Shown here piece by piece: positions 1 to 64,000 of a DNA stretch of 64,000 nucleotides. The notes under the pieces were generated by a model. That model had not been told where the DNA came from, did no database searches, and saw only the letters and a list, made by a program, of their open reading frames with translations. Location: NCBI RefSeq assembly GCF_036711975.1, contig NC_091966.1, positions 7,819,501 through 7,883,500 on the forward strand, given 5' to 3'. This stretch comes from Onthophagus taurus (taxonomy: Eukaryota > Arthropoda > Insecta > Coleoptera > Scarabaeidae). The position numbers and the translations under genes are program-made. Position 1 is the stretch's first letter. The number at the start of each line of letters is the position of its first letter.

Positions 1-589
1 ATATTTATTGGATATTTTAAGATTTAATGTTAATTATCTATTACTGTGATGTAAATAAAGAACTATATAATTATGTAATTATTAACTCGAAATTTATTTA
101 TTATTAATACAAAAATATAATTTATGGTAACAATGAGGTAAGGCACAAAATAGTTTAAACATTATCATTCTTCTACTATTGGAGAATGAAGCTGAAATAA
201 AATCAAAAAAATAACAGTTTAGTTTTACAAAAATTTGTTATGTTTTGGACATAAATATAAGTACTAATTACTATAAGTTAAAAGTCACAAAATTTATTAT
301 AATTATTCAACAATTACGTAATATTTGTAAATTAGACAAGAAATGTGGTTCGAGCAAAATCTAACTTTTTATCACTCAACATAAAATGATATTATTTCGA
401 AAACCATCTAAACTTAGCACAAGAGACAACCTCTGCTATCATTAATGGAGGAAATACATCATAGAATTGTTCCTAAACGTCTTAAGAATGTAATATTAAA
501 GTACAATTCGAAGTACTTCTAAATTCATTTTCACTAAGATTGTTCTTAATGTGGATTAGTGATGGTTATTTTGAAGTGCCAATATTATA
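1..589. other. AT-rich stretch without a recognised gene
   Basis: No reading frame with recognisable protein similarity and no clear repeat were seen. The last part may be the eroded start of the transposase fossil that follows. Confidence 0.4.
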
Positions 590-1885
590 AGGAGATAAGG
601 ATGATATTGAGAGTTGCATTTGAATATGCTTAAAAAAATTCTTTGAAAATGCCCGAGACATGGGCCATAAATGAAATGACGGGTAAAGAGAAACTCGTCA
701 TTATCCATTAGAACTCCTGAAGCTACAAGTTTAGCTAGGATGAGTAGCTTCAATCCAGAAAATGTGAAAATATTTGTTGATAATTTAGAAGAAGTTATTT
801 CTAGATATGGATTTTCATCATCTGAAATTTACAATCTAGATTCTAGTTTTAAGAAACAAACTTTATGTCATAGAGTGTTTTTTCAGACTGGTGTCACCAC
901 AGTTCAGAAAATAATCAGCAAAAAAGGTCAGCATCAAATAGGATAAGTAACTTCAAGAGAACGTGACTAACTAATAACCCAAGTGGGAATAATAGGTGCC
1001 AATGGCATAGCTCTACCACCTGTGTGTGTCTTTCCCAGACAAAGATTTGACCAAAAAATAATGATGCAAGGTGAACCTGATACCTCGACCGGTGCTATTG
1101 AACTGATACGTAAAGCAGACTAGATGACCAGTGGCAATTTTATTAAAGTATTAGAAACTTTTGTAAAACACACTCTTTGTTCCATAGAAAAGAACCATGA
1201 ATCCCATTTCAAGCACTTGATTACAATAAGGCCAATGGTATAGTGATCTTAACTTTACCGCTACATACTTTAAATAAATTACAACCTCAAATGGTGCAGT
1301 ATTCGGGCCATTTAAAACTTTTTTTAATCAGGGTGCAGATTCTTGGATGTTATCCCATCCAGGTCACACGCTAACAATTTATGATCTCCCAGTAATCTGC
1401 TGTGTTCCTACAAATATAAAATCTGGTTTCAAATGCACAGGTATTTCGCTTTTTGATAGACTACAGAGGAAGACTATTTGTTGTCTTATGTACAAACAAA
1501 ATAAGAATGATGAAAATCTTCCAGCAACAAGCTCAACACCTTCACAACCAGTACATCATTTCAAGCTACACCAATGAAGCAGTGAAAGCAGGTGAAAGAA
1601 AAAACACAAGACGTGGACCCCAAAAAAGGAAAAGTATTATCGTCACTGACACGTCCGAAAAAGATGAAATATTTAGTAGAAAAGAGAAGAAGTTGTATAA
1701 GACATTAAAACCAAAAGTTGAAGAGGCAAAGAGGCGAATTGTTGATGATGAGGTGTCAAGGAAAAACATTTTTGAAAACGATAAAGCAACGGGGAAAGTT
1801 TTGGATGATGAATCGTCTGATGAGCAGTGTGAAGAGTAGAAATCAGACAGTTCTGATGACAATTTAAATTCTTCAAATGAATAAT
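590..1885 (+). pseudogene. Decayed pogo/Tigger-type DDE transposase
   Basis: Pieces of a Tigger/jerky-like transposase appear in order on the plus strand. About 650-670 gives a [16 protein letters not shown]-like stretch, typical of the end of the DNA-binding region. 740-930 gives [17 protein letters not shown] and GVTTVQK, the start of the DDE_1 catalytic domain. 1060-1210 gives PPVCVFP-like, WMTSG-like and NHESH-like pieces. 1347-1400 gives HPGHTLTIYDLP, and a lysine- and acid-rich tail runs to about 1885. Frames change several times and stops interrupt, so it is inactive. The family is inferred from motif order, not from a search. Terminal inverted repeats were not found. Confidence 0.75.
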
Positions 1886-1930
1886 TTTATCATTGCCAAA
1901 GTTGTATCAGTAAGTATTGGCATTTTTTTA

Positions 1931-2465
1931 TACAGGGTGTCACACAAAAAACGCCCCAAGCTGTAACTCTGTTATTTACATTCCGATTTTCATGGCCTAG
2001 GTATCAAATGAAATGGTTTTATAAATACTATGATTCATGCTACAAATAATTTTTTCCAACGCTATCATCAATTTTAAGCGATTATTAACTTTTGTTTTTC
2101 AAATTGCTGTATATATTTTTCTTCACGTCATTGGATAGAAATTGTTCTTCTGAATCTATTGATGTACAATACATCCATTTTTAATGTAAGTTTAGCAGAA
2201 AAAAGACATCTGTATATACAGGTTGTCACACAAGAATGCCGCAAGCTGTAATTCTGTTATTTACATTCCGATTTTCATGTGCGAGGTATCAAATGAAAAG
2301 GTTTGCTGAATACTATGATTCATGCTACAAATAAACTTTTTTCAACGCCATCTTCAATTTAAAGCGATTATCAACTTTTGATTTTCAAATTGCTCGGTAA
2401 GTTTTTCTTCACGTTATTGGATAGAGATTTTTTTTCTGAGCCCATTGATGTACCTACTATGTGCC
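1931..2465. repeat. Imperfect tandem pair starting TACAGGGTG
   Basis: Two copies about 286 bp apart (from 1931 and from 2217) share long stretches: the opening TACAGG(G/T)TGTCACACAA, then GTTATTTACATTCCGATTTT, then a region ending near TTGGATAGA. The same TACAGGGTG-like start occurs at 35002 and, less exactly, at 34889 and 36591. It therefore looks like the head of an interspersed repeat family rather than a unique sequence. Confidence 0.7.
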
Positions 2466-3339
2466 CCTACTATACTTCTCTGTATTTTTATTTCAATTCT
2501 TGATTTAATGCTCCTATTTTTTGTTCTGATTAGAATACTTTTTATAGAAAGTATAATAATAATCCGTTAGTATTTGACATGTGGATGTGAGATTAGATAT
2601 TATCCATCAATGTTGTTGTTGCAATTGTAAATGACTCAAGTTTGTTTAAAGTGTGAAATGGATTATATCCCTTCATCATAGAGCGGAATTTCGCAGTCAA
2701 CACGTTTAGTTTTAGCATGTTGACAAAGAACTAAGCCAGCGAGACTGCATCCACCTCTTGATTCTATTGATATTTATTGAAATCTATTTTTATTAACATA
2801 ACTACAATGGATTAAAATAATAGATTCTACACTGGACATAGTTTGAATGATTTTTAAAACTAGAATGTGATGCAACTATAATTGTGGCTGTATAATTTAA
2901 TACTCGGCAGTGTTACTTAGTAATAGAAGCTATCCTCCAGTATAAGCGAACCTTCATAGCCAAAGCTCATAAATCAGCTAGTAGTCATAAAGTAGAGAAA
3001 TGTCGTATAGCAGTTCTTTTCTGTTGCAGTTATATGAAACCATTAACAAATCAAAATCACCACGCTCATTCAAAGGAATAAACATTAAAAACCTTCCCGT
3101 CTATTGAATGGCTAATAAAAAAACATGGGTCACTGCCATAGCTTTAAATAGACGGTCCATAACTTCTTTGTTTCTGATGTCAAAAATTATTTAACCAATA
3201 AGGGATTGCCGTTTAAGGCGTTTCTTAAACTTTTTGATTAGTGGAACCCTTTTTACTGACCACATTTATCGTGGTAAAAATAATATTTATTTGTTTCAAA
3301 AAGTACTTTCAAAATTAATACAAAAGTTATTAAAATAAC
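2466..3339. other. No gene seen
   Basis: AT-rich sequence without a convincing frame or repeat. It separates the tandem repeat pair from the hAT fossil. Confidence 0.4.
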
Positions 3340-5090
3340 GTTTAATGGAGAAAGTGGCGCTGCTTTTTATTACCGCAGATATACTTAATATTAGGCTTTA
3401 TGGATGAAAATTGAATTCTCATGTCAGGTTCGGCGTCAAGTTTATTACGATATTTATTTTTTGTCGACACATAAGCTGAGAATCCCATTTCATACATATA
3501 TATGTAACAGCAAATAGTAAAAGTGCCAACACGCCCTTTTGCGACAATTGAGGATATTCATCTTTCAAACTGCACCAAAATTGCACTAACTAAAATTTTT
3601 TGCAACGATGAATGAGATGCCATTTCAATCAAAGTTTCATATTATTTTGACGATATGGTTGAAGGTCGTGTATTGATAATGAATGGATTTTTAATCCACA
3701 GTTCTTGTTGATATTTAAGCTGCCCATCATTCGGAAAATATTCATTAAAAGCCTTTCAGGCGCTGAAGAACTTCTTCAATAAATATTTGCCCTATTTCAA
3801 TCTTTTCCTATTCCAAAAAGTCTTTTATAGTTGGGAAGCTATCATATTCATTGGAGCGCACACAAATTATCCAAAATTCTATCTTTTTCTTGAAAGCAAG
3901 AATTTTTTTGGTAGCAGTAAATACATTTACCTGTTTTCTCTGAAGTGTTAAATTAAGATCTTCGTAAAAATGTCGCTTAAACATGCAATTTTAAGCAGCC
4001 AATTTTTATCAAATAATCGATCTTTCAATTCGAAATTATGTTCTAAAAAAGCACGTACTTCGTCCCTTAGTTTAAACAAAACGGGTTAGTATCTTTCCTT
4101 GTGACAACCATCTGACTTCAGTATGTACAGAAAAGATATTGAATAAACGAATATTTAGAGGCCGCGATTTTATGAAGTTAATGATTTTGATCACCTCATT
4201 AAGAGCCTTCTTATAACTGGGGGATAATTTCTTTGCAGCAAGTGCCTGCCTATGAAGCATACAGTGACTGCTACAACATTTTTTGGCGATATTTTTAATA
4301 AGCTGTACTGTGCTACTTATGGTTTTTGCTCTATCTGTACAGATATCGATGCAGTTGTCTTATGGTATTTCATTGTGTACAAGAAAAGAAGTTAGGAGAC
4401 TAAATATTTCTAGTCCAGTAGTATGTGTTGGTAGATATTTGCATAACAGAAGATCCTCTGATATTGTGTTTCCATGCTGGTACCTAACGATGACAATTAA
4501 TATTGCGAGTCCAGCTACATCGGTAGATTCGTCCATTTATAATGCAAATCTGCATGATTTCAGGCGAAAAGTAAGTGCATTCTTTATATTGGTTGCTAAA
4601 TTTCTGATGCGCTGAGTTATCGTGTCATTCGATACTGGGATCTTACCTATTTCTTCTGCTGATTTTTCATCTAACACACATTTTACCGTCTCCATATCGC
4701 ATGATTTTAGTAGATTTTTCGCAATTGAGTAGGCTCCACCGCGAGAGCTATTTGATAACTGACCAAGTAAGAAGCCTCAGTTGCTTTTTCATTGTCAAAG
4801 TTCGTCACACTTCGCTTGAAAAATTCAACGTTTTTATGTTTAAGGTCTTCATGAACAGATTCCAAATGTCGACGCATCTTAACTGGAGCCATAGAGCTAT
4901 TTGGAAGAACATTGCTGCATATAACACACTGCGGATTAGCATTACTGTTAAGAAATACTAAGGATATATAACTTTCATCATACTTCCTATGTTTTTTAGT
5001 AACTATTTTGGATTCAACACTTGTAGAAGCATTTATAACTGGCTTATTTTGAAACGCTGCTCTAGGTCATCCTGCAGATGTACAACACGA
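3340..5090 (-). pseudogene. Decayed hAT transposase (ZBED5/SCAND3-like family)
   Basis: Read on the minus strand, the N-terminal side (about 5000-4707) has MRRHLESVHEDLKHK followed by EFFKRSV and ASYLVSYQIA, the usual BED-finger tail and start of the hAT core. 4260-4072 gives MLHRQALAAKKLSP, then NFIKSRPLNIRLF and VRWLSQGKILTR, a strong signature of the ZBED5/SCAND3/FAM200 branch of hAT transposases. Toward 3345 a degraded tail resembles the end of these proteins. Several stops and frame changes show it is dead. Its 5' end abuts the Tigger fragment beginning near 5140. Confidence 0.8.
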
Positions 5091-5139
5091 AAATGTAAAC
5101 GTTGTTTTTTTCACAGAAGAATATAATTTCATTATTACA

Positions 5140-5870
5140 GCGGTTAGATTAAGGAATGATTTCAACTTTTAAAGCACTGTATATCAGGCAAACTTTCAGG
5201 TTTATCTTAGAACAAATGGAGAATGGTGAATCTCTTACTGTGGTGGATGCTTGGAAGAAATTTACAATTTTAGATTGTGTTAAGCATGTTGGACTTTCAT
5301 ACACTCCGATCAAACAATCAATGATAAATGCTGGAATGCAGTATGGCCACATATAGATTAAGTTTTTCACTTCATTCTGATTCGCAGATCACTGAGTTGG
5401 CCCATATCATAGGAAGAGAAGGTTTTGAAGATTTTGCTGAGGCAGATATTGAAGAAATAATAGCTGATGAAGAACTCAATGAAGATGATTTAATTAACAT
5501 AATTCATGAAACAAACAAACATGATGAAGACAATGTTACAGATGAAGAGCAATCTGAACCAGTTGCGTTCACAGCAAGAATCATAAGTGTAGGACTTGAT
5601 TTGGGAAGAAAATTGGGCAACCATTTCATACAATATGAAATCGAGCTCTCGAATTCCAGACCTTCGTAAATGCTTAAATCAATATGAAGAAGTCTATAAA
5701 GATTTAGCAAAAAAAATCTACGGAATTGTTAATTACTGATTTCATGATAAAGTCTTGTCAACTCTATATCTTCCCTAATTTATCAACCATTAAGCCAGAA
5801 TCGCATCAAGAAAGCTCAAGTGATGAGTCATTCTCATCACACCTATCAGAAAGAAAAGATTGATAGTTCA
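5140..5870 (+). pseudogene. C-terminal fragment of a Tigger-type transposase
   Basis: From about 5156 the frame reads FKALYIRQTFRFILEQME, then AWKKFTILDCVKHVG and TPIKQSMINAG. This is the C-terminal part of Tigger/jerky DDE transposases, where a helix-rich segment follows the catalytic core. The frame changes near 5335 and continues as an acidic stretch (AEADIEEIIADEELNEDD) to about 5669, with a further eroded tail. No N-terminal two thirds are present. It belongs to a different copy from the fossil at 590-1885. Confidence 0.7.
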
Positions 5871-6725
5871 TAAAAGTTATGAGTCATTATACCTACTTAT
5901 AATTAAGTTAAATATGTACTTATATTACTTTCATATGTTTGTTGTTTTATGAACTAAGTACAATTTTGAGTTTTCCAAGATGCCTTACTTTTATTTTACT
6001 TAAATAAATGACTAAATCATGCACATTTTGGGTTTTTTTTTGTTTTACAAAATTTTACTTAGCAAAATCCAAGATTTCAATTTACACAGTTTTGTGCAGA
6101 ACCTATCTTCCATGTAAATTAGGGGATAAGTGTACTTGAAGATGACAAATTTACTTCCCTCAATATCCCCAATACAGATTTTATTTTTAACAATCAACAA
6201 TAATCAAATTTACAAATATTGCATTACATTGCGTTCATAGCAAGAATCATAAGTGTAGGATTTGAACTGGAAAGAAAATTGGGCAACCATTTCATACAAT
6301 ATGACACAAATGTTGATGAGTCACTCTCATCACACTTATCAGAAAGAAACGATTGATAGTTCATAAAAGTTATGATAGTGATTATACTTATAATTAATTT
6401 TTAAGGGTCTTTTATTTTTAATTTTTGTTCCTAATGTAAAATAAGTTAAATATGTACTTATATTACTTTCATATGTTTGTTGTTTTATGTACTAAGTACA
6501 ATTTTGAGTTTTCCAAGATATCTTACTTTTATTTTACTTAAATAAATGACTAAATCATGCACATTTTGGCGTTTTTTTCATTTTACACAATTTTACTTAG
6601 CAAAATCCAAGATTTCAATTTACACAGTTTTGTGCAAAACCTATCTTCCTTGTAAATGGGGAGATAAGTGTACTTGAAGATGACAAATTTACTTTCCTGA
6701 ACATCCCCAATACAGATTTTATTTA
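5567..6725. repeat. Partial tandem duplication of the Tigger fragment tail
   Basis: 5567-6180 recurs at about 6229-6725, for example AGAATCATAAGTGTAGGA and GGGCAACCATTTCATACAAT in both. The second copy lacks roughly 170 bp of coding tail (5646-5817 of the first) and carries a short extra AT-rich stretch. The duplication therefore happened after insertion and was followed by deletion. Confidence 0.8.
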
Positions 6726-7072
6726 TTTAAATTTCTTTTTTATAGTGATTTCTGATGATGAACTATGTAAATAGTTCGAAACGTTAAATGACTTAACAAA
6801 AAAATAAATACAAAATCAAGAGGAATTTCATGTATTTGGATTTTAATCATTAAAGATTTTATTTATAATAATCAATAATAGTCAAATTTACAAATATTAC
6901 ATAAAGATGTTGAATTGCTATAAGCTTTGCCATTTTCTTATAGTGTTACTTCTGAAAGTTAACAAATAAAAATGAGATAATAACAGTTTATTACAAAACC
7001 TTTTTTCCAAGTAAACTTCAAAACATCATGTTATTACTAATAAAATAAAAATGTTTAACTTACTACTTCAGC
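6726..7072. other. Non-coding, possible LINE tail
   Basis: A short hairpin motif with AACTATGTAAATAGTT next to TCGAAACGTT (about 6762-6786) resembles the 3' tails of some insect LINEs. The rest shows nothing recognisable. It abuts the 3' end of the RNase H2 gene. Confidence 0.3.
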
Positions 7073-7510
7073 TATTTCAATCCATTCAATAGCTTGAATA
7101 AAAGAGTCATTCTTTGTGGGCGTTTTATTCCAATTCCAATAAATAACATTACTAAATTTGTTAGTTGCATAAAACTTCCGATCTTCCTTATCAGTATCAG
7201 GTCGAATGCTTTCGTGTAATACAACACCTACATATTCTTGTGGAATATTTACTTTTATTCCATCCAGAGGATGTCCACGAAAAGAACAAGTTAAACCTAT
7301 GATAAAAAATATAACAAATTAAATAAAAGCCCGCCTTATTTTTATTATCATCTTATTCTTACCATTGCTTTCTTTGGTTTTAACGTAATTATTAAAGTAT
7401 TTAGTAATCTTTGCATCGTGATCCGCGTGAATTTTAAATGGTACAGATTGAACTTGAGAATTAATAACGTCGGTTACTAAACCCACCTTTGCGTTTATGT
7501 GAATAACCAT
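7073..7510 (-). CDS. RNASEH2C: Ribonuclease H2 subunit C (two exons)
   Basis: This is the small structural subunit of the heterotrimeric RNase H2, which removes ribonucleotides from DNA and RNA from RNA:DNA hybrids in the nucleus. Exon 1 is 7363-7510 and exon 2 is 7073-7296, joined in frame across a 66-nt GT-AG intron to give 123 residues. The start is the first ATG (at 7510). The N-terminal half has FKIHADHDAKITKYF, like the conserved entry to the subunit C fold. Exon 2 opens with GLTCSFRGHPLDGIKVNIP, the family's hallmark (human: VSFRGRCLRGEEVAVP), then YVGVVLHES and a tryptophan-rich NVIYWNWN near the C-terminus. The human protein is 164 residues; the usual low-complexity insert is absent. 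Identification rests on motif order and length, without a database search. Confidence 0.85.
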
Positions 7511-7975
7511 TTCGTCGTTATCAAACAAGAATAAATAACACAACCACCTGGTGCTTAATATGTGTTAAAATTAAGAGAGGGAGTTGCTCATCGTTTATGT
7601 TAACAGTTCAACCAATAGATTACGCTAGTATTATGACTTATAAGGAATTTTAGGGAATTCACAGCAAAAATCTTAATAATTAATTAATAAATTGTAGAAT
7701 TTTTTTGAAACACGTGCCCTAAAATTTAAACTAAATCATTATAAATAAACACTTCAACATAAATAATGTCAAAGTGTTTGTGTTATTTATTGTTTATTTG
7801 ATGGATTGATTAATCATGTTTTAAGTAGGTATCTATAGAAAATTTATTGATAAGATGAAATCGAAACTTTATTCATAAATTGTTTATTATAATTTGCAAG
7901 GAAAAAGTAAAATAAATAATTTTGTTTTCTTAGCATTGGTCCATAATGTTTTCAATTCAATTTTGTATTCTTGTA
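7511..7975. other. Spacer between RNase H2 gene and defensin unit
   Basis: AT-rich spacer holding the presumed divergent upstream regions of the RNase H2 gene (minus) and of the duplicated defensin unit (plus). No reading frame was recognised. The duplicated block begins near 7976. Confidence 0.4.
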
Positions 7976-8140
7976 AAAATAAAGATTTTTAAATACCTAC
8001 TTTAAACTTCAAAACACTTCAGATTGTGCAGTAAATCCAATTAAATAAGAGCAAATTCAATAAAATTAATCAGTCTTTTACTTTAAGTACTCAGATACTT
8101 TAAATCGAAGTAAACACATTAAAGTTAAAAAAATCAAATA

Positions 8141-8154
8141 ACTTGGTATATAAG
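8141..8154 (+). promoter_or_regulatory. TATA box of type I defensin-like gene 1
   Basis: ACTTGGTATATAAG lies about 50 bp before the start codon, at the right distance for a TATA box with a short 5' leader. The same core occurs before the paralogue at 13473 and, on the other strand, before the type II gene at 11651-11663. Confidence 0.65.
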
Positions 8155-8203
8155 CGAGGATGGAAGTCGTTTTTGTTATAGTGACAAATAGTAAACCAGA
8201 ATC

Positions 8204-11145
8204 ATGGCGAAATTTTTACTTGCATTGTTGGCTTTGATTGTGTGTTTTGCTGCTATTTTAGCAGAATCCCTCACTATTGAAGACCGAAATGATAAGTGTA
8301 AGTTATTTTTTTTATTTCAATAATTTTAATTTTAGTAACTGGGCATTAAAACACCCATTAACTATTAACCCAAATGACCCATTAACTTGGGTCATTTGGC
8401 AGAGATGGCTTGTGTGGTAAAATGATCCATTTGCTGATACTGCTTACTGTTTAAGTTAAGTGTATCTTATGTAATTTTGTATTTTTATCTGTGGAAATAA
8501 ATGGTAAATAAATAAATAAAATAAAATACAAAATAAAATAGTATATATAAAATAGAAATGAGTCAAAATTAGAAATATACAGAAAAAATTACTTCATAAT
8601 TAATATGCTTATTGTATAAAAGTAGTAGAAACAGCACTTAAATAAATTGATTTTATACCTTTTTCATCTGGTCAATATTTGCAAATCTTACTTCAAGTAG
8701 TTCCAATATGGTAACTAAATGTGATGATTTTGAGAATTGTCTAAGAACAAGCTTTTAAATACAAATACAGCTCGGCAAACTCAGTCTGACGGCTGTAAGG
8801 TGGCATGGTTCATATTTATGGCATTATTTACTATGGAGGACTTATTAAAAACGAGTATTATTACTAAGAAAAATTAAACAATTATTAGTTCGAACCTAAT
8901 GAATTTTCAGACAGCTCTGGAAAAGTTTCCTAATCACTGCATTCAATCACTTCAATATCAGAAAGGTCTTCATTGCCTTCATTAACCTCCACATTTGTGG
9001 CAGAATCTAATAATTTTAAATTATGAGCAATGAAAGTTATTTTACCAGCTCGTTCAGCTGTAAGTCGATTTCTTTTCGCAATGTGAATAAAGCTGTAAAT
9101 GCTTAAGCTTCTTTCTGTTGCTGCACTCGGCGCAGGCATACTTAATGTCGACCCAAAATTTGATTTTAAAACATATGGTTTTCCAAATAACCCTTTTTTA
9201 GATCGATGAAGTGCCAATTCTGCCATTACCTCTGCAGACTCATTTTTACTTGTTACAGTAGTCATGTTGTCTATAAAATCTGTTCCTTTCTCCTCTATTA
9301 AGATGAATTCCATTAAAATTTGGATCTAAAAATGTTTGCAGCAAAATGGATTGGATTTATTGCCATTTGCTTTCTCTTAACTAAAAAGTTTTTTACTTCC
9401 CTTTCCTCTTGATTAAGTACCTGTAGTATAAATAGTCCTAGCTAATAGTTGATTTACCTTCTCTTGTTCTTTTGATGAAACATCAATAAATCCATCGAGT
9501 GTGGAACTCGATGAGGGTCAACTTCTGATTCTGATGTATCATCTACAACCATTTCATCGTCATCTAAAACTAAAATTTAAGAGCACGATGAGAAAAGTAC
9601 CTCGGAGAATTTTCTAGTTCTCGAGTTGCTCGAATTGTTCAGTGATACTGGCTAAATGCTATACTGGCTTTCTTGGTATCAATAACAAGTTGCGATTTCT
9701 CCACTGATTTGATGCCTAGAATAATACGTACTTATTTATCTTCTTTTGACAAGCACAGTTCATTTGTAGCGAGTAATGGTGTTCTATGATACCGAGTCTA
9801 AAAGAGTTAATTCTGTATTTTTACATTTACCAGAAAGTGCGTGTTATCACACCAGTTCTACTATTTAATTTGGGTAGAAACATTGTACTTTAACGATACT
9901 TCATTAATAACCAAAAAGGTCGTCTTTTAACATTTACTTGACAAAGTAAAACTAGAAAATAGAAATACTAAAATAAAGTGCGTATCTTCAGTGTTGATTT
10001 TGGGGAGCCTCGTTTAGGATTTATTGAATTCTGTACCTACACCACTAATGGGTAGCAAGTTCGAGTCGACACTCTTTCGGTTAAGGTTTTGTTTCCATCT
10101 ATTTAATAACAAGTTTGAAACTGATAAGTACAATTCCTTACCTACAACCCAAAAAGCGCAAACTCATTGCAATCACAACCTATGACGAAATACTAGTTAC
10201 CTGATCTAGCGTATCAATTCACTGGAACGGATTGACTGATTGGTTACATCCCTATCATTGATGAAACACCGTATTCTAATAGTCGCTATATACCTCCTAT
10301 ATGTTGTGGTAATAGGTAGACGTATTTAAACACATTGCAGTCTGTTCTGATCTTTCCTTATCGGAACAACTAAAAATAGATCCGCTTAAATCACTGAGTA
10401 CTTGAATCGCGTGACTATAGAGATTGCATCATCACCTATGTATGAATGTATCATTTCGGCAAGGTGGTAACCATAATTAAAGATAGTCTACGAGATGAAG
10501 CACCGCCGTTTATATAGGGCATAGCATGACAGCTCTTTCTACATAGCCACCCTTTCAGAATCTCTTAATCTATCTACGCCGGCTGTTACAGCTGCAGGAA
10601 TTGGAGGACAACGATCAATTGGCCATACCTAAATGACGATTATATCCCACTAAAATACGAAGCATACTTTCTTTATGTAAGACATCTGCTTTGCAACTCA
10701 AAATCTAGATGATCTCGATTCTCTAAGAGAGGGTTTTTTTGATATCCGCCGCTTGTATTGCTGTGTGAGGTTTGACACTCGTCGTTGATTTTCGAGGAGA
10801 ACTTCCTTCTCTTTTGACTAAAATCCCATTCATTCTGCCGTTTTAGCAAAGTTGTTTAGAGAAATAAAAAATACAGAAACCTCCATAATCTGCTATGATT
10901 CGCCAGATAGTATCACGCATGAAATGAATCATCCGCAGTTTATTTTGACTTATTTTTAATTTTATTGATAACATATATAAATTTTAAGACCTAACTAATT
11001 GTTTTTTCAAATATTTTTTTTAGCAAAATGTTATGTTGTTGGGGTACTTTTTTGTAAATTGAAATGTTTGATTATGGGTTACAAAGATGGATATTGCAAT
11101 GATGATGGAATTTGCGTCTGCGTAGATCGAATTCAAACCAAGTAA
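8204..11145 (+). CDS. Type I CSαβ defensin-like secreted peptide, copy 1
   Basis: Two exons, 8204-8297 and 11024-11145, join in phase 1 to encode 71 residues. Exon 1 is almost entirely a signal peptide (MAKFLLALLALIVCFAAILA). Exon 2 carries six cysteines spaced C-x7-C-x3-C-x9-C-x5-C-x-C, with GYC before the fourth cysteine and CVC at the end. This is the insect defensin pattern (CxxxC in the helix paired with CxC in the last strand, plus a GxC). A role as a secreted antimicrobial peptide of fat body or gut is inferred from the family. There is no dibasic propeptide site, unlike many insect defensins. The 2.7-kb intron contains an hAT fossil. The coding region is intact; the paralogue is at 13536-16166. 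Confidence 0.85.
8880..10930 (-). mobile_element. hAT transposon fossil in the defensin intron, copy 1
   Basis: The frame at 9313-8930 on the minus strand ends with MPAPSAATERSLSIYSFIH and KRNRLTAERAGK, the C-terminal dimerisation domain of hAT transposases. Upstream (higher coordinates) only eroded pieces remain. Segments at about 10140-10340 and 10440-10930 match 14890-15070 and 15200-15960 in the paralogue's intron, so the element was present before the block duplicated. The exact ends are not resolved. Confidence 0.7.
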
Positions 11146-11307
11146 ATTTATCCCTAACAAGAAGAAGGAATAAAAATAGATATTGTATTATTGAAATGTT
11201 TAGTTTTTAGCATAATTACATTTTAAGTAGATATGTAAGTGTTATATACTTATAATAAAACAATTTATTAAATACAGAAAAGTAACTTATGAAACTTGAA
11301 ATCCATT

Positions 11308-11593
11308 TCAACCTCTTCCTGAAAGTTTGTTCCAATTAATTCCATGAACATTATCACAAATACATCGCGTATGAAAGTTGCAAGATTCGTCGTAATAACC
11401 CTTTCCTTTGCAATTCGGGGGACAATGTTCCTGAGGCATCACGCCATTTCCGCAAATTTTGTTATAATAATCTGAAAGATTTTTCATTATGTTTTGAATT
11501 ATTAAAAAAATACTTACCTCGCCTATTTGATCCAGACCAGGCGAAACACACCATAGCCATAAAAATCGTCAGCAAAAAAACTCGTCGAAACAT
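11308..11593 (-). CDS. Type II CSαβ defensin-like secreted peptide, intact copy
   Basis: Two exons, 11518-11593 and 11308-11471, join in phase 1 to give 79 residues. The signal peptide is MFRRVFLLTIFMAMVCFAWS. The mature part has six cysteines spaced C-x10-C-x3-C-x9-C-x5-C-x-C, read as KIC, HCPPNC, ESC and RCIC. That again fits the insect defensin scaffold, though the sequence is otherwise unlike type I. It has a tail of about 15 residues after the last cysteine ending in SGRG, which classic insect defensins lack. The gene is convergent with type I copy 1, whose stop codon is 160 bp away. Antimicrobial function is inferred from the fold only; another CSαβ role is possible. Confidence 0.8.
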
Positions 11594-11650
11594 TTTATTA
11601 TTGGTTAAAATTACTGGAAGGAATATGATTTTAATCGAAGAAATTTTCTT

Positions 11651-11663
11651 TTATATACCAAGT
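11651..11663 (-). promoter_or_regulatory. TATA box of type II defensin-like gene
   Basis: On the minus strand the sequence reads ACTTGGTATATAA about 60 bp before the ATG. It is the same 13-base core as before both type I genes, although the flanks differ. Confidence 0.6.
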
Positions 11664-11909
11664 TCAAATTTATAGCCAACATTTCGATTGTGGTTATAAA
11701 CAAAGAAACTTTAATAGTTATTTTACGGTTTTATGGAAGCAGTGTAAATAAGAATTTTTATTTAAATTAGATTCATAAAGAGAAATAAACCGACGAAAAG
11801 ATTTCCATTTCGAACAACACATTTTTTTTTAATTAATAAATAAAAAGGATCAAATAAAAAGTATTAATATAATATCCATACATTTATTACGCCCCTTTAG
11901 TTATGAAAG

Positions 11910-12655
11910 TTACTGAATTTCTTCAGAGGGCTCATCAGGGTCATCGCGATTTGAGTTATTTTCTAATTCAACATTTTCTGATCCTGCATTTTCATGAGGT
12001 AGTTCCTGAGATTGACTTCCGTATGTTTCGTGAAGATTATTTAATTTATTAGATAAAAGGGTGCCCTTTAACGAAGTTTTAGCTACACTGAAATACAATT
12101 CACTACATTGTTCTTCTAATCGTTCCATTGGAGCTTCTCTTCTGGCTACAAATTCTTCCGCAGCCTGTATTGGATTTTTCACCATTGTTTCAGTAGAAGT
12201 TACATTTTCAAAACGATTTTTGGTGCCTATTTCAGCTTCTTCAGGAACTTTTTCATTTAAATCTTCTTGTTTTATGTTTGTAATATCATTTTCTAGGAAT
12301 CTAGATCAACCACTTCAATATTTTTATTTTGTATTTCAATGGTAGAGCCTGAATTAAAAGAGCCAACGATTTCCTCAACTTCAGACTGAACAACGTCTAA
12401 AATAGAACATTTATTTATATTCTGATCCTCCACTTCTTTAGATTCTTCAACTTCTTCATTATTATTTTTTATTCCTTGTTCCGTTTCTTCGTTTACATCG
12501 GAATCTGGAATATCATCGTCACTAGAAGATTTTTCATCGCTATAACCACTTTCAACGCTATTATTAATGTCGTCTATTAAGTGTTGTTTTCTAGATGCAA
12601 ATTCGGTTCTTAATTGTTTCCATTGTCTTCTGTGCTAGTATTTTGTTCCCTGGCA
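11910..12655 (-). pseudogene. Partial copy of the coiled-coil gene's last exon
   Basis: This fragment matches about 23550-24305 of the complete coiled-coil gene nearly base for base, for example EEQCSELYFSVAKTSLKG and LHETYGSQSQELPHENAGS. It lacks all upstream exons and the start codon, has a frame disruption around 12290, and ends four codons earlier than the parent (EEIQ-stop instead of EETQENNSIN). It has no promoter of its own that I can see and is best read as a by-product of the segmental duplication. Confidence 0.85.
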
Positions 12656-12814
12656 ATCGGTACATAGAAGACTCTATATTGGGATTGCGTCGGCTTATAG
12701 AAGCGTATCGGTGGAAGTAATTGCGGGACTGAAACCAATTGACCTCCTGGTGGGAAAAAGGAGTACGCTTCAGGAAAGAGGCAAGAATTACAAGGAAGAT
12801 ATAACAGTTATTTA

Positions 12815-13300
12815 TATTACAACTGGGCTAGAAACATAATTATTGTACGAGTGTGGGGAATTATAATCGCACTAGTACTGTAATTGTGCTGTAGCCCACG
12901 TGTAATATACAACATTTTATTTACGACTGCTAAAAATTACTTAAAAATCAATTTCTTTAAAAAGGTCTATTTTGACATTTATAAAAATATTTTGAAATGA
13001 TTGTTGACAATTTTGAATTAATGTCAGTTTCAATAACATTCAAAATTCCGCAACCTCATCTGGAATAAGTGTTTCATTATTAGAAAAACATAACAATTAA
13101 TGTTTATAATAAATAGTATTGTTTCTCTTTAAATAGGTAGCACCTTTTCTTTGGTATTGTTGCTCGATTCAATAAATTAAGTCTGTTCTGATTGGGCTAA
13201 AAATGCGTTACGTAATGAAACCAGTACGGTAATGAACTTCATTACGTAACTTAAATCACCTCAAATGAGTGTGGTAATGATGACTTATCCAAGCAGTCAA
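12815..13300. repeat. Two-hairpin interspersed element, copy 1
   Basis: This is an inverted copy of 36040-36515. One end holds an imperfect hairpin (GGGCTAGAAACATAATTA ... TAATTGTGCTGTAGCCC). The other holds a near-perfect one (GTTACGTAATGAA ... TTCATTACGTAAC). No coding capacity was seen. It fills most of the gap between the two duplicated units. Confidence 0.75.
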
Positions 13301-13472
13301 AATAAAATAAAGATTTTTAGATACCGACTTAAAACTTCAAAACGCTTAAGATTGTGCAATAAGTTCATTAAATAAGAGCAAGTTCAATTAAATCAATCAG
13401 TCTTTTACTTTAAGTATGTACTCAGGTACTTTAAATCGAAGTAAACACATTAAAGTTAAAAAAAATCAAATA

Positions 13473-13486
13473 ACTTGGTATATAAG
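13473..13486 (+). promoter_or_regulatory. TATA box of type I defensin-like gene 2
   Basis: ACTTGGTATATAAG lies about 50 bp before the ATG at 13536, identical to that of copy 1. Confidence 0.65.
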
Positions 13487-13535
13487 CACGGATGGAAGTC
13501 GTTTTTGTTATACCAAATAGTAAACCATTAGAATC

Positions 13536-16166
13536 ATGGCAAAATTTTTACTTGCATTGTTGGTTTTGATTGTGTGTTTTGCTGCTATTTTAGCAGAATC
13601 CCTCACTATTGAGGATTCAAATAATAAGTGTAAGTTATTTTTTTTTATTTTAAGAATTTTAATTTAAGTAACTGGGCATTAAAATAGAAATGAGTCAAAA
13701 TTAGAAATATACAGAAAAAATTACTTCATAATTAATATGCTTTCTGTATAAAAGTAGTAGAAACAGAAGTGTAATTATTAAAAAATTGATATAAATTGAT
13801 TTTATACCTTTTTTTTCTGGTCAATATCTTACTTCAAGTAGTCCCAATATGGTAACCATCGCCATCACCTGAATGCGTAATCAAATACGTGGTAGATTTA
13901 GCATGATCTTCATTGCTGTAGAGAAAGTTATTTTACCAGCTCGTTCAGCCTTTCTGTTGCTACACTCGACGCAGGCATACTTAGTATCTTGACCGCTACT
14001 TTACTTAATGTCGGTCCAAAACAACTCCCATTCCACCATACAACGGGATGCAGTTTTTTCCACGGATTTTAAATCATATGGTTTTCCAAATAAGACTTTA
14101 AGTCTTAGGAAAGGGCTGTTTCAAAATGACTTTTCAACTCATAAAACCATTCAGCTACTTGGCTTAACCTTTTGGTTAAGTTTTGGTGTCATTTCTTTCG
14201 GTTTGTATTTTTTTGAAAGTAGCTAATTAAATGTGATAATTGTTAATTTTTTTGATGACAGCCTTTACATCTTCCATAAAAGTAGACATGATGCGTATGA
14301 GCAATGCATCCATAAACAGAAATATGTTTGTACTTTCCATAAAGTATATTTCTTGCTTTAACCTTCTGGCATTGTCGGTTACTATAGCAAAAAATTTTTC
14401 AATACCAACTTCTCTCAAAATTTCATCGATTTTTTTAGCAATATATTCTGCGGTATGTCGACAAATATTTATTGGCAAAGTTTTATAATACACAGAGGTT
14501 GGTGTAGGAATAATATAGTTAAGTAAAATTAAGATTCGTTAGATTCGAAGTAAGATTCGTTCCTTTGGTTGCTCCAACCATCACATTGTAAGCTAACAGC
14601 ATTTGCTTCTCGAATTTTCATTTTAATGTCTGGATCAACTTTTTCATACTCGGAGTCCAGCAATTTATTTGATAATAAATAACGTGTAGGTATTTTGATA
14701 GATGGTCTCAAATGTTTGAAAAATGATTGCCATAATCAGCAATATCAATAGGAACATAAACAGCTCCAGCTAATAGTTGATATAGCTTCTGTTGTTCAAC
14801 TTTTGATGAAACATCAATAAAACTATAGAGCTTTTAACATCATTAATTTAGCTGTAACCTCCTTTATGATTCGCTGAAGTTTGAAACTGACAAGTACAAT
14901 TTCTTATCTACAACTCAAAAAACGCGAGCTCATTGTAATCATAACCTATGACAAAATTCCGGTTACCTGATCTAGCGTCACCTAATTGTCTCACTCATTC
15001 CCTATCATTCAGTCCCTATCATTGATGAAACACCGAATTCTAATAGTCGCTACATACCTCCTATATGTTATGGTAACAGGTAAACGTATTTGAACACATT
15101 AAAGTCTGTTCTGATCGTTCCTTATCGGAATAACTAAAAATATATTCGCTTGTATCACTGAGCACTTGAATCGCGTGACTATAGAGATTGAATTATCACC
15201 TACGTATGAATATATCATTTTGCCAAGGTGGTAATCATAATTAAAGGTAGTCTGCGAGATGAATCACCGCCGTTTCTATAGGGCATATATAGCATAATAT
15301 AGGGCATATATATAGGACATGACGGCTCTTTCTGCACAGCCGGCTGTTACAGCTGCATAAATTGAAGAGACAGCAAATTTTTCCTTTTATTTGTTGAACT
15401 ATTCAGTGCCTCTCTTCACAGCCTCAAAAAGCATGATGTGACCACGACCCTGCCTACTGTCTTCGTACTAGTAGAGGTAATGATCAATTGGCCATACCTA
15501 AATGACGATTATGTCCCACTAAAATACGAAGCATACTTTCTTTATGTAAGACATCCGCTTTAAATCTCAAAATCTAGATGTGGATTCTTGATAAGGTCGC
15601 TTACCAGACTCCAGTTTTTCTTCCTTACTAACCAATTTGACATAGCGTTAGTGCTAGTTCACTCTTAAATAGAGTATTCTTTTCTTTGATCGATTCCCTA
15701 AGAGACGATTTTCTTGATATCCACCGCTTGTGTTGTAGAGTCAGCTTTGACTCTCGTCGTTGAGATTCGAGGAGGTTTTTCTTCTTCTTTTGACTAAAAT
15801 CCCATTCATTCTGCCGTTTTAGCAAGCTTGTTCATAGGACTAAGCTAAAATCAACCCTTGAAAAAATATAGGTAAACCGCCGCAGAGTTTAATCTATGAA
15901 AAATTAAATAAATCAGAAACCTCTATAATTGGCCAGATACTGTCACGCATGAAATAAAATATTTTGACTTATTTTTAATTTTATTGATAAAATATAAATT
16001 TGAAGACCTAACTAATTTTTTTATTCAAAAATTATTTTTAGCAGCATGTATATTGTGGATTTTTGGGTTACTTTTTTGCAAATTGCTATGTGGGTTGGCT
16101 GGTCTTGATGGGAATTGCAATGGCGACGGAACATGCGTCTGTGGAAAACGAATTCAAATCAAGTAA
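13536..16166 (+). CDS. Type I CSαβ defensin-like secreted peptide, copy 2
   Basis: Exons 13536-13629 and 16042-16166 join in phase 1 to encode 72 residues. Exon 1 differs from copy 1 at only a few residues. The mature region has diverged much more while keeping all six cysteines and the spacing C-x9-C-x3-C-x9-C-x5-C-x-C (SAC, CKLLC, GNC, CVC). The loop before the fourth cysteine is glycine-rich (GLAGLDGNC) instead of charged, and a GKR follows the last cysteine. Conservation of the signal peptide with fast change in the mature part is common in immune peptides and suggests selection for a different target spectrum (inference). The intron is 2.4 kb with an hAT fossil. A retrotransposon begins 107 bp after the stop. 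Confidence 0.85.
13860..15840 (-). mobile_element. hAT transposon fossil in the defensin intron, copy 2
   Basis: 14711-14529 on the minus strand contains CDGWSNQRNESY-like residues. 14493-14227 contains AEYIAKKIDEILREVGIEKF then AIVTDNARR, the DUF659-type core of hAT transposases. A shortened piece near 13925-13985 matches the C-terminal domain of the intron copy at 9030-9140. Stops and internal deletions show it is dead. A lysine- and arginine-rich frame at 15825-15628 is conserved in both introns but was not identified. Confidence 0.7.
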
Positions 16167-16272
16167 ATTTATCCCTGACAAGAAGAAGGAGTAAAAAAAG
16201 ATGTAGTGTATTATTGAAATGTTTAGTTTTTAGCATAATTACATTTTAAGTAGATATGTGTTATATACTTAT

Positions 16273-16570
16273 TGTTAACGCGCGGTAAAAAAAACCGGGT
16301 ACAAAAATTTAAATAGGTGCTGAGTGAAGTATTTAATAAAGAAAAAGAATTTATATAAATAATAATTGTAATCTAATTGACGAAAGAATGATGTATAAAA
16401 TAAATAATATAGAGCTTACGTGAAATAATTATTGTAGTGGAGGTAAGAGATGTGCTCGCAACCACCGTTCGATCGAAAGAGAGCGATAAAAATCTCTTCG
16501 CTGAGATTTATCATTACGGCGCATACAATTCGCGCAGTGACAAATATATAGTTTAAGGGTGGCGCGAACA
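16273..16570 (-). repeat. LTR (3' LTR of the BEL-Pao element)
   Basis: 298 bp, with TGTT...AACA ends. It is indistinguishable by eye from the LTR at 22458-22755. Confidence 0.95.
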
Positions 16571-16721
16571 TTCCACCCACCAACAAAAAGGTAAGTGAAC
16601 TTTTTTTACAAACATGAAATAATTAATAATTAAAAATTACATAGTTAGGCAATGCCAAAAAATAACAATGAAAATAATAAAAAAATAATAAAATAAACAA
16701 ATAAAGAAAGAATTAACAATT

Positions 16722-19700
16722 TTAAGGTTTAGGAACTTTAGTTTCGTTGGCCGGCAGTGGACAGATTTTTATGGTTGGTCTTGTGAACAGTCCGTTCTTG
16801 GTTCGAATTGTTACAACACGAATCACACCATCGTCGCCAGGATGGAGCTGTGTGATTCGCCCCATCTCCCATTTCAAAGGTGGAAGTTGTTCATTTTTTA
16901 CGATGACCAGATCACCGACAGTAGGAATTGGAGTTGGTGAGGTCCATTTGGATCTTGCTTGAAGAGTGGATAAGTACTCCATGGTCCATCTCTTCCAGAA
17001 GTCCTGGAGCATGCGTTGGAGGAGCTTCCATCGATCCAATCGATTTAGGGGAACCTTTGTGTAGTCTGGTTCTGAAATTAAACTATTTAGTGGTTCTAAA
17101 CATAAGAAATGACCTGGTGTCAGTGGCTGAAGATCGTTTGGATCACTCGATATCGGTGTGAGGGGCCTGGAGTTGAGCACGGCCTCTATTTGGGTGAGGA
17201 CGGTGTAGACCTCCTCGAACGTAAGACGTTGATCTCCAATAACTCGAAGCAAATGGGACTTTACTGATTTCACGCCTGCTTCAGCGAGACCATTAAAGTG
17301 AGGTCCACCAGGTGGATGAAAAATCCAATGGAGTCCTAGACGTGTTCCCGAAGCTTCTGCCATCTCTTTTAATTTATTGTTCGCTCCAACAAAGTTAGTC
17401 CCTTGGTCCGACAGGATTAAAGAACATCGACCTCTTCGTGCTATGAATCGACGTAATGCGGCTATGAATGCTTCAGTGGTTAAATCTGTAACTAATTCGA
17501 GGTGAATAGCCTTGGTGGACGTGCAGACAAATACGCAAAAATACGACTTAACAGACCGGGAGCCTCGAGTGCGATTCAATGTCGTGTAGATAGGGCCAGC
17601 AAAATCCACAGAGACGGTAGAGAATGCCCTCACATCAGCCACTCGACAAGAGGGAAGATCCGCCATAAATGGGGCGTAGGACCTTGGTTTACATCGGAAG
17701 CATCGTATGCATTTGGAGATGACACGTTGGATCACTTGTCGAGATGATATTATCCAAAAATGTTGTAGTACGATAGATTGTAAAGTTCTTGGTCCCGGAT
17801 GTAGGTAAGTTTGATGAATATCTTGCACAATTAGTTCACTTAAACGTGATGTTTTAGGTAATAGCACAGGGTGTTTATGATCGAACGGTAGTGTTGCGTT
17901 TTTTAATCTACCACCCACCCTGAGAAGCTTGTCTCGATCGACAAAAGGAGCCAATTGACGATATGGTTTTAACAATGGTTTATTTTCTTTGATAGCAGTG
18001 AAAAGTGTAGCAAAATGCTGATTTTGAATAAATCGAATAAGAATATGGAGTGAGTTTTGAATCTCAAAGGGAGATAAAACTAGAGAATAATATCGTTTTT
18101 GTTTTTGACAATGAAGAATAAAACGATACATGTATGCAAGGATACGTTTGATTTTGTTGATAGAAGAAAACTTATTGAGAAGAGTGGATAAAATGTGAGT
18201 TTGCACCTCAGTAGAATTAACTTGAAGAACTCTTTGTTCATTGTGTATCTCTTTTATTTCAGGATTGATGCGACGATGAGCTGGCCAATTTTTTGGAGGA
18301 CATCGGAGCCACGAGGGACCTTCCCACCAAAGTTGTAATGGGATTAAGGTTTCAGGAAAAAGACCTCTTGAACCACAATCGGCAGGGTTTTCCAATGAAG
18401 GTACGTATCTCCAAGAAGACGATGGTAAAATTTCCTGAATGTAATTGACTCGATTGGCGACAAAGATTTTCCATCGAGAGGATAATGATGCAATCCAAGC
18501 TAAGGTAACTTGTGAATCTGACCAGGCGGTAATTGAATCAAAATTAATTTGAGGCGATAAAATTTCTTTTAGATTCTCCAAGAGATTGACAAGTAAAACA
18601 GCTGCCAAAAGTTCCAATCGGGGAATGGAAGTTGATTTTAATGGAGCCACTCGTGATTTGGCGCAAAGAAAAGTTGTTGTTATTGATAAATCAGATTTTT
18701 GACAACGCAGATAAGCAACAGTACAATAACCCACTTGTGATGCGTCACAAAATAGATGGAGTTGAATTGACTGAGTTTTTAAAGGAATAGTTAAGCGAGG
18801 TAAGCGTAAGTTTGAAAGAAATTTAAGATTGTCTTTAAACTTTTGCCAATTTTGAACGATATTGTTTGGCGGTGTTTCATCCCAACCACTCTTTAATTGC
18901 CACAATTGTTGAATGAAACGTTTTGCTTTCAGAGTACAAGGAGTAAGAAATCCCAACGGATCGTAAATACGTGCAATGTCTGACAAGATAGATCTTTTCG
19001 TACAAGGAGTATTTCGACTGGTATGGGAATAGGAAAAATGATCAGTAGCAGGATCCCATTGAAGCCCGAGGACCTTGATATAGCTGATTTCATCGTAGTC
19101 CATTGAAACTGGATGTTGTAAGTCATCTTTTGATACTGATTGCAGGATATTGGAGCAGTTACTTGCCCATTTTCTGAGCTCAAATCCTCCCTTTTTTAAA
19201 AGATCTATTGATTCTTGCTGTAGTTGGCAAGCTTCTTCAATGGATGCAGCGCCAGTGACGATGTCATCAATATAGACATTGTTTTGTACAGCCTTTGAAG
19301 CCAATGGAAATTCATGCTTGTAAAGATGTGCAAGTTCAATAAGCGTTCGAAGTGCCAAAAATGGAGCAGATGAGACACCGTAAGTAACTGTGTTTAGAAC
19401 ATATTCTTTTATTGATTCATCAGGTGAAAATCGCCATAGAATTCGTTGGAAATCTCTATCTTTCGGTGAAATTAGAATTTGCCTGTACATTTGCTTTATA
19501 TCACATGTAAATGCGAATGGAAAACATCTAAATTTCAATAAAATTTTAACGATATCTTGTTGTAATTTAGGTCCAATTAAAAGAGCATCATTTAATGAGT
19601 GACCATTGGAAGTAACAGACGAGGCGTCGAAAACCACACGAAGTTTGGTGGAGGCGCTTTCTGGCCGTAGTACGCAATGGTGAGGAATATAATAAACGGA

Positions 19701-21815
19701 TTTCGAAGACACTTCAGGATTTGCGATAAGCGACATGTGCCCTGAATCCAGGTAATCTTTCATAAAATTGACATAATCGTTTTTTAGGGACAGATTTTTC
19801 AATAATCTGTTTTCTAAAGAAGTGAATCGTTTTAACGTTGATTGATAAGAACTACCCAGTATGGGTTCTTGGTTTTTGAAAGGAAGTGAAACAATAAATC
19901 TTCCAGCTTCAGTTCTTACATAATTTTGCTTAAAATGATTTTCACATTGATTCTCTTCCAAAGTTAAAGTAGAACTTCTTGGAATTGATTCAAGTTCCCA
20001 AAATCTTGGAAGGGATTCATCTAAGAAAGCGTCGGTAGTTGATAGGCATGTAGATGTTGTTGATGAAATAGAAGATTTTCCAATCAAAATCCAACCGAAA
20101 ATGGATTCTAAAGCCACAGGATCATTGGGTTTGTTTTGAATGCGTCCGCTGAGGAAAACTTGTGGAACCAATTCTGCGCCAAGTAGGAGATCCACTTCCA
20201 TGGAATTGCAATCGGGTTCAGGAGTGAAGTTTAAATGTTTAAGATGAGGATAAGCTTTAATAATGGATTGTACTGAAGGTTGATGGGAACAAATACTAGG
20301 TGTTATGAGAGCTTTGAAGTCTAAGGATGGTTCGGAATGTTGAATCGGTTGAACATGACATTGAACGGAGCCTTTGTTGCATATGGATGTCATGGAGTTG
20401 AGTCCTCTTATCTCTAAAGAAGAGTGATATGAACGAGGAAGACGTAATTTTTTTGACAATTTATCGGTGATAAAGTTGGACATACTGCCCGAATCAATTA
20501 AGGCTCGTACGAAGTGAGACTGTCCAAATCGATCTTTAATTTTCACAAATGCTAATGGTAAGATTACTCGTTGATGTTCGTTTTGATTTAACGGCTGTTT
20601 GATGTTCCACGAGGTACCCACATGAACTGAAGAAGGTTTTTTAGTATCAAAGTGAAGAGATGTATGATGATGTTGTTGACACATGCGACATCTATGGGAA
20701 GATGCACAATTTTGAGTTGTATGTTTGGAACTTAGACAGTTACGGCACAAGTTATGTTCTCTTGCTATCGATAGACGTTCAGCAGATGATTTGGCGTTGA
20801 AAGTTGCACAACGATAAATTGGATGTGATTCTTTGCATAATAAACATTTAGGAGAAATCGAATTTGTCTCAAGCTTTAGATTTGTGACTTTCTCTCTAGG
20901 ATTATTCTTTATACGATTCATGAAAGGTTTTTCGTTGGATGTTAATACAACAGAATCTAATGCTTTCGCTCTTTTTTCTAGAAAATCTATCAACTGAGGA
21001 TATGTTGGAATCTCAAAAGAAGTGTGCTCTGATTCAAAAGTGGTTTTAGTTTGCGTATCTAGTTTCAGCAAGAGCAAATTAAATAATAGAAAATCCCAAT
21101 CATCGACTGGGAAACCCAACATACGAAAACCTTCTGTATTTTCTTTAAAGGTATCTATCAACGTTCTAAAAATTTTTGAAGATTCCTCTTTAATAGGTTT
21201 TAAGTTTAAGATTTCATGGAAGTAAAGGGTGGCTAGATGCCTCTTGTTTTGGTAACGTCCCTTTAAAGCGTTGTAGGCGATTTCGTAATTGTCATTGGTG
21301 ACCGGAAAGCCTTTTAAAAGATTGAAGGCTTCTCCTTTTAAGGAAGTAAGCAGGTATTGATACTTGGCTATTGGCGATAGAGATGTGTTTTCGTGAACCA
21401 TGGTTTTGTACAAGTCGAAGAAGGTATGCCATTCTTTGTAATTACCATCAAATGTTGGAAGTTGAAGTTTGTTTAATTTAGGTGTTGCAGTTATCGGAGA
21501 AGAAATCGTGGATGTCGGTAGATCTGACAGATTATATAATAAAGCTTTGATTTGATAATATTCTGAATCCACCTTTTTACGAATAGCATCTTGGGCATCG
21601 AAGTCGACTTCTTCAACCAGGCCAATAATGGAATTGTGTGCGGCCTTAAAATCATCGTAGATTTGCGAAACATCATTGGCTCTTTCAGCAAAAATTTGAT
21701 TTTGCATAGGATCGGAAGGGTTAGTAGGTAAGGCACGTCCATATGTGAACGTTTCAGTTATTTGATTAATGAATATATTGCGTTTTAAGGTTAACTTAGC
21801 GAGTTTATCACTCAT
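16722..21815 (-). CDS. BEL-Pao Gag-Pol polyprotein
   Basis: About 1697 residues from the ATG at 21815 (MSDKLAKLTL). The frame is open farther upstream only through low-complexity sequence. Domains in order: a Gag region with the family motif LQLPTFDGNYKEWHTFF; cysteine/histidine knuckles near residues 390-450; an aspartic protease with ALIDSGSMSNFI; a reverse transcriptase with YIDDIVTG; an RNase H with FCDASQVGY; an integrase with a histidine/cysteine zinc segment, VDFAGPI and SDQGTNF; and a C-terminal chromodomain-less tail. The arrangement and the protease-RT-RNaseH-integrase order are those of the BEL-Pao superfamily. The frame looks whole. Confidence 0.95.
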   Translation of the reverse strand: MSDKLAKLTLKRNIFINQITETFTYGRALPTNPSDPMQNQIFAERANDVSQIYDDFKAAHNSIIGLVEEVDFDAQDAIRKKVDSEYYQIKALLYNLSDLPTSTISSPITATPKLNKLQLPTFDGNYKEWHTFFDLYKTMVHENTSLSPIAKYQYLLTSLKGEAFNLLKGFPVTNDNYEIAYNALKGRYQNKRHLATLYFHEILNLKPIKEESSKIFRTLIDTFKENTEGFRMLGFPVDDWDFLLFNLLLLKLDTQTKTTFESEHTSFEIPTYPQLIDFLEKRAKALDSVVLTSNEKPFMNRIKNNPREKVTNLKLETNSISPKCLLCKESHPIYRCATFNAKSSAERLSIAREHNLCRNCLSSKHTTQNCASSHRCRMCQQHHHTSLHFDTKKPSSVHVGTSWNIKQPLNQNEHQRVILPLAFVKIKDRFGQSHFVRALIDSGSMSNFITDKLSKKLRLPRSYHSSLEIRGLNSMTSICNKGSVQCHVQPIQHSEPSLDFKALITPSICSHQPSVQSIIKAYPHLKHLNFTPEPDCNSMEVDLLLGAELVPQVFLSGRIQNKPNDPVALESIFGWILIGKSSISSTTSTCLSTTDAFLDESLPRFWELESIPRSSTLTLEENQCENHFKQNYVRTEAGRFIVSLPFKNQEPILGSSYQSTLKRFTSLENRLLKNLSLKNDYVNFMKDYLDSGHMSLIANPEVSSKSVYYIPHHCVLRPESASTKLRVVFDASSVTSNGHSLNDALLIGPKLQQDIVKILLKFRCFPFAFTCDIKQMYRQILISPKDRDFQRILWRFSPDESIKEYVLNTVTYGVSSAPFLALRTLIELAHLYKHEFPLASKAVQNNVYIDDIVTGAASIEEACQLQQESIDLLKKGGFELRKWASNCSNILQSVSKDDLQHPVSMDYDEISYIKVLGLQWDPATDHFSYSHTSRNTPCTKRSILSDIARIYDPLGFLTPCTLKAKRFIQQLWQLKSGWDETPPNNIVQNWQKFKDNLKFLSNLRLPRLTIPLKTQSIQLHLFCDASQVGYCTVAYLRCQKSDLSITTTFLCAKSRVAPLKSTSIPRLELLAAVLLVNLLENLKEILSPQINFDSITAWSDSQVTLAWIASLSSRWKIFVANRVNYIQEILPSSSWRYVPSLENPADCGSRGLFPETLIPLQLWWEGPSWLRCPPKNWPAHRRINPEIKEIHNEQRVLQVNSTEVQTHILSTLLNKFSSINKIKRILAYMYRFILHCQKQKRYYSLVLSPFEIQNSLHILIRFIQNQHFATLFTAIKENKPLLKPYRQLAPFVDRDKLLRVGGRLKNATLPFDHKHPVLLPKTSRLSELIVQDIHQTYLHPGPRTLQSIVLQHFWIISSRQVIQRVISKCIRCFRCKPRSYAPFMADLPSCRVADVRAFSTVSVDFAGPIYTTLNRTRGSRSVKSYFCVFVCTSTKAIHLELVTDLTTEAFIAALRRFIARRGRCSLILSDQGTNFVGANNKLKEMAEASGTRLGLHWIFHPPGGPHFNGLAEAGVKSVKSHLLRVIGDQRLTFEEVYTVLTQIEAVLNSRPLTPISSDPNDLQPLTPGHFLCLEPLNSLISEPDYTKVPLNRLDRWKLLQRMLQDFWKRWTMEYLSTLQARSKWTSPTPIPTVGDLVIVKNEQLPPLKWEMGRITQLHPGDDGVIRVVTIRTKNGLFTRPTIKICPLPANETKVPKP

Positions 21816-22457
21816 GATTGAAACCAAAAGAAAAGTTTCAAAAAAAAAAAAAAAAAAATAATCAAAATAAAAATTAGAATGCTTCCAAAGGGAAAAGAAA
21901 TCGTCAAAAAATCGAGCAGACAAATATATGAAAAATAAAGATTCCAAAGGGAATGAAAACTTGCGTAAACAATCGCAAAAAAAAAAAAATTCTAAAGGCA
22001 AATTAATGAGTAATTAATAAATTTCCCTTTAAAGAAAAAGAAGAAAAAATAAAAATTAAATTCTTTAATAATAAAGATAGAAAAGAAAGAAAAAATAGAA
22101 ATCCTCGACAAAAAATAAATTAAGAAAAATTGTAACTTCATAAACTGATGTATAATTACGTATTCTAACAATAAGTTTAAAAATAAAATAAGTGAAGAAA
22201 ATAATTCTTGTTTGCAAATGACTAAAATAGCCGTAACCACTTTTTTCAGGTAACCAGATGTGCACCAAGTTGGTTTTGATGAATCGATAACCGTGAAAAA
22301 AAGTGGTTTTTGAAAGAACGGATGGCGACCAAATGTGAATAATGGACTCGATAACGGAAAAATTGAATGATAATTAGCGATAAGAAAGGCTAGCAATCAC
22401 CAGAAAACAATGAAAAAAATCCGAAATCGTCGTTGCCATCCGGCTCGAAGGACCAAA

Positions 22458-22755
22458 TGTTAACGCGCGGTAAAAAAAACCGGGTACAAAAATTTAAATA
22501 GGTGCTGAGTGAAGTATTTAATAAAGAAAAAGAATTTATATAAATAATAATTGTAATCTAATTGACGAAAGAATGATGTATAAAATAAATAATATAGAGC
22601 TTACGTGAAATAATTATTGTAGTGGAGGTAAGAGATGTGCTCGCAACCACCGTTCGATCGAAAGAGAGCGATAAAAATCTCTTCGCTGAGATTTATCATT
22701 ACGGCGCATACAATTCGCGCAGTGACAAATATATAGTTTAAGGGTGGCGCGAACA
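22458..22755 (-). repeat. LTR (5' LTR of the BEL-Pao element)
   Basis: 298 bp, the partner of 16273-16570. In element orientation it is followed by the primer-binding-like site. Confidence 0.95.
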
Positions 22756-22814
22756 CTTATAATGAAACAATTTATTAAATACAGAAAAGTAACTCATGAA
22801 ACTTGAAATCCATT

Positions 22815-23063
22815 TCAACCTCGTCCTGAAAGTTTGTTCCAATTAATTCCGTGAACATTATCCCAAATACATCCTTTGTAGTTCGGGGGACAATTTTCCT
22901 GAGGCACCACGTCATTTCCGCAAATTCTGTTATAAGAAGCCGAAATATTTTTCATTACATATTTTGAATTATTAAAAAAATACTTACCTCGCCTATTTGA
23001 TCCAGACCAGGCGAAACACGCCACAGCCATAAAAATTGTCAGCAAAAGAACTCGTCGAAACAT
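22815..23063 (-). pseudogene. Degraded copy of the type II defensin-like gene
   Basis: The unit 2 counterpart of 11308-11593. The signal peptide (MFRRVLLLTIFMAVACFAWS) and the tail ending in SGRG are well kept, but the cysteine-bearing core is reduced and the six-cysteine pattern is no longer complete. The frame happens to stay open from start to stop through the former intron, so a peptide of about 82 residues could in principle be made. A functional defensin fold is unlikely. It lies 60 bp from the retrotransposon's end. Confidence 0.75.
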
Positions 23064-23543
23064 CGACGAGTCTCGAAGGAGTATGATCGAAGGAATATGA
23101 TTTTAATCGAGGAAATTTTCTTTTATATACCAAATTCAAATTTATAGCCAACATTTCGATTTTGGTTATAAACAAAGAAACTGTAATAGTTACTTTACGG
23201 TTTTATGGAAGCAGTGTAAATAAGAATTTTTATTTAAATTAGATTCATAAAGAGAAATAAAGCGACGAAAAGATTTCCATGTCAAACAACACATTTTTTT
23301 TAATTAATAAATAAAAAGAATCAAATAAAAAACATCAATATAATCCATACATTTATTACGCCCCTTTAGTTATGAAAGTTACAATATTAGCAAGCGAATA
23401 TAAAACGTACAAAATATATCGTCGTACAAATTACAAATAATATTTACATACTTTATTTATTGTCATATGCACAGCAATTTGTCTTTGTACGATTAATAAC
23501 TGATAACTTTAGTAGGTTGTAAACACTATTCTAATACATAATT

Positions 23544-26500
23544 TTAATTAATAGAGTTATTTTCTTGAGTTTCTTCTGAGGGCTCATCAGGGTCATCGCG
23601 ATTTGAATTATTTTCTAATTCAACATTTTCTGATCCCGCATTTTCTTGAGGTAGTTCTTGTGATTGACTTCCATAAGTTTCGTGAAGATTATTTAATTTA
23701 TTAGATAAAACGGCGCCCTTTAACGAAGTTTTAGCTACACTGAAATACAATTCACTACATTGTTCTTCTAATAGTTTCATTCGAGCTTCTCTTCTGGCTA
23801 CAAATTCTTCTGCAGCTTGTATTGGATTTTTCACCACTGTTTCAGTAGAAGTTGAAGGTACATTTTCAAAATGAATTTTGGTTTCTATTTCAGTTTCTTC
23901 AGGAACTTTTTCATTTAAATCTTCTTGTTTTATGTTTGTAATATCATTTTCTAGATCAACCACTTCAATATTTTTATTTTGTATTTCAGTGGTAGAGTCT
24001 GAATTAAAAGAGCCAACGATTTCGTCAACTTCAGACTGAACAACGTCTAAAATAGAACATTTATTTATATTCTGATCTCCCACTTCTTTAGATTCTTCAA
24101 CTTTTTCATTATTATTTTTTATTCCTTGTTCTGTTTCTTCGTTTACATCGGAATCTGGAATATCATCGTCACTAGAAGATTTTTCATCGCTATAACCACT
24201 TTCAACGCTATTATTAATGTCGTCTATTAAGTTTTGTTTTCTAGATGCAAATTCGGTTCTTAATTGTTTCCATTGTTCTTCTGTGCTAGTATTTTGCTCC
24301 CTGGCTTGTAACCATTTTTGTCGACAGTATTCTAATTCCTCTTTTAGTTCTGTTAATAATTTTCGTTTTTGTGCTAATTCATATCGAAGAATTTTTTCTT
24401 GGGTGTGTAATTGATGGTGTTGTTTTTGCATCATCCCCACAACATTCCATGTTTTCGACAATTCGCTCGATACTAAAACCAAACGTTTTTCTTGGTCTTG
24501 AAGGCGACCCTCTAAATGGGTATTTAAATGTTTGAGTCGGTTCATTTCTTTTTCGAGGGATTTTTTCTCCAAAATTAAACTTTTCAATCTAATAAACGTT
24601 TTACTAACACTAACAACTTTACGAAGCCCGGTTGGGGTTTGTACCGATTTAAAACAATGATTGTCATTTTCATTATTCTTTTTATCAGCAATATCGTTGC
24701 TTGGTGCAGTTTGGTGACTTAACAACTCAATTAACACCCGCCAAACCTTTGGAAGGTTTTCAACTATTTCCTCGGGACTATTGAGCTGATGCGTTGATGG
24801 TAATTGTGTATCTAAAATAAAAATAGCTTATGTCTGAAATTGATATTACTATGTAATATGATTTTTACCTTCTTCTGGTTCAGCCACCACCTCTACATTT
24901 TCGGTTGGAGTGGCAATTTCTTCCATGGATTCTTTTTTATTCTCATTCACTTGCTTAACGAGGTCTAATAAAACTTTAGGCAATGCTGAAGCTTCGCTAT
25001 GTTCATCGTTTATTGCTATATTTGTTAAAAGACCATGATTTTCTTCTAATAATTTTATTAAATTGTCTAAATCGATGTCTTGTTCGTTATTGAAACTAAT
25101 TAATATTTGAGAAAATAACTGTAAAGAAAATAAGTAAAAAATAAGGTAAAAATAAATTGGTAATTTCATTCAACAAATTATTTCTTTTCTATCTTCTCTA
25201 ACATATTTCTGTCACGACCAAATAGCAGCCAAGGAAAAATAAATGTATTAGGTTCTTATAGGCAGAGTTAGATTAATTGTGGAGCTGCCTGTTCAAAAAA
25301 AAATGCGTCGTGCAGAAAAACATTTCTAATTTTAGTGTTAGAGCAATTTTTTGAAATGAAGTTTTTAAATGAAATGACTCTACTATCAAACTTTGACCTA
25401 CAAACAAGAAAGAACATGTTGTTTGCTATTTTAGAGTAGAGTTGGTTTTGGATTTTTTGAGTTTAGTTAGGTTGGATTGGGTTAGGTATGGTTGGGTATC
25501 GTGGGCGGTGCAAAAGGTCATTAATAAGTTACACGAGATGAATTTAAGAGTGGCAACAGCGAAGACAGAAATGGTGGTCTTACACTATTAAATAGTATAT
25601 TCTTGAATTGTATAGAAGATTACGAAATTCGTCTGTAGATGAACTGTAGAAATCTGATAATAAGATTGGAACTTTTTGAAAAAATAACAATTTTGCAAAG
25701 AATTTTATTGCAGTTCTTGAAACACCATTACTTAATTAATTAATTGCAATTGCTTAAAAAATCTCTAAATCTCTCAACATGCGAATAATCGCGTATGGTT
25801 AAAATTTGGATTAATCTGCAAATAATTACCTGATTGATGACAGACATTTCGGCTTGTAATTCCTTACACTCAGCATTTGAAAGACCCAAATTCGATTCTA
25901 GATTGATGATTTTGTCGTATTTTGTAGAATTATCTGATTCTAATTCGTTAACACGTGTTTCAAATTCCCTGGAAAAACAAAATAAATGCTTATTATCCAA
26001 AGTTTCTTAAGTAAGAATATTTACTCAGATTTCTTTTGCGTTTCTTCCAACAACTTCTTCAAATCTTCAATTTGACTTTTCAAATTGTCCTTTTCCCTAG
26101 TATCGACTCTTTGTCGTTCTTGATACAAAATCCTTAAATCTTTAATATTTTGAAGTTGCCTTTCGTATTCTTGTCGAAGATCATCGGATAAAATGCTAAC
26201 TTCTTTTGATGCTAAAAGTTCTTCGATTGTTGTTAACTTCTTTTTTAACTAAATTAAGTGCTATTAATAAGTATGATATATTAAATTATTTTTTTATGTT
26301 ACCTCTGTTATTTGATTTTCTCTAACTTTAAGCATTTCTTTTGTAACTCTAATAACGTCTTTTAAAGCTGTTACATGTTCCTGATAGTCTATCCTCTCCT
26401 TTTCAAAATCGATGACTTGGGTATTAACCGATTGTAATTCTTTTTGCATCTCAGCAAGACTTATTCTAAGTTCTTTATTTTTATCAACGATCGAATCCTT

Positions 26501-26935
26501 TTCGGATAAGATAAGCCTGGTTCTTTCAAGTTCGTTTCTTAATTCTTCATTTTGCTCTTGTAAATTGTTTATTATTTCCTTGAATTTTGTGTTAAAAGGC
26601 GGATCCTCTTGAGTTGTTTTATTCTTGCTTTCTAAAAGGCTACGAAGTTTCGAATTTTCTTCTTTCTCTTTGATTAATTCTTCACGAAGATCGGTCATTT
26701 CTTTTCGCTTTTCAGAAATTAATTGTTTTCTTCTTTCGTGTTTTCGCGCAAGATCTTGCTTAAACTTTTCAAAATCTTCTTCTAATTCTTTTCTCCTTTG
26801 TTCTCTTTCACTGCTGATAGTTTCTGTCGGTTCGAATATATTATTTCCTTGTGGTGTGGACGTAGCATTTCCGTTCGTGCTACATATCTCGTTGGATTCC
26901 TCATTTCTTATTTCCGAACTTCTGGCATTACCCAT
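23544..26935 (-). CDS. Long coiled-coil protein with MGN N-terminus, function not recognised
   Basis: Five exons (26303-26935, 26025-26248, 25830-25968, 24869-25118, 23544-24811) join in phase at GT-AG sites to give 837 residues. The start is the ATG at 26935, giving MGNARSSEIRNEES; glycine at position 2 with serine at 6-7 suits N-myristoylation (inference). Residues of about 45-330 are continuous heptad-rich coiled coil full of E, K, R and L. A helical non-coil segment follows (LISFNNEQDIDLDNLIKLLE ... VENLPKVWRVLIELL). Then comes a second coiled coil with SSELSKTWNVVGMMQKQHHQ and EYCRQKWLQAREQN, an acidic serine-rich linker, and a conserved-looking C-terminal patch (EEQCSELYFSVAKTSLKG, NNLHETYGS). 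I do not recognise the family. A membrane-tethered scaffold or centrosome/Golgi golgin-like role is possible but unproven. Its 3' end was copied into unit 1. Confidence 0.75.
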
Positions 26936-29770
26936 TTTCAATCTTTAAACACCCAAAAATAGAAAAGAACGTTTGTTTACGTGCATCGCAAGAATACATT
27001 TTATAAAAATATACAAAAGTAAAAATATATAGAAAATGCTTTTAGATTATTCCACGAAGGTGTATACGTATTTGGCTCGGTTATCAGTATCAGAAAATAA
27101 AATTCTCAGTCAGAATCTATTTTCTGACCATCGTATCATTTATGAAGTCGTCATAACAAACCTTAAACGCGCAAAAGTGTTTTATTATGATTGTTGTATT
27201 TTTATAAGAACGTATCTGGTAGGCGGCCAAAGAAACAGCGTGATTAGCGGTTTGGTCATGCCTTTATTTTTGACGTATGAAATTGTATTTCGTTCGCCAA
27301 TTGAATTTGCTATTGTTGGCGAGAAATATGTTATTGAAATATGATTACCTTAGTTTTATTTTCTAAAAAGTTATGAATCATATTTTGTCATAAAATTTGC
27401 TTTAGTTCCACAACGAACTACACTTCCTGTTGTAGCCATGACTAACAAATTGTTTAAAAATTTTGAAACCTTTGAAATGAAAAAATGTTTTTCTGATTTT
27501 GAAAATTATAGTACAAGCATAATTTATTTAGTGAATTAGAAAGAAGGAGAAGAAATAAAAAAAATCTTCAATTTGGGTAAAAGTTTTTAGTATAGTTAGT
27601 TTTCATCAAATTTTTTATTCACAATTTTCATCGATTACACAAAAAATAATAAAATTGTGTAACCTACAAAAAGTATAACTTACTTATTCTTATCAAAATT
27701 CGTTCAATACTTTTAATAGTTTTTTTTAGAACACTATTTTTTTATGAGATTCTCGTTAAGAACAACGCACAAAGAAACTGAAAATTGGCGAGACACGCGA
27801 CGGACACGTAGCAGTAACCGAATCAAAATCGCGTTTAAAGTATACTTGAATGGTTTCGTTCGTGCACTGTTCCTCGTGTACAGGTTTGACGAAGACCATC
27901 GTCCAGAAATAGAATTTATTTATCCTGCGGGAAGCGGGACAGATTCAGTTTCGAACGAACAGCGCTCTGCCAAACATTTAAAAATAGACGAGGATCTGCT
28001 TGCTAGCTTACTGAATTCACGATGGACCTACATTTATGTCTCAAAATGGCGCATTGTCAACCTGATAAAAGTTGAATGAGACTTTTATTTCCAACAATTC
28101 TTTGTAATATGAGTCAGTGAATAAAATTGAATAAAATTTCTGGTGAATGGAGTATGAATAATTTTATAAAACTTGAATTCATATAATAGATTCATATGAC
28201 AGAATACATCACAACGTAGAATTTTTTCATCAAGTTTTGAAAAGTATAAAAATTTCTAAATCAAACTGAATCCTGCTGCAAATTCAATAAGTCCTTTTAA
28301 GTCATCCTTGCTAGAATTAGCTGATGTTAAGGACCTGAATTAGAATGAGTCCTGATTTCACTCATGTCACCAAAGTTATATTTAAAAACATAGGTTGTTT
28401 AGAATTTCCTTGCAACCCAGTTGTACTTTAAGCTTTAAAAATTTACTTCATTTAAACTTAAATAGTGACCTATCACCAGCAAAGAAGGGAGTTCTCTGTA
28501 ATCAACAATGACAAAACAAAGTCCTCAATACAATGTAACATTTCAAATACACTGATTAGCATAAATTGATCACAAGTTGCCGTTAGCAAAAATAGAAGAC
28601 TACCAGGAAGATTCACTTAAAAAGTGGACGAGACACCCCAAGTTAACCTACCGTTGATGAATTACCGCTTTAGCTGCCCATTTTGCGCCGTCAGATTGCA
28701 ATGCGATTTTGAACAGTACCCTCTTCAAATAGATAGCGACATTAACCTGAGACTGAACATGCTATTGATTTCATCAAAGTCATTATCGCACTAATAATTA
28801 TAGTAAGACCCTAGTGAGACAATCAGGTGTAGTTCAAGGTTATGAAAGAAAAAACCTATCTGTCTACCCTTAACTTGCCTTGGAACTATCATTGAATATT
28901 GATATCCACAAATCTTCAAATTGCGGTTGTCTACCTACCAGAAGTTGCTTCGAACTCCATCAGTTTTTACAAACTACTATACATTAACGTCGGTAAATTC
29001 AGTATGTTCTCCAGCTCAATTATTGGTATGGATTCCTTGGCTTCTGTTGCAAGTTAAACATTGCATTTCATATAACAATCTAGCCTTAGATACGTATTTT
29101 AGCGCCATGTATCACATATGTTTAGAATTTAGTCTCCACGTCAGCTGGATGCTACTCTCTTCTAAGTAATACTATCTTCATCTATTCTGCATTGAAGATG
29201 GTAATTTCATCCCTAATTATTGTCTAAGATTACAACAATATATACAAATTACGTTCTTTTGTACGTATATTCTTTGATACTTATAAATATGGTTTGCAAT
29301 ATAGTCGACGAATTCCTGATTATGTTCAAACGTTCTTTGAATAAGTATCAAGGAAATATATCTTCCAGGTACCAGATAAATAACGGAGAAAAATTTTCGA
29401 AGTAAACTTGTGCAACAGCACAGATTTCATTGGTAAAGTTTGCTATATTTATCGGTTTGTCTTTATGAAATGGATGGAGCTGAACCTCAATCAGTTTTCC
29501 GTGCAAAATTGGATGGCTTGGTAGTTACCCAGTAAACAAGAAACCTCTGTGAAACATTTCAATTTTAACGTATAGTGATATATACGTGACAGATACGATT
29601 TTTACGAAACGTATCTAAAGATATGTATCAAATACATTTCAGTAGAAATATTTATGAAATATCATTAAAATATGTAGCAGAAACATTTCATTTGAAACAT
29701 TTCGCTACAAATGTGTCTGAAACATGTCTGGAATATCTTCAGCACCGCCTGTGAACGTATGTACAAACAT
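26936..29770. other. Intergenic region, no confident gene
   Basis: Contains the presumed promoter of the coiled-coil gene. One frame of 111 codons on the plus strand (27744-28079) lies in a locally more GC-rich patch, with GFVRALFLVYRFDEDHRPEI, but resembles nothing I know. It could be an exon of an unseen gene or chance. Another open frame at 27036-27344 has no support. 29570-29740 is rich in repeated GAAACAT-like words. Confidence 0.35.
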
Positions 29771-30537
29771 TAATTAATGTTTGTAAACAGAACTAACCTA
29801 AGGTAACATTCCTTCACGGTTTAATTGACAGTTCAAAAGAAAACTTCACGCTATGATTGGCATTACTAATTACTAAAGAAAACTTCACGCTATAATTAAT
29901 GTTTGTAAACAAAACTAACCTTACGTAACATTCCTTCACGGTTTAATTGGCATTTCAAAAGAAAACTTCACGCTATAATTGGCATTACTAATTACTAAAG
30001 AAAACTTCACGCTATAATTAATGTTTGTAAACAGAACTAACCTTACCTAACATTCCTCCACGGTTTAATTGGCATTTCAAAAGAAAACTTCACGCTATAA
30101 TTAATGTTTGTAAACAAAACTAACCTTACTTAACATTCCTTCACGGTGTAATTGACATTTCAAAAGAAAACTTCACGCTATAATTGGCATTACTAATTAC
30201 TAAAGAAAACTTCACGCTATAATTAATGTTTGTAAACAGAACTAACCTTACCTAACATTCCTTCACGGTTTAATTGGCATTTCAAAAGAAAACTTCACGC
30301 TATAATTAATGTTGTAAACAAAAATAACCTTACTTAACATTCCTTCACGTTGTAATTGGCATTTCAAAAGAAAACTTCACGCTATGATTGGCATTACTAA
30401 TTACTAAAGAAAACTTCACGCTATAATTAATGTTTGTAAACAGAACTAACCTTACCTACATTCCTTCACGGTTTAATTGGCATTTCAAAAGAAAACTTCA
30501 CGCTATGATTGGCATTACTAATTACTAAAGAAAACTT
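29771..30537. repeat. Minisatellite with alternating unit lengths
   Basis: About seven tandem units marked by TTAATGTTTGTAAACA. Spacings alternate between about 122 and 82 bp, because a 40-bp submodule (GGCATTACTAATTACTAAAG plus AAAACTTCACGCTATAATT) is present or absent. The word AAAGAAAACTTCACGCTAT recurs throughout. Units differ at few positions, so the array is recent. Confidence 0.9.
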
Positions 30538-30542
30538 AATTT

Positions 30543-30685
30543 TTAAGGCCCACTTTTACCACCTCTTGATAAATTTATCCGATAGGTAAATACAGCTCTT
30601 AGCCAATGAGAGTGCTTAAAACCGCCGTAACCATGGCAACTATCCTCTAGATAGTTTATCAGGAGGATGGTAAAAGTGGGCCTAA
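30543..30685. mobile_element. MITE with ~30-bp terminal inverted repeats
   Basis: The left end TAAGGCCCACTTTTACCA and its continuation CCTCTTGATAAA are mirrored at the right end (TTTATCAGGAGGATGGTAAA then AGTGGGCCTAA). About 143 bp, non-coding, directly abutting the minisatellite. A target duplication is not certain. Confidence 0.75.
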
Positions 30686-30879
30686 ATGTTATAATGTTTC
30701 TAATCCTTCCAATATAAAACCAAATTCTTGATAAGGTTGACCAAAAGTAAAAAAAATGTTGCAAGAGTTTTTTACTGTATCAACGTATTTGTAAATGTGT
30801 TTAGTTGTACCAAAAAAATGGAACAGTGTCTATGTTCACTATAACAAGGATTCAAACAAAAACCTAATAAATATATTAC

Positions 30880-31560
30880 AGCGCTCCGCCGCAAACTACC
30901 TCAGCTAATCTAAGAATAGAGAAAATTAAGCACACGATGTCGATTTAATCAGCTTAAATCATGCATTTCCACGATAATTGGGCGAAATCATATATGCCAG
31001 CCGAAAAAGCTTGCGGCTGAGTCATTGTACTATGTGTTGTCCATGTGTTTAATGCCGTAAGCACTAAATTGGATAACACATTTCGCCACTGTCAAGTCAA
31101 AACGGCATAAACGCTAAAATGGTCACCTTACTTAGCTATGCTGTCGAACAGCATTTTTACATGTGTATTCAACAATTAATGCAACCACATAACCACAAAT
31201 AAACTGCAACCTTCAATATTGATGAAAAACTAAGTCAATGTCGTTAATGCCGCTTTGGCTTGGCAACGTCGATTTAGTAACGCCCAGACCGCAAGAAATC
31301 TCGGCTAATCTTAGGTTGTAGTATGAATGGTTTCTTTTAATTAAGCCGATGTTGCTTGCTGCCGAGGCGTCGCGACGTAACGTATTGGTTACACCACAAG
31401 CAACCTCGGTTTAACTAACAGAAATCATACATTTCTACTATAATCAGGCAATATCATACATGATCCACCATAAGTTTAACCAAGGTCGTTTACGGCCGAG
31501 GCGTTGCATTATATGTTGCTCAATTTAGTGTCGATGTGGTGATCAATTGCAACAACTGGG
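30880..31560. repeat. Diverged duplicated segments
   Basis: 30890-31080 and 31390-31560 align loosely, for example AATCATGCATTTCCACGATA with AATCATACATTTCTACTATA, and both carry GC-richer pieces with a GCCGAGGCGT-like word. A third weaker match lies around 31285-31310. An old duplication or repeat; no coding content. Confidence 0.5.
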
Positions 31561-32522
31561 CTGCAGACGATTTTAGATTAATTGGACAAAATTACATAAA
31601 CCTTAACCTCAGTACATTTGTAATCAAGGACAAAGATAATCCATCTATGATCTAACAATGACACTTCTTCAGAAACAGATCAGTTATTAATCTAATTTGA
31701 TATATTCGCGAATGTTAGAGTAGTTTCAATAATTTAGAACCTGGCATTGAGGTACCTACACAGTCTTGGTTCATTACTTTTATGTCATTCCTAGTAATAA
31801 ATTCAAGCAAGTTAAAATCTATTTTCCCAATTCTAAATCCATCACTGGTGAATCCAGGTCCGTCCACCAAAACGAATGGCTATTTTATGGAAGTCGCTAT
31901 TAAAAAATGAATTTTGAAACAAGGATACATATTTATAATTTCAAGGTCACCATACATTGTTAAGGTAGACGACCAAAAAATTGTTAATCAAAAAAAAAAA
32001 ATAAACGGACAGATCATTAGAAAACACCTAAAATATACATATATTTATAACACCAAACACAGCAAAGATAGAAACTGGAAACACAGGTGACACCTGAAAC
32101 CAATGAAGAGTTACTACATATGTTTATGAATGGGAATCTATTTTCTGGATTTGTGATTAATCATGTACAACACAAAAATATAACCATTCTCTGTGATCCT
32201 AGAAAAAAAGTTATAGTCACACAATAATTGTGAACCATAAATCACAGTTGGGTAATAAGAAAACAAATAGTTAAGCAAATCTTGGTTTATTTCAGCATGC
32301 AAAACACAAAAATTCATATACAAATTATATTACAACATTCAGATATGATTATAAAAATAATGATACAATTATAATAAAACATTTTGCAATATATTGAATG
32401 TTATAAAAAGTTTTTATTTAATGTGTTAAATAGAAGTTTTATTAAATATAAACTGGGCATTACGCAAGAATTATTTTAATTGAAGATCAAATTATAAAGA
32501 AAGAAAAGAAAAAAATTCTTTA
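31561..32522. other. No gene seen
   Basis: AT-rich intergenic sequence up to the 3' end of the prefoldin gene. Only short chance frames. Confidence 0.4.
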
Positions 32523-32972
32523 CTAAGCCTGCATAGCCGCTCTCATTTGCGCTTGTTGAATTTGTTGTTGGAATTTTTGTAAGGTTTCTCTGGATGTGTC
32601 TTGTTTCTTTTCAATGCCAGCAATTTGTTCTTCAACTCGTTTCATTTCCTTGCTAATGTATTCTATCCTTTTTAAGACATTTTGTTTGGCTTCTACCAGT
32701 TCTGTTTTTACGAGTATTGGACCAACAGATTTAAATATTGCTGTATCATCTTTAAGCATCTTTAGTTCATCAGATACCATATTATTTTCAGTTAATTGAG
32801 TTTCTAGTTGTTGACGGACAGTTAGAGCTTTTCTGTATTCTATAAAACGGAGAAAATGTGGTTAATTGAATGAGGTTATGATCAATTCAGATTAGTTGGG
32901 ATTAATACCTTTTTGTAAAGTTTGATAAGTTTCTAATTCAGCTTGCATTTTTCTTTGTAAATCTTCAGCCAT
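32523..32972 (-). CDS. PFDN6: Prefoldin subunit 6
   Basis: A β-type subunit of the hexameric prefoldin co-chaperone, which hands unfolded actin and tubulin to the CCT chaperonin in the cytosol. Exon 1 (32909-32972) and exon 2 (32523-32839) join in phase 1 to give 126 residues. The N-terminal helix is MAEDLQRKMQAELETYQTLQ. The β-hairpin region has DELKMLKDDTAIFKSVGPIL, the subunit 6 signature. The C-terminal helix runs IEYISKEMKRVEEQIAGIEK and ends in a glutamine-rich tail. The length matches the family (about 125-130). It is divergent from the J-protein gene, with starts 380 bp apart. Confidence 0.95.
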
Positions 32973-33352
32973 GTTTTAAGTTATTACTTTTATTTATAAT
33001 ACTTCTTAATGAGTGTTAAATTTGCCAAAAATTGAATTACCAAATAAGGCAGGTTTTGTTTGAGGTTAGTTACAGAAATCTGTCATAATGCGAGTACGTT
33101 CTTAAACGTCAAACTAAAAATCGTTTTCATGCAAAATAATAATAAATTTTAATATAAACCGATAATATAATCATAAATTAATACAACGTTTTATTATTAA
33201 CGATAATTTTAATTAATTTTATTAACAAAATATAAATTAATTCGATCATGTGACGAATTTCACACCAATTGCTGTTCTGTCAAAAGTGTCATTAGTCAAA
33301 ATCGTCAGAATCAACACTAAATTTACAAGACGTTCCGTGATTAATCGAAGAA
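32973..33352. promoter_or_regulatory. Divergent promoter region of PFDN6 and the J-protein gene
   Basis: The 380-bp interval between two opposite start codons must hold both promoters. No TATA box stands out, consistent with housekeeping genes. The shared-promoter interpretation is inference; no specific elements were recognised. Confidence 0.5.
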
Positions 33353-36300
33353 ATGGAAGTGAATAAGGACGAGGCGGACCGATGCATTGAAATCGCCGAA
33401 AACGCTATCCTTGAAAGGAACCGAGAAAAGGCAAAGAAATTTCTTCAAAAAGCCGAACGATTGTACCCCAGCGAAAAAGCAAAAGGTTAGTTATCATCGA
33501 TTAGTTTACTTTCAACACAATGACGTGTTCTTAACATTACTTAATTTTATTAGTGTTACTTTCGAAAATCGAACTAATGCCGCCCTCAAAGGAACCAGAA
33601 ATTAAGCAAAGAAAACCGGCCCCTAAACCGGAAAAACCAGCTGAACCTGAGTACACTACTGATCAAGCTGAAGCTGTGAAGAGAATTAAAAAGTGCAAGG
33701 ATTATTATGAAATTTTGGGGGTTAGTAAGGATTCCACTGATTCTGACATTAAAAAGGCTTATAAGAAGATGGCTTTACAATTACATCCAGATAAGAATAA
33801 GTATCCTGGGTCAGCAGAAGCTTTTAAAGCAATTGGTAAGTTGGTTTACGAATTATTCTGCCCTTTTATTAATTTTGTTATTTCTCATTATTTGAATTTG
33901 ATATATTTAAATGTTTTAAAATTAGTAAAATTGATGTATTTTTAAATTAAAGAATGTATTTTGGAGGCGGAACAAATGGATTCCTGAAAAATACCTGTAA
34001 TAAATTCCACTATTCAAGTCATTATTTAGAAATCTAGTAGAAATAAATTGCATAGCACTGATATATGCATGCATCCTCTAAACACAAACGTTATCAAATA
34101 AAATCAATTGTAAAAATATGTTTTTAAATGACAAAGCCCTGTAAAGGTGTCCATAGAAACTTGATCATACCATCTAATATATCAGCACCTCAGAGGTAAG
34201 GTGTGTTAAGTCACATTTTTTGCGAAATGATTTATCTCCACTATGTGTATTTGTTTAAACATTAAGTCGACTTTCAAATCTCACCTTAACAATTAGAGGT
34301 CAGATGTGTTAAGTCACATTTTTTGTAAAATGAGTTATCTCCACCATATGTATTTCTCTAAACATTAAGTCCACTTCAAATCTCTCTCTTTAACAATTTT
34401 GAGTTTGTGACTTAACACACCTTACCTCTTAGGTGCTGATATATTCCTGACTTTGACCATTTAGATGTCTCATGCCAAGAGAACTAGTCTTCAGTAGTTT
34501 AAAGCTTTCTTTATAACTCAGCACTATATACCTATTTTTAGTTTTAATGAAAACAAAAAAGGCCATCATCTATCCTGGCACTAAAGGTGAAATTTAATAC
34601 AAGGTCAAAGGTTAGAACAGCATAATTTTTTGTTTAGTCATGTGACGATTACTTCTCACATTTACTGATTTGACATTATAATGAATTTGTGTGGTTAATG
34701 AGTTTTGAGTATCTGAAATGTTTACGTTTTTTATTTATTTATTTATTTTAATTTGGGATATATACAAGGGGACCATAATTAAGTATCCACTAAAAACCGA
34801 TTAGTACAAGAAAAGCAACAACAATAAAAAGAAAATTAAATACAAACTGAATTAATAACAAAATTAAATTAATGACACATGTTCAAGCTCAATATACAGG
34901 CTGAGTCAGAAAGAATGGGCTATCCAAATATCGGAGACGCTAGACACTAAAATATGACGTTTTAATCCATACTCTTATACAGATGTTGGTGTTTTTTGAG
35001 GTACAGGGTGTTGAAAGTTAAATTCCTATTTCGAAATTTATTCATAATTTTTAAGGTTTTTCTGCTATTAACACAAAAATTTGGTAGTTTTATATTTTCG
35101 AGCATGAGTGATATGAATTTGAAACTTGTTTTGTGATTGCTCGTAGAGAGCGCTAGATACACACTAGCTTATTTTAGGCTTATTTTTCCGCCCATGTTTC
35201 GACAATTGCTTGTTAATTGTCAATATTCTTCTAATTTCCATGTGCAATAATCACCAATAATCAAATGCCACAAATGCCATATTGAGTTTTCTAACATTTT
35301 CTTGGCAAGATTCTTGTCACTGATAAAGCGACGTTTACAAGAGGGGTTCTTTCAATTGGATAAACAATCACTTATGGGATTCTATGAATCCACATGCTGT
35401 GAGGGTAAGACATTTTAACACAAGTTTGAAGTAAATATTTGATGTGGTGTAATAGCCAATTTTTTCATTGGTCCATTTGAATTCATTTGATTTTTCAATA
35501 TGGACACAATTGAAAGATATGGTGTACAAAAATATGACTGCAATTCGAAATAATGATCAAATGTTATTTAATATTTAAAGGTCTTTAAAAACGCGAATTG
35601 TAAAATCTGTGAGGTGAATGGTGCATACTTCAAAAATGTACTTTAAATTCTATTGTTATTAATTAATTGTTATTGTGATCAATTATTATCATTAGTATCG
35701 TTACTGATTGCTACAGTTACTGTGTGTTATTGATTTTACCGGTTTCAGGCTGTAAGAAGGTCCTTAACATTCGCAAAAGTTAGTTTGTAATGTACCTTAT
35801 AACTTATAACTGTCCTAGGAGTGTAAAGTGACATATCGGTATTGTAAAAATGACGTATTATTAATTTGCTGCCACTGTTTGAACTCAGTATAACATTTTT
35901 CGTATCTCACTTTCGACTTGGTTGGAATAAGTGCTTGCATAGCTTCCTCAGCACTTTCTAGCACGTTTTCAGGCAAATTAATGTTACTCATTTTACAAAT
36001 TATTGAATTTTTAAAACAGAAATTTTTTTTATCTACGACTGCTTGGATAAGTCATCATTACCGCACTCATTTGAAGTGATTTGAGTTACGTAATGAAGTT
36101 CATTACCGCACTGGTTTCATTACGTAACGCATTTTTAGCCTAATCAGAACAGACTTAATTTATTGAAACGAGCAACAATACAAAAGAAAAAGTGCTATCT
36201 ACTTACAGAGAAACAATACTATTTATTATATACATTTATTGTTATGTTTCTACATTTCGAAACACTTATTCCAGATGAGTAAACATGTTGTTGAAACTGA

Positions 36301-38472
36301 CAATTCATTGTTGACAATTGTCAACAATCATTTCAAAATATTTTTATAAATGTCAAATAGACTTTTTTAAAGAAATTGATTTTTTAGTAATTTTTAGCAG
36401 TCGAAGATAAAATGCTGTATATCACACATGGGCTAGAGCATAATTACAGTACTCTTGTAATTACACGACTCGGTCTGTAATTATGTTTCTAGCCCACTTG
36501 TAATATAAATAACTATTTAACAAATAGTGACTACCTAGCACCCAACAGTAGATTAAGTACTAAAGTTAAGACTGCTAACGTATTTATACAGAGTGATTCA
36601 AAAAACCGCTGACAGACTTTTAGGGCAGGTAATACAACAAAAATTAAGATGAAAAGTCTTATTAAACTAAGATTAGAACTAAAACTAGAACTAACACTAG
36701 AAACTTTCGGGTTTTGCCGTGCGTCTTTTAATAAAAGGTTTGACGTTTCGGATGCCATGTTGCAACCTTCTTCAGAAACTGGTTCGAAGTGGTCACTTCG
36801 AAACATCAAACCTTTTATTAAAAGCCGCACGGCAAAACCCGAAAGTTTCTAGTGTTAGTTCTAGTTTTAGTTCTAATCTTAGTTTAATTCACACTGGCCG
36901 TGAAAGCCTTCGTACTTATATGAAAAGTCTTAATATACATGCGGTTGCAAATGCCTCCTTAACGAGATATAGCGGGTCAAAGTTTCTTTAAAATTAAACA
37001 CTATCTGTAATAAAAAGCTTTTTTTTTAATATTGTCAACGGCACTGCTAATTTTGTCAAATGGGCAGTATTTTCGTGTAAAATGATCAATTATCTATCAA
37101 TTGGTCACTTACAAAACTTTGATTAAAGAAACAGTTTTTGATTGAATTAACAATTGAATTTTCTACAAACGAGTTTTTTCTGAAAAACTATTGCTTTGAT
37201 CAAAGTTGATAGATAGACCAATTGATAGATAATTGATCACTTTACACGAAAATACTGCTTGTTTGACAAAATTAGCAGAGACGTTGAAAATATTTTTAAA
37301 AAAGGGCTTTTTATTGCAGATAATGTTTAATTTTAAAGAAACTTTGACCCGCTATATCTCATTAAGGAGGCATTTGAGACCCTATGTATATTAAGTCTTT
37401 TCAGAAACTTTTATTTCATATTTTGCTGCTTTGGAGAGGTTCCTAATAATTGTTGGAAATAATTGTTGTAATTGTTTAAAAATTGAAAACACGAAAACAT
37501 TATCTTGTCTTTTATAGGAAATGCAGTGGCCGTTCTAACTGATGCTGAAAAGAGAAAACAATATGATATGTTCGGTCCTGATGAGCAAAGAAACACACGA
37601 CATCACGAGTCATACACGCGGGGATTTGAAGCTGACGTTAGCGCAGACGAATTGTTTAATATGTTCTTTGGAGGTGGATTGGGAGGAAGTTTCACTAATT
37701 CGAACGTGTATGTACACAGAACCCGATTTCGCCGTACTGCTGGCGGTGAATCGACACATCAAAATCACAACCACAGAGAAGTACTGATAATCAAAATATA
37801 TTAAATAAAAGTAATAAAAGAATACTGGATTTTTTATGATTTTAGCAACAACAATCTGGGTATACCTTATTGCTACAGTTTTTACCAATAATTCTAGCTG
37901 TTTTATTGTCGATGGCATCTAGTATGTTTATTTCTGATCCAGCATATAGTTTACAAGCGACTTCGTAAGTAGTTTTTTTTTTTTGAATCGATGGATATAT
38001 TTTTTTAAAGTTCTTATGGAAGAATATAAAAATAATGATGTTTTAAAATTGTCTTTTTCAATTTATTTAATTTAATTTGTGTATTTTTGTGGTGTTTTGA
38101 TGATATATTTATCGCAGAAAGTATCCGTTGATGCGTAAAACGCAAAACTTGAATATTGAATATTGGGTGAAACAGAACTTCCACAATGAATATCAAGGTT
38201 CAGTGAGACGTCTTGAGAGTACAATTGAAGAGGAGTACATAACTTCGCTCAAACATTCTTGTTATCGTGAAAAGAACTATCGTAAGTTAGATTTATATCA
38301 GCCTTCATTTTCTTTAAATTCTGTATTATGAAAATTCTTAATTTTTTTTTGTTTAGGTGAATCGTTATTGTGGAAAGCTCGAAATTTTGGAGATCGTGAT
38401 ATGTATCTTTCCGCGCAGAATATGAAATTGCCATCTTGCGAGAAGTTGAATCAGCTTCGTAGTCAAGGGTAA
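33353..38472 (+). CDS. DNAJB12/14: ER-membrane J-protein, DNAJB12/DNAJB14 type
   Basis: A tail-anchored-like Hsp40 that recruits Hsp70 to the cytosolic face of the endoplasmic reticulum in protein quality control. Six exons (33353-33485, 33554-33835, 37518-37780, 37846-37964, 38118-38281, 38357-38472) keep phase and give 358 residues. The N-terminus has [16 protein letters not shown] and [12 protein letters not shown], the family-specific start. The J domain (about residues 75-140) has [20 protein letters not shown], the catalytic HPD in LHPDKN, and [13 protein letters not shown]-like segment has [10 protein letters not shown]. Exon 4 encodes one hydrophobic helix ([18 protein letters not shown]), followed by the DUF1977 C-terminal domain with [20 protein letters not shown]. 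Intron 2 spans 3.7 kb and is full of repeats. Confidence 0.94.
34176..34445. mobile_element. MITE with ~40-bp terminal inverted repeats in a J-protein intron
   Basis: The ends AATATATCAGCACCT and AGGTGCTGATATATT are mirrored for about 40 bp (one mismatch seen), continuing through GAGGTAAGGTGTGTTAAGTC. The interior holds two direct copies of TGTGTTAAGTCACATTTTTT about 100 bp apart, so part of the left arm is itself duplicated. 270 bp, non-coding. Confidence 0.85.
34889..35160. repeat. TACAGGGTG-type interspersed repeat remnants
   Basis: TACAGGCTGAGTCAGAAAGA at 34889 and TACAGGGTGTTGAAAGTT at 35002 are two closely spaced starts of the repeat head also seen at 1931, 2217 and 36591. The following sequence is AT-rich, with no protein similarity recognised. 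Confidence 0.45.
36040..36515. repeat. Two-hairpin interspersed element, copy 2 (inverted relative to copy 1)
   Basis: The reverse complement matches 12815-13300 over its length. Hairpins lie at both ends: GTTACGTAATGAA/TTCATTACGTAAC and TGGGCTAGA...TCTAGCCCA. It lies in J-protein intron 2. Confidence 0.8.
36661..36919. repeat. CTAG-family palindrome inserted in another repeat
   Basis: A palindrome of about 240 bp. The left arm TTAAACTAAGATTAGAACTA ... CTAACACTAGAAACTTTCGG is mirrored by CCGAAAGTTTCTAGTGTTAG ... TAGTTTAA, with a loop around GATGCCATGTTGCAACC. The insertion is bracketed by a 13-base direct repeat (ATGAAAAGTCTTA at 36648-36660 and 36920-36932), consistent with insertion into a pre-existing element. 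A 33-bp non-palindromic tail follows the right arm. Confidence 0.85.
36920..37404. mobile_element. MITE with ~190-bp terminal inverted repeats
   Basis: 36925-37120 is mirrored by 37195-37400, for example TCAATTATCTATCAATTGGT against ACCAATTGATAGATAATTGA, and GAGATATAGCGGGTCAAAGT against ACTTTGACCCGCTATATCTC. The short centre has no mirrored partner. No coding content. Its left end was later split from upstream sequence by the CTAG palindrome. Confidence 0.8.
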
Positions 38473-39003
38473 AAAAGCATTTTGTTTAAAAAAATTAAGT
38501 TTGTCGGTTACTGGTATATCCTGCTGTTATTTTAATTGGTCTTTATTTATTCCAAAGTACATACAAAATTGCAACGTGTTTTATTTATGACTTGATTATA
38601 AGTAAGTTTGTTGATAGATTGTTAAATACAACCATAAAATTAAGTATTTGAGATTAAAGAATTGTGGAATGTTTTTTCTATTAATAATTTTCAACTGTAT
38701 TTCTTGAAGTATAACGATTTAAAATTCCACAAACTTCTTAAATAATATATTTCAGAACCTAATTTTAGTAGTTGTGAAAAGCTCACGGTTTAATTAATAA
38801 TTTAGTGTATGGTTTAAAGACATGTAATATATTTCCCTGTATTTATCTTATTTTGGTTAATTAACTCAACTGAGAAGTATAGTGTAATTCACATAAACCA
38901 AGTTGTAATTCTGTGATACTTGTTTGTTTTAATTTGTTGGAATGAAAATAAATACCTATGTATTCAAGTTGACTTCTATTAATAACATTTTTTTATTACT
39001 TTA
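38473..39003. other. Convergent 3' spacer
   Basis: Lies between the stop codons of the J-protein gene and of α-mannosidase A, which face each other. It has AATAAA-type words for both strands but no further gene. Confidence 0.5.
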
Positions 39004-42000
39004 TTATTTATAAATTACAGTTAATATAAATGTTTTTATATCCATAGGATACAATTCCACTCTATAATCACATGACATTTTATTTTTTTTTATAATCCAA
39101 TTTTCAAATGGATTAGTTATATCTTTGTTTTCTTGAACGTACCATTTCAATCTTTTATTGCACCTCAATGGAATGTTTGCTCCAAGGGTCATTTCTTCAA
39201 TATGTAGTACATCAAAAAATGTAAATAATTCCTAAATCAAAAACAAATTTTTGCTTAAAATCCTAATTATATTGAGTAAGTTTATTTGTTAGTTGCTATG
39301 ATGATTTACCAGCTTTGTGTATTTCTTGATGTTTTGTGTTTGTGGTATTATTGTCGATAGCCAGTTAGCTAATAGTTGTGTAAGTACAGATTTTTACTAT
39401 AAAGTGTAGAATGTGGAAAAAATATTTTGCATTTAATTTAATATTTAGATAGGCATGTATAATAGGAATCATGATAAGCTAGCTATATATACCAGGAATT
39501 TCATATAACTTGCAATATATGAATTCAGTAACCATAGTTATAAAACTACTATGCAGTTGTATTGTCCCACATAAAATGCAACATAGCTTAATAGTACAGG
39601 TATTGGGTAGTTTTGCAAAGGAAAAGTTTTGCTTGGAAAAAAGTGACGTCCTTATGATATCCCTGAGTTTTCGGCCGTCTTAAGAGACGCACAGCTAAAC
39701 CCGAATGTTTCTGGTTCTAGGTCTAGTGTTAGTTCTACTCTTTATTCAATTAAAAATATACCACAATCTAACGCTGAATAACAATAAAAACTAGAACTGA
39801 CACTAGACATTGAACTAGAAACATTCGGATTTAGCCACACGTCTCCCAAGACGGCTAAACCCGAATGATTCTAGTTCTAGACCTAGTGTTAGTTCTAGTG
39901 ATAGTGCTAGTGCAAAACTATAACTAACACTAGAACTACAAACATTCGGATTTAGCCGCACGTCTCTCAAGACGGCTAAACCCGAATGATTTTAGTTCTA
40001 GGTCTTGTGTTAGTTCTAGTGATGGTGCTAGTGTAAAACTAGAATTAACAGTAGACCTAGAACTAGAAACATTCGGATTTAGCTGCACGTCTCAAGACGG
40101 CTAAACCCGAATGATTCTAGTTCTAGGAATTGTGTTAGTTCTAGTGATAGTGCTAGTGTAAAACTGGAACTAACACTAGAACTAAAAACATTCGGGTTTA
40201 GCCATGCGGCTGAAGACGATACATTCTAGTTCTAGGTCTAGTGTTAGTTCTACTTTTTGTTCAATAAAAATATACCACCATCTAACGCTGAATAACAATA
40301 AAAACTAGAACTGACACTAGACATAGAACTAGAAACATTCGGATTTAGCCACACGACTCCCAAGACGGCTAAACCCGAATGATTCTAGTTGTAGGTCTTG
40401 TGGTAGTTCTAGTGATAGTGCTAGTGTAAAACTAGAACTAACACTGGTCCTAAAACTAGAAATATTCGGATTTAGCCACACGTCTCGCAAGACAGCTAAA
40501 CCCGAATGATTCTAGTTCTAGGTCTTATGTGAGTTCTAGTGACAGTGCTAGTGCAAAACTATAACACTAGACCTAGAACTAGAAACATTCGGATTTAGCC
40601 GCACGTCTCTCAAGACGGCTAAACCCGAATGATTTTAGTTCTAGGTCTTGTGTTAGTTCTAGTGATAGTGCTAGTATAAAACTAGAACTAACACTAGAAC
40701 TAGAAACATTCGGGTTTAGTCGTGCGGCTGAAGACAATACTTTCTAGTTCTAGGTCTAGTGTTAGTTCTAGCGCTAGTGTTATCTAGTTTTATTTGCTAT
40801 TCAGTGCTAGATTGTTGTATATTTTTATTGAGCTATAACGGACACTGCGTTCCCCGTATTGATCGAGGTTGGTGCATTTTATGTGAGACAAAGTAAGTAG
40901 GTACGCCCTAGTTTCTATGGAAATGTATTTTTGTATATTGCATCTTAAGTGAAATTCACTGTATAAAGGTGTAAAGATGTTCTGCTACAACTTAAATAAT
41001 TCTCTTTCTAAGTCGGTCTCTTCATTTCTGAGGAATTGCAACTCTATGGTGTTTAGGTGTAGTGATTTGTTATTTCTTTCCACCTGATTTAGTCTTTAGC
41101 TCACAATGTTGTATGCAGAGGCGTCTCTCGGTGATATTCTTAATTCGGTTTAGCCATCAAGCGGCCGATCTGCCTCTGGAGCATTTACCATCGACCTCGC
41201 TCTAGGTCACTAATTTTTCTAGACTTATATCGTTGTACTACATGCTCAAAATGCTGGACAGTTCTGCGTTGGACTATATCTCGGACACAGTTCTGAAGCT
41301 TGTTTAGAATTGACGCGCTTGTTCGTCTACGCAACATCCCCAGATCCACATCCTAAAACCGTCAATTTTGTGTATGTCTGAAGTTTTGATGGTCCATGAC
41401 TCTGCTGCGTATAGAAATATCGGGAAAACGTTATCTGTTTGTCTGACCATATTTGCGTCGCCTTATTTCTGGCTCACAAGTACCCTTACTGGAGATTGAA
41501 GATTCGAGATAAACATGTATGGGACGGTTTGGATTTGTGGTGAGAGCTGCTGTATTTGGAGGATATTGCATAGCTTAGTTTTAGCGAGATTTATTTCCAG
41601 TCCCAGCGCGGCTTTCGTTAGTAGGTAAAACAATTAGTAAGATCATTTTTGCTAACTTGATATATTTTTTTGCATTTAATTACTAAACTAAGAGTGTAGT
41701 AGAAGAAATGTGTTAACCCATCAATATACAAAATAAAGATTAATACCTATGTTGAAGTTAAATTAGAACACAATACTTACATCTAAATAAATCACAGCAA
41801 CTTTTGATAAGAAATCATTTTCATTCGCTTCGTATAAATGTTCTAAACGTAATAAAAGTGTATTTTCGCTGGGTTTCCAAGGTTCTAACGTTAAAATTTG
41901 TACATTTCTCGGTAAAGGTCTTAATAACCCTGAAATTTCTTTTGAAAGTACTCCCCAAATATTTCTTGGTTCAATTACAAATGGCAAAGGAGTCATTTTT

Positions 42001-45000
42001 TGAAACTGAACAAGATCTTTCTGAATTACACTTGAACTCAAAGATACTACAAAATGAATTACCTAATGTATTAATAAAATAAAAAATGGATTTTTACGTT
42101 TTCTGGTTAATCTCGGCCCAAATGTAACATAATGTTTTCCTCTAACGATAATCCCTTTGCCGAATTCTTCTTCATTCAATGCTTCGTCAACGCCGAATCC
42201 GTCATCGTACAGAATTCTTCTATGAACCTAAAAAGGATTAAGATTAAAAAGTGCAACATCAATAATTACGGTGATTTTGCCATAAGTTCTAGTTGCCCAG
42301 ATTTTAGACTGGTTCCTCCTTGAGATCTATCTGTAATGACAGCAAATTCGAAGTTTTTATTTTCATCTCGTAAACAAATTTTTGAAGTGACTGGAAAATA
42401 ATTTGACGAAACGTTTTCTGCAGTATATAAATTGAAAGTTGGTCGAAAATTTCGTTTTCGTTTAATCATTTCTCCACCATTTGAGTCAGTATAAAAAATG
42501 TCATTTGTGTTTAATCCAGTTTTAAATCTAGATATTATTTCTTTTCCTTTATTATCCCTAATAATATTTTAATTTTAAGTAATTTTATATTATATTTCAA
42601 AAGTTAACTTGAATGTATTAATAAGGGATGGTACGATTTTAAGCAGCCCGTATTTTCGAAGTTATACGACTTCTTAAAATCGTGCGGTTTGCCGGATTAT
42701 TCTATAATATACATACTTTATATTGATTGGGCCAATTAACCAATCAAATTCGATGTAATTCCCAATTTCATAAACTCTAACAATTTGCTTTATCCATGGA
42801 TTAAATATTTGATGAAGTTCATCAACTAAATTTCCTTTATACGTAGTTGTATGAACGGTTGTAAATAATTTTGTGGCATCTGGAAGTGCTGGTCTAAAAA
42901 CATAAGCTCCAGACGATCTTGTATAATCGGCGTAATTATCACCAAAGGCGCTTATGTAATAATAAAACTCTTGTTGTAATTTAATAATTTCACCATTTAA
43001 TCTTGCGCTGCATAAAAGACCGGTGTTTTCATCCACGTGAAAACCATTTAAATTATCTCCTAAAGAATACTGATTTACCGTTAAATCAGGTTTTGCGCAA
43101 AATTTGCAAACACCATTCTTTTCAAATGAGTAAAGTTTTACACCGAGTGATGGTAAATCTTCCGCATAAAAAACTAGTTCATATTTAGCAGGATTATGAA
43201 TTTTGTAGTCAATGAAATCATCGATTGATGGAAAGATATCGAAAGGTACCTTTCTGTCTAAAATAATATGGTGAGAATTTAATAAAAACTTTTTGATGGC
43301 TTTAATACCGTTTGAATTAAAGATGGTAAAACATCCAGATGACACTGGTAGTCGTATATAATGTGAAATAGGTGCGCTTAAAGGGTTATAAATTGCGAGA
43401 ATAAATTCTTCTTCTTGGGTTAGCTTACAAATGCTTACATTTGCATAAATACAATAGATTAAGTTTAGGTCAATGTCGTCTAAAGGACTTGTTGGCAGAA
43501 GAATACTGTAAAAAAAAAATTTAATTTATTTTGTTACTACATTTTCGATTTTGTCTCAATTTGTTTATTCCTGTACATCGAGTTTAATTTATAATTATAC
43601 ATGGCTTTTATTTATGTAGTGTTGTTTTTGTTTGTTTCTTACTACATAAGATTTTGTTAATACATACGATAATACATCACTCGTTTGCATGATATTTTTT
43701 TCAAAAGCTTCAGTTAACAATCTATGATAATCATTAGCAACATGTTGTTTTTCTGTGCCAGTAATAGCGTCATGATGTTGCATAATAGCTAAAGCTTCTT
43801 GCATTGGTCTTAAATTGGCAATTCTATCATCGATTTGTGGAAAGAAACTAGTTACTTGTTTTGTTATCTATTAAATAAAATAATAAGCTAAATAACAAAA
43901 AAAAAAGATATCTACCTGCAAAATATAGTTACATTCCCTTTCAAATCTCTTTGAATTTGGCCTGGAACTATAAAATCCAGTCCAAAATGAATGTTGATCA
44001 CTTCCATACGGAAAAAAATCATCAAATTTTATATCATAACTTTGTCTGTTCGATGCTAATTGTTTTTTAATAGCTTTTAGATAACAATTTGGGGTGGAAT
44101 AAATTAAATTAATTCTTTGCCCGTGAAAACTATGATTCAAAACTTTGAATCCACTAAAATTAATTAATTATTACTTTAATAACATTTTTAACTCTTTTTT
44201 AGTTTTAGTCATACTGAATAAGTTTATCTAAATTGGAAAAATGTCGTAACGCATCCTGAAAGTGAAAATCACCACCCATAGCTACCATGATATGATTAGT
44301 AGTATAAGAACTAGCCACTATATTAATATATTCTGCAAAGCGAGCTATCATCCCATCCAAATTATATTCAGGCGAAGAGTCATCGTCGACGATGGGGTTA
44401 TCATTGCAAAGAAAATCGAAACAGAACAAAAAAGGGGAAGTGTATCCGTTGAATATGATGGAAACAAAAATTTTTGAATCCAAACTGGAACTTGTTTGCC
44501 AAATTAATTCTGGCGTTTTACTATAAAATCTTTGTTGTCGATCTTGGTGATCTAATCGACCAATAAAGATTGCTTCGTAACTCATTTCAGCAAAAATTTT
44601 TGCCATTTCTCTGCTATGTCCAAATGTATCTACTTGCCATGCTGTCTTAGGTATTGCACATGAACCAAACGTTTCATTTAAGAATCTAAATTTAAATTTT
44701 ATTAATTAAATCTAATAGTTTTGTTAAGATTTACTTGAGTCCAATAGTAAATTGGTCAATTATGGCTTGGTAATTAGTGCATGCTTCATCATTCATCGTC
44801 CATCCTCCACCAACAATTTCTAATTGACCGTTTGTAATCAATGCTCTCAAATTTTCTTTTGAATTATCACTGGCTACATTCCACCATTTATGTAAATAAG
44901 CCGTTTCTACAAATATAAATCTAAAGAAAAAGAGGAATAATATAATTAAGTTTTAATTCGAATGCCTTCGATTTGAATTTTCCATAAGTGCAATGATAAC

Positions 45001-45319
45001 TGATTCTATGATATAATGAACTCCTGATTTGTTATTTTTCGATTTAGCTGGAAAACTTTCGATTATATAAGTCGATTTAAACTGAATAATTTATTACTTC
45101 CCCAATAGTATTCGTCGAAAGTCTTGATCCATCCAACATCTAGATGAGTATGTGCTACTATATGAACGTTCAGTTCATCTGGTTGAGTTGTATGACAAGA
45201 CTGAAATTAATTATCTAACCAATAATAATATTTAAAATTGAGATAAATACTTCGCAAGATTTGGAACATTTTCCGAATGCATTAACTATTATTGTGTTTA
45301 AAATCCACAGGAAAAGCAT
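39004..45319 (-). CDS. MAN2B1: Lysosomal α-mannosidase A (GH38)
   Basis: A retaining exo-α-mannosidase of the lysosome that trims mannose from glycoprotein glycans. Thirteen exons join in phase to 995 residues: 45251-45319, 45098-45200, 44966-45047, 44735-44920, 44215-44685, 43916-44153, 43668-43867, 43309-43505, 42717-43257, 42281-42557, 42098-42227, 41781-42046, 39004-39231. The signal peptide is [16 protein letters not shown]. The zinc motif reads HTHLDVGW: the His and Asp ligands are kept, but the Asp between them is Leu. The nucleophile is in WQVDTFGHS, the predicted acid/base in MGGDF, and the late zinc His in [11 protein letters not shown]. Two introns (44921-44965, 45 nt; 42228-42280, 53 nt) require GC donors. 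The last intron is 2.5 kb of repeats. Ends 150 bp after gene B's stop, in the same direction; probably functional but the most diverged of the three. Confidence 0.92.
39665..40790. repeat. CTAG-rich palindromic satellite array with higher-order repeat
   Basis: Monomers of about 122 bp alternate ATTCGG(G/A)TTTAGCCG, a short CACGTCTC...GACGG hairpin, CGGCTAAACCCGAATG, and runs of CTAGTTCTAGGTCTAGTGTT or its complement. A variant stretch with CATCTAACGCTGAATAACAA recurs 511 bp apart (39737 and 40248), and the word GGCTGAAGACGATAC recurs 520 bp apart. So about four monomers form a higher-order unit repeated twice. Non-coding; lies in the last intron of α-mannosidase A. Confidence 0.9.
41100..41640 (-). 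mobile_element. Truncated RTE/BovB-like LINE, 3' half of reverse transcriptase
   Basis: On the minus strand fragments read [13 protein letters not shown], then [20 protein letters not shown] with DGFRMWIWG, then [13 protein letters not shown]. This is the usual C-terminal order of insect RTE-type reverse transcriptases (thumb and C-terminal region). Stops and frame changes are frequent, and nothing upstream of the thumb remains. Confidence 0.75.
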
Positions 45320-45469
45320 TTTTAAGTTAAAAATTCTTAGATGTTAATTTTTAAAATTAATATTTTCGACACATTAATGACAATGTCATATATAACAAAA
45401 AAATAATAATAACATCTTAATTGCATAGTTACTTTATTACATCAACTTCATTGTTTGGATTATCACAAA

Positions 45470-48400
45470 TTAAAATGTAACTAAAAACGTTCTTATTTGC
45501 ATTGGCGCCAAATTAACCATGGTATCTTTTAGTGCAAATTCAGGTTTGTTATATACAAGTTCTTGCATTTTTGAATTCTCGTTAACACTTCCTAAATTAC
45601 CCTGACCAGTCCAGCGGAAACGTTCGTTTTCTTCAAGCAGTTGATTCCCTCCCAAAGTCATTTCTCGAATTGAATTAATTTCGAAATTGGTGAATAAATC
45701 CTATAATTTTTATTATTGCATTATTTTATATTGTTAAGTGTAAAAATAAGGAATATTTACTTGTAAATCCACTGTCACTGTTTGAGATAATTCGGCATCG
45801 TTGTTTCTTGGAAAAACGTGTTCAAGGCGTATTAACAAAGTTCTTTCAAGAGATTTCCACGGTTCTAATGTGAGAATTTGTACATTTTGTGGTAAAACTT
45901 TTTTAATACCAGAGTACTAAAATATATTTTAATTATTTTCATTATCAAAAGTCAAACCCTCTCAATTTAGAGCTTGATATTTTCGCAACCGTTTGATGAA
46001 AAAAATAGTAGTAAACTTTGCTGTAATCGCTGAACATTTCTACAAAACATGTGTGAATTTAAAAATTTTAGGCGGCGCGGTTCTTCTTTTATTGCGAGGT
46101 AAATGAAAAAACTGCGATGTATGTTTTATATAGACTGGACGTCGCGTCGTTATTATTTTGTGTAGGTAAAATAATAAGACCCGGCACATTTGCGGCTGTT
46201 TACCAACCCAACCCAACATTTTTTCTTGAGATGTTTGTGATTGGGATGATATTTCTAATTACAACAAACATTACCGTTATTTTTTTACGGTTACAAAGAA
46301 ATCAATCTCTAAATTGAGATGCCTTTGGTACTGTTAGTAATTATTTTTAACTATATTTACCTCCTTATTTAAAGAACTCCAAAGATTAACATTATTCGTT
46401 AAGAAAGTCCACGGGGCAAGTAATTTTCTTTGCGCCACATCAATTTGAGTTGCTATCGCGGAAGATTCACCTAAATCCAATTAACCATTAAATTAGGCAG
46501 TACAAATTATAAAGTAATAAAAAAATTTACCATCTGTTGGTTTTGTTTTTCCAAATGTAACATACAATTGTCCTCTTGCATACAATCCAACACCGTATTG
46601 CATTTCATTCAAAGCTTCACCAACACCGAATGCGTCATCTCTTAATAATCTTCTATGCAACATTAACTCTACTTGTCCAGATGCTAAACTACTACCGCCT
46701 TGAGCCCTATCATTTTGAACGGCAAAATCCATGTTTTTCGTATCATTGATAGAAATTCTTGATGTAATCGGATAATAATTTCCAGCAACGGGTTCGCTGT
46801 ATTCGCGAAGAGGATAAGTTGCTCTATGATCTCTAATTCGTTTAACCATCTCTCTTCCGTTTGAATCCGTATAGAAAGTGTCTCTGCTATCTATGTTTGT
46901 TTGGAATCTGCTGATGATTTCTTTTGGTAAATTATCGTCTATATCAATGTTTCCTATTAACCAATCGAATTCGACGTGATTTTCTCCTTTGTAATATCTT
47001 ATAATTTGTTTAGCCCAAGAACTAAATACTTGATGAACTTCTTCAACTAAATCTCCTTTGTAAATTTCCATTTTAATGTTTTCTTTTGGGAAAGATAAAG
47101 CATCTGGATAATTAGGATCCGGTCTGAAGATATAGGCACCTGACGCTCGTTTGGCGAATTCGGAATTGTCACCAATTGCACCAATATAATACATAAGTTC
47201 TTGAGTTACTTCCACGGTATTTCCATTTAACGTAATTGATTTCAAAAGATTGGTGGTTGTATCCATTTCAAAACCATTTAGATCATCTCCAGCAACATAT
47301 TTTTCTTTGGGATTATCTATTTTGGTTGTTGTGGTTTTGATAGTGGAACTCTTTGTAATTTTGTACAATTTTAAACCTAATCCTGGGATATTTTCAGCTT
47401 TAAACAAAAGATCTTTCATTGGTGTTTCGGATCCATCCATAAATTTAAAGTCGTCAATCGGTGGGAGAATTTGATATGGAATTTTATTACCTAAAATTCA
47501 AATTAATACTTAAAAATTACTATGTTTTTGATCCTACCATTAGGGTCTTCAATATCATAAGCTTCATTCTCAACTGGTAACCTAACAAAAGTAGAGACAG
47601 GTCTACTTAGCGGATTATAAATAGCCGCTATGAAATCTTTATCAGACGTTAAAGAACAAATCGAAACATTAGCTTGCAAACAACTTTCTAGGCCTAAATC
47701 AATTCCCTCAGAACCTGAAGTTGGTAATAATACACTAAAATAAAATTTAATAATTAATTCCTCATTTCAATAAATTAATAATTTCTTACGAAAGTAATTT
47801 ATTAACACGTTCTGTACTTTGTTCAATGGCAATCGTTAAAATTCTATGATAATCATCTGCAACGTGCTGCTTTTCAGTTCCAGTAATAGCATCATGATGT
47901 TGCATGATTCCAATCGCATCTCTTAAAGATTTCGTTGCATCATCTTTATCACCGTCTTGAATGAATGTCGATAATTGTTTAACGATTTGTAAAAGATTAT
48001 TTCCTTGCCTTTCGAATCTCTTTGATGTAGGTCTTGAGGAATAATATCCGGTCCAATAAGCATGAGGATCACTTGCATACGGGAAAAAATCGTCCGTTTT
48101 GTATTTGAATGCTATCTGTGAAGCTGTCGCTTCTTCATTTACAGCTTTTACATAACAAGACGGTGTTGAGTAAATGAGATTAATCTTTTTATCTCCGTAA
48201 TATTGGGGGAAATCTTTGAATCCTCTGTAATAATATTAATGTGGAGATTTTCTTATTTATTTATAACATAATAACTTACTGCACTAATTTATCCATATTT
48301 GAAAAATAAGAAAGGGCATCTTGGTAATTAAAATCATCACCCATTGTGATGATTATGTTGTTTGTTGTGTAATATTGGGCTTGGGTGTTTATAAAATCAG

Positions 48401-51400
48401 CAAAACCTATAATCTGTTTTAGTTTTTTTGGTATAATTATTTTTTTTTGTGTAATTAATTTATTTCGTACCTTTTCTTCATAGTTATATTCAGGACTGGA
48501 AATATCATCAATAATTGGGTCGTTATTGCATAAAACGTCGAAACAATAACCAGATGGGGCGCTGTAGTGATTATATAATACTGATGTGAATATACTTGAA
48601 AGACCACCTTTAAAAAAATGTATAATATAACAAAAAATATAACTTGAAGTTATTTACCTAAACTTTCACTTCCTTCCCAAATAATTTCTGGAGTTTTAGT
48701 TGTTAACCGTTCGCTTTTATCTCTCCAATCTAATCTGGAAAAGAACAAGGCCTCGTAACCCATTTGGCTAAATATTGATGCCATTTCTTTACTGTGACCA
48801 AACGGATCAATTTGCCACCCAATTTTTGGTCTTCCACATTCACCTAAGGTATCATTTACGGTTCTAAAATTTAAAAATGTTTGTATATTAATGTATGCTT
48901 ATTATTCTTTTCTTTTTACTGTAATCCCAGAGTGAATTGATCGATAATTGAGTGATAATGAGCTGCTGCTTCATCATTCATACTCCATGCTCCACCAACA
49001 ATTTCCAATTGTCCATTGTCAACTAGTTCTTTAAAGTGTTCTCTAGCTCTTTCTGGTTGATCTTGCCACCATTTATAGAAAAATGCTGATTCTACTTGGA
49101 TAAATCTTAAAACAAAATTTTTTTAGTATTTTCTTTTTTATTTTAAAGTAGGTAGATGAAATAATGAGGAAAGCTAGATTATTATACATATATTTATAAG
49201 GAAAGTTTGAAGCTTTTTAAAACTATTTACTGATACAAACACACATTAATGTTTTCCACTGTTGAAATATAAAAAGAATGACTGCTTTTTATTGTAGAAG
49301 GATTTCTTTAATTCTCAGAACATGAGCAATTATGGATAAAAATTCATCAGCGCTTAATTTCCCTTCTCATTCATTCCAGATGAAACAAAAATCATTTTTT
49401 GTCTGCAAATCAAACAATATCATGTTGTGAAGTGCTAGTTTTGTTTTATGATACATTACTTTTTGGTGGTAGAAGCTGAAGGTATTGCTGAGTTTATGAA
49501 CTGCGCATGTATCACATATATTATCAACCTGTACTACAATTATTTAAAGACTGCAAATCGTTCTAATTAACATTTTCAGTCCCAAACAGGTATACCCCAT
49601 GCTACGCTATTTTCATTAGCATTGAACCTCATGTGTATCATATTGGTTGACACAAAACAGCTCTATTGATCAAGCCGTAAGCCGTTTGATTGGTTTGGCA
49701 TTGCTTCTAACGTTATGTAAACCATGGATGCTGGTGAAATACGGGACCAACTGAATGTATCTTTTTACGAAAGTGATAGCAGTGATAGTGTTCTAAATAT
49801 ATTTAGAAATAATTCATTACACAGACTTGGATTATGAAAGTGATGACAGCAGGTTAGGGTAACTTAATCGCAGCAAAATAGAAAAAGATGTTCTAGAGGA
49901 TGAAGAATCTTTAAGAAGATGATTGATAAATGTACTAAATGCTAAATATCTAAATAGCGTAGTCAATTATTTTGAGGAAATCGTTCCGGGGTTGGCTGAA
50001 GTGGCGACAATATTTATACAAATTATGCCTCTTACGCTAGGATAGAAAATATTCTACGTAGACAATTAGCTTTTATTCAAACTGTAATGGAGTTAGTTAT
50101 GTCGCTGTCGGGAGAGTCTTCGCTTTTTTGGACTACAACAGAGCAAAATCACTTAACGATGTCTCTGCTCAACTCCCGATATATGGGACATCTTTACGTC
50201 GAGACTTGAAGCAGTTCTTGGAAATGTCCACTCCATTTATAAGGCTACTGTTGTATAATCAATGGATAATGCAGTTATTAGAGAACATCTTGTGCAGTAT
50301 TTGCTACCGACTGAACGTGGAGAAGACAAAAAAGACAAGAAACATAATATAAGTGGCGACCGCAAACTACGTTGCAAAGAACATTCTTAAAGTTAGAACG
50401 AAGTATATTGGTTATTCGAAGCAAAAGTATATGTGTATTAAATATTTTTTTCAAAAATGTTACACACGGGCATCAGCTTTTCGGAAGCTTCCATCGGAGC
50501 TTTCCATAACAGCTGTTGGCATCAAGGTATCGACAGGACAAAATCCGGTTTTATATGAAGGAAAGATCATATTTTGTAGTAGTGTGTTTAATATTCCGCT
50601 ATCTGTAAAGACAAGGAAGATATCGGCTTGTAAAGTAGATGGAAATCAAGGGTAAAAGTTTGTTGCTGAGAGATTAGTTTCTGTCGTTGCGCGGATAAAA
50701 AAAAACTCAACACGCATTTATAAATAATAATTGAGACATCCTTGTAAAAAAATCCAATTAGATTTAAAAGTAAAAATTTTAAATACATATTTTCGCGACT
50801 TTTAATCTTGTGTAAAATGTTTAGCGGTTGGTAACTTTCCACATTTTAATTAAAACTCTAAAATCTAGCTTTCCTGGAATTTTCCCGAAATAAAATTAAT
50901 TTTTGTGTTACCTCCTCTCAGGGTTTTGTCTTAAAGCTTCAACAACCGAGCTGATGATATATTGAACACTCGCTCTTTGAATTGAATTCCTTGCTATTAA
51001 TAAATTTTTATTAATACATCTTCGAATTAAACTAATTTAAATTGATTACCTCCCCAATAATATTGATCAACAGTTTTTAACCATCCGACATCATCGTGAG
51101 AATGTGGAACTAAGTGAACGTTAAGAGTATCCGAAGAAACTTTAGGACATGACTTAAAAACAAAGAAATTGTTAAATTAATTGATTAATAATCGATTTCT
51201 AATTTTAAACCACTCAATAAAATAACAACAATTAAACCACTTTTAAATGATGGTATCTTTTGATCCAGTCGATGTTTTTTGTTTAATTAATTTTTAAATA
51301 CATATTTTTAATATACTTACCTGATAACCGCAACCAGCTTTAGCGTTGTTGTTATGAGTTATGGGAATTGCAGAAATTGTCGCGAAAATAATCGCGAATA

Positions 51401-51422
51401 AAATTAATGCTCTTTTCATCAT
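45470..51422 (-). CDS. MAN2B1: Lysosomal α-mannosidase B (GH38)
   Basis: About 1000 residues in about 13 exons. Exon 1 (51321-51422) encodes the signal peptide [18 protein letters not shown]; the last exon is about 45470-45700. Exon 2 (51050-51152) has the canonical zinc motif [18 protein letters not shown]. The exon near 48660-48866 has the nucleophile in [17 protein letters not shown] later one has [10 protein letters not shown] with the predicted acid/base Asp, and [20 protein letters not shown] supplies the remaining zinc His. The C-terminal β-domains include [20 protein letters not shown] and [20 protein letters not shown]. Two introns present in A and C (after the NLLQ and INI/IPN positions) are missing here, so B has fused exons. 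The 1.8-kb intron at 49106-50911 carries unidentified eroded sequence. The motif set suggests this is the most conventional of the three. Confidence 0.92.
45960..46319. mobile_element. MITE with ~33-bp terminal inverted repeats in an α-mannosidase B intron
   Basis: The left end TCTCAATTTAGAGCTTGAT, continuing to CGCAACCGT, is mirrored at the right by ACGGTTACAAAG then ATCAATCTCTAAATTGAGAT. The interior of about 300 bp has GC-richer patches and an incidental 66-codon frame. The intron lies between the C-terminal β-domain exons. Confidence 0.75.
49200..50900. other. Large intron of α-mannosidase B with unidentified eroded sequence
   Basis: 49720-50660 on the plus strand has stretches that look once coding, for example [20 protein letters not shown] near 49727 and [20 protein letters not shown] near 50260, interrupted by stops. 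The acidic serine-rich start recalls the opening of piggyBac-like transposases, but no catalytic motif was found. Identification is left open. Confidence 0.35.
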
Positions 51423-52231
51423 TGCACCCTGAAATAAAGTTGTTTTTAAAACGCAGTTTAAAGTAATAAACGTAACGATTCGAGTTATCTTCGTGATAAG
51501 TTTATATCATTTGTTGCACAAATTGCATTTCTTTGCAAAAAATCGTTTATGTTCGCATTCTATTTTACGTAGATAAAATAAATTAATATATTTATAATTA
51601 TAAGATTTTAGAAACTTTAAATAACCTATGACTTTCAAATGTTACGTACTAATTGTTTATAGGTCTTTGTGTGAAATTATTACTTAAAACCGATAAGAAA
51701 ATTATTACTTACATATATTTAGGATTTATTTGTTCAACTTTCGACGACAAACAACACTAAAATCTGGACTTACACTCGAAGTAATGAAATTTCACCTTAT
51801 CATTTGATGATCGTCAAATATCGAGTGGGACATTAAAACGTTATCGGTTATTCTTCTCTATTCGTAAACGGACTCTCGCTCGATGAAAATTGATTGTGTT
51901 TTTCATTCGATTTGGTGAACCGATCAACCGTTTTACCACTGTAAAGTTCCACTCGGTTTCGTTCATGTGTATTGTGTCCTATGTTTGTAAATTGATGGTC
52001 CTGTTTGATGCGGTCAAGTTTATTAACCCATTTACACTGTAATTATCGTACCGATGCACGCTAATAACTTATTTCCGTTACTTTTTATTAACTGTTTCGA
52101 CTCCTTTTGTTACACGAACCATTTAATTTTGATTTGGTGAATATGTAAACAATAATTATAAAACAAAAAGAATTTATTTGAATGATTTAATTAAAAAACA
52201 GATACAGTACAAAAATATTTTTAGATAACTT

Positions 52232-55200
52232 TTAAATTTTCATTTTGATCTCGATGACAAACGTTTTTATTTCCATGGGTTTTAAAGTTATAATAAAATC
52301 ATCTACTATCTCAGAAGTTGTTGGATTTTTGATATTGTGTTTAAAAGATATCCATATATCATTCGATTTCGTCTGGTCATGATTGTACTTGGTAACTAAA
52401 GAGTTCCATTTTAAAGTATCTTGAACATCGTCGTTGGTGTTCATGTTATCTAAAACCTTCTTAGCCAAAATCGCCTCCATTTTTTCGCCCAAATCTACGT
52501 TTTGGATCGATTTATTTTCAATCCATTGATTAGCTCCTAACGTAGTTTCACGATACGAAATAATATCAAATGATGAAAAAAGTTCCTACAAGAAAAACTC
52601 ATTTTATTTTCAATTTTAATTTAATTTTAACTGAATACTTTTAGATTTACTGATACTGGTTTAGAATATTCCAAATCTTCATCAGCTTCAAATACATGCT
52701 CCAAACGAAGTAAGAAATCCATTCCTTTCCATGGTTCTAATGTTAATATTTGAACATTATTGGGTAAGTTTGTTTGTAAACCTGAAAACTAAAATAACAT
52801 TTTTAACAATTTCTACATAATTATAATAATAATATGTTGTTACCTCCATTTTATATGTTTTTCTATATTGATCAGGATTGAGATTATTTGTTGGCGATAA
52901 AAACGTCCAAGCTGATAAAACTTTACGTTGAATAACATCATGCTCTTGAGCCGCTACAGTATCATCTCCTTTACTTAAATATGGCCCTAACACTAAATAA
53001 TGCGTTCCTCTTGCGACTAAACCTTTCCCAAACGCTTGTTCCATCAATTCCTCTCCCACCCCAAAAGCATCATCATGTTTGCAAGATCTATGTAACATTA
53101 ATTCAAGTTCGCCATTGTTTAAACTGGTTCCACCTTGAGCCCTATCGGTTAAAATAGCGACTTCAACATCATCTTCAACACTTCTCATGCTTATTTTTGT
53201 TGTCACCGGGTAATAATTTCCAGAAACTGGTTCTGAAATATTAAGTTTCCAAGTTGGTCGGAAATTTCGAACTCTCTTTAACGTCTCTCTTCCATTCGAA
53301 TCAGTATAAAAGATTGAATCTGATTTAAGATTGGTTGTGTATCGAGTGATGACTTCTTTTCCAGCGATTGTACTAAAACATATTAGTTATAAAAAAGAAA
53401 GTTATAATGAAGTTATTGTACTCATTTGGAATTGGACCAACAACCCAATCGAATTCAATGTTATTTTCTTCATTATAAACTCTTAAAATTTGACTTGTCC
53501 ATTCATTAAAAACTTGGTGAAGTTCAGAAACAACGGAGCCTTGATAAAGCCTATATGATACTTTTTTCGTCATTTGAATTGGTTCGGAGGAATTTGGACG
53601 GAATATGTAAGCACCTGATGATCTATTTGCGGAAATTTCGTTGTTACCGACGGCACCGAAATAGTACAAGAAGTCTTGAGTAAATTGAACAGTTTTTCCA
53701 TTCATTTGAATGTTTTCAATTTTTCCTGTGTTGGGTTCTATATTTACTCTTATGTTCTGCAAAGATGTTCGTAAATTTAAAATTAACTTGAAGTACAGAT
53801 TATGGTATTTTTAGTTATAATTGGTTTCTTTTGACTTAAAATGAAGGAAAATCACGGCTACAGGGCCATAACAAAGTGGTTTTGTGGAATCGATGAAGTT
53901 ATTGATTGTCTTGTATCCAGGAATAATATTGATGGTAACAATAGAAAGACAAACATTGTGATCAAGTTTCTATTTCCAAACTTGCAATAATAAATTTGAC
54001 CTGCTGCAAAGACATATTCAAGAAATAACGACACTGGGTCACTGAGAAGACGTATTCGAAGAAGAAGTGTCGTAAGAAAGCTTTGAATATTACTTACTGA
54101 GGAATTTATTTATGTTCGTACGTTTTAATATGAACAAAAACCTAAAGTCTACAAATTTTACACAAGACTTAATCTGCCTATCCAAAATAAAATTGAACAA
54201 TTGAATCTACGTCTGAGTAATACATGAACCTTTGTAACATGGTTACATCATTTTCCTTCGTCATAGATCCACTATTGATTGTAAAATATTGTGAAAAGGT
54301 AGATAAATTATCGGTGGTCACAACTTTTTTCATTTTTTTGTGTATAGTTGCGTTTAGATGTACGTAGGGCAACAAATATATGCCACATCAAATTACCCTA
54401 AATGATGTATTTGGCAATAAAGACCAACGTATTATTCAATATGTGATGTCTTGAATGCGATGCAATCTGGAATTATCATGTTAAGTTGTTTTTGTGTCTG
54501 TGTAACTTGGTCTTATCAAGAACTTATCTAGTTTAATGTAGGTCAACTTATCTAATGGTCTGTTTTGGAAAAACATTTTCACATTAATTTAAATTTCTAA
54601 AGTTAATCGAAATTATTTAGTTATGAAGTCTGTTTTGAAAAACCATTTTTAGTTTTTGCGATACAATTTTTTTAGGTTATTCGACATTTTTTATACCATT
54701 GAAGTTTTTTGGATCATCTTAAAGGTTGGTGCAGAAATAATCTCATTAAATATGTTTATGATATTATCAACAATTATTATCAATTAAAGCATCTACTTTT
54801 CTATGATAGAGTCTGTTTAGAAAAATCACTTTTAGTTCTTGAGATAACAAATTATTAAGTTAATCGAAATTTTTGATGCTATTGAAGTTTCTTGGATTAT
54901 CTTAAAAACTTGATACAGAAGTGATCTGATTAAATAGGTTTATGATATTATCATCAATTATCAATTAAAGCATCTACTTTTCTATGATAGAGTTTGTTTA
55001 GAAAAATCACTTTTAGTTCTTGAGATACAAATTTTTTAAGTTAATCAAAATTTTTTATGCAATTGAAGTTTTTTGGATTATCTTAAAAACTTGGTACAGA
55101 AATCATTAAATATGTTTATGATATTATTATCAATTAAAGCATCTTTTTCTATGATAGAGTCTGTTTAGAACAACCACTTCTAGCTCTTGAGATACAAATT

Positions 55201-58200
55201 TTTAAAGATAATCCATAACATATCTACCATACATAGACGTAATAGTGCAACTTTAAGTTATATACAATAGACAATATAAAGCAAAAAAAAATTGTAAGTC
55301 AGAAGGAACCAAATACACCTATAATACAATTTTACCCCTTGTTTCAGTTGATAACCACTTTGTGCTTGTAGAATATTATTTCCAGAAGATTTTTGTACAT
55401 AATACGATAAAAATCCCAAAGCAGGAACTTGTTCTGCTTTAAAAACTAATTCAGCTTTTGATGCACTAAATCTACCTGGGATTTTTTGTATAAAATCGGC
55501 TGTTGGAATTAAATCACGAGGTATCTTTGTTCCTAAATAATAAAATATAAATATGCAAAAGATAACTTTTAAATTGTTGTAACCATTTGTTACCATTTGA
55601 ATCAAGTACATCATAAGCACTACCTGTTACTGGTAATCTTACATGATAGTCTACAGGTCTGCTTAACGGATTGTATACGGTTACAATAAAATTATTTTCT
55701 TTTTCCGTAAAAGCGCATTGGCTGACGTTTGCTAGTAAACAAGATTCGAACTGTATTTCAGGCAACGGATCGTATCTCGGTTTATTCGGGTCGTGACCTG
55801 TTACTAGTTGACTGAAAATAAAAATATAAAACAGTTGTAAATATAAAACGTTTTATGACAAAAGACATAAAATCTTCAAGTTTACGACAGCATCGAGTAA
55901 ACAGCGAGATATAAAGTTTCAGGATACTTTTTAATTAAATAAAAAGTAAATGATTTTATACATTAGAATTCAAAATTTATTACCTTAAAGCAGTTGCTGT
56001 AATAAACTGGCACTCATCAAACCCTTTCGACAACATTCTCGCATAATCAAAAGCTACATGTTGTTTTTCAGTTCCTGTTATAGCGTCATGATGTTGCATG
56101 ACTCCCATTGCTTCGCGCATGAAATTTAAATCAACCCAATCTTCTGGACCCAAATCAACTAAACAATATAGTTGTTTACAAACCTAATAAAAAGGCGGTT
56201 AAAAAAATGTTAATGAAAAACGGATTTAAAATACTTGTAGGAAATTATTTCCCATTCGCTCAAATCGTTTTAATGTTGGTCTTGAGGTAAAATATCCTGT
56301 CCAATATGAATTAGGATCTGAGGCGTATGGAAAGAAATCATCTGATTTAATTGGAAATGAAATTTTTTTCTCTTTTCCATTGTCTTTAACAGCTTTTAAG
56401 TAACACGATGGGGTCGAATATAATAAATGATATTTAGATCCATTTTTTTGCATTTCATTTCCATATCTGTATGATTTAAAAAAATAAAATTAAAATAAGA
56501 TATGAAAAATGATTTAAATAAATTGGTGTTTGGTGCGATAAATTAGTTAATCGACAAAACTTACTGAATAAGCTTGTCTAAATTTTTAAACCACATATTC
56601 GCATCTTGATAATTAAAATCTTCGCCCATTGTAATAATTACATTGTCTGTGGCATATGAATTGGTAACATTATCAAGATACTCAAAAAATTCCTTTACCT
56701 AGAAGAAAAATCAGAAAGGAACATACCTTATTAATCTGTCTAAATTAGAGAACCACATATTTGCATCCATATACGTAAAATCACCACCCATAGTCAAAAT
56801 TAAGTTATCGGTTTCATAAGCGCTACTTTGCTTATCAAGATATTGTGTTAAATCACGAAACTAAAGTTAGTCACGTCAAGAATACATTTAAATGTAATTA
56901 CAAAACTTACTCTTTTATCGACGTTGTAATCGGGGCTCTTTTTGTTATCAATTATTGGTTCATCGTCGCAAAGTGTATCGAAACAAAAACCAGGAGGAGG
57001 TCCATAAGTGTTGTACATTACAGTTGTGAATAAGTCGGTGTTATTACCTAAAATTTTTGCTTTAGAAATAATGAATAAATGATTTGGTAATTGTGTTAGG
57101 TTGGCGCAATTAAGTTATTTTTCGTGTAATATTTTTAATTTAACAAGTAGTGAATTAAATAAGAAGTTGCAATAACTGAATCTACTTATTACAGTGAAAC
57201 CTCGATATAAGGGATTAATATGGGAAAGGGAGTGTCCATTATAAGCAAAAGTCCGTTATAGCAAAAATTTTCAATTTGCATTTTACGTGACGTCACACAT
57301 GGGTGGGCAACTACTATTTCACACTTTGAATTAACAAATGCTTAATTTATTCTATTGGGTACGTCTTCAGATGCACGGCTAAACCTGAATGTTTCTAGTT
57401 ATAGATTTAGTGTTAGTTCTAGTTTTACACTAGCACTGTTACTATGTAGAACTAACACTATACTTAGAACTAAAATCATTTGGGTTTAGCCGTCTTTAGA
57501 GACGTGCGGCTAAACCCAAATGATTTTAGTTCTAGGTATAGTGTTAGTTCTAGTTTTAGTTCAATAAAAATATACAACAATCTAACGCTGAATAACACCT
57601 AAACCTAACAACTAACACTAGCACTGCAACTAACACTAGACCTAGAACTAGAAATTCATTCGGGCTTAGCTGTGCGTCTCTTAAGACAGCTAAGTCAGAA
57701 TGTTTCTAGTTCTAGGTTTAGTATTGGTTCTAGTTTTAGTACAATAAAAATATACAACTAAAACTAGAGCTAACACTAGCACTAAAACTAACACTAGAAC
57801 TAAAATTCTATTGTTAGTTCTACTTTTAGTACAATAAAAATGTACAACAATTGCACTGAATAACAATTAAAGTAGAACTACCGTCCTTGATTGAGTTTAT
57901 CTATGAAAATGGAATAGAGCAACTTGAGGAATAATCCCGAGCTGGATTTTATCTATGACCGCTAACATTTATATTTAAATATACTGATGTTATTAAATAG
58001 ATAATATTCGCATATAATTCGCATATATTAATGCGAACACCGTTCTAACGAGGTCCGTTATATCGAAGTTATACAATATTATATTAACCTAAGCTATCAG
58101 TTGCACGCCAAACAAATTCGGGTGATTTTGTTTCAAATTTAAAACTTTTATCCTGATAATCGATCCTTCCCAATAATAACCCATCGTATCCCATTTGCGA

Positions 58201-59044
58201 AAACATCGAAGCCATTTCTCTGCTATGACCAAACGGGTCGATTTGCCATCCAACTTTCGGTATTCCGCAAGCACCGAAGGTTTCGTTCAATTTCCTTAAT
58301 CCCCAAGTAAATTGGTCAATTGTCGATTGATAATGAGTGGCTGCCTCGTCATTCATACTCCAACCTCCTCCAATAAACTCTAATTGACCGTTATTAACAA
58401 ACTTCTTCACGTTGTGTTTCATGAAATCGTGCTGTTTCATCCACCATTTCCAAAAGAAAGCAGTTTCGACGTAAATGAAACGTCTATCTTTATTTTTACG
58501 TAATGAATCCATCACTGAATCTAATATGTATTGAACACCCGCTTTTTGAATATCTTGTTTACCTTTAAATATTTAAATTTATGAATTTATTTTTAAATTT
58601 TAAGTGGTTATTTTATCTTACTGCCGTAATAATATTGATCAACCGTTTTTAACCATCCAACATCATCATGAGTATGTGGTACTATATGAACGTTTATCAT
58701 TCCAGGTTTTGTTTTATGACAAGACTAAATAAAGAGAAAAAAAAGACCTTGAAAGGTAGCAACATAAAGGTCAATTAAAGTTTTATCCCATAAATTAAAA
58801 AAAAAAATAAATAGTGATCATATAAATATTTTCATTCTAAAGTATCAAAGACCACAACAAAAGAGAACTAATTAAATTGATAACATTATATAAATAGAAT
58901 TAATTATCGTTTAGTCAACTATTTTGTGTTATTATTTCGTTATTAATTTTTAAGATTTGTTACCTCATATCCGCACTTATCAGAGGGAATCCAATGGCCA
59001 TACACTTGAAACACAAAAAACATGAGAGTTAATAAAAACCTCAT
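52232..59044 (-). CDS. MAN2B1: Lysosomal α-mannosidase C (GH38) with duplicated exon 5
   Basis: Thirteen exons plus one alternative give 1047 residues in phase: 58964-59044, 58622-58724, 58089-58562, 56911-57047, then 56727-56860 or 56565-56698, then 56235-56466, 55984-56183, 55594-55811, 55336-55532, 53422-53756, 52844-53372, 52639-52788, 52232-52585. The signal peptide is [16 protein letters not shown]. Zinc motif [18 protein letters not shown], nucleophile [16 protein letters not shown] and zinc His in [15 protein letters not shown] are all canonical. Exon 5 exists twice and includes the MGxDF acid/base segment. If both copies were included the frame would shift. The C-terminus is longer than in A ([18 protein letters not shown]). 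Introns hold a 181-bp tandem repeat and a pogo-type element. First gene of the three in transcription direction. Confidence 0.94.
54620..55215. repeat. Tandem repeat of ~181 bp in an α-mannosidase C intron
   Basis: About 3.3 units. Markers TCTATGATAGAGTCTGTTTA and AATCACTTTTAGTTCTTGAG recur at 54801, 54982 and 55149, with a partial unit from about 54628. Units differ by small indels (the last spacing is 167 bp). Non-coding. Confidence 0.85.
56565..56860 (-). other. Tandem alternative exons 5a/5b of α-mannosidase C
   Basis: Exon 5a (56727-56860) encodes [20 protein letters not shown] and continues with [20 protein letters not shown]. Exon 5b (56565-56698) encodes [20 protein letters not shown] and continues with [20 protein letters not shown]. 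Both are 134 nt, enter at phase 0 and leave at phase 2, and have AG acceptors and GT donors. They agree at 25 of 44 complete codons. The gap between them (56699-56726) is 28 nt, too short for a normal intron. Genes A and B have only one exon here. Confidence 0.85.
57192..58072. mobile_element. Non-autonomous pogo/Tigger-type element with nested repeat
   Basis: The left end CAGTGAAACCTCGATATAAG resembles the known pogo/Tigger terminus. The right end (CGTTATATCGAAGTTATA) is its eroded mirror, with CGGACCTCG continuing inward. No transposase lies within; instead a CTAG-type palindromic array (57360-57890) occupies the middle. Located in α-mannosidase C between exons 3 and 4. Confidence 0.6.
57360..57890. 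repeat. CTAG-rich palindromic array, third site
   Basis: Same vocabulary as 39665-40790: GCGGCTAAACCCAAATGATT, CTAGTGTTAGTTCTAG-type runs, and the spacer word CAATCTAACGCTGAATAACA. It has at least two hairpins of about 100 bp. More eroded than the array at 39.7 kb. Confidence 0.85.
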
Positions 59045-59559
59045 GTTCACAGCGTCTTGGCTCGAACTGTGCTCGTAATAAAACTTAACGGACGTTTATA
59101 AGTGATAATAACGCGCAGTGCACCGCCTTCCGTTGTTAACTGAAAGAGAATTGACCGGCAAAGTGCTAGATATACGATACTCGTGACTGTTGAAACAGTT
59201 CCGCAAAAAGCTGATAGGACGAAACCAATCGTCAGAAGTCAAAACAATTTCATATCTTTCTTGTACTAGCGATATTTTTAATACTAAAATTTATTATGTT
59301 GTGCGTTTTAAGTTAAACATTTTCCTTACATATTTGGTTCTGTGATAAAAACAGGAATTTGTTTGTTATAAATCTATTTATAAATTTTGGTCAATACAAA
59401 TAAATACGAAATCTCTTTTCTGTTGTATATACAAATAAATTTGAGAGATTTTGATATGGATATACTTAATAACTTGAATTTTGGAATTGTCATTTGTAGG
59501 CGACGTCATTTGTTGGCCTAAAAAATAAATTTATTAATATTAAGATCTGTATTCATAAA

Positions 59560-59700
59560 TAATAGTTGGGTACCGTTGATAATACTATCACTGATATTAG
59601 AAGAATGAGGATTACTGTTAATAGAACTGCCACTAGAGCTGTAAGCCTTTTTTCGCAGGGTGTCCACTTTGATTTACAACAATATTGCTCTTGTTGAACT
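59560..59700 (-). CDS. Candidate orphan exon of a neprilysin-like (M13) protease
   Basis: On the minus strand an AG acceptor precedes a frame reading VQQEQYCCKSKWTPCEKRLT followed by the hydrophobic helix ALVAVLLTVILILLISVIVL. This is the layout of the short cytoplasmic tail plus single membrane helix at the start of neprilysin/endothelin-converting-enzyme proteins, including the CC-K/R-W...EKRL lead-in. A possible GT donor (ACG|GTACCC) follows the helix. No catalytic exon (HExxH) is visible downstream, where the α-mannosidase genes lie. It may be a remnant, or the rest may lie outside the window with the α-mannosidases nested in its intron. 59045-59559 and 59701-60465 show nothing else. Confidence 0.35.
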
Positions 59701-60465
59701 CTAAAATCATAAATAAAAAATTAAAATTATTTATTGTATTTATGTATTAATTATTTAATGAATCATGTAATTTGATGACTAAGTTTTTATTAATGTTTAT
59801 GTAATGATAAATCTGGTGCTTTATCTTATTTATTTATGAGTCGGGTATGAAACCATCAGGTTAAACCATTTTCTATTCCTAATTCTAAATTATTATAACT
59901 ATAATCTAAGTATTCATAAAGGTTTACACAAAAATTTAAATAATGCAAGTTCTCTCACGAGTGTTTGACATTTATGTATAAGTATTTTTAACATAATTTT
60001 ATGGGCAAGTTGCGTATGGCATAGCTGAAAGTTCTATAAGTAAATAAAATAGTAACGTTTTAACTTAAAACTATTAATAAAATTAAATTGTTTTCATGAT
60101 GATATACAATGTTTTGTATGGCACAAAATATCTATTGATACATAATGAAACATTAGATTGAAAAAGATAGTAATAGGTTACACAATTTCATTGAAAATTC
60201 CCCCAAAATGTTTCATTTTTCAATTACAAATCACTTCGGAGAAAATTCTTTTTTAATCTCTTTTCTCAAAAAACATTAAATTGATTATGATTTTTTTATA
60301 GAACACTGATAGATCAATATCAATTGCAAAACGTTCATCGATAAATGACGCATTATTAAAAAAACATAGTCATTATTGGAACTATCACTGCTTCCTAGTT
60401 GAGGTTACTATAATTATAAATTCTCACAGAAATGAAGAAGTTGCCTCGGAAAATGGACGGACAAA

Positions 60466-61440
60466 GCGAATACATACGCAATGAATAAGAACAGACGTAA
60501 TATCACCAGACTGGCTTGTTGGAACATCACGTCATGGAACGGTAGAGATCAGGATATTATTATCGAGATGGGTTACCAGAAACCAAAAGAACTATATACC
60601 GGAATGGCAAAACAAGAGCATATTCTGCAGTCGGCATACTACTGCACGAAAAATACACACAGAGCATAGACGATGTCGAATACGTAAATGATAGAATACT
60701 GAGAGTATCCATAGAAATCAACCAGACTACAATACACTTCATAAGCACATATGCCCTTGACATATCCAAAAACGTAGAAGAAACAAAAAACTTTGACTCG
60801 GAACTACAAAATACCTAGGAAGCTACACCTAAATACAACGAATCCACTATTAACAACAATGGCGAGCTTTTGATTGATTTCGGCGTTAGGAATGAGCTGA
60901 GAATCAATACTACATACTTCCCGCACAAAATACAGCACAAACATGCTTTCTGCAACACTAGAGGACAACGATCCACGATTGACGTCATAATAGAAGACAA
61001 ACAGAGCCATTACACTTACGCAAATATTAGATGTGAGGGCTCTAATATCAGCCAACCTGGGTACTGACCACAACCTGGTTTTATGCTAAATACTAATGGA
61101 GCGATTAAAAAGAAGCCCATATAGATGGAAAAGTAAAACATTGAAGCAGACTGGAAAATAAACTACAAAACACTCACAGAACAGACGAACGTGAAGTCTG
61201 GCAGCAAATTAAACCAGTGTGTAAGAAGCAGTAAAAGAGTGTATAGGGAAAGGAAGAATGAATATAAACGCCGCCAACCACTTTAAGTCATGCTTTTGCA
61301 AAGAAATAAAAGGATTTATAGAAATAAAAAGGAGTAAGCTACCTATCCTATAAGTAAAAGCTTGCCAAGAGAAGAGGAACGTATGATCTATATATAAGCA
61401 AGAGACACATCAAACGCAGAGATCAAGGCCATCAAGAGAC
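60466..61440 (+). mobile_element. Broken LINE, endonuclease domain (RTE-like)
   Basis: Fragments in plus-strand order: CWNITSWNGRDQDIIIEM, EYVNDRILRVSIEINQTTIH, TINNNGELLIDFGVRNELRI, TTYFPHKIQHKHAFCNTRG and QRSTIDVIIEDKQSHYTYAN. These are the motifs of an APE-type endonuclease of RTE/CR1-like LINEs, although the catalytic middle is partly deleted. Frame changes and stops are frequent. The reverse transcriptase part is not recognisable after about 61150. It could be the same family as the fragment at 41100-41640. Confidence 0.75.
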
Positions 61441-64000
61441 AGTTCGCAAGTGACATGGATCACGATCTTTATGGGGCACACAAAAAAGTGTGTAAGATGC
61501 TAAGATACGGAAAGACATCTAGGCGAGCCACTTTAAACATAGAATTTTCCTCAGTACATTTAATAAGGAGATATGATGAAGAATCGCGAATCCTGATCTC
61601 TTCCCTCATATATTATCACAATTTCATTCTTGCTTGCTTCTACTAGTTAGGAAACTAATCTTGCACCAGACACGAATTGAAAGGAAACCTAAATTATTGA
61701 AAGTGTTGGTGTTACTATTACTTATTTGATCTATCAGAGTATACCCATTAGCAATTTTCTGTTCTTCTTTATTTTACCTCATCCACAATGTAGACTTTCA
61801 TACTAATTGTTCTCTCAGTTCAATTTGCAATCATGATATAGAAAGGTATTTAACGTGATATTGCTTTATTATTTGATAAAGCACTATGTTAGCACTCGGC
61901 TAAATTAATGTGATGATGAATCTATTTCGCATCAAGTTAAATTAACAACATATTAATCAAGGGTTATTATCCGAATTTATGCATAAATACGTCTCTGTGA
62001 TTGGGTTTAATCACAGAAAAACTTATAAACTTATAAAACATGTTTTGAGTATATTTTGATTTGAATTAGATTAAGTTACTAATTTCGTTAAGTTTTCTTG
62101 TTGTCGCATATTTTGATATTCGTCATCGTAAACATATTAGTCATAAGTTGTTTGGTGAATTATTCTGTGTGTACATATTATACAATTATCAAAGATCATA
62201 TCTTCACCATCATATCTATAACTAAATTACGTTTAGAATAGATGTATATACATATTTAGGAACAATAACGTCACCTGTGCTTAAGTACTGGTAATTTAAA
62301 AATTATTTTTCATACTAAATTAGTAATTTTACGACTGTCTAAGATAAACGAAACAGATTGCGTCATGCTTTGATAGGTTTGAAAAACAACAAAATCATCT
62401 GGCAACGGTACACTACAGTTCTATTAGAAACTCAATCACTTGTGCCTGAGCTATAAAACATACGAAAATAATTCTTATTAAATACGATAGCGGGAGTTTT
62501 TTGATTGTTGCATGTATATCTCTGCTTATCCACTAGACACTAGACTATTATGTAAACGTGAAGTCAACCTCGGTTACTAGTTTTGTCAATGGGGAAGGTT
62601 TGCAAGGCATCCATCTTGAGTGTACTCATTGACGTTGAAAGTGTTCTTATGAAAAACTACTTTTTACCAGTTCCAAAATAAACAGAGTAACCCAACTTCA
62701 ATATAAGCCAATGTAACTGTGGATCAAGTCAGTCCTACGTAAGCTCAACATATCATAGTTTAAATTTAATGCACAACCAAATCAACCCAACCCCACATCA
62801 AACCATTCCAAGACATGCGAAGTCTCGACTTCAAGGTCCCAATATGACTTTTATCTGCAGGTCTGCTATAACTTTAGTGATGTTACTTCTTTATAGTGCT
62901 ATTTCTGGATATTTATTCTGCATTCGTTTGATAGTATGCCGATATTTTCTGGATAATATGTCGACTGATTAATCGATATTCTTTATCAGTTTAGTGGTTT
63001 GCTGAATGGGGACCGATGGTTTTGCTAATTTGGAGTTTGATTTCAAAAGGACACAGTTTCAGAACACAGTTTTGGCATACACAAATTCATCTATATCTAC
63101 GATATTCCCCTTGATAGTCCCAAAAGTGTTATATTAGACAACTAAGATAAATGTTAAGCGTATTATGTCATTAACGTTATTTAGATATCGTCGCCCTAAA
63201 CCTATGTACGATGTATATTGATTATGGTTGTTGTTGTTCTATTACGCATCCATATATTAGCTTCACATCATCCATCTACTTTGGTTTCATAGTTATTCAT
63301 GGAACCTTTATATATATATATTGTGGTACACAAGTACCTCTATCACATGAGACTTGTTAACAACATCAAACAAAATTGGCAAACATTCGCAAAATTTAGC
63401 AAAACATCTGTGTGTTTACTTCAAGATGAGATACAAGGGGATAGAACCCAGGTGTGCAGGTGTTTTTCGATGCCAAACAAAAACTTGATAGCAAACACAT
63501 GTGATGACGATAAAAAATAATTCAGGTGTTATAGATTGTTAAAATTGAGTTTGATTAATTTTTTGTCAATATTATGAATTATTTAATTTGCCAGTTTTAC
63601 GCTTATCATTATTTGATTTGATGAATTATGATACTAAAAGACAATGGGGTGACATAAAAGGTCAATTTGATCAAAAGTATTAATAATGTTGTGCATCCAT
63701 TCGGCATTTTGATAAAATTTCATGTCAAATGTTATGAGATCGATTTAAGAAGAAATCAAACAGAACTTTTATTATTAGAGAACAGTCTTATATCTTCAAT
63801 AAATTATACCTCATTTATAAATAATAATTAAAGATCAATAAATTAATATTAAGCGATTTACTAAAATTTAATTATTACGATATTTTATTATAAAATTATG
63901 TTACAAGTGGCGGATATTGTAAATTGGATAATAATCTTAAACAGTTTATTAATTGCTTGCGGGAATATATTGCGTGATTGCATGATATTTACCAGCCACT
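61441..64000. other. No recognisable gene
   Basis: AT-rich sequence with only short frames, none with recognisable motifs, splice-linked structure or obvious repeats. Confidence 0.4.

Follow-up and report, generated by a model that had tools for sequence, protein, structure and literature searches.

The lysosomal alpha-mannosidase gene of the dung beetle Onthophagus taurus studied here (gene C) carries two versions of its fifth exon, 5a and 5b, and our results suggest that these are very probably an old, tandemly duplicated pair of mutually exclusive exons (MXEs) of the insect lysosomal alpha-mannosidase gene. This reading is based on the equal length and phase of the two exons, the short gap between them, the stop codon created if they are joined, the frameshift created if both are skipped, and the swaps of the same segment seen in other insects. 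The initial annotation had proposed that the exchanged segment bears the acid/base residue of the enzyme, and both the anatomy of the pair and the presence of the same dichotomy in other insects support it. Insects probably make two enzyme forms from this one gene.

Gene C lies in a 64,000-nucleotide stretch of the O. taurus genome, the whole of which was analysed and is called here the window. The features discussed are collected in the table. Splicing the 13 exons of the model that includes 5b gives a protein identical to the O. taurus database protein P0006. Five Pfam GH38-type families, spanning the N-terminal, middle and C-terminal domains, matched P0006 (the b form), each above its cut-off (279 bits for PF01074), and the best solved relative of the gene C protein is the bovine enzyme 1o7d. 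Judged by its predicted protein, gene C is a GH38 lysosomal alpha-mannosidase, MAN2B1-like, and has the domain set and the catalytic residues in common with the MAN2B1-type enzymes. It is unlike the bovine and jack bean GH38 chains at the site encoded by exon 5, where these read MGSDFQYE and MGDDFQYQ, respectively. As a separate observation, intron 3 of gene C (57375-57850) contains overlapping inverted and direct repeats, the best arms being 46 nt long, 98% complementary and 14 nt apart; this region looks like a palindromic mobile-element remnant.

Table. Gene C, its fifth-exon region and the exon-5 counterparts in the neighbouring paralogues (positions in the window).
Feature	Positions	Strand	Details
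Gene C, lysosomal alpha-mannosidase (GH38)	52232..59044	-	13 exons per transcript, 1047 aa
Exon 4, common upstream partner	56911..57047	-	donor gtaagt
Intron from exon 4 to 5a, 50 nt	56861..56910	-	pyrimidine share 0.65 before acceptor
Exon 5a, a-type	56727..56860	-	donor gtatgt
Gap between 5a and 5b, 28 nt	56699..56726	-	pyrimidine share 0.9 before 5b acceptor
Exon 5b, b-type, present in P0006	56565..56698	-	donor gtaagt
Exon 6, common downstream partner	56235..56466	-	from the splicing model
Paralogue A, aligned stretch with single exon-5 counterpart inside a longer open stretch	44211..44696	-	tblastn
Paralogue B, single exon-5 counterpart	48279..48404	-	tblastn

The anatomy of the pair agreed in every respect with what had been described: the coordinates were correct, both exons measure 134 nt, enter at phase 0 and leave at phase 2, and all the GT and AG sites are in place. 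As had been claimed, a transcript with both exons is out, since in a joined 5a-5b the Arg at the junction is followed immediately by a stop codon, and a transcript with neither is also out, since skipping both shifts the frame. The claim that the gap is below intron size also proved right: none of the 12 introns in the model with 5b is as short, their lengths ranging from 49 to 1579 nt.

The two exons are identical at 25 of 44 residues and at 83 of 134 nucleotides. This likeness is not due to chance, because 5b shuffled by codon 20,000 times never matched 5a at more than 10/44 residues. Moreover, the differences between the exons are crowded at third codon positions (27/44, against 22/88 at positions 1 and 2; Fisher p 1e-4), and the nonsynonymous distance is 0.35, with a synonymous distance that is not computable, as in saturation. 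This crowding is as expected if selection at the protein level held both copies for most of their history, and fits the maintenance of 5a and 5b by protein selection since an old duplication.

The window contains two further lysosomal alpha-mannosidase paralogues, A and B, arranged in tandem downstream of gene C (42102-51158, minus strand). When the window was searched with both exons (tblastn, E <=10), each paralogue showed a single copy of the exon, in agreement with the initial annotation, and no significant match was found outside gene C and paralogues A and B that would represent a relic copy of 5a or 5b elsewhere in the window. Away from these genes, an open reading frame of 1763 codons (16722-22013, minus strand), scanned in three separate pieces, matched Pao retrotransposon peptidase, reverse transcriptase-like, integrase, DUF1759 and DUF5641 domains; by these matches it is a Pao/BEL-type retrotransposon polyprotein. 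A reading frame at 33535-33942 (plus strand) has a DnaJ domain match.

Next, we looked for the same pair in other species, as had been proposed. Exon sequences were labelled a-type by definition when the residue before the acid/base is Gly and the one two positions after it is Thr. Sequences in the protein database are grouped at 90% identity, so that a single representative usually hides two isoforms of one gene. The search with the 5a region matched 5 proteins, all of them a-type; the whole-protein search listed 120 of 4659 matches, and 120 of 138 were listed when the exon region of an a-type protein from a cockroach served as the query. Note that the 5a-region and whole-protein queries were 10 residues short at exon 8, which leaves exon 5 unaffected. 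Six of the 208 distinct proteins, all from other insects, have both types in tandem copies. The order is a-b in the ants (P0104 and P0128) and the wasp (P0129), as in the beetle, and b-a in the Lepidoptera (P0126 and P0127; b-b-a in P0125). Since the order differs between these groups, a single duplication is not proven, and the reversed order in Lepidoptera hints at more than one duplication or at a rearrangement. A second motif match in P0048 was rejected as false.

In support of a swap within one gene, the Thrips palmi isoforms X3 (P0057, b-type) and X2 (P0060, a-type), encoded on contigs of equal length, are 100% identical outside exon 5 and 60% identical inside it. Other pairs, each from one genus or species, followed the same pattern: Cataglyphis P0085/P0105 (98.5% outside, 64% inside), Spodoptera frugiperda P0148/P0201 (96% and 58%) and Glossina P0086/P0092 (87% and 53%). 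Among pairs with a flank identity above 85%, the mean exon-5 identity was 65% for a-b pairs (n=12, not independent), compared with 94% for a-a pairs (n=11) and 92% for b-b pairs (n=9). The dichotomy is found in thrips, ants, wasps, flies, moths and other beetles, and the a-type reaches beyond insects, since the Daphnia proteins P0157, P0162 and P0165 are a-type. The pair had been presented as a feature of one gene; it is indeed present in gene C, but its two types are widespread in insect lysosomal alpha-mannosidases.

We then compared trees built with and without the exon. The flank tree, from which the exon was removed, contains 198 proteins, 181 of them labelled and 17 without an a/b label; the remaining 10 of the 208 were left out because they had more than one exon-5 match or a length outside 850-1400. 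On the flank tree the a/b label changes 37 times (at least 30 of these forced by starred branches), compared with 4 changes when the same rows are placed on the exon tree, a count that is partly circular since the labels are set by the motif. When the eight motif columns were removed, the exon tree required 13 changes, still fewer than 37. Leave-one-out classification outside the motif was right for 78 of 89 a-type and 95 of 109 b-type rows. Some exons fit neither motif (20 of 221 rows), and some of these are mixed, with Gly together with Asn or His; 5a and 5b of the window, paralogue B and jack bean are among the labelled rows of the 221.

That the a and b types are separate paralogous genes, with the tandem exons arising as assembly or annotation mixtures, has almost no chance of being right: several genes for lysosomal alpha-mannosidases do exist in insects (paralogues A and B in this beetle; six in Drosophila, according to the available part of PMC4006722), but 5a and 5b lie 28 nt apart within gene C, the Thrips palmi isoforms are identical elsewhere, and A and B show one exon-5 copy each in the window.

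More serious is the possibility that 5a survives in Onthophagus as a relic that is decaying or seldom used, only 5b being spliced here while the pair functions in other insects. P0006, the Onthophagus protein seen, has 5b and no isoform label, and the pyrimidine tract before the 5a acceptor is the weaker of the two. In addition, 5a has diverged further than most exons of its type. Its best identity to another a-type is 67%, the 8th lowest of 90 (median 82%), and it departs from three columns with a conservation of 85% or more; 3 of the 90 rows, 5a among them, have as many departures (median 1). With the eight motif columns set aside, its sequence is slightly closer to the b-type (log-odds -3.9), and in the tree without the motif the rows nearest to it by path are b-type. 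Against this, 5a keeps an open frame, intact splice sites, the catalytic Asp and the GGDFTY motif, and its differences from 5b are concentrated at third positions. The main support for a relic is also weakened by the clustering of the database, because at 90% identity another isoform of gene C would be concealed; P0006 represents a cluster of 3 members, and the 5a form could be one of the other two. We consider a relic rather improbable, and a pair of functional, mutually exclusive exons remains our preferred reading for Onthophagus as well.

How would the choice be made? Each mRNA of gene C would take one of 5a and 5b. The gap contains a branch-site-like word, CTGAT, some 15 nt past the 5a donor as judged by eye, and at this distance the binding of U1 to the donor and of U2 to the branch site would exclude each other. 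Steric exclusion would then decide between 5a and 5b, as the spacing suggests, and splicing errors would be expected to end in nonsense-mediated decay. A gap of 28 nt against a minimum of 49 nt among the 12 introns fits such a block. RNA secondary structure was considered as a selector, and folding gave nothing notable (z -1.19). Since the 5b acceptor has the higher pyrimidine share and 5a sits behind a 50-nt intron, 5b is probably the default in O. taurus and 5a the regulated choice. These features resemble a known MXE system in which two homologous exons of equal phase give a non-productive product when joined and the branch site lies too near the upstream donor, causing a steric block, which for gene C is suggested by the spacing. 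Unlike in that system, the swapped segment of gene C bears the catalytic acid/base of a glycosidase.

The stop right past the 5a-5b junction could also be read as a regulatory poison switch, in which the ratio of 5a to 5b sets the amount of the enzyme, not its kind. This is very improbable, since the joined product would be hard to form across so short a gap and the a and b types also show consistent differences beyond the motif, as the leave-one-out classification indicates.

The Asp present in both exons had been predicted to be the acid/base residue, and this prediction proved correct: Asp292 of gene C aligns with position 270 of chain A of bovine 1o7d, which is Asp319. Likewise, Asp170 aligns with chain position 147, 123 residues before 270, which is Asp196, the residue usually assigned as the nucleophile. 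An offset of 49 converts the chain positions into these residue numbers. Numbers 319 and 196 are those given for the human enzyme in the part of PMC11931667 available, which has Asp319 as the general acid and names D74 as the nucleophile.

The catalytic Asp is thus kept in both exons and its surroundings change. Just before Asp292, 5a has Gly where 5b has Glu; two positions after it, 5a has Thr and 5b Asn. Among the 109 b-type exons the residue before the acid/base is Glu in 68, Asp in 34 and Asn in 7, and two positions after it there is mostly Asn or His, both distributions being partly set by the definition of the labels. The same change is seen directly in the Thrips palmi pair (GGDFTYQ vs GEDFQYQ). 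According to the accessible sections of PMC13204073, the residue before the acid/base is Ser318 in the lysosomal enzyme and Asp340 in the fly Golgi enzyme, and is named as a non-conserved subsite; the dyad Asn262-Ser318 (lysosomal) versus Asp270-Asp340 (Golgi) has been exploited to make inhibitors selective, and Asp340 and the catalytic acid are linked in their ionisation. In the alignment with the bovine chain, the other member of the dyad falls, by eye, on Gly235 of gene C. Taking these dyad data together with the Gly or Glu next to the acid/base, exon choice would therefore add or remove a charge beside this residue.

The exon swap would thus alter the surroundings of the acid/base, with Gly versus Glu or Asp before it and Thr versus mostly Asn or His two positions after it, and this may yield two forms of the enzyme that differ in subsite preference or in their response to pH. 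That one gene makes two enzymes with distinct preferences for substrates is plausible, because the residue beside the acid/base differs. A bolder proposal is that the swap, by toggling a negative charge, gives two linkage specificities and could supply cleavage of the core alpha-1,6 mannose (M5); we regard this as speculative and unlikely. In mammals that activity is assigned to a separate enzyme, MAN2B2, which prefers the M5 core mannose; Drosophila is without a direct MAN2B2 homologue, and the enzyme that removes this mannose in flies is, for the authors, "difficult to predict" (PMC4006722, in the sections available).

Mutually exclusive tandem exons are a known kind of arrangement, and the lysosomal alpha-mannosidase instance seems undescribed in the open-access literature listings covered, where no published description was found. 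A fly survey of mutually exclusive exons (Nat Commun 2013) may list the pair. The Kassiopeia resource (PMC3923563) is without 'mannosid' or CG6206, and 'mannosid' is absent from the main text of PMC7954323, as far as that text was available. The available text of the latter reports 9 MXE events affecting catalytic sites in its data set, among them fly CG42249, and gene C is like these in that exon choice would alter the active site of an enzyme. It is unlike the CG42249 type in that the change affects the residues around the catalytic Asp, which itself stays. One such pair, X2 and X3 of Thrips palmi, is already listed in the protein database, and many other insect entries carry isoform labels.

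Alpha-mannosidases of this type are usually regarded as housekeeping exoglycosidases. That an exon switch at the acid/base occurs across several orders of insects implies that selection has long favoured two forms of the enzyme. The a/b change sits at a subsite that serves to distinguish inhibitors of the Golgi enzyme from those of the lysosomal one (PMC13204073, in the part available), and offers a natural pair for studying how the neighbours of the acid/base set the specificity of GH38 enzymes. In flies, the exon-switched gene would be a candidate for the trimming of the alpha-1,6 core mannose.
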